Positions 1 to 27,398 of a stretch of DNA of 27,398 nucleotides are shown in pieces. The translations under genes were made by a program, and so were the position numbers. How positions within the stretch are numbered: the stretch's first letter is position 1; the number at the start of each line of letters is the position of its first letter. The notes beneath the pieces are model-generated. The model searched no databases. It was given only the letters and a program-made list of their open reading frames with translations, and was not told the DNA's origin. This DNA comes from Spirochaetales bacterium (GTDB taxonomy: Bacteria; Spirochaetota; Spirochaetia; SZUA-6; DRHE01): NCBI GenBank assembly GCA_016930895.1, contig JAFGFV010000197.1, forward strand, positions 1-27,398. The letters run 5' to 3'.

Positions 1-566
1 AGGATGTGGCGTGCCCGCACCCGCTCCGGCTCGGTGAACTGCTCGGGGTGGGTGTCGTAGTAGGCCCGGGCGTCCTCGGGCGTGACGGTCACCGTGGGCC
101 GGATATCCTCCTCGACGAACTCCTGGATCACGAGACCCCGCTCCAGGTCCCGGCGCAGCTCCGTCTGTTCGATGCCCAGCTCTCCGAGGGCCGTCTCGAA
201 GGCTTCCTCACTCTCGAATTGCCCCTTCAGACTGCTCAACTGCTCCTCGACGGCCTCCTTGGAGGCCTCGTGCCCGGTCCGAAGGGCTTCCTGGTAAAGC
301 AGCTCCGTGTCGATCAGCTTCTCCAGGGCTTCGGCGCGGAGGCGGGCCATCCGGACAGGGTCTGCAGACCCCTCGGCGTCCCCCCCCGCCAGGAGCAGCT
401 GCTCGTAGCGTACCATCTCCAGGTCCAGGCTGGCGGCGTAGATCGGGCGGCCGTTCACCGTGGCCACCACCGGCCCGCCTGCGCCCTCCCGGGCGCACCC
501 AGCAAAGCCCAGCGCCGATCCCACGGCCACCAGGACAAGGACCCGCGCCATCTGTGCTTTGTTCAT
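1..566 (-). CDS. SurA/PrsA-like parvulin-type peptidyl-prolyl isomerase lipoprotein, C-terminus cut by window edge
   Basis: I translated this frame by hand from the ATG at 566; 188 codons are visible before the window ends. The product opens with a signal sequence (MNKAQMARVLVLVAVGSALG, then FAGC), so Cys24 is a likely lipidation site. A SurA N-like segment follows, starting near VATVNGRPIYAASLDLE, with long charged helices (LIDTELLYQEA, LRRDLERGLVIQEFV) and the typical link VTPEDARAYYDTHPEQFTEPE. The last visible residues, VRARHIL, are the first strand of a parvulin domain, and the rest of that domain lies outside the window. Family role: folding of exported proteins at the cell envelope. 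The start is set by GGGAG five bases upstream, which lies in a hairpin (572-591). The gene follows the dikinase gene on the same strand after 84 bases and could share its transcript. The family call is firm; a specific gene name is not. Confidence 0.85.
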   Translation of the reverse strand, partial: MNKAQMARVLVLVAVGSALGFAGCAREGAGGPVVATVNGRPIYAASLDLEMVRYEQLLLAGGDAEGSADPVRMARLRAEALEKLIDTELLYQEALRTGHEASKEAVEEQLSSLKGQFESEEAFETALGELGIEQTELRRDLERGLVIQEFVEEDIRPTVTVTPEDARAYYDTHPEQFTEPERVRARHI

Positions 567-571
567 GATCA

Positions 572-591
572 CTCCCATACAAAAATGGGAG
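572..591 (-). promoter_or_regulatory. Hairpin that covers the ribosome-binding site of the prolyl isomerase gene
   Basis: On the minus strand CTCCCAT and ATGGGAG form a perfect 7-bp stem with the 6-base loop TTTTGT. The right arm contains the GGGAG that serves the ATG at 566, so folding would hide the ribosome-binding site. No T-run follows, so it is not an intrinsic terminator. A role in temperature or protein-dependent translation control is inference. Confidence 0.5.
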
Positions 592-650
592 GAGGCGCGG
601 TGGCAAGCCCACCCCGCCTCCTCCCGTAGCGGCTCACGGGGACCGCGGGC

Positions 651-3341
651 CTACGCGGTCGTGTACTTGTCCCCCCTGCGCCGCCCGTTGATCACGGCCT
701 GGGCCGCGGCCAGCCGGGCGATGGGCACCCGGTAGGGTGAGCAGGAGACGTAGTTCATCCCCACGTTGTAGCAGAACTCTATGGAGCTGGGATCTCCTCC
801 ATGCTCCCCGCAGATCCCGACCTTCAGGTCCGGCCGAGTCGAGCGGCCGCGCTCAGTGCCCAACTGGACCAGCTGTCCGACCCCTTCCTGGTCGAGAGCC
901 TGGAAGGGGTCCTTTTCCAGGATCCCCTTCTCCACGTACTCCGGCAGGAACACCCCGGCGTCGTCCCGGGAGTAGCCGAAGGTCATTTGGGTGAGGTCGT
1001 TGGTCCCGAAGCTGAAGAACTCGGCCACCTTGGCCACCCGGTCGGCGGTCAGAGCCGCACGGGGAATCTCGATCATGGTCCCGATCTTGTAGTCCAGCTT
1101 GACCTTCTTCCGGGCCATAACCTCCTTCACGATCCGGTCGGCGCTCTCGTGGAGGATCCGCAGCTCCTCGTCCACCCCGACCAGGGGAATCATGATTTCG
1201 GGAAGCACCTTGACCCCCGCCTTGGCCACCTCGCAGGCCGCCTCCGCGATGCCCTGCACCTGCATGTCGTAGATCTCCGGATAGGTCACCCCGAGACGGC
1301 AGCCCCGGTGTCCGAGCATGGGGTTGAGCTCGTGGAGTGAATCGATCTTGGCCTGGAGCTTCTTGACCGTGATCCCGATCTTGTCCGCCAGGGCCTTGGT
1401 GTCCGCCGGGGTCTTGGGCACGAACTCGTGCAGCGGCGGATCCAGCAGGCGGATGGTAACCGGCAGCCCGTCCATGGCCTTGAAGATTCCCTTGAAGTCC
1501 CCCTTCTGCAGGGGCAGGAGCTTCTTGAGGGCCTTCTTGCGGGCTTCCAGGTCCTCCGCGACGATCATCTCCTGGAAGATCTCCAGGCGCCCTTCGTCGA
1601 AGAACATGTGCTCGGTCCGGGTCAGGCCGATGCCCTCCGCGCCGAAGCCTCGGGCGACCTTGGCGTCCCGGGGCAGGTCCGCGTTGGTCCGCACCCGGAA
1701 GCCCTTCTCCTTGAGGCCGGGACGTACGGCCGCCAAGCGCACCTCGTCGGCCCAGCTCAAGAACACGGCCAGCTCACCGGATACCTTGGCCTGCACCAGC
1801 TTGATCTCCCCCTCGAACACGTCGCCCGTGGAGCCGTCAATGGTCAACCAGTCCCCTTCCTTGTACTTCTTGCCGTCGATGGTGGCCACGTTCCCGGAAA
1901 TCGCCACCGCCTTGCAGCCGGCCACGCACGGAGTCCCCATGCCCCGCGCCACCACCGCGGCGTGCGATGTCATACCGCCGGTGGAAGTCAGGATGCCCTG
2001 GGAGACGTGCATGCCCCCGATATCATCCGGGGAGGTTTCCCGGCGCACCAGGAGGACCTTGTGGCCCTTCTTGACCCACTCCTCCGCCTCGTCGGCGGTG
2101 AACACGATCTGGCCGGTGGCTGCACCGGGGGAGGCGTTCAGGCCCTTGGCCAGGGACTTGAGGCTCTTGCGCATCTTGGGATCGATCATGGGGTGCAGGA
2201 GCTGATCGAGCTGGTCCGGAGAAACCCGCTGCACCGCCTCCTCCTTGGTGATCAGCTTCTCCTTGACCATGTCGACCGCGATCTCGACCGCCGCCGGTCC
2301 CGTGCGCTTGCCCGTGCGGGTCTGCAGCAGATAGAGCTTGCCCTGCTGGATCGTGAACTCCATGTCCTGCATGTCCTTGTAGTGCTTCTCCAGGCGCAGG
2401 CGCACGTCGTTCAGCTCCTTGTAGATCTTGGGGTTCTTCTTGGCCAGGGACTTGAGGCTCAAAGGGGTGCGTATGCCGGCCACCACGTCCTCGCCCTGGG
2501 CGTTCATCAGGTATTCCCCGTAGAACTCGTTCTCCCCGGTGGAGGGGTCGCGGGTAAAACACACGCCCGTGCCGGAGTCATCGCCCAGGTTGCCGAACAC
2601 CATGGTCTGAACGTTGACGGCGGTGCCGAGCAGCCCCTTGATCTCGTTGATCTGGCGGTAGCGAATGGCCCGCGGATTGTTCCAGGAACCGAACACGGCG
2701 TCGATCGCGGCCCACAGCTGCTTGGCCGGTTGCTGGGGGAACGCTTCCTTGGTGTGCTTCTTGTAGATCTCCTTGTAGCGCTTGACCACCTCCTGGAGGT
2801 CTGCGGCGTCCAGATCCAGGTCCTCTTCCACCCCCTTCTTCTTCTTGACGGCGTCCAGGGCGTGCTCGAAGGCGTCGTGCTCAATGCCCCGCACCACGCT
2901 TCCGAACATCTGGATGAAGCGCCGGTACGCATCCCAGGCAAAACGCTCGTTGCCCGACAGTCTGGCCAGACCCTCCACCGCAACGTCATTGAGGCCGAGG
3001 TTCAGGACCGTGTCCATCATCCCGGGCATGGACAGGGCCGCGCCCGAGCGCACGGAAACCAGGAGCGGGTCCTTCGGGTCTCCGAGCTTCTTGCCCATGA
3101 GCTTCTCGAGCCTCTGCAAGTGCTCTTGGACTTCCTTGTCCAGTCCCGCCGGATACTTGCGGTTGTTCTTATAGAACAGGTCACACACCTCGGCCGAGAT
3201 CGTGAACCCGGGGGGCACCGGTATGCCGAGGTTGGTCATCTCGGCGAGGTTTGCCCCCTTGCCGCCCAACAGGCTCTTCATGCCGGCGCCGCCTTCTGCT
3301 TTGCCGGAGCCGAAGAAGTACACGAACTTCTGTTTTGCCAT
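651..3341 (-). CDS. ppdK: Pyruvate, phosphate dikinase
   Basis: The enzyme interconverts pyruvate, ATP and phosphate with phosphoenolpyruvate, AMP and pyrophosphate in the cytoplasm. At 896 aa it is a normal full-length member. The N-terminal ATP-grasp part begins FVYFFGSGKAEG with LLGGKGANLAEM near residue 26. The swivelling phosphohistidine domain has GGMTSHAAVVARGMG with the catalytic His near residue 460. The C-terminal PEP/pyruvate barrel has LTRTEHMF, GHRGCRLG and CGEHGGDP, with the catalytic Cys near residue 844. The ATG at 3341 has AAGGTGG eight bases upstream and a good promoter before it. In anaerobes this enzyme often works glycolytically with pyrophosphate, and that role here is inference. 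The gene stands alone between the sigma-factor gene and the prolyl isomerase gene. No terminator with a T-run is seen after its TAG stop. Confidence 0.97.
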   Translation of the reverse strand: MAKQKFVYFFGSGKAEGGAGMKSLLGGKGANLAEMTNLGIPVPPGFTISAEVCDLFYKNNRKYPAGLDKEVQEHLQRLEKLMGKKLGDPKDPLLVSVRSGAALSMPGMMDTVLNLGLNDVAVEGLARLSGNERFAWDAYRRFIQMFGSVVRGIEHDAFEHALDAVKKKKGVEEDLDLDAADLQEVVKRYKEIYKKHTKEAFPQQPAKQLWAAIDAVFGSWNNPRAIRYRQINEIKGLLGTAVNVQTMVFGNLGDDSGTGVCFTRDPSTGENEFYGEYLMNAQGEDVVAGIRTPLSLKSLAKKNPKIYKELNDVRLRLEKHYKDMQDMEFTIQQGKLYLLQTRTGKRTGPAAVEIAVDMVKEKLITKEEAVQRVSPDQLDQLLHPMIDPKMRKSLKSLAKGLNASPGAATGQIVFTADEAEEWVKKGHKVLLVRRETSPDDIGGMHVSQGILTSTGGMTSHAAVVARGMGTPCVAGCKAVAISGNVATIDGKKYKEGDWLTIDGSTGDVFEGEIKLVQAKVSGELAVFLSWADEVRLAAVRPGLKEKGFRVRTNADLPRDAKVARGFGAEGIGLTRTEHMFFDEGRLEIFQEMIVAEDLEARKKALKKLLPLQKGDFKGIFKAMDGLPVTIRLLDPPLHEFVPKTPADTKALADKIGITVKKLQAKIDSLHELNPMLGHRGCRLGVTYPEIYDMQVQGIAEAACEVAKAGVKVLPEIMIPLVGVDEELRILHESADRIVKEVMARKKVKLDYKIGTMIEIPRAALTADRVAKVAEFFSFGTNDLTQMTFGYSRDDAGVFLPEYVEKGILEKDPFQALDQEGVGQLVQLGTERGRSTRPDLKVGICGEHGGDPSSIEFCYNVGMNYVSCSPYRVPIARLAAAQAVINGRRRGDKYTTA

Positions 3342-3382
3342 GCGATACCACCTTGTCCAGGATTTAGTGCAGATTTAACGTC

Positions 3383-3411
3383 AAAATAAATCAAATGGAA
3401 GGCAATGTCAA
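3383..3411 (-). promoter_or_regulatory. Sigma70-type promoter of ppdK
   Basis: Reading the minus strand, a perfect -35 TTGACA (3411-3406) is followed after 17 bases by TATTTT (3388-3383). Transcription would start near 3376, giving a leader of about 35 bases that carries AAGGTGG before the ATG at 3341. The region is A/T-rich compared with its surroundings. Confidence 0.65.
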
Positions 3412-3450
3412 CAAAACACGGACTGTCGCGGGGGGTCCCGGTGCTCAGAC

Positions 3451-3476
3451 AAAAAAACCCCGACGCGCGCCGGGGT
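3451..3476 (-). terminator. Rho-independent terminator of the sigma-factor gene
   Basis: On the minus strand ACCCCG..CGGGGT forms a GC-rich stem (with one G-T pair inside) that is followed directly by seven T. It lies about 105 bases after the TGA at 3581 and is the last of three hairpins in this 3' region. Confidence 0.8.
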
Positions 3477-3487
3477 ATATCTCACAT

Positions 3488-3502
3488 CGGCGACTCTCGC
3501 CG
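3488..3502 (-). other. Short perfect hairpin in the sigma-factor 3' region
   Basis: CGGCGA and TCGCCG form a perfect 6-bp stem with a 3-base loop, between the 11-bp hairpin and the terminator. It has no T-run of its own. Confidence 0.45.
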
Positions 3503-3532
3503 CCTCACCTCCGCAAACCTGTCCGCGAGCCC

Positions 3533-3558
3533 CCCCTGGAACCTCTCGGTTCCAGGGG
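3533..3558 (-). other. 11-bp perfect stem capped by a GNRA-type tetraloop, sigma-factor 3' region
   Basis: On the minus strand CCCCTGGAACC pairs perfectly with GGTTCCAGGGG around the loop GAGA, which matches the GNRA class. It starts 22 bases after the stop codon at 3581. No T-run follows, so it is more likely an RNA-stability or processing element than a terminator. Confidence 0.6.
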
Positions 3559-3580
3559 TGCCGGGGCTGGTCGGGTCGGG

Positions 3581-4480
3581 TCAGGCGATGTAGGACCGAA
3601 GCGTGTGGCTCCGGGAAGGATGCTGGAGGCGCTTCAACGCCTTCTTCTCGATCTGTCGGATTCTCTCCTTGGTCAGCTTGTAGCGGTTCCCGATCTCCTT
3701 GAGCGACATGGGCCGCTTGCCGTTGAGGCCGAAGCGGTACTGGATGATGTCCGACTCCTTCTGGCTGAGGGTGCTCAACACGTCGTTGATCTCTTCCTTG
3801 AGGGAACGATCGATCACCGAATCCGCCGGCGAGCTGTTGCGCTTGTCCACGACAAAGTCGCTCAGCAGCGAGGAGTCCTTCTCGTCGTAGATAGGAGTGT
3901 CCAGGGAGACCAGGTCCCGGGAAATGTTCAACAGCTCCGCGACGTGGTCCGGGTCCATGTCCAGCTGCCTGGCGACCTGCTCGATCTCCGACTCCCCGCG
4001 GGAACCTATCTGGAGCTCCTTGCGGACCTTCTCGATCTGCACGAGCTCGTTGGCCCTGTTCAGAGGCAGGCGAATCATGCGGGACTTTTCGCAGATGGCC
4101 TTGAGGATGGCCTGACGAATCCACCACACGGCGTAGGAGATGAAGTGATACCCCTTCTCCACGTCGAAGCGCTCGATGGCGTTCATGAGCCCGATGTTCC
4201 CTTCGCTGATCAAATCCGCCAGGGGCAGGCCCTGGTTCTGGTACTTCTTGGCCACGTTCACCACGAAGCGCAGGTTGGCCTGGACCAGCCGGTTCTTGGC
4301 TTCCACATCCCCGGTGGCCGCCCGGCGCGCGAGGTTCTCCTCCTGCTCCCGGGTCAAGAGCGGGATCCGGTTGATCTCCTTGAGATAGATGGAGAGAATA
4401 TTCTCATCGCTGGACGCCGCGCGTGCAACGTCCCGCTGTGCGGTTCGCTGAGTGTTCATGGTTTTGGTCGCTACAGACAT
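3581..4480 (-). CDS. Group-2 (RpoS/RpoD-like) RNA polymerase sigma factor
   Basis: A 299-aa sigma70-family protein without the long N-terminal region 1.1 of a housekeeping RpoD. Region 1.2 begins near ILSIYLKEINRIPLLTREQEE. Region 2 has NLRFVVNVAKKYQNQGLPLADLI and the -10 recognition helix with WWIRQAI. Region 3 follows LPLNRANELV, and region 4 ends with YKLTKERIRQIEKKALKRL, the -35 reader. I chose the ATG at 4480 because AGGAGGG sits just upstream. A longer frame to 4579 would run through the promoter and has no such site. A near-perfect sigma54 promoter lies directly upstream, and three hairpins including a terminator lie downstream. The size and promoter resemble Borrelia RpoS, but the sequence alone does not separate RpoS from other group-2 factors. 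Confidence 0.92.
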   Translation of the reverse strand: MSVATKTMNTQRTAQRDVARAASSDENILSIYLKEINRIPLLTREQEENLARRAATGDVEAKNRLVQANLRFVVNVAKKYQNQGLPLADLISEGNIGLMNAIERFDVEKGYHFISYAVWWIRQAILKAICEKSRMIRLPLNRANELVQIEKVRKELQIGSRGESEIEQVARQLDMDPDHVAELLNISRDLVSLDTPIYDEKDSSLLSDFVVDKRNSSPADSVIDRSLKEEINDVLSTLSQKESDIIQYRFGLNGKRPMSLKEIGNRYKLTKERIRQIEKKALKRLQHPSRSHTLRSYIA

Positions 4481-4508
4481 TTTGCCCTCCTGCGTTTTGT
4501 TATAGGGT

Positions 4509-4525
4509 AGCAATATGCGTGCCAA
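4509..4525 (-). promoter_or_regulatory. Sigma54 (-24/-12) promoter of the sigma-factor gene
   Basis: The minus strand reads TTGGCACGCATATTGCT. Against the published consensus YTGGCACGrNNNTTGCW only the degenerate r position differs, and the GG and GC pairs have the required spacing. Start of transcription would be near 4498, an A, leaving an 18-base leader that contains AGGAGGG. A weaker sigma70 reading overlaps it (TTGGCA, 15 bases, TATAAC), but its spacing is poor. Confidence 0.75.
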
Positions 4526-4582
4526 AACGTAGCCGAGGGTATCCTGTAACTCTTTGAATGAAAACGAATAAGAAGCCACTCA

Positions 4583-4608
4583 GCCCCGCGCGCAAATGCG
4601 ACGGGGCC
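4583..4608 (-). other. GC-rich imperfect hairpin between the SEC-C gene and the sigma-factor gene
   Basis: On the minus strand GCCCCG and CGGGGC pair around an inner CGC/GCG stem with loop ATTT and one bulge. It lies about 50 bases after the SEC-C stop at 4656 and upstream of the sigma-factor promoter. No T-run follows directly, so calling it a terminator would be weak. Confidence 0.3.
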
Positions 4609-4655
4609 TAATGAGTCAAAATGTCACGGTTGCCCGTGGTCAGGGCGATTGTGGG

Positions 4656-5324
4656 TCAAAACAGACCAACCAGCAGCTCGTCCTCCCCCGGGGTGCGGCC
4701 GCAGCAGACCAGATAGGGCAGCCCGCTCCCGCAGAAGCACTTGTCTCCCGGCCCCACCCGCTTCCCGGTGGCAAAGTCCACACGCAGCACGGGATCCTCC
4801 AGATTTCCCTGAAAGAACAGGGGAAAGTCGATGCAGGTGTTCTTGAAGATCGCGCTCTTCTCCGCCGGGCTCTTGCCGTCCAGCACGCCGGAGGACTTGA
4901 GCTTGTCCCAGTAGCTGCGAATGATGTCCGCCAGCATGGTGCGTTCCGCCTCGCTCGACAGGGTCTTGCGGTTGAACCCCCGCAAGTAGCGCATCAGCTG
5001 CATCGAGTGGAACGCCTGCCAATCGTCCTGATCCGGGCAGGACTGCTTGGCCATCCCGTAGTCGTTGGCAAACCTGCCCAGCAGCTCGTACGTGTGTCGC
5101 TGGCGTTTGGCGCGATGCGCTGCGATCCAGCTGCGAACGGCGGAGTTCGACAACCCGAGACGCTTGAGCGCGATTCCCAAGTAGTAGAGAAGCTTGGCCA
5201 GGTCTTCGGAGCGGGTAACAGGGCAGCTGTGGAGCCCCTTGGCGAAGTGCAGCACCGCCCCCCCTGGGTCGTGCTTGGAAAGCTGCCGGATCCCACGATG
5301 AATGTCAGTCTGCCAGCGCTCCAC
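4656..5324 (-). CDS. SEC-C motif protein of unknown function
   Basis: A 222-aa cytoplasmic protein with no signal peptide or membrane segment. The C-terminus carries a textbook SEC-C zinc motif: GPGDKCFCGSG near residues 192-201 and CCG at 207-209, giving C196-x-C198-x8-C207-C208. In SecA and other proteins this motif binds zinc and mediates contacts with SecB, ribosomes or other partners. The first 90 residues look like a helical repeat (AVLHFAKGLHSC, DLAKLLYYLGIALKRLGLSN), similar to a TPR pair. The middle part is helical and not recognised. The start is GTG at 5324; no clear ribosome-binding site precedes it, and no better in-frame start exists before residue 91. It is transcribed away from groES and towards the sigma-factor gene, so a stress-related role is possible but is only inferred from position. 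Confidence 0.8.
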   Translation of the reverse strand: MERWQTDIHRGIRQLSKHDPGGAVLHFAKGLHSCPVTRSEDLAKLLYYLGIALKRLGLSNSAVRSWIAAHRAKRQRHTYELLGRFANDYGMAKQSCPDQDDWQAFHSMQLMRYLRGFNRKTLSSEAERTMLADIIRSYWDKLKSSGVLDGKSPAEKSAIFKNTCIDFPLFFQGNLEDPVLRVDFATGKRVGPGDKCFCGSGLPYLVCCGRTPGEDELLVGLF

Positions 5325-5344
5325 TGCAGTCTACCGTTACCGCT

Positions 5345-5374
5345 AATTTACTGACGGAGCAAAGAGGACGGCAA
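5345..5374 (-). promoter_or_regulatory. Possible promoter of the SEC-C gene
   Basis: On the minus strand TTGCCG (5374-5369) and TAAATT (5350-5345) are 18 bases apart. The start would be near 5338, only about 14 bases before the GTG at 5324. It is divergent from the groES promoter with about 35 bases between them. Confidence 0.35.
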
Positions 5375-5409
5375 CTCGACCCCGCGAAAAAAAACTCGAC
5401 AAGTTTGTA

Positions 5410-5439
5410 TTGACGATTCTCGCACGGTGTCTGTATATT
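5410..5439 (+). promoter_or_regulatory. Sigma70-type promoter of groES
   Basis: TTGACG (5410-5415) and TATATT (5434-5439) are separated by 18 bases. The leader is about 55 bases and ends with AGGAGG before the ATG at 5503. I looked for the CIRCE inverted repeat that HrcA binds and did not find it. A small inverted repeat CGGAA/TTCCG lies just after the predicted start (5444-5463). Confidence 0.6.
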
Positions 5440-5502
5440 TTGCCGGAAATCATAACTATTCCGTACCGATCGCATTTACATCGAAGGCAGGAGGAAAAGG
5501 TG

Positions 5503-5766
5503 ATGAAGATCAAACCCCTCGGAGACCGTGTGCTGGTCAAGATGCAGGAAGGGGAAACCAAGACCGCGGGGGGAATCTACATTCCCCAGACGGCCCAGGA
5601 GAAGACCCAGGAAGGCACAGTCCTAGCTGTGGGAGACGACGAGTCCATCAAGGTCAAGCCTAAGGACCGGGTTCTCTACGATAAGTACGCGGGATCAACC
5701 ATCAAGGTGGGCGGCGAGGAGCAGCTGATCATCAAGATGGCGGACATCCTGGCCATCATCCAGTAA
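5503..5766 (+). CDS. groES: Co-chaperonin GroES (10 kDa)
   Basis: An 87-aa protein, slightly shorter than the usual 94-97 aa, that forms the heptameric lid of the GroEL folding chamber in the cytoplasm. The family hallmarks are present: MKIKPLGDRVLVKM at the N-terminus, TAGGIYIPQTAQEKTQEGTV covering the mobile loop, KVKPKDRVLYDKYAGSTIKVGGEEQLII, and the C-terminal MADILAII. The ATG at 5503 has GCAGGAGG ten bases upstream. No groEL follows. The next gene runs in the opposite direction after a terminator, so groES is transcribed alone, as in treponemes, where groES and groEL are separate (recalled knowledge). No CIRCE element is visible, so heat control, if any, works another way. Confidence 0.96.
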   Translation: MKIKPLGDRVLVKMQEGETKTAGGIYIPQTAQEKTQEGTVLAVGDDESIKVKPKDRVLYDKYAGSTIKVGGEEQLIIKMADILAIIQ

Positions 5767-5826
5767 GCCGCAGGTAGCAGTGCGGCGGCGCTCTTTGGGG
5801 CGCCGTAGCGAATCCGCAAAGCAGGG

Positions 5827-5863
5827 AGAGCGTATCTGGGATTCAGGTACGCTCTTCTTGTTT
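5827..5863 (+). terminator. Rho-independent terminator of groES, overlapping the end of dinG
   Basis: AGAGCGTA pairs with TACGCTCT, and the inner CTG/CAG extends the stem around the loop GGATT. TCTTGTTT follows. The right half and the T-rich tail lie inside the last codons of the convergent helicase gene, whose stop is at 5843-5845. A second, weaker hairpin (CGGCGC/GCGCCG) lies closer to groES without a T-run. Confidence 0.75.
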
Positions 5864-8362
5864 CCGCATGTCGACCACGAAGTTCTCGAAGGCGTCCAGC
5901 ACCCCTTTCTGCGAGGAGACCACCGTCCGCGCCGGCGGTAGAGACTCCAAAAAGAGGGCCCCGTACCGCCGCCGGGCGAGCCGCGAGTCCAGGATCAGGA
6001 CGGCGCCACGGTCGTCCTTCCTGCGGATCAGGCGCCCGAAGCCCTGCCGGAGGCGTATGATTGCGTCGGGGAGCGAAAGCTGCGTGAAGGGGTTCCCGCC
6101 CGCCTTCTCCACCGCCTCCATCCGGGCGGCCACGACGGGGTCCGTCGGAACCCGAAACGGAAGCCGCGCCACGACCAGGACCTCCAGCGCCCGGCCCGGG
6201 GCGTCCACTCCTTCCCAGAACGAATCCGTCGCCAGAAGCACGCTGGAGATGGTCTCGCGAAAGCGGGTCAGCAGTCGGCTGCGCTCGTCCTCGCCCTGGC
6301 GGAGCAGAGGAATCCCAAGGCGACCCAGCTCAGGCGCGATGGCCGCGTAGGTTTCCTCGAGGAGCTCGTAGGAAGTGAACAGAACCAGGGCGCGCCCTTC
6401 GGAGATGGCGAGCGCTCGCCGCAGAAACTCCGCCAGGAAACCGCGGTAGCCCTCCTGGTCCGGCTCCGGGGCCTCGGCCGGGATCCCGAGGAACACGCCG
6501 CGCGCGTAGTCGAAGGGGGAAGGAAAGACCCCCTCGGCCGGCTCCCCCGGGGCGAGCTTCGACAGGCCCACGCGGCCCTTCCAGTAGTCGAAGCCGCCGC
6601 CCACGGTCAGCGTCGCCGAGGTGAACACCACGGTCGCGTAGGGCTCGTACACCGCTCGCCGCATCATGGGTGCCACGTCCAGGGGGGTGATCACGAAGCG
6701 GACGTACGGCTCGCTCCGCAGACTTTTGCGGCGCTCGATCCAGAAGATGTCGCTCTCCTGTTCCTCGTGGCGCAGGAACCGCTGACAGATCTCCGCCACC
6801 TGCAGCAGTCTCCGGACCTGGATTCTGAGCTCGACCACTACCGTGTCCTCTTCCAGCTCCGGCTCCAGCGACCGGGCCAGTCGGTCCTGTAGCGAGCTCA
6901 GCCCCGCCACCCCCGCCGCCAGCTCCCTCATCGGCTCGAAGAGCAGGGCCCGGGCCGCTCCCGCTCCCGCCCCCGGCTCCAGTCGTAGGCTGCTCTCCTG
7001 GCCCAGGAGCTCGAGAGCCAGTGCATCGAGCACCTGCGCCCTGTCCGCGATCCCGTCGACCGCCTCCCTGATCCGATCGGTCAGCTCCCCCCTGCCCAGG
7101 AGACGCTCCAACCCCACCACCAATCCACGGCGGCGGTTCTTGCGCTTGCGGAAGATCCTGGAGGCGTACTTGCCGACCTGCAACCGGCTGAAGGAGAGGG
7201 AGAAGTAGGAGGTCGCGCTCCTCTCCACGTTGTGGGCTTCGTCGAAGATGATCCGGTGAAAGGGAGGAAGCACCGCGGAGGACTCGAACCCGATACCCCC
7301 AAGCCGCAGCGAGAGATCCGAAAACAGGAGATGGTGGTTGGCCACCAGCAGCTTGGCCGCGGCGGCCTGCCGTCTGGCCTTGAGCACGAAACACCCCTCC
7401 CGATGGGGGCAGCGCAGGCCGAGGCAGGCGTCGGCCTCCGAGCACACCCGCGCCCAGAGCTCCTCCTCGGGGTAGAAGGGCAGCTCGCTTCGACTGCCGG
7501 TGGGAGTGTGTTGCGCCCAGGCCGCTATCCCCTGCAGCGCCTCGTCCTCCTCGCCGAACAGAGAAGCCTCCTCCAGGGCCTCGTGCAGCCGCGTCAGGCA
7601 CAGGTAGTTGCCCCGCCCCTTGACCAGGCAGTAGCCCGGATCGCGTCCCAGCAGGCGGACCACCAGAGGGATATCCTTTTCGACGAGCTGCTGCTGGAGG
7701 TTGATGGTGGCGGTGGACACGACCACCCGCTCGTCGTTGCGGAGCGTCCACTCCAGGGCGGGAACCAGGTAGGCCAGGGACTTCCCCACGCCGGTGCCGG
7801 CTTCACAGACCCTGAGCTCGCCGCGGTTCAAGGCCTCGCCCACGAAGCGGCACATGGCCACCTGGCTCTCGCGTTCCTCGTAGCCGTCGTACGCCGACTC
7901 CAGGCTGCCCCCCGGCTCCAGGTGCCCGGCCAACTCGTCCAGGTCGAGGGGGCGCACCTCCCGCCGGCGCACCGGCTCGGCCACCACGTACACCGACGAG
8001 ACGGAGTTGTCCACGATGTAGAAACCGATGCCTTGGTCGCCCAGCTGCGCGGCCACCTGGAGGTCCGGGCGGCTGGGCCGCAGCGCTCCGCTGGGATGGT
8101 TGTGCACCACGACGTCGCCCCGCTCCAGGTAGGGCCGGAGCGCCGGCACCGCCTCGAGGTTGCCCCGAGCCCCGACGGTGATGGAATCGACCAGGCCCTG
8201 GCCGTCCAGGCGCCCGATCGCGAGGACCTCGCTGCCGCCGGCATCGCGCACCGCCGCCTGCAGCTGCTCCAAGGCCCGCGCGGCGAAGCGCTCGTCCGCG
8301 TTCAGGGTTTGCTCACCTGACCGGCCCAATGGCCACGCCCAGCGCCTCGAGCACCCCGGCAA
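5843..8362 (-). CDS. dinG: RadC-type JAB domain fused to DinG-family DNA helicase
   Basis: Residue numbers are for the 839-aa reading from TTG 8362. The first ~130 residues match the RadC/JAB metal-site fold. Motif H87-N-H-P-S-G with D100 fits HxHPSGxxxPSxxD, and a candidate acidic partner is E45. The remainder is an XPD/DinG-type superfamily 2 helicase. Walker A is EAGTGVGKS (187-195) and the DEAH box is FDEAH (373-377). Late motifs are VFTSATL, DSFWEGVDAPG and RQGFGRLIRR. Cysteines C255, C313, C318 and C324 keep the C-x4-C-x5-C part of the iron-sulfur site, so 5'-3' helicase activity is expected. The start is uncertain: the TTG has GGAG just upstream but lies inside the purine phosphorylase gene, and no ATG or GTG fits better before the JAB domain. 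It is the last gene of a three-gene minus-strand unit. Confidence 0.88.
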   Translation of the reverse strand: MPGCSRRWAWPLGRSGEQTLNADERFAARALEQLQAAVRDAGGSEVLAIGRLDGQGLVDSITVGARGNLEAVPALRPYLERGDVVVHNHPSGALRPSRPDLQVAAQLGDQGIGFYIVDNSVSSVYVVAEPVRRREVRPLDLDELAGHLEPGGSLESAYDGYEERESQVAMCRFVGEALNRGELRVCEAGTGVGKSLAYLVPALEWTLRNDERVVVSTATINLQQQLVEKDIPLVVRLLGRDPGYCLVKGRGNYLCLTRLHEALEEASLFGEEDEALQGIAAWAQHTPTGSRSELPFYPEEELWARVCSEADACLGLRCPHREGCFVLKARRQAAAAKLLVANHHLLFSDLSLRLGGIGFESSAVLPPFHRIIFDEAHNVERSATSYFSLSFSRLQVGKYASRIFRKRKNRRRGLVVGLERLLGRGELTDRIREAVDGIADRAQVLDALALELLGQESSLRLEPGAGAGAARALLFEPMRELAAGVAGLSSLQDRLARSLEPELEEDTVVVELRIQVRRLLQVAEICQRFLRHEEQESDIFWIERRKSLRSEPYVRFVITPLDVAPMMRRAVYEPYATVVFTSATLTVGGGFDYWKGRVGLSKLAPGEPAEGVFPSPFDYARGVFLGIPAEAPEPDQEGYRGFLAEFLRRALAISEGRALVLFTSYELLEETYAAIAPELGRLGIPLLRQGEDERSRLLTRFRETISSVLLATDSFWEGVDAPGRALEVLVVARLPFRVPTDPVVAARMEAVEKAGGNPFTQLSLPDAIIRLRQGFGRLIRRKDDRGAVLILDSRLARRRYGALFLESLPPARTVVSSQKGVLDAFENFVVDMRKQEERT

Positions 8363-9155
8363 GGAGCTCCGAGAGGGCCGGGATCACCCGCCGGGCGGTT
8401 TCCACGACTTCTGCGTGACTCAGCGGCCGATCGACGATCCCCGCGGCCATGTTCGTGACCATGGACAGGCCGAGCACCTCCACTCCGAGGTAGCGGGCGG
8501 CAATCACCTCCGGAACCGTCGACATCCCGACCAGGTCCGCTCCCATGGCCTCGGCCATACGCACCTCCGCGGGGGTCTCGTAGGTGGGCCCGGGGAAAGC
8601 GGCGTACACCCCTTCGGGCAGGCCCGCGCCCCCCGCGGTTCGCTCGCGGACCAGTGCCCGCAGGCGTTTGGAGTACGCCTCGCTCATGTCCGGGAAGCGC
8701 GGCCCGAGGTCGCCGGGGTTCGGGCCGCGCAGCGGGTTGGCCCCCAGCAGGTTGATGTGGTCCCGGATCAGCACCAGCTGCCCGGGCCTGTACTCTCTGC
8801 GGATGCCGCCGGCGGCATTGGTGACGATGAGGGTCCTCACTCCCAGGGCGTGCAGCAGGAACACCGGCAGCACCACGTCGTCCATGGGAAGCCCCTCGTA
8901 GTAGTGGAAACGCCCGGCCATTACCGCCAGGGAGCCTCCGAGCCGAAGGGTTCCGGCGTGACCTTCCACGGTCGGCTCGGGGAACCCTTCGATCTTTCCG
9001 TAGGGAACGTCCCTGCCGCCCACTCGCTCCACGAACTCCCCCAGGCCGGAGCCCAGGATGAGTCCGACCTGCGGGCGGCCCTGAGCGCCGCCTTCCAGGA
9101 AACGCTCCACGGAGGCAACTGCCCGGCGCACCCGCTCGGCGAAGCCTTGGTTCAT
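8313..9155 (-). CDS. punA: Purine-nucleoside phosphorylase, trimeric PNP-I family
   Basis: Phosphorolysis of purine (deoxy)nucleosides to the free base and (deoxy)ribose 1-phosphate for purine salvage in the cytoplasm. The 280-aa length is typical of the trimeric class. Visible family motifs are LILGSGLGEF near residue 33, GRFHYYEG near 81, TNAAGGIRREYRPGQLVLI near 112, GPTYETPAEVRM near 190, GMSTVPEVIAA near 209 and SMVTNMAAGI near 232, which together make the phosphate and purine sites. The ATG at 9155 has GGGGGAGG nine bases upstream. Its 3' end overlaps the long form of the helicase gene by 50 bases, which suggests translational coupling, and the ketopantoate reductase-like gene lies 60 bases upstream. 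The symbol is a family-level assignment. Confidence 0.94.
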   Translation of the reverse strand: MNQGFAERVRRAVASVERFLEGGAQGRPQVGLILGSGLGEFVERVGGRDVPYGKIEGFPEPTVEGHAGTLRLGGSLAVMAGRFHYYEGLPMDDVVLPVFLLHALGVRTLIVTNAAGGIRREYRPGQLVLIRDHINLLGANPLRGPNPGDLGPRFPDMSEAYSKRLRALVRERTAGGAGLPEGVYAAFPGPTYETPAEVRMAEAMGADLVGMSTVPEVIAARYLGVEVLGLSMVTNMAAGIVDRPLSHAEVVETARRVIPALSELLAGVLEALGVAIGPVR

Positions 9156-9215
9156 CGCTGCAACCTCCCCCCTTGACGCCGCGCCGGCACGCCCGCTCGG
9201 CCGGGTGAGGAACCC

Positions 9216-10337
9216 CTACGACACGGCCTGGAACAGCTCTGCGGGGTCCCGGTAGAAACCCAGCCGGCTCACCCGGCCGAGCTTGCGCGCCAGCTTCCAG
9301 TTCCAGGACGCTTCGACCCCGACCTCTCCGCCGAGCTTGACCAGCCGCTCGTTCAGCTCCCGGACCTCGGTCTTTTCCCCGCGCAGGAGGGCCTGGAGCA
9401 CGCTGTTGTAGCCGCGGTCGGGAAGCAGTCGCCCCGCGCCCGAAGCCGGCCGCCCCTTGCGCAGCTGCCCCAACAGCTCGCGGGGGTCCATGACCGGCAG
9501 CTTGCGCAGGGCCGCGCCCGAGCGCTCGAGAACTCTCAGACCTTCCTCGATCACGTTGGCCGCGATCTCCCGCCCTTCCGTGTAGGACAGGAAGTATTCC
9601 TGGGTGGCACGGCACATCGCCATGGGCAGGAACAGCAGCTGCCAGAGAAAGAAGGACGGCAGGTACGGCTCGATGCTGTCGCTTTCCACAGTCTGGATCC
9701 CGCACGCCCGCATGGCCGCCAGCACGGGCCTCAAGGCAGGGTCCCGCACGGTCAGGAACACCGGACGCGGCGAGACGAGCTCCACCGTGCCCGCGTCCAG
9801 GCCGACGGAGGTCCACAGGGTCAACCCTCGCAGCACCCGGGTCGAAGCGCTCCCCGCGTTCCTCGCGCTCCCCGCGTTCCTCGCGCTCCCCGCGTTCCTC
9901 GCGCCTGCAGGGTGCCCCCCAAGCTCCGGACCCTCCGGCAGGAGCCCGTCGGTGTCCCGCTCGTCGCAGTTCAGCAGCAGCACCGCCTGCGGGGCGCGCC
10001 CTCCGAGCGCGGGCCACCCCTGGCGGGCGGTGCGGAGCTCCCGCAGATGGTCCCGCCGCAGCGCCACGACCACGAGGTCAGGGGTGCCATCCCCCGGGTC
10101 GGCAGGCCCGGCCAACCCGCCGGTCCCGCTGGACCCGCCGGTCCCGGCGGGCGCGACCAGGTAGCGACGGGGGCGGAAGCGCAGCCAGCGATCGGGCAGC
10201 AGCACCCGGATTGCACCGCCGCTGTCCAGGTGCGGCTGCCCGCGCCGACCTACCAGGGTGACCTCGTGCCCGGCCTCGGCCAGCAGGCCGCCGAACAGCC
10301 TCCCGACCGCCCCCGCCCCTACGATACGGACTCTCAC
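9216..10337 (-). CDS. Ketopantoate reductase-like NAD(P)-binding protein with altered catalytic helix
   Basis: The 373-aa product opens with MRVRIVGAGAVGRLFGGLLAEAGHEVTLVGR, a Rossmann dinucleotide-binding start (GAGAVG at 7-12) typical of ApbA/PanE. The C-terminal half is helical, as in the family. The family's catalytic lysine and asparagine belong to a helix resembling LWxKLxxN. Here the matching stretch appears to be LWQLLFLP (231-238), with neither residue. It is therefore doubtful that it makes pantoate. Two loops carry in-frame 18-bp repeats: ARNAGS three times (146-163), and a Gly/Ser/Pro-rich stretch near 64-78. These make it longer than ordinary PanE (about 300 aa). The GTG start at 10337 has GAGGA six bases upstream. 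It is first in the unit with the purine phosphorylase and helicase genes. Confidence 0.75.
   Translation of the reverse strand: MRVRIVGAGAVGRLFGGLLAEAGHEVTLVGRRGQPHLDSGGAIRVLLPDRWLRFRPRRYLVAPAGTGGSSGTGGLAGPADPGDGTPDLVVVALRRDHLRELRTARQGWPALGGRAPQAVLLLNCDERDTDGLLPEGPELGGHPAGARNAGSARNAGSARNAGSASTRVLRGLTLWTSVGLDAGTVELVSPRPVFLTVRDPALRPVLAAMRACGIQTVESDSIEPYLPSFFLWQLLFLPMAMCRATQEYFLSYTEGREIAANVIEEGLRVLERSGAALRKLPVMDPRELLGQLRKGRPASGAGRLLPDRGYNSVLQALLRGEKTEVRELNERLVKLGGEVGVEASWNWKLARKLGRVSRLGFYRDPAELFQAVS
9847..9900. repeat. Three perfect copies of an 18-bp tandem repeat inside a gene
   Basis: The unit gcgctccccgcgttcctc occurs three times head to tail with no mismatch and is followed by a partial copy. 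It is in frame in the ketopantoate reductase-like gene and encodes three ARNAGS blocks. Copy number could change by slippage without breaking the frame. Confidence 0.95.
10115..10150. repeat. Two imperfect copies of a second 18-bp repeat in the same gene
   Basis: Two adjacent 18-base units beginning acccgccggtcccg match at 16 of 18 positions. They encode a Gly/Ser/Pro-rich loop early in the ketopantoate reductase-like protein. The period equals that of the 9847-9900 repeat but the sequence differs. Confidence 0.75.
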
Positions 10338-10416
10338 GGGATTCCTCGGGGCCCATTATGGGGACCCCCCGGCAAAAGTTCAAGCGCCGCTGGCCTTGCC
10401 AGTCGCACTGCCGGCC

Positions 10417-10443
10417 TTGACAGGCCCGATCCGTGCGTGGTAT
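10417..10443 (+). promoter_or_regulatory. Possible promoter of the DapF-like/aminotransferase operon
   Basis: A perfect TTGACA at 10417-10422 is followed after 15 bases by TGGTAT (or after 17 by GTATCG). The -10 is poor and the start would fall within about 15 bases of the ATG at 10462. It lies in the 124-base divergent gap before the ketopantoate reductase-like gene. Confidence 0.35.
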
Positions 10444-10461
10444 CGAGAAGCTACCTGCATC

Positions 10462-11313
10462 ATGGACCTCGAGTTCATCAAACTCCAGAGCGCCGGCAGC
10501 GATTTCATCGTCGTCGACACGTTCAAGAACACGATCCTCCGGCCCGACCAGCTCCCGGGGATGGCGGCCCGCATCACCAACCGCCATTTCGGCGTGGGGG
10601 CGGTGAGCCTGGCCCTGATCCTGGCGGGGGAGGAAGGCAGGCTGCGGGTAATGTGCTACGGGGGCGACGGCGAGGAATGCCGGCCCGATCCGCTCGCGCT
10701 GCGCTGCGTGGCCCGCTACGCCTTCGACGCCGGCCTGGTGAACTCCGAGACCTTCAGCCTCGAAGCCGGTGAGCTTCGGCATTCCGTGGAGGTGATCGAC
10801 TCGCTCAACGTCATGGTCCGCAGCGGCCCCCCGTATCACTGGGATGCGCAGCGGGTGCTCAAGGAGCGCGTCGGCGAACAGGTCACCCGCGCGGTGTCCA
10901 TGGCCGACCGAGAGCTCAGGTTCACCCCCGTGTACGTGGGGGGCCAGCATGCGGTCTTCCTGGCCGGGGAGGCCACCGGAGAGCTGCAGCAGCTGGCCCA
11001 GACCCTCGAATCCAGCCAGCTCCTGCCCACGGGCCCCAACATCTCGATCGTCCGGGTGATCAGTCGGGAAGAGATGAGCCTGCGGACCTGGCAGGCGGGC
11101 CGGGGTGAGACCTACGCTTCCGAGAACGCGGCCTGCGCCTCGGTGGTTGCCACCGTGATCAACGGGTTCACCGATCGGGAGGTGCAGGTGCACTGCGAAG
11201 GCGGTAATCTCTTCGTGGAATGGGCCGAGAATGACAACCTGTTCTACACCTCCGGCCCGGCGGAATACGTGTTCATGGGTACGTACTACTACGAGGAGGC
11301 CGAAAGCCCGTGA
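10462..11313 (+). CDS. Diaminopimelate epimerase-fold protein lacking both catalytic cysteines
   Basis: The 283-aa chain follows the DapF pattern from end to end: FIKLQSAGSDFIVVD (family KMHGLGNDFVVID), RHFGVGA, YGGDGEEC..RCVARYA, GGQHAVF (family GNPHAV), PTGPNISIV and GRGETYAS..AACA. The key residues have changed. By hand alignment the first catalytic Cys (E. coli C73) is D76 and the second (C217) is S220. The CGNG and C-G-S/T-G loops have become DPLA and SENA. The substrate Asn of NADG and the ERG motif are also altered. It is therefore unlikely to be a standard cysteine-dependent epimerase. It could catalyse an acid/base isomerisation, as PhzF-type relatives do, or be a non-catalytic homologue. 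The start ATG at 10462 matches the family N-terminus but has no strong ribosome-binding site. The stop overlaps the GTG start of the aminotransferase gene. Confidence 0.85.
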   Translation: MDLEFIKLQSAGSDFIVVDTFKNTILRPDQLPGMAARITNRHFGVGAVSLALILAGEEGRLRVMCYGGDGEECRPDPLALRCVARYAFDAGLVNSETFSLEAGELRHSVEVIDSLNVMVRSGPPYHWDAQRVLKERVGEQVTRAVSMADRELRFTPVYVGGQHAVFLAGEATGELQQLAQTLESSQLLPTGPNISIVRVISREEMSLRTWQAGRGETYASENAACASVVATVINGFTDREVQVHCEGGNLFVEWAENDNLFYTSGPAEYVFMGTYYYEEAESP

Positions 11314-12488
11314 AGACCAAGGCGTCCAGGCGGCTCCTGGCGATCGGTTCCTACGCCTTCGAGGAGGTGGACAAGAAGGTCGACGAGCTCAAGGCCAAGG
11401 GGATCGATCCCATCGACTTCGGCGTCGGCGATCCCACCGCCCCCACCCCGCCGCTCATCAGGGCCGCCGCCGCCCGGGGGCTCGAGCAGCGGGCCACCAG
11501 CGGATACCCGAGCTACGTTGGCATGCCGGCGTTCCGGCAGTCGATCGCGGACTGGGCCCGGCACCGCTACGGGCTGGACCTCGACCCGGCCACGGAGATC
11601 TCCTCCACCATCGGCTCCAAGGAGGCAGTATTCAATTTTCACGAAGGGGTCGTCGACCCCGGGGACGTAGTCCTCTGCCCCTCCCCGGGCTATCCGCCCT
11701 ACACCCGGGGCGCCATGTTCGCCGAGGGGGTGCCTTTCCAGGTGCCCATCCGGAAGGACAATGGTTTCCTGATGGACTTCGACGCGATCCCGGCGGATAT
11801 CGCGCGCAAGGCCAAGCTCCTGTGGCTCAGTTATCCCAACTCGCCCTCCGGCGCGGTGGCCGGGGAGGACTTCTACCGGAAGGCCATCGACTTTGCCCGC
11901 AGGAACGACGTGATCATCGCCTCCGACGAGGCCTATTCGGAGATCTACTTCGGGGAACCCCCGATCTCGATCCTCAACCTGACGCGGGAAGGGGTCCTGG
12001 TGTTCAACTCCTTCTCGAAGCGCTCCGCCATGACCTGCTACCGCATCGGCTGGGTCATGGGCGACCCCGAGCTGGTCGCCCTGTTCCGCAAGACCAAGAC
12101 CAACATCGACTCCGGGACAGCGACCTTCATCCAGGATGCGGCCATCGCCGCCCTGAGTGACGAGACCCACGTCCAGGGCTTCCGCGACGAGTACCGGGAA
12201 AAGCGGGATATCCTCTGCGAGGCCCTGGTCCAGGCCGGCCTCGAAGACTGCACCCCGCCATCGACCCTCTACGTCTGGCAGCGCGCCCCGAGGGGCATGG
12301 GCTCGGTGGAGTTCGCCACCCTCCTCCTGGAAGACAAGATTGCCGTGGTCACCACGCCGGGCAGCTGGATTGCCGAACCCACGGCGGACGGCGAGAACCC
12401 GGGTGACGGGTACGTGCGCCTGGCCCTGGTGCCCAGCCTGGAACGCACGCGCGAGGCGGCGAAGCGCATCTCGGCCCTGCGCTTCTGA
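11310..12488 (+). CDS. Class I/II PLP-dependent aminotransferase, LL-diaminopimelate/N-succinyl-DAP aminotransferase-like
   Basis: A 392-aa fold-type I aminotransferase. Visible landmarks are IDFGVGDPTAPTPPLI near the N-terminus, ATSGYPSYVGMPAFR, the turn SYPNSPSGAV (family YPNNPTG), IASDEAYSEIYF (Asp and Tyr of the cofactor pocket), the PLP lysine in FNSFSKRSAMTCYRIGW, and the carboxylate-binding Arg near the C-terminus in GYVRLALVPS. The SKRSxMT pattern is shared by DapC- and DapL-like enzymes and other amino-acid transaminases, so the substrate cannot be fixed. Position next to a DapF-fold gene favours lysine/diaminopimelate chemistry, but that partner lacks catalytic cysteines, which weakens the argument. 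The GTG at 11310 shares bases with the upstream TGA (GTGA), so translation is probably coupled. Confidence 0.85.
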   Translation: MKTKASRRLLAIGSYAFEEVDKKVDELKAKGIDPIDFGVGDPTAPTPPLIRAAAARGLEQRATSGYPSYVGMPAFRQSIADWARHRYGLDLDPATEISSTIGSKEAVFNFHEGVVDPGDVVLCPSPGYPPYTRGAMFAEGVPFQVPIRKDNGFLMDFDAIPADIARKAKLLWLSYPNSPSGAVAGEDFYRKAIDFARRNDVIIASDEAYSEIYFGEPPISILNLTREGVLVFNSFSKRSAMTCYRIGWVMGDPELVALFRKTKTNIDSGTATFIQDAAIAALSDETHVQGFRDEYREKRDILCEALVQAGLEDCTPPSTLYVWQRAPRGMGSVEFATLLLEDKIAVVTTPGSWIAEPTADGENPGDGYVRLALVPSLERTREAAKRISALRF

Positions 12489-12514
12489 GCCCGGCAGTCC
12501 CGACACGCCCGCGC

Positions 12515-12961
12515 ATGGACGGCTTTTTCGACCGCCTGGGAGACCTCCTCAAGGCTCTCGTGAGCGCCGGGGCGCCCACGGGGCGGGAGTTCGACGCCCG
12601 GGACCCCGACTTCCGTGCCGCCCTCGAGGAACTGGACGCCTACCTCGACGCCGGCGGTTTCGCGGGCGCAGCCCAGAGCCCGCCCGGGGGCGCGGGGGGA
12701 GCCCGCCAACAGCACCGCAGTCCGGCCACGGCCCCGCCCCCCGAAAGCCTGAGGCGGGACTACGCCAACCTGGAGGTTCCCTTCGGGACTCCGTTCCCGG
12801 AGGTCCAGAAGTCCTATCGAGCGCTGCTGCGCAAGTACCACCCGGACCGCTTCGCCGGAGACGCGGAAAAGCTCAAGGTAGCCACGGACATCACCCAGCG
12901 GCTCAACGAATCCTACCAGAACCTGCGTCGACATCATCGTGATCGGGCGGGCGGCCCCTGA
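12515..12961 (+). CDS. Small C-terminal J-domain (DnaJ-like) protein
   Basis: A 148-aa protein with a J domain at the C-terminus: PFPEVQKSYRALLRKYHPDRFAG with the HPD triad near residues 110-112, then a third helix ending LNESYQNLRRHHRD. The HPD loop is what stimulates the ATPase of DnaK-type Hsp70. There is no Gly/Phe region, zinc finger or client domain. Instead the N-terminal half is acidic (FDARDPDFRAALEELDAYLD), followed by a low-complexity Gly/Pro/Ala/Gln linker. It is therefore a specialised co-chaperone rather than DnaJ itself. It starts 26 bases after the aminotransferase stop on the same strand, with no clear ribosome-binding site. Confidence 0.85.
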   Translation: MDGFFDRLGDLLKALVSAGAPTGREFDARDPDFRAALEELDAYLDAGGFAGAAQSPPGGAGGARQQHRSPATAPPPESLRRDYANLEVPFGTPFPEVQKSYRALLRKYHPDRFAGDAEKLKVATDITQRLNESYQNLRRHHRDRAGGP

Positions 12962-12971
12962 TCATCGTGGG

Positions 12972-12987
12972 CCGGGGCGGACCCCGG
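12972..12987 (+). other. Perfect 6-bp hairpin after the J-domain gene
   Basis: CCGGGG and CCCCGG flank the tetraloop CGGA, ten bases after the TGA at 12959. There is no T-run, so it is at most a weak or Rho-assisted end, or an RNA-stability element. Confidence 0.35.
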
Positions 12988-13090
12988 TGCCGTCGGGCAT
13001 CTTCGGCCGGACGGAGCCGCCGCGCCGGACCGTGGGCTGTTATTTCTCCGCAGACGTGATAGAGTCTGAAGCAAAGGTACCGGTGCCCGC

Positions 13091-14236
13091 ATGATTCTGG
13101 TGTCACTTCTATCCGCGGCGATCAGCCTCGCCGTCAGTGTGCTTCTCATGCCGTTGATCCTCCGGCTCGCGCATCACCGCAAGTGGTACGATGCGCCCAA
13201 CCGGCGCAAGATTCACACTGCCCTGATCCCGCGCCTGGGCGGGCCGGGAATGTTCCTTGCCACGGTGGCCGCGACCGCAATCGCCTCGGCGCTGAGCCGC
13301 ACGCTGACCGACGGCCGGTTCGCCCCCCAGCTCGGCACCCGAGTGGTGTTCCTGCTCGCCGGTGTGCTCGTGATGCACCTGGTTGGCCTGTACGACGATT
13401 TCCGCAATCTCAAGGCCCCGTTCAAGTTCCTGTTGCAGCTGCTGGCCGCCGCGGTGGTTGCCGGTGGAGGTTTCCTGATCCGCACACTCACCTTGCCGTA
13501 TCTGGGGACGATCAGTCTGGGCTGGGGCGCCTACCCGGTGACGGTGGTCTGGATTATCGCCATCACCAACGCGGTGAACCTGATCGACGGGATGGACGGA
13601 CTGGCCGGCGGAATCGCTTGCTTCGCGGCCCTCGCGATGGGGGTGGTCGCCTTTATCCAGGGGGCCGGAACCACGGCGGTGCTCTGCTTCGCGCTGTTGG
13701 GGTCGGTCGTCGGCTTCCTGATCTTCAACTACCCGCCCGCCAAGATCTTCATGGGGGACTCGGGAAGCTACTTCCTGGGCTTCACCCTGGCCGTGCTCCC
13801 GCTGCTGGGCGGGATCTCCAAGGCCTCCGCCTTCGGCTCTCTGCTCGTGCCCATCACCCTGCTGACCGTCCCGATCGTGGATACGGTGATGGCCGTGGTT
13901 CGGCGTCTCAAGGAGAAGCGCTCGGTCATCTCCCCCGACAAGGAGCACGTGCATCACAAACTCCTGGCCATGGGCCTGACGGAGCGGCAGATCCTGGCCG
14001 TGATCTACGGTTTCTGCGCGTACCTGGCGGTGGTTTCCGTCTCCTCCGTGATGCTGCCCCGGGAGATCGACGTGTACCTGATCGTGGTCGTCTGGGTAGG
14101 CAGCCTGCTGGCCGCATGGTTGCTGTACTTCGTGGGGGCCCGCACTCGCTCCGCAGCATCGGGCGGGCGCACGGAAGACGACGAAGAACCGCCGGCTTCC
14201 TCAGCCTCCGGAGGCCGTTTCCCCCGCAGGGACTAG
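13091..14236 (+). CDS. WecA/MraY-family undecaprenyl-phosphate sugar-1-phosphate transferase
   Basis: A 381-aa polytopic membrane protein of the family that moves an amino-sugar 1-phosphate from a UDP-sugar to polyprenyl phosphate, the first lipid-linked step of surface polysaccharide synthesis. Hallmarks are [31 protein letters not shown] (the DD pair), [29 protein letters not shown] and the His-rich [11 protein letters not shown] near residue 285. The last matches the WecA/TagO branch rather than MraY. About ten to eleven hydrophobic segments are visible. The C-terminal tail from about 350 is hydrophilic. It overlaps the convergent chemoreceptor-like gene by 36 bases. The gap before it (12962-13090) holds one hairpin and only a weak promoter-like TAGAGT; the ATG at 13091 follows a poor ribosome-binding site. 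Confidence 0.9.
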
Positions 14237-15370
14237 CCCCGGCCGCGCCAGACGGACCAGCCCGTGCGAGCTCTCCAGTAATCCCGCGAGCTCCTGCGCC
14301 TGCTCTCGCATCTCCCGAAAAGACTGGCCCATCGAGCTGGAACTGCCCACGCTGTCCAGGCACAGGCCCATGGCCGCCTCGAGAGAGGTCCCAGCCGACT
14401 CGAGGCTCCCGGCGGCGGAGTCCGTCGCCTCTGCGACCCGCCCCATTTCTGCGCCGGCCTGCTCGATGCTTCTGCGCACCAGTTCGACTGAGCGTTCGGC
14501 TTCGCTGGTCCTCATCGATATCCGCTTTACCGCGTCCCGGCTCGACTGGACCAGCTCGGAGATCTCCCCGGCCGCCGCCGCGCTCTTCTCGGCTAGCTTC
14601 TGCACCTCGAGAGCGACCACGTTGAACCCCTTGCCGAACTCTCCGGCCCTCGCGGCTTCTATCGCCGCATTCAGCGCGAGCAGGTCCGTCTGGTCCGCCA
14701 AGTCCCGAATCAGCGAAGTGATCTCCTCGATCCTGCCGGTCTGCTCCTCGAGCTTCCCGACATCCTCGGCGCTGCGCCGAATCACCTCGCTCGCAACCTC
14801 GACCTCCGTGTTCCCCCCCGCTGCGGTTTCACGGCTGCCCGCCGACTGCTCGCGGGCCGCGCGGACCGAGGCGTCCACTGCTCTCACCGCCGCGGTGCAC
14901 TGCTCCAGGAGATCCACCTGCCTGGTCTCGGCCTCAGCGACCACCCCGCTCAGGCCTTCGAGCTCGATCGAGCTGCGCAGCACCCGGCTTGCATGGGTCT
15001 CCACCAGCCGGTAGATCTGCCGGGCCCGGCGCAGCTCTGCGAGCTGCGCCATGACGCCGTCCAGATCCCCACCGTCCGGCTGCGGAGCTTCGCGCTCTTC
15101 CTCCAGCTCTTCCTCCAACGGGACCTGGTCAGCCAGGCGGCAGTATTCGGCCACCCCTGCCACTGTCCGATTCAACCGCGGCAGCCAGACCAGGGTCACC
15201 AGCACAGCCATCACCAAGCCGGCCGCAAACAGCACCGCCATCGCCGCCACGGCCGCGGTCCGCGCCGCCTCGAAGGCGGCATAAGCCCCAGCTCCGGCCG
15301 CCAGAAGGACCAGTAGGAGCGCCAGCACGGCCGTCCCGGTTGTCACCCGAGAAATCAGGTTCGACTTCAT
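14201..15370 (-). CDS. Methyl-accepting chemotaxis-like signalling protein without a periplasmic sensor domain
   Basis: A 389-aa protein. Two hydrophobic segments (about 10-31 and 38-62) are joined by only about six residues, so there is no ligand-binding periplasmic domain. A cytoplasmic coiled coil follows with an acidic run ([18 protein letters not shown]). The MCP signalling tip is clear: [47 protein letters not shown]. No C-terminal CheR-tether pentapeptide is seen. The ATG at 15370 overlaps the TGA of the NtrC-type regulator gene (ATGA), so it is the last gene of the murG operon. No CheA or CheW lies nearby. It may sense membrane state or work with the adjacent kinase/regulator pair, but this is inferred from coupling only. 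A longer frame upstream lies inside the regulator gene and is rejected. Confidence 0.88.
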
Positions 15371-16710
15371 AACCCGTACTCCTGGAGCTTGCGATGCAGG
15401 GTCTTGCGCCCGATGCCCAGCACCTGCGCCGCTCGCGACTTGTTCCCATTCTCGGCGGCCAGGGTCGAGCGGATGACCTCCCTTTCGGCGTCCGCCAGAC
15501 TCATACCCGTGCTCAGTCGGATCACGTCGGCTTCGGAATCCGAACGGACGTGGGGAGGCAGGTCGTCGACGGTGATGATACTCGACTTGGACATGACCAC
15601 CGCGCTTTCGACGGCGTTGCGCAACTCCCGGACGTTGCCGGGCCACGGGTAGTTGTACAGGATCATCCGGGCCTTGGGCTCGATCGCTTCAATCTTCTTG
15701 TCGTTCTCCCGCGCGAACTCCTTCAGGAACGCCGCCAGCAGGAGCGGAATATCGTCCTTGCGCTCGCGCAGGGGGGGTATGTGGATGTTGACCACGTTGA
15801 GCCGATAGAACAGGTCCTCGCGGAACTCCCCCTCGTCGATCGCCTCCCGCAGGTCACGGTTGGTGGCCGCTATCACCCGCACGTCGACCTCGATGGTTTC
15901 TTCCCCGCCGACACGCTCGAACTGCTTGTCCTGCAGCACCCGCAGCAGCTTGATCTGAACGCTCGGGCTGACCTCCCCGATCTCGTCCAGGAAGATGGTG
16001 CCCATGTGGGCAAGCTCGAAGCGCCCGCGCTTGCGCGCCACCGCCCCGGTGAACGCCCCCCGCTCGTGCCCGAAGAGCTCGCTCTCCAGAAGGCTTTCGC
16101 TGAGGGCGGCGCAGTGCACTTTGATGAGAGGCTTGTCCTTGCGCGGCGAGTTGTAGTGAATCGCGTCGGCAATCATCTCCTTGCCGGCGCCGCTTTCCCC
16201 GGTGATCAGCACCGCCGCCTTGCTCGGCGACACCTGCTGCACCACCTCGAAGATCTTCTTCATCGGCTCGCTCTTGCCGATGATGTTCGAAAACTGGTGC
16301 CTCTTCTGCAGCTCCTCCTGCAGGATCCGGTATTCCCGCATGAGCTCCCGGTTGGACAGCGCCCGCTGGACCAGCAGGGAGAGGCGGTCCATGTTCACCG
16401 GCTTGGTCAGGTAGTCGTAGGCTCCCTCCTTCATGGCCTGCACCGCGTTCTCGATCGTCCCGTGGCCCGTGAGGATGATGACCGGGAGAGTGGGGTACTC
16501 GGCGGCCACGAGCCGTAACAGCTCATCGCCGGAGAGGTTGGGCATCTTGAGATCGGTGATGACCAGATCGATGTCCCCCCTGCCGAGCAGCTCCTCCGCC
16601 TGGCGTCCGTCGGCGGCCAGGAACACCTTGTACCCGTCCAGCTCGAGAACCTTGCCGAGCCCCTCACGGATGTTTCTCTCGTCGTCGACCACGAGGATGT
16701 TGTACTTCAT
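15367..16710 (-). CDS. NtrC-family sigma54-dependent response regulator
   Basis: A 447-aa protein with the complete three-domain plan. The receiver has ILVVDDE, the phospho-acceptor D53 in [10 protein letters not shown]83 and K104 (TKP). The AAA+ domain has Walker A GESGAGKE (172-179), the sigma54-contacting GAFTGA loop (219-224), Walker [10 protein letters not shown] and the arginine-finger region [11 protein letters not shown]. The Fis-type helix-turn-helix is at the C-terminus ([20 protein letters not shown]). The intact GAFTGA means it should open sigma54 promoters, so the genome should encode RpoN. Its start overlaps the histidine kinase stop as ATGA, so the two form a cognate pair. From memory the order matches Treponema atoC. 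A candidate sigma54 promoter lies in this window upstream of the sigma-factor gene (4509-4525), though targeting is unproven. Confidence 0.96.
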
Positions 16711-17873
16711 CGGCTCTCCTCCCGATATCCGATCAAGCGCTTCTCCTTCTGCGGAATTGGGAAGCTCAGGGTGAAGGAGGTACCTCCGTCCACCTTGGAA
16801 TCCACGGCGATGTCTCCCAGGTGCTCCTTCACGATCTTGTACACGATCGTCAGGCCCAGCCCCGATCCGAACTCCTTGGTGGTGAAGTACGGCTCGAAGA
16901 TCTTGTCCATGTTCTCGTCCGGGATGCCGATCCCGGTGTCGCTGATCTGCAGGCGCAGGTGGTTGCCTTTCACCGCGGTCCGGATCCCCAGGCTCCCGCC
17001 CTCGGGCATGGCGCTGATCGCGTTCTTGACGATGTTCAGGACCGCCTGCTTCATGTAGCGCTCATCCATGCGGATCTCCGGCGCCGGCTCCACCAGGTCG
17101 ATCTCTGTCTGGATCCCCGCCTGCTCCAGCTCCGGCCCGAGCAGCTCCAGAAGCTCCTGGATCAGACGGTTCAGGTCGGCGAACTCCAGCTCCGTGTTCA
17201 TGGGGCGCACGGTAAAGAGGAAGTCCATCACGATGCGGTTCAGGCGTTCCAGCTCCTCCTTGATGATCAGCAGGTTCTCCATCACCTTTGCGGTCTCGAT
17301 CTGCTGCTTCCCGCTCATCTCCTTTTTCATGAGCTCCAGATGGATCCCGATGGAGCCGAGGGGGTTCTTGATCTCGTGCGCCACTCCCGCGGTCAGGGTG
17401 GTCAGCGCGGCCAGGCTCTCGGCCCGCCTGAGGCGGGCGTCCCGTGCCTTGCGTTCGGTGATGTCCTCGATGTGGATCACGGTGCCCTGGATGCTGCCCC
17501 GCCGGACCAGGGGCATCATGCTGAGCGACAGGGTCCTGGTGTAGCCGCCGTCGAGCGTGAACTCCTTGTCCACGATCCGGTCCAGGTCGTGCAGGGTCTC
17601 CCGCAGGAAGGCAGCGATTTCCTGGTCCCCGATGGCCTCCCACAGCACCTTCTCCGTCAGCTCTTCGGCCGCGAACGGAAGCATTCGCTCGGCGGACTTG
17701 TTGACCAGCAGGATCCGGTCGCTGCGGTCCGTCACCACCACGCCGTCGGACATGGACTCCATGACCATGCCCAGCAGCTCGCTCTCGGCGGCCAGGTCCA
17801 CTACCAGCCCCCGCACCTGGGCGTGGTCCATCTTGTCGATCTTCTCGAGCGCTCTCTCCAGGAACTTTCTCAT
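16707..17873 (-). CDS. Soluble PAS-domain sensor histidine kinase (NtrB/AtoS-like)
   Basis: A 388-aa kinase with no transmembrane segment, so it senses an internal signal. The PAS domain spans about 35-140 (MSDGVVVTDRSDRILLVNKSAERML). The dimerisation/phospho-acceptor domain has His166 in GVAHEIKNPLGS. The ATP-binding domain shows the N box (LNIVKNAISAMPEGG), the G1 box (ISDTGIGIPDENMDKIFEPYFTTK) and the G2 box (GSGLGLTIVYKIVKEH). It should phosphorylate D53 of the NtrC-type regulator encoded next, and the two reading frames overlap as ATGA. Its own start overlaps the holB-like stop in the same way, tying the signalling pair to envelope and replication genes on one transcript. Confidence 0.95.
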   Translation of the reverse strand: MRKFLERALEKIDKMDHAQVRGLVVDLAAESELLGMVMESMSDGVVVTDRSDRILLVNKSAERMLPFAAEELTEKVLWEAIGDQEIAAFLRETLHDLDRIVDKEFTLDGGYTRTLSLSMMPLVRRGSIQGTVIHIEDITERKARDARLRRAESLAALTTLTAGVAHEIKNPLGSIGIHLELMKKEMSGKQQIETAKVMENLLIIKEELERLNRIVMDFLFTVRPMNTELEFADLNRLIQELLELLGPELEQAGIQTEIDLVEPAPEIRMDERYMKQAVLNIVKNAISAMPEGGSLGIRTAVKGNHLRLQISDTGIGIPDENMDKIFEPYFTTKEFGSGLGLTIVYKIVKEHLGDIAVDSKVDGGTSFTLSFPIPQKEKRLIGYREESR

Positions 17874-19159
17874 TCCAAACCCTTCAGGGTGTAGTACAGC
17901 GACTCCAGGGCGAGCGCCGGCGCCTGGTTGAAGCCCTCGAAGGCGGCGAGCTGGTCCCGAATGGCCCGGTTCCAGCGCTCCAGCCGAAACGGGCTCATCC
18001 CTCCCTGGCGAAGCAGCAGGTGCAGCTGCCGCAGGAGCTCCTCGAGGAATGACAAGACAAAGTTTCGATGATCCTTTCGGGAGCGTTCCGATCGGGAGGA
18101 AACCGCGGCGACCAGCTCGTCCAGGACTCCTCTACCCGCCCGGGCTTCCGCTTCCGTGTCGTACTCGGAACCGGAGTCCTCCCCCTCGGCCGCTCCGCCT
18201 AGCACGGCGCCCACGAAGCGCTGTGCCAGAGAACGCAGCTGCTGGGGATTGACCTCGTTCCAGTACAGAAAATACTCGCGCAGGCCCTGATAGTCTTCCC
18301 CTTGCTCGTGGAAGATCCGCTCGAGGACCTCCCGCTCGGCTTCCCGGCTGCGTTCCACGAACAGGTAGGGCCTCAGCCGAGAGCGCACCGTCGCAATCAA
18401 GGAATCCCGCCGCCTGGTGATCAGGATCAGGTGCACGTCTGCCGGCGGCTCCTCCAACAGCTTGAGCAGCGAGTTGCTGGAGGAGTCTTTCATCCGGTCT
18501 GCGTTCTCCAGGATCACGACCTTGCGGGCGGCCCCGCCTCCCGAGCTCGGAGCATTCAGCGCCGTCATGTGCAGCCATGCGGCGGCCCGGCGGATCTGAT
18601 TGATCGGGATGGTCTCCACGCTCAGGGCGGAGGCCAGCTTGCCGGTGAGCTCCTGCAGCTTGTCCAGCTGCGCCTCCAGCTTCTTGCCCGTCAGGCCGGC
18701 GCCGCCGTCGGCCACGGGGAGCACGCCGTCCAGGCGCTCCTCCACCTCCGCCAGCAGGGGCTGAAGGCTCCGCACCCGGCTCTCCTCCCCTTCCCACAGC
18801 TGCGGGTCGAAACGCCTGGTGAGCTTCCGCACCGCCCGTATGAACAGGTAACAGGAAGCGGGCTTGGGATTTCGCCGCAGGGTGTCGGCACAGGCGGCTA
18901 TCTCCAGCTCGAAATATCGCGACCCCATGAGCACCGTGTTGGGATGCACGAGCAGTCTCTGCTTGCGGCAGGAGGGGCACCCGCACGCCCACTGCGCATG
19001 TTCCTGGCAAGTCAGCACGCGGGCGATCTCGAGGGCCGCGGACAGCTTGCCGGAGAAGCGGGGACCGTACAGCAGCATCGACGCGGGCAACGTCCCGGCC
19101 TCGAGCTCGCCGGCGAGGGTCTGGACCACCGCGGGCTGCCCGATGATGTTCTCAAACAT
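17870..19159 (-). CDS. holB: DNA polymerase III delta-prime-like clamp-loader protein
   Basis: The product from ATG 19159 is 429 aa. It begins MFENIIGQPAVVQTLAGELEAGTLPASMLLYGP, the start of a DnaX/HolB AAA+ fold. A cysteine cluster (CQEHAQWACGCPSCRKQ) fits the zinc-binding insert of this family. The P-loop GPRFSGKLS has Leu instead of the Ser/Thr after the Lys, as expected of a delta-prime subunit that need not hydrolyse ATP. Further marks are NRIRRAAAW-like helix text, VVILENADRMKDSSSNSLLKLLEEPP and ILITRRRDSLIATVRSRL, the sensor-1 strand and SRC-like element (here SRL). The central insert (about 105-210) is longer than in E. coli. Start choice: the ATG at 19159 overlaps the cvpA stop by eight bases, and the longer frame would read through cvpA. 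Assignment to holB rather than a paralogue is probable. Confidence 0.82.
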   Translation of the reverse strand: MFENIIGQPAVVQTLAGELEAGTLPASMLLYGPRFSGKLSAALEIARVLTCQEHAQWACGCPSCRKQRLLVHPNTVLMGSRYFELEIAACADTLRRNPKPASCYLFIRAVRKLTRRFDPQLWEGEESRVRSLQPLLAEVEERLDGVLPVADGGAGLTGKKLEAQLDKLQELTGKLASALSVETIPINQIRRAAAWLHMTALNAPSSGGGAARKVVILENADRMKDSSSNSLLKLLEEPPADVHLILITRRRDSLIATVRSRLRPYLFVERSREAEREVLERIFHEQGEDYQGLREYFLYWNEVNPQQLRSLAQRFVGAVLGGAAEGEDSGSEYDTEAEARAGRGVLDELVAAVSSRSERSRKDHRNFVLSFLEELLRQLHLLLRQGGMSPFRLERWNRAIRDQLAAFEGFNQAPALALESLYYTLKGLE

Positions 19160-19646
19160 CGGCGGGCTTCGTCCCTGTCTGAAAGATCCGCTCCGGTGAG
19201 GGCAGAAGGGGGCACAGGAAGCGGGCAAACAGACTGTCGCCCAGGAGCGGCCCCGGGTCGAAGAAAGGCTGCCAGTTGAGCAGGAAAAGCACCACCGCCA
19301 CCAGGAGCAGCCCCTCCGCGATGCCGAGGAAGAAGCCGAGGGCGCTGTCCAGGCGGTCCAGGTTCAGCTTCTCGAAGACCGCCGCCAGCAGCCGCTCGAC
19401 CAGCTTGACGACGATGTAGATCACCAGGAACAGCACCAGGAAGGCGATGAGCGGGTTCCACATCGACTCCCCGAAGCTGCGGGCGATGATTCGGGCCACC
19501 GGACGGTGGAAACCCACGGCCCCGCTGATTCCCAGGACCAGCGCGGCGGCGGAGCCCGCCTCCGCCACGAAGCCCCGGAAGGCCCCCCGAACCGCGGCCA
19601 CCAGGATCAGGATCGCGAACACCACGTCGATGATCTCAAACCGCAT
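19152..19646 (-). CDS. cvpA: CvpA family membrane protein
   Basis: A 164-aa protein with four hydrophobic segments and the CvpA pattern: MRFEIIDVVFAILILVAAVRGAFRGFVAE at the start, a second helix after AGSAAALVLG, a third in LIAFLVLFLVIYIVVKLVERL, and LDSALGFFLGIAEGLLLVAVVLFLL. Known members are inner-membrane proteins linked to colicin V production and to envelope integrity. The exact activity is not established. I start it at the ATG at 19646, which overlaps murG by 11 bases and matches the family N-terminus. An upstream start would only add unrelated residues from the murG frame. The C-terminus overlaps the holB-like start. Confidence 0.9.
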   Translation of the reverse strand: MRFEIIDVVFAILILVAAVRGAFRGFVAEAGSAAALVLGISGAVGFHRPVARIIARSFGESMWNPLIAFLVLFLVIYIVVKLVERLLAAVFEKLNLDRLDSALGFFLGIAEGLLLVAVVLFLLNWQPFFDPGPLLGDSLFARFLCPLLPSPERIFQTGTKPADV

Positions 19647-20745
19647 CGGGTACACCCACTCTCCCGCTCCGCTGGGCAATCAGGGTGGCGATCACCTGGG
19701 CCGACCGGGGACGTCCGAGCTCCCGAGCCCGCTCGGCCATACCCCGCAAGGTGGTCGCGTCGGTCAGGAGCCGCACGACCGTGTCCACCAGCCGACGCGG
19801 GGTGGCTTCGGCCTCCTCCAGGACCACGGCGGCCCCCTGCTCCTCCAGGTACCGCGCGTTTTCGATCTGGTCCCCGCGGCTGGCGGCCCTGCCCAGCGGG
19901 ATCAGCATCGCCGGCTTGCCCAGGGCGGCCAGCTCCCACACGGTGTTGGCCCCGGAGCGGCTGATCACCAGCGCGGCGGCCGCCAGCACGTCGGGCAGCT
20001 CCTCCCGAAAGAAGGGCGCCGTGAAGTAGCCCGTCCGGCTGGAAGCCTCGTAATGCGCGCTGCCCATCTGGTGGACCACGAAGCAGTGCTCCGTGAGCTC
20101 CCCAACGCCATCCTCGACCAGCTGGTTGATGAACCTTGATCCGAGGCTGCCTCCGAGCACCAGGACCAGGGGCCGGTCGTCGCCGCAGCCGACGCGGCGC
20201 CTGCCTGCTTCCGGATCGCCGCGCAGCAGCGCGGCCCGGACCGGATTGCCCGTGTGGGTGACCCGGGAACGGAGCTCCCCACCGAAGTAGCGCGCGCTCT
20301 CGGGGAAGGACACCAGCACCGACTCCGCGAAGCGGGCGTTGATCCGCGTGGCCAGGCCCGGCTCCAGGTCGGACTCGTGGGTCACCACCGGAACCCTCAT
20401 GAGCCACGCGGCGATCACGGGAGGGACGCTCACGTACCCCCCCTTGGAGAACAGCAGCCGGGGTCTCTCGCGCAGCAGCACGATCAGGCTGGCGAGCACA
20501 CCCGCGCCGATCTTCAGCAAGTCGAAGAGATTCCGGACCGACAGGTATCGGCGGAGCTTGCCCGCCGGGACTCCGTAGTAGGGGATGCCCCGCTCCCGCA
20601 CCAGCTCCCGCTCCATTCCGCGGACCGAGCCGATCCAGACCACCCGACCGGTCCACAACGGGGCTTGCAGCTCCTCGACGACGGCCAGCGCAGGGAACAC
20701 GTGGCCTGCGGTCCCTCCGCCTGTGAAGACAATGCAGTCGCTCAT
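19636..20745 (-). CDS. murG: UDP-GlcNAc:lipid I N-acetylglucosaminyltransferase MurG
   Basis: MurG adds GlcNAc to lipid I to make lipid II at the cytoplasmic face of the membrane in peptidoglycan synthesis. The chain has the family's glycine-rich loop MSDCIVFTGGGTAGHVFPALAV at the start, KLRRYLS, FSKGGYVSVPPVIAAWLMRVPVVTHESD (family VTHEQN-like), THTGNPVR, LVLGGSLGSRFIN and the UDP-sugar site VISRSGANTVWELAALGKPAMLIPLGRAASRGDQIENARYL. Length is about 369 aa, normal. Another ATG at 20769 would add eight residues (MQDETSGR) with no ribosome-binding site, so I prefer 20745, though its AGG-rich site is very close to the ATG. First gene of a six-gene overlapping unit. The divergent neighbour starts only 58 bases away. 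Confidence 0.95.
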   Translation of the reverse strand: MSDCIVFTGGGTAGHVFPALAVVEELQAPLWTGRVVWIGSVRGMERELVRERGIPYYGVPAGKLRRYLSVRNLFDLLKIGAGVLASLIVLLRERPRLLFSKGGYVSVPPVIAAWLMRVPVVTHESDLEPGLATRINARFAESVLVSFPESARYFGGELRSRVTHTGNPVRAALLRGDPEAGRRRVGCGDDRPLVLVLGGSLGSRFINQLVEDGVGELTEHCFVVHQMGSAHYEASSRTGYFTAPFFREELPDVLAAAALVISRSGANTVWELAALGKPAMLIPLGRAASRGDQIENARYLEEQGAAVVLEEAEATPRRLVDTVVRLLTDATTLRGMAERARELGRPRSAQVIATLIAQRSGRVGVPDAV

Positions 20746-20803
20746 CCTGCCTGAGGTTTCGTCTTGCATCCGGTGTCGGCTTTCGGTACCTTAGCAGTGT
20801 ACC

Positions 20804-21607
20804 ATGATCCGAACCCGCGCTTCAACGACGACGGTTTTCGTTCTCGCTCTCCTGCTCGGCGGCGCCGCCGCCGGAGCCACCCCTTCCCTGGCTTCCCTCG
20901 TGCCCGCTCCGGTCCTGGAGCGCCTGCAGGCCGGCGAGGAGGTCACCCGCACGCTCTGGGGATCGAAGGGGCCCGAGTTGGTTCCCGCGATTCCCATGGC
21001 GACCGAGCTCATGCGCGAGCTGCAGTCCCTGGAGATCACGGTCGGGGTCGAGATGCTCCGCCTGTATGATGGAGCCTCGGAGAGCTGCGATACTGAGAGC
21101 TCCCGGCTCACCCTGTACAACATCCTGCGGTCGGTGAGCTCCATGGAGGGAATCCAGTACTACTCGGCGAGCCGCGACCGAATGAGGACCCTGTTCGCGG
21201 TTTCTCACGCGATCGACGGGCCGGACACCCAGGCACGGGTCCCGGACCCGCTGGTGAGCGAGGTGCCGGAGTACGGGACAGCATACATGCTGCAGGAGGA
21301 CCTTACCTTCGGCCGGAACCTGTACCGAGCCGAGTACCTGGCGAGGGAATACGGGTTCGTGCTGAAGATCTACAACCTCACAGAGATGCGATACTACTTC
21401 CTGCCGATGGTCAAACCCGAAGGCAGCCTGACGATCATGCTGGTCGTGCCTCACGGGCGGCAGATCCTGTTCTACAGCGCCATGGCGGCCCATACCCCGA
21501 GCCTGTTCGGAATCGAACGCTCGCGGGAGGAATCCTTCTACAATCGGCTGAATGCCCTGTACGGCTGGTTCGTCCGAGAGGTCTCTGGCGCGCTGGACGG
21601 GGACTAA
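20804..21607 (+). CDS. Exported protein of unknown function
   Basis: I do not recognise this 267-aa protein with certainty; it resembles uncharacterised spirochaetal secreted proteins. It begins with a clear signal peptide (basic MIRTRAS, hydrophobic TVFVLALLLGGAAAG, probable cleavage after AGA). The mature part is soluble, with no further membrane segment and few cysteines. Features are a helical N-terminal region (VPAPVLERLQAGEEVTRTLWG), then LTLYNILRSVSSMEGIQYYSASRDRMRTLF, YMLQEDLTFGRNLYRAEYLAREYGFVLKIYNLTEMRYYFLPMVKPEG, and a C-terminal LTIMLVVPHGRQILFYSAMAA. The aromatic-rich alternation suggests a beta-sheet core. Its stop (21605-21607) interlocks with the stop of the diguanylate cyclase gene on the other strand. 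No ribosome-binding site or promoter is obvious; only 58 bases separate it from murG. Confidence 0.8.
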   Translation: MIRTRASTTTVFVLALLLGGAAAGATPSLASLVPAPVLERLQAGEEVTRTLWGSKGPELVPAIPMATELMRELQSLEITVGVEMLRLYDGASESCDTESSRLTLYNILRSVSSMEGIQYYSASRDRMRTLFAVSHAIDGPDTQARVPDPLVSEVPEYGTAYMLQEDLTFGRNLYRAEYLAREYGFVLKIYNLTEMRYYFLPMVKPEGSLTIMLVVPHGRQILFYSAMAAHTPSLFGIERSREESFYNRLNALYGWFVREVSGALDGD

Positions 21608-22692
21608 CCCACGACGACCTGGTTGCGTCCTCGCTGCTTGGCCCGGTACATGGCGGTGTCCGCCCGGCTGATCCATTTGTCCGGGGTCTCGTTGGGGTTG
21701 TGCTGGGCGACCCCCACCGACACCGTGATCCGCAGCGGTCCGTTGCCGCAGCTGAAGGGGCTCTCCTCCATGTCCTTGCGGAAGCGCTCGGCGATGATGC
21801 GGGCAGTCTCCGAGCTGGTGTTGGGAAACAGGACAAAGAACTCCTCGCCGCCGTAGCGGCCGGCATAGTCGTACTTGCGCAGGCTCTTGGAAAGCTTGGC
21901 ACCGATCTCCCGGATGACCGTGTCACCGCACTGATGTCCGTAGTTGTCGTTGACCGGCTTGAAATGGTCGATATCGATCATGAGCCCTGTGAGGGGAAAC
22001 CCCATCCGCGTCGCCCGCTCGATTTCCACATCGATGCGGCGGAACAGGGTCCTCCGGTTCAGAAGACCCGAAAGGGGATCGTAGGAGGCCAGGCGCTCGA
22101 GTTCGTCGCAGTTGCGCTGCAGCTCTTCGTTGGCTAGACGGACCTTCTGGTACTCCCTTCGCAACTGCACGTTCTCCACGGCCAGCGAAGAGAGCCGTTC
22201 CTTGCTGTCTCCCGCTTCCGGCGCCTCTGCCTCGCCCCGCAGGTCCTCGATCAAGCGCACCTGGTTTCGCCACCGGATCACCGCCGCGCGAATCCGGGCG
22301 TGCAGCTCCAGCGCGGCGATCGGCTTGGAGATAAAATCGTCCGCGCCGTACTCCAGAAGCTCGTCGAGGTCGGACCGCTGGTCGAACCCGCTGATCATTA
22401 CGATTTGGATCGGCTTCATCTTGTGGGCCTTGCGGATCTGCCGGCACACCTCGTACCCGTCCATTCCGGGCATCAGCACGTCCAGCAGGACGATGTGGAC
22501 CTCCTCCTTCTGGAGGATCTCGAGGGCCTCCTCGCCGGAGCTCGCCTGGAGGAGGATGTACTTGTTCTCCTCCCGAAGGATGTCCGACATTAGCTCCAGA
22601 TGTTCCTGGTTGTCGTCTACTATGAGAACCTTTGCGATGACACACCCCCCGCGAACAGGACAGAGTGAGACCCGGCCCGAGACCGCGACCAT
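21604..22692 (-). CDS. Response regulator with GGDEF domain, probable diguanylate cyclase
   Basis: A 362-aa PleD/WspR-type protein that would make cyclic di-GMP when its receiver is phosphorylated. The receiver starts at KVLIVDDN (residue 21) with phospho-acceptor D71 in VLLDVLMPG and K123 in SKP. A coiled-coil linker (about 165-200) leads to the GGDEF domain. The domain has YDPLSGLLNRRTL, MIDIDHFKPVND, and the active GGEEF at 281-285. The inhibitory I-site RKYD (272-275) sits five residues before it, so product feedback is expected. The start is a problem: the only ordinary start codon is ATG 22692, which overlaps a good -10 box, while the receiver itself begins 20 residues later after a GGGGGG run at codons for VIAK. 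The true N-terminus may therefore be shorter. No partner kinase lies adjacent. Confidence 0.92.
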   Translation of the reverse strand: MVAVSGRVSLCPVRGGCVIAKVLIVDDNQEHLELMSDILREENKYILLQASSGEEALEILQKEEVHIVLLDVLMPGMDGYEVCRQIRKAHKMKPIQIVMISGFDQRSDLDELLEYGADDFISKPIAALELHARIRAAVIRWRNQVRLIEDLRGEAEAPEAGDSKERLSSLAVENVQLRREYQKVRLANEELQRNCDELERLASYDPLSGLLNRRTLFRRIDVEIERATRMGFPLTGLMIDIDHFKPVNDNYGHQCGDTVIREIGAKLSKSLRKYDYAGRYGGEEFFVLFPNTSSETARIIAERFRKDMEESPFSCGNGPLRITVSVGVAQHNPNETPDKWISRADTAMYRAKQRGRNQVVVG

Positions 22693-22719
22693 ACTACTTC
22701 AATGCGCCCCACCGGTCAA
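22691..22719 (-). promoter_or_regulatory. Sigma70-type promoter overlapping the annotated start of the diguanylate cyclase gene
   Basis: On the minus strand TTGACC (22719-22714) and TAGTAT (22696-22691) are exactly 17 bases apart. The last two bases of the -10 are the first two of the ATG at 22692, so a transcript from here would begin near 22684, inside the annotated coding region. Confidence 0.5.
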
Positions 22720-22773
22720 CGCGCACGCGGCCGTGCCGCAGCTTGGGGCGACCGTGCCGCCGACCCGGGCGAC

Positions 22774-24396
22774 CTATGTCACGAGCCGCAGGATCATCTG
22801 GGAGAACCCGATGATGGCCCCCAGGACCGCGCCAAACACGTTGATCCACTTGAGGTGCCGGGCGATCACGATCATGAGCAGCCGCTCGACCTGCCCCACG
22901 TCCAGATTGTCGATCTTGGTCACCACCAGCTCCCGCACGTCGAAGCTCTCGAGAAGCGCGGGCAGCCGGTTGTCGACGATCCGCAGCAGCTGGGTGGTCA
23001 GCCCCGCGCTGGCCCGCTCGCGCAGCTGCGGTCCCACGTGCAGCAGCTCACCGACGGTCTTGTCCTGGTTCTCCTCCACGAAGCGCCGCGAGAAGCCTAC
23101 GATCTCCGCGGCGATCGAGTTCGCCGTTTCCTTCCGGGAGAGATACCCCAGAACGTGCGTGGCCGAGAATTCGACGATCTCGCTCTCCTGCAGGTGAAGG
23201 GTGCGGCTCAACAGCTCCCGCAGGCTCCGGGGCCCCTGCTTGGAGAGAAGGCGCTCCAGGCCCGCGGCCAGCCGCTCGCGCGTGGCCGCGTCCTCCAACC
23301 CCGCAAGCAGCCGCTCCACCGCGGCTTCGGCCGCCTCGGGGTCGATCCCCCCAGCCCCCTTGGCGGAAGGAGGCCGGGATCGCCAGCGCTGCAGACCGTC
23401 GGCAATAACCGCCTCGAGCTGGTCCAGGGTCTCGGGACGATAGGCGTAGTCACGCAGCTCCGCCAGGGCGTCATCGATGATCTGGGGCATCCTGCTCTCG
23501 AGGGTCCGGTCGAACTGCCCCGCGGAAATCAGGAAGCGCTGCAGCACGTTCAGCCGCTCCAGCACCTGCCGCAGCAGCCGTTTGCCCCGGGTATTCAACT
23601 CCCCGCGGGTCTTCTCGTCCCCGAGCCACTGAAAGCCGGCATCGAAGAGGGACGGCATCAAGGCCCGCACAACCTGGGCAACCGTCACGAGCAGCTGCGG
23701 CGGCACGAGCGAGGCAAGCGGCGCCGCTCCCCCGTCGCGCTCCTCCAGCCATCGCCGCACCGACTGGGCGATCCGACGCCGCGTGTCCGGCATGGCCAGG
23801 GCGGGCAGGAGCCGGTCCCGGAGGAACGAGCTCACCGGCGCGGAGCCAAGCAGCTCGTCCAGCCTCTTGTCGGCCAAACCGGTCACCACGCGGGCAAGGA
23901 TCGTGCGGACGCCGTGGATGAAGCTCCGAGAGGAGAAGAACCCATGCAGGCCGTCAGACAGGAAGGTCTCGATCGAAGAGAACACGAGCTCCCGGTTCTC
24001 GAAGCGGAAGCTCGACAGCGGAGAGCTCATCAGCTCGCCGAAGAGCTGCTCGAGGTTCACGCGGATTCGCTCCTGGAACCCCGATGCGCTCAGGTGGCGG
24101 CGCACCGACTGCACGTCCAGCAGCTCCCGGGACACCATCTGCCCAATGTTGTCCGCCAGCTGGTGGCGCTGCCGGGGGATGACCCCGGGGGTCAGAGGCA
24201 GACGCACCCCGAAGATCCGGATCTCGCGCAGTGGCCGGAAGAGCATGCGGATGGCGATCGCGTTGGTTACGTAGCCGATGATGGCCCCCAGGACGGGCGG
24301 CAGGACCCAGGGCAGCAGCGGCACCACCCGCTGGGCCCAGAAGACTGCGCCGGATTGGCTTGCCAACACGCTCACGGACCCGCCGCAGTCGCCCAC
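22774..24396 (-). CDS. DUF445 family membrane protein
   Basis: A 540-aa protein with membrane anchors at both ends and a long, soluble helical middle. The N-terminal anchor reads VVPLLPWVLPPVLGAIIGYVTNAIAIRMLFRPLRE, which is the signature of DUF445 proteins. The C-terminal one reads KWINVFGAVLGAIIGFSQMILRL, repeating the GAIIG element. The soluble part (about 80-515) is rich in amphipathic helices and arginine, with blocks such as DNIGQMVSRELLD and RMPQIIDDALAELRDY. The molecular role of the family is unknown; an envelope function is usual. The start is uncertain: GTG 24396 has no good ribosome-binding site and other GTG or TTG codons follow within ten residues. It lies 24 bases after the SH3 lipoprotein gene, with a 14-bp palindrome in the gap, and before the diguanylate cyclase gene. 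Confidence 0.88.
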   Translation of the reverse strand: MGDCGGSVSVLASQSGAVFWAQRVVPLLPWVLPPVLGAIIGYVTNAIAIRMLFRPLREIRIFGVRLPLTPGVIPRQRHQLADNIGQMVSRELLDVQSVRRHLSASGFQERIRVNLEQLFGELMSSPLSSFRFENRELVFSSIETFLSDGLHGFFSSRSFIHGVRTILARVVTGLADKRLDELLGSAPVSSFLRDRLLPALAMPDTRRRIAQSVRRWLEERDGGAAPLASLVPPQLLVTVAQVVRALMPSLFDAGFQWLGDEKTRGELNTRGKRLLRQVLERLNVLQRFLISAGQFDRTLESRMPQIIDDALAELRDYAYRPETLDQLEAVIADGLQRWRSRPPSAKGAGGIDPEAAEAAVERLLAGLEDAATRERLAAGLERLLSKQGPRSLRELLSRTLHLQESEIVEFSATHVLGYLSRKETANSIAAEIVGFSRRFVEENQDKTVGELLHVGPQLRERASAGLTTQLLRIVDNRLPALLESFDVRELVVTKIDNLDVGQVERLLMIVIARHLKWINVFGAVLGAIIGFSQMILRLVT

Positions 24397-24402
24397 GGGG
24401 TC

Positions 24403-24416
24403 GCGCCTCGAGGCGC
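24403..24416. repeat. Perfect 14-bp palindrome between the lipoprotein and DUF445 genes
   Basis: GCGCCTCGAGGCGC reads the same on both strands. In RNA it would give a 5-bp stem with a TCGA loop, four bases after the lipoprotein stop codon and just before the DUF445 start. A mRNA-processing or translation role is possible; a binding site cannot be excluded. Confidence 0.5.
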
Positions 24417-24420
24417 CGCT

Positions 24421-24846
24421 CTACCGCAGCTCACGAGCGTAGTCCTCAGCCCTGGTCCTCGAATCGGTAATCTCGACGAACGAGCCGAAGACCCAGCCGC
24501 GCAGGCCCTCGTAGTTGACCTGGTACCAGTAGTCCGTGACATCGTCGATGGTGTCCCGGGTCTCGGTCTTGGAAATCACTTCCATGACGGTTCCCCGGCG
24601 CAGGTGGGCCAGGATCTCGGACTTGGGTAGAGGCTCCTGACGGACCCGCAGGAACGGGGAGCGCACCACGGCCCAGTTGGAGCGAAGCGTGAGCACGGGC
24701 GTGGCGGGCAGATCGACCCGCTCGATGGGTTGCTCCCTGCGGCAGCCGGGTGCCGCAAGCAGGAGGGAGCCTCCCAGCAGGATTGCGGCTGCCCAGCGAA
24801 CCGTCGACCCCATCTTCCACCGCCCAAACCTGAGCGCAATCGTCAT
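24421..24846 (-). CDS. SH3-type lipoprotein
   Basis: A 141-aa exported protein. The N-terminus is basic, with a hydrophobic run (AAAILLGGSLLLAAPGC) ending at Cys35, a loose lipobox of the spirochaetal kind. Residues 57-127 fit a bacterial SH3 domain: AVVRSPFLRVRQEPLPKSEILAHLRRGTVMEVIS, then WYQVNYEGLRGWVFGSFVEIT, where GWVFGSFVE is the family's closing motif. Such domains usually bind peptidoglycan or partner proteins at the cell surface. The ATG at 24846 has AAGGA five bases upstream. A second ATG at 24813 (MGSTVRW) would give a more standard signal peptide. The gene is first in the minus-strand unit with DUF445 and the diguanylate cyclase, and diverges from the caspase-like operon with a 46-base gap. 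Confidence 0.85.
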   Translation of the reverse strand: MTIALRFGRWKMGSTVRWAAAILLGGSLLLAAPGCRREQPIERVDLPATPVLTLRSNWAVVRSPFLRVRQEPLPKSEILAHLRRGTVMEVISKTETRDTIDDVTDYWYQVNYEGLRGWVFGSFVEITDSRTRAEDYARELR

Positions 24847-24854
24847 CGTATTCC

Positions 24855-24885
24855 TTGAAAACGTCCCGAACTGGTGCCATATTAT
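24855..24885 (+). promoter_or_regulatory. Possible promoter of the barrel-like/caspase-like operon
   Basis: TTGAAA (24855-24860) is followed after 17 bases by CATATT or after 19 by TATTAT. Transcription would begin near 24890-24892, only one to three bases before the ATG at 24893, giving an almost leaderless mRNA even though AGGAG lies at 24887-24891. Confidence 0.4.
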
Positions 24886-24892
24886 CAGGAGA

Positions 24893-25516
24893 ATGCCCGG
24901 AAAGACTATAGCAATCGCGGCTGCCGTGTTGCTTATCCTCGCGGTCTTCGACGCACAATGGCTCGAGGCTGCCCCTCATTCCTTCTCCACGGGCTTCAGG
25001 GCCGGAGGGGGCATGGAGATCGCCGCGAGCGAGCCGCTGCCCGCCAAGGCCCAGGGCGCTGCAGGCGCAGGCCCGTTCGTCGAGTTCCAGTTCAACCGTT
25101 GGGTCGGATTGGGATTGGCCGTGCAGCCCCATGTAACGTTCCCCTCGGATCTCTCCGCTGGGTTCCAGTACCGGGGCCACTGGGGCACCGATCTGCGGCC
25201 ATACCTTTCGGTACGATGGCTGGAGCACCCGGCCTCCGGGGCGCTCGAGCTGGTGGCGGGGAACCTCCTTGGGCCGGTCATCCGTTACGACAGGTACTTC
25301 CTGACCTATCGGTACTTCTTCTACTTGGGGGTGTCGGTGGAGCCCTATCTGGAGCTGCATTTCCGGCAGGGAGCGGGGCGCTTGCGCCACAGCCTGGTCA
25401 CCTCGCTGCCCCTGGACCTGTACTTCCGCAGGGACGTGAGCTTCTCGGCAGGGACCGGCCTGGCGGTGGCCTGGAAGCTGTACGTTCCCAAGGCGGTGGA
25501 AGGGCAAGCTCCATGA
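24893..25516 (+). CDS. Exported, probably outer-membrane beta-barrel-like protein
   Basis: A 207-aa protein with a signal peptide (MPGKTIAIAAAVLLILAVFDAQWLEA, likely cut near EAAP). I do not recognise a named family. The mature part alternates polar and aromatic/aliphatic residues in the manner of outer-membrane strands: PFVEFQFNRWVGLGLAVQPHVTF, DLRPYLSVRWLE, FLTYRYFFYLGVSVEPYLELHF, SLPLDLYFRRD and FSAGTGLAVAWKLYVP. Glycine and tyrosine are frequent and there are no cysteines after the signal. This suggests a small eight-strand barrel, but a soluble beta fold is not excluded. The ATG at 24893 follows AGGAG at very short distance. The stop overlaps the start of the caspase-like gene as ATGA, so the two products are probably made in fixed ratio and may act together. 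Confidence 0.78.
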   Translation: MPGKTIAIAAAVLLILAVFDAQWLEAAPHSFSTGFRAGGGMEIAASEPLPAKAQGAAGAGPFVEFQFNRWVGLGLAVQPHVTFPSDLSAGFQYRGHWGTDLRPYLSVRWLEHPASGALELVAGNLLGPVIRYDRYFLTYRYFFYLGVSVEPYLELHFRQGAGRLRHSLVTSLPLDLYFRRDVSFSAGTGLAVAWKLYVPKAVEGQAP

Positions 25517-26469
25517 AGCGAGCCGTCCTTCTGCCTGCCGTTGGCGCGCTCCTCGGCCTCGCGGTCCTGTTTGGGGTCCTGCTCAGCAGCGCCTGCAGCC
25601 TGGACATGAGCTACGGCAAGTACGCCATCGTGTTCGGGGTCTCTGATTACCTCGAAATCAACGACCTGGACTGGACCGACGAAGACGCCAGCGACATGGC
25701 CACCCTGCTGACCGCCGACGGCTACTCAGTCTGGGGCGGAGGCGCCCAGCTCGACGGCGCCGCCACGGAAGGACAGCTCACCCTCGCCTTGAGCGAGATC
25801 GCCGCCCAGGCTACAGAGGATGACCTGTTCCTGTTCTACTTCTCCGGCCATGGCGGTCCCGTGTCCGCGAACGCGAGCGAAGGTGAGAGCGCCGCGGACT
25901 CAGACGAAGAGTTCATCGCCCTGCATGCAGCACCTTACCCGGCGGACCCCACCGCACCGGACATCCTGACCGACGACGAGCTGTCCGCGGCCCTGAGCGT
26001 GTTGCCCTGCGTCAAGAAGATCGTGATCATCGACGCCTGCAATTCCGGCGGAGTGATCGGCGACTCCGCGGACGTGGACGGGGTACCCGCCGACTACACG
26101 GGGACGATCTATCTATCCCTGGGCAGCCTCGATGAGGCCCTCTCCGCCTACTTTGGCCCGAGCTCGGACAGCGACATCACCCCGGGAGAGGCGATCGTGC
26201 TGGCCGCGGCCGGGGAGCTGGAGTCCTCGTATGAGGACCTAGCCGACGGCAGCCTGGGCTTCGAGCACGGGGTGTTCACCTACTTCCTGCTGCAGGCACC
26301 GTACTCCGGCGATGCCAACCGGGACGGGTACGTCACGGTCACGGAAGCCTACGACTACACCCGCGAGAAGATCGACGAGCAGTGGAACTCCGAAGCGTAC
26401 TTCGTCAACCGCTTCGCGCCCCACGTCTCCGGCGGGCCCGTCGACTACGTGCTGTTCACGGCAGAGTAG
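25513..26469 (+). CDS. Caspase-like (peptidase C14) exported lipoprotein with an EF-hand-type loop
   Basis: A 318-aa protein. The hydrophobic N-terminus (4-27) ends in SSAC, so C28 may be lipidated, though the lipobox is weak. A caspase p20-like domain follows: YAIVFGVSDYLEINDLDWTDEDASDMATLL, then the catalytic His113 in FLFYFSGHGG and Cys176 in IVIIDACNSGG, the two residues of the clan CD dyad. Between them lies a strongly acidic insert (about 116-133), and the whole mature chain is acidic. At 267-278 DANRDGYVTVTE matches the 12-residue EF-hand calcium loop at all liganding positions. Many metacaspases need calcium, so calcium control is plausible but inferred. Caspase-like proteases usually cut after Arg, Lys or Asp. 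The coupled upstream gene encodes a barrel-like exported protein, a candidate partner or substrate. Stop TAG at 26467; no clear terminator before uvrB. Confidence 0.85.
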   Translation: MKRAVLLPAVGALLGLAVLFGVLLSSACSLDMSYGKYAIVFGVSDYLEINDLDWTDEDASDMATLLTADGYSVWGGGAQLDGAATEGQLTLALSEIAAQATEDDLFLFYFSGHGGPVSANASEGESAADSDEEFIALHAAPYPADPTAPDILTDDELSAALSVLPCVKKIVIIDACNSGGVIGDSADVDGVPADYTGTIYLSLGSLDEALSAYFGPSSDSDITPGEAIVLAAAGELESSYEDLADGSLGFEHGVFTYFLLQAPYSGDANRDGYVTVTEAYDYTREKIDEQWNSEAYFVNRFAPHVSGGPVDYVLFTAE

Positions 26470-26527
26470 CGGCACCGATCGGAGAGCGCGGTAGCCGGCC
26501 CCGGGCGTGCCGCACGAATGCCCCGGA

Positions 26528-26545
26528 AGCGCCGCAGGAGGCGCT
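26528..26545 (-). other. Small hairpin at the end of uvrB
   Basis: AGCGCC and GGCGCT form a perfect 6-bp stem that uses the last base of the uvrB stop codon. Only TT follows, so intrinsic termination would be weak. The 75-base gap between the two convergent genes holds nothing else I can identify. Confidence 0.3.
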
Positions 26546-27398
26546 CAGCCTTCCTTCAGCCGCTCGATCTCGTCCCGGATCACCGCGGCCCTCTCGAACT
26601 CGAGGTTCTTGGCCAGCTCGAGCATCTCCTTCTCCAGCCGCCGGACCAGCTCCTGTTTCTGCTTGGGCACCAGCAGGTTGTACTCCCGCTCCACCAGCTC
26701 CAGGTCGAAGCGCTCCAGGCTGCGCTTCTCCTCCTTCTTGCGGACCAGCAGGTCCTGGATCGACTTGGTGATGCTGGTGGGGGTGATGCCGTGGGCGCGG
26801 TTGTACTCCGCCTGGATGCTCCGGCGACGCTCGGTCTCGTCGATGGCCTCCCGCATCGCCTCAGACATGCGGTCCGCGTACATGATGACCTTGCCGTTCA
26901 CGTTGCGCGCCGCCCGGCCGATGGTCTGGACCAGGGAGGTGGCCGAGCGCAGGAAGCCGATCTTGTCCGCGTCCAGGATGGCCACCAGGGAGACCTCCGG
27001 CAGGTCCAGACCCTCCCGCAGGAGGTTGATTCCCACCAGGACGTCGAAGTCCCCGCTGCGCAGGCTCTTGAGGATTTCCACGCGCTCGATGGTCTCGATC
27101 TCCGAGTGCAGGTACCGGACCGCCAGCCCGAGCTCGGACAGGTACTCCGCCAGGTCCTCGGCCATCCGCTTGGTCAGGGTGGTCACGAGCACCCGCTCCT
27201 TGCGCCCCACCCGCTGCCGGATCTCGGCGTGGAGGTCTTCCACCTGCCCTTCGGTCGGGCGGACCTCCAGCTCCGGGTCCAGCAGGCCGGTGGGGCGGAT
27301 GATCTGCTCTACCAGCTGCTCGGACCTCTCCGTGGCCTCCGCCCCCGGCGTGGCGGACACGAAGATCACCCGGTCCAGGAGGGCCTCGAACTCCGCAA
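26545..27398 (-). CDS. uvrB: Excinuclease ABC subunit UvrB, C-terminal 284 residues, 5' end beyond the window
   Basis: The damage-recognition helicase of nucleotide excision repair, working with UvrA and UvrC. The open frame runs off the window at 27398, so the Walker A and beta-hairpin regions are not visible. What is visible is the second helicase half: [86 protein letters not shown] and [12 protein letters not shown] with the arginine finger. The C-terminal UVR domain follows ([29 protein letters not shown]), which contacts UvrC. The stop TGA is at 26545-26547. It is convergent with the caspase-like gene. Confidence 0.97.

Follow-up and report, generated by a model that had tools for sequence, protein, structure and literature searches.

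Cascades in which σ54 governs the gene of another sigma factor are best known from Borrelia. NtrC activates glnA from paired palindromic enhancers, and an enhancer of the NtrC type is expected to keep near-fixed spacing within the pair while its distance to the promoter is free. In Borrelia, hk2 lies immediately upstream of rrp2, no Rrp2 binding was found within 238 bp upstream of rpoS, and activation is reported to be enhancer-independent and Hk2 dispensable (excerpts of PMC1976401). Rrp2 is the sole activator of its type in B. burgdorferi (excerpt of PMC11109971), and some Borrelia species possess the activator with no σ54 found (excerpt of PMC3162934). For Treponema denticola, the excerpt of PMC12070737 reports that Hpk2 senses oxygen and describes Rrp2 as unstudied. 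A σ54-controlled chaperone cluster has been described as enriched in Planctomycetota and Bacteroidota (PMC12316311), and the excerpted text of that paper contains no statement on Spirochaetia for this cluster.

The window, by which we mean the whole 27,398-nucleotide stretch of Spirochaetales DNA analysed here, shares with the Borrelia Hk2-Rrp2-RpoN-RpoS pathway an orthologous regulator and a kinase near holB- and murG-like genes, as well as a σ54 box before a σ70-family gene. However, its target sigma factor belongs to another family, and Borrelia-like loci lack the enhancer pair described below (0 of 9) and have regulators with the recognition helix LHNK for LHRK (8 of 8 read). NtrC-type systems resemble the window family in their paired palindromes, near-fixed spacing and variable promoter distance, but in the window family the site sequence is different, the spacing is 40 bp, and a sigma factor and chaperone genes are the likely targets. 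We take genome G072 to be T. pallidum-like and its sigma relative to be of the TP1012 type. Like the window gene, this sigma gene has a σ54 box (ATGGCATGATATTTGCT, 19.9 bits); in contrast, it has no enhancer pair, its regulator carries the helix LYLK and it sits on a very long branch of unsure place. In the excerpt of PMC5015957, TP1012 is a proteome-table entry only. The T. denticola Hpk2-Rrp2 pair (TDE1970/TDE1969) is, by description, similar to the pair in the window, consisting of a PAS kinase and a predicted σ54 enhancer-binding regulator, and the excerpt of PMC12070737 gives no target or site for it. Comparative evidence, set out below, provides good support for a predicted sigma-factor cascade in the window. 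The enhancer pair and its likely chaperone targets in relatives lie outside the coordinates first noted. Among the matches listed in a search of open-access titles and abstract starts, with subscription papers outside its scope, neither this enhancer nor a σ54 promoter before a sigma gene of the window type was reported. The features of the window are collected in Table 1.

Table 1. Features of the window that bear on the predicted cascade.
Feature	Position	Strand	Basis or remark
σ54 -24/-12 promoter TTGGCACGCATATTGCT	4509..4525	-	Matrix score and recurrence in relatives
sigS (name coined here), group-2-like σ70-family factor, 299 aa, regions 1.2, 2, 3 and 4	3581..4480	-	Domain and profile scans
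Shine-Dalgarno AGGAGG	4486..4491	-	Read from the letters
Terminator-like hairpin with T run, after sigS and before ppdK	3457..3476	-	Terminator scan
Proximal enhancer palindrome (predicted) CGTGACATTTTGACTCA, 10/12 core positions	4612..4628	-	Motif search and template scan
Distal enhancer palindrome (predicted) TGGTCTGTTTTGACCCA, 8/12 core positions, 40 bp from proximal, overlaps stop codon of upstream gene	4652..4668	-	
Protein ending in SecC-like cysteine motif (by eye), just upstream of sigS	4656..5324	-	Start codon not settled
Pyruvate phosphate dikinase (ppdK), downstream neighbor	651..3341	-	Profile match; found in at least 60/80 loci
NtrC-type response regulator, predicted Rrp2 orthologue; receiver, AAA+ with GAFTGA, Fis-type HTH	15367..16710	-	Domain scan, gene order, identity, tree
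PAS histidine kinase, Hk2 orthologue by position	16707..17873	-	
DNA polymerase III delta'-like (holB) gene adjoining kinase, conserved neighbor	17870..19228	-	Start codon not settled
murG-like glycosyltransferase, conserved neighbor	19636..20769	-	

The sigma gene starts at the ATG at 4480. For each of the RpoS, RpoD and RpoH models among the NCBIfam matches listed, its product stays under the curated cut-off (274.7 bits against 378.7 for the proteobacterial RpoS model TIGR02394), and regions 1.2, 2, 3 and 4 are present; on both grounds we call it group-2-like. The matches listed in a PDB search were all sigma factors, among them, by name, SigA, RpoD, RpoS, HrdB, SigB and RpoH. The terminator-like hairpin that follows suggests that sigS is probably a single-gene unit. 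The upstream gene for the SecC-motif protein, whose 3′ end holds part of the distal palindrome, has a related copy in at least 47 of 80 relative loci, and its product had no match in Pfam or NCBIfam. Searching the window for Rfam families and tRNA genes gave no hits.

The initial annotation had proposed a σ54 promoter before the sigma gene, and this was borne out. Scored with a matrix built from the sites of 75 relatives, the box reaches 24.1 bits, versus 5.8 and 4.6 bits for the runners-up on the plus and minus strands of the window. Since the boxes of these very relatives served to train the matrix, the fair claim is the one about background: in the 80 relative loci, with the regions upstream of the sigma genes excluded, 2,281,067 positions contained no site of at least 16 bits and 15 of at least 12 bits. 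The GG and GC dinucleotides of the box are 10 nt apart in the context of the σ54 consensus used here, YTGGCACG-N4-TTGCW. Counting loose matches to this pattern (up to two mismatches) gave 2 versus 3.5 expected, which is uninformative alone; conservation decides on the box. Transcription beginning 12 nt beyond the -12 C would start at about 4498, and the 18-base leader proposed earlier is thus correct by arithmetic, with the AGGAGG between this start and the ATG. Comparison with relatives confirms that the promoter is real; transcription itself is predicted.

This comparison drew on the best 80 of 297 confirmed relative loci, which are 67-80% identical. Almost all of them carry the title of a spirochaete MAG, and the set includes Alkalispirochaeta alkalica DSM 8900 and a Gracilinema caldarium bin. 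The nearest relatives of the window are uncultured Spirochaetota MAGs with no habitat in their titles; a non-host-associated lifestyle of its lineage is plausible. The strict box pattern was present in 76 of the 80 loci. Two of the misses, L019 and L059, are effects of start choice (their boxes score 23.6 and 19.8 bits), in L068 the sequence offers 35 nt ahead of the match, and the box of L033 is less strong, at 14.8 bits. The set was extended to 180 loci by adding the window and 99 more sigma loci, chosen by position in phylum genomes (a hundredth region, L096, had no sigma gene). A box of at least 12 bits precedes the sigma gene in 161 of these. The GG/GC pair, whose loss in close relatives had been named as a refutation, is kept in most relatives. 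The 19 misses are L068 (truncated), L105, L112, L113, L114 (an RpoD), L123, L126, L146, L147, L156, L164, L177, L178, L180, L183, L184, L186, L188 and L189; among them, L177, L178 and L186 are extra copies in genomes that also have a boxed copy.

A second refutation named at that stage was a genome with no rpoN. When this check was run on relatives, rpoN was present in 16 of the 16 genomes first searched; it was also found in 75 of the 80 phylum genomes chosen (missing in G070, G173, G219, G299 and G354). In G070, which has the sigma gene, the regulator and the enhancer pair, the rpoN search gave no match and the box scores 11.6 bits; in G203 rpoN is present and the box has decayed. Strict co-loss of rpoN and promoter was considered and is not upheld in Borrelia-like genomes: G091 and G270 carry an rpoN stretch with many stops and an intact -24/-12 box before rpoS. 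Several of the exception assemblies may be incomplete.

Upstream of the box, conservation at fixed positions is next to nothing, since the enhancer is not at a constant distance; a palindrome emerged once motifs were sought at any position. In 79 loci, this unsupervised search returned the palindrome with a log-likelihood of 503, versus 58-62 in four shuffled sets, and the refined 17-bp palindrome, TGNGTCA-N3-TGACNCA, occurs pairwise. With a cut-off of at least 18 of 24 core positions in total, a pair 39-42 bp apart (start to start) was found in 128 of 178 loci, at exactly 40 bp in 111; this count excludes L021 and L068, which have at most 150 nt of upstream sequence. None was found in ten shuffled sets, in which two-base blocks were permuted as a crude control. 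Other distances between 12 and 120 bp peaked at 15 loci, at 80 bp, which is probably a third copy of the palindrome. In most loci 100-150 bp separate the proximal site from the box, with extremes of about 50 and 330 bp. A pair whose internal spacing hardly changes while its distance to the box does is what an enhancer would show. In the window itself the palindromes are weak and their total of 18 is at the cut-off; even so, this is the sole place in the window with a pair of at least 18, and there were 0 in 20 shuffled windows. The palindrome pair, which the initial annotation had not noted, is likely the enhancer of the sigS promoter, as predicted from these letters and their recurrence.

The regulator encoded in the window has the intact GAFTGA loop ascribed to it earlier, at residue 218, together with a receiver, an AAA+ domain with Walker motifs and a Fis-type HTH, all as in NtrC-type activators. 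In tblastn searches of the 80 relative loci with proteins of the window, the regulator was found in 25, the kinase in 20, holB in 16, murG in 8 and dinG in 55; these are lower bounds, since many loci are short. In G001, the genome of L001, some 11 kb separate the regulator gene from sigS and both are on the same strand, an arrangement shared with the window. Nine genomes inferred to be Borrelia-like encode the regulator at 54-56% identity, with RpoS 7-8 kb away; the B. burgdorferi primers compared with them gave no exact match. In one of them, G091, the order is flgI-flgJ-rpoS-...-tsaD-...-murG-...-holB-HK-RR (names by eye except for rpoS, RR and flgJ, the last assigned by Pfam), and the kinase, holB-like and murG-like genes accompany the regulator of the window in the same way. 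A regulator tree, computed without G340, gave 86/84 for a 26-row core containing the window and Borrelia-like Rrp2, and 85/98 for a wider set into which one paralogue (G024) fell weakly; most paralogues stood apart. By gene order and identity, and moderately by the tree, we assign the predicted window regulator as an Rrp2 orthologue. A response regulator with a GGDEF domain is encoded close to this cluster, at 21604-22692 on the minus strand.

The recognition helix of the regulator was then compared with the sites before the sigma gene wherever both could be read, which gave 113 genomes or loci, rows that are related by descent. A GR..R helix occurs in 86 of the 113, and 78 of these 86 have a C-type pair of at least 18. 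The C-type template beats the A-type (TGNGTAA) in 84 of the GR..R rows; the latter also reaches 18 in 32 of them because the templates overlap. Six regulators have NRK for GRK. Four of these score higher with the A-type than with the C-type template (23 vs 19 in G043, 18 vs 16 in G031, 17 vs 0 in G017 and 18 vs 15 in G082), and in the other two, G076 and G054, a pair at 39-42 bp is absent and, by eye, TGTGTAA-like sites occur at wider spacing. The tree includes four of the NRK regulators and groups them in a single clade, suggesting that the shift of helix and site was probably a single event. In G255, which has K in the helix, the A-type scores 19 and the C-type 17. No pair was found with the eight Borrelia-like LHNK regulators or with the LYLK regulator of G072, and where the regulator has no HTH, in G088 and G094 (L287 and L286), the sigma gene has neither box nor pair. 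Across these predicted proteins and sites, changes in the recognition helix accompany change or loss of the palindrome. The link between regulator and sigS had been put forward earlier as inference; with the conserved enhancer pair, the shared neighborhood and this covariation, the regulator is the likely activator of sigS.

With the exact box pattern TTGGCAYG-N4-TTGCW, five genomes were searched for further targets. There were 24 sites in four of the five and none with the reversed control. An enhancer pair accompanies 5 of the 24, before sigS (2), hsp20 (2) and dnaK (1); the 19 boxes with no pair include those of nifH, an ammonium transporter and a glutamate synthase-like gene, and two belong to genes of the second sigma kind discussed below. 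A search for the pair alone (40 bp, up to 3 mismatches) matched in 13 of 25 genomes, with none for the reversed control, and beyond sigS it hit three places, each before an Hsp20 gene with a good box. Among 30 hsp20 loci, a box of at least 9.5 bits was found in 28 (exceptions L355 and L356) and a pair of at least 18 in 15, a joint choice of box and pair that carries a favorable bias; the frame after the box of L328 is not Hsp20-looking. In G001 alone, dnaK (L307 / L244) has a σ54 box and an enhancer pair 41 bp apart. These results indicate that, in the genomes searched, the predicted pair marks sigS and chaperone genes and not σ54 genes generally. The chaperone evidence comes from relatives only, as the scanned frames of the window included no chaperone gene.

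Based on these observations, we predict a two-step stress switch in the window, a reading that we regard as very probable. The PAS kinase would phosphorylate the Rrp2-type regulator, which would bind the two palindromes as paired dimers, form an AAA+ ring, loop onto σ54 polymerase at the -24/-12 box and open the promoter; the source genome would be expected to encode rpoN. The result would be a sigS mRNA with a short leader, and SigS would then redirect polymerase to a second tier of genes, its putative regulon. In relatives, small heat-shock genes, and dnaK in one genome, are probably direct targets of the regulator as well. Such targets point to protein damage or redox stress as the most likely trigger.

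Part of this scheme would also hold if the promoter were σ54-dependent and the palindromes an enhancer, with another NtrC-type regulator bound there and the Rrp2-type pair serving something else. Some genomes do encode a number of NtrC-type regulators (G001, for instance, has 4 matches at E 1e-110 or better), and the neighborhood, with the regulator within the flank in 25 of 80 loci, is in itself only suggestive. However, the palindrome changes or disappears along with the recognition helix of the Rrp2-type regulator, and of 40 genomes that carry sigS, 38 (all but G039 and G089) have a match to this regulator at E 1e-125 or better, versus 8 of 23 chosen as having no sigS-grade match (G018, G061, G166, G176, G299, G320, G354 and G372), so we consider a different activator unlikely. 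It is far harder to reconcile the data with a σ70-type promoter driving sigS, either at the TATAAC near 4498 or further upstream, and a merely decorative GG/GC pair. The TATAAC is present in the letters, but a scan of 3300-4720 for σ70-type promoters called one site, at 3411-3383, and none at TATAAC, and it is the -24/-12 letters that recur before the gene in relatives. We regard this possibility as very improbable.

The window might also be thought to come from a relative that has the very Rrp2-RpoN-RpoS pathway of Borrelia, down to its sigma factor. The logic is the same, the activator is orthologous, a regulator cluster lies near the sigma gene in both, and the pathway is a published one (excerpts of PMC11109971 and PMC1976401). 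The sigma factors, however, tell a different story. A second sigma family has a relative at E 1e-70 or better in 36 of 296 genomes, and its loci L360-L389 have a σ54 box of at least 9.5 bits in 30 of 30 and an enhancer pair of at least 18 in 0 of the 30 read (L226, L242 and L306 are other loci of this family). In the sigma tree, three Borrelia-like RpoS rows fall within this second family (100/99) and their joining to the window family is rejected (p-AU 0.0053), a grouping first seen in an earlier tree and involving a long Borrelia branch and a bootstrap that is not fully settled. An orthologous relationship between the window sigma factor and Borrelia RpoS is disfavored by this tree, and sigS follows the SecC-motif gene and not flgJ, unlike rpoS of the Borrelia type. 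We therefore see hardly any room for the Borrelia pathway as such. The initial annotation had invoked the Borrelia logic, in which Rrp2 and RpoN drive rpoS; the shared logic and the orthologous activator stand, whereas the target sigma factor belongs to a family other than that of Borrelia RpoS. A general link of the second family to flgJ was also considered. The second sigma gene of G001 follows flgJ, and flgJ is upstream in only 8 of the 30 loci plus the Borrelia-like L095, which rules out such a link. A general palindrome scan of Borrelia-like upstream regions found weak pairs in 4 of 9 only, not common to all.

With activation of sigS by the Rrp2-type regulator through σ54 as the preferred reading, a conserved enhancer pair for an Rrp2 orthologue in many spirochaetes, with chaperones among the likely targets, suggests ancestral wiring. 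We can speculate on a two-branch σ54 network in the ancestor, in which Rrp2 and the paired enhancer served sigS, small heat-shock proteins and sometimes dnaK, while the second sigma family was σ54-driven with no enhancer. Borrelia would have kept Rrp2 and the second sigma factor (RpoS) and lost sigS and the enhancer; the Rrp2 helix would have drifted, and Rrp2 would now serve the remaining sigma factor with no DNA site. For us, the arguments for and against this history are evenly balanced. If true, the virulence switch of Lyme disease would be a rewired relic of a proteostasis circuit, and the enhancer-independence of Borrelia would be explained. The enhancer pair offers a ready binding assay. 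It also supplies an explanation, open to experimental test, of how small heat-shock proteins are turned on in spirochaetes.

Two 1.2-Mb genomes, G340 and G332, have a strong σ54 box before the sigma gene (L110 and L111) with no enhancer pair and no Rrp2-grade regulator, and another activator may act there. The window also encodes a caspase-domain (Peptidase_C14) protein, at 24874-26469 on the plus strand.
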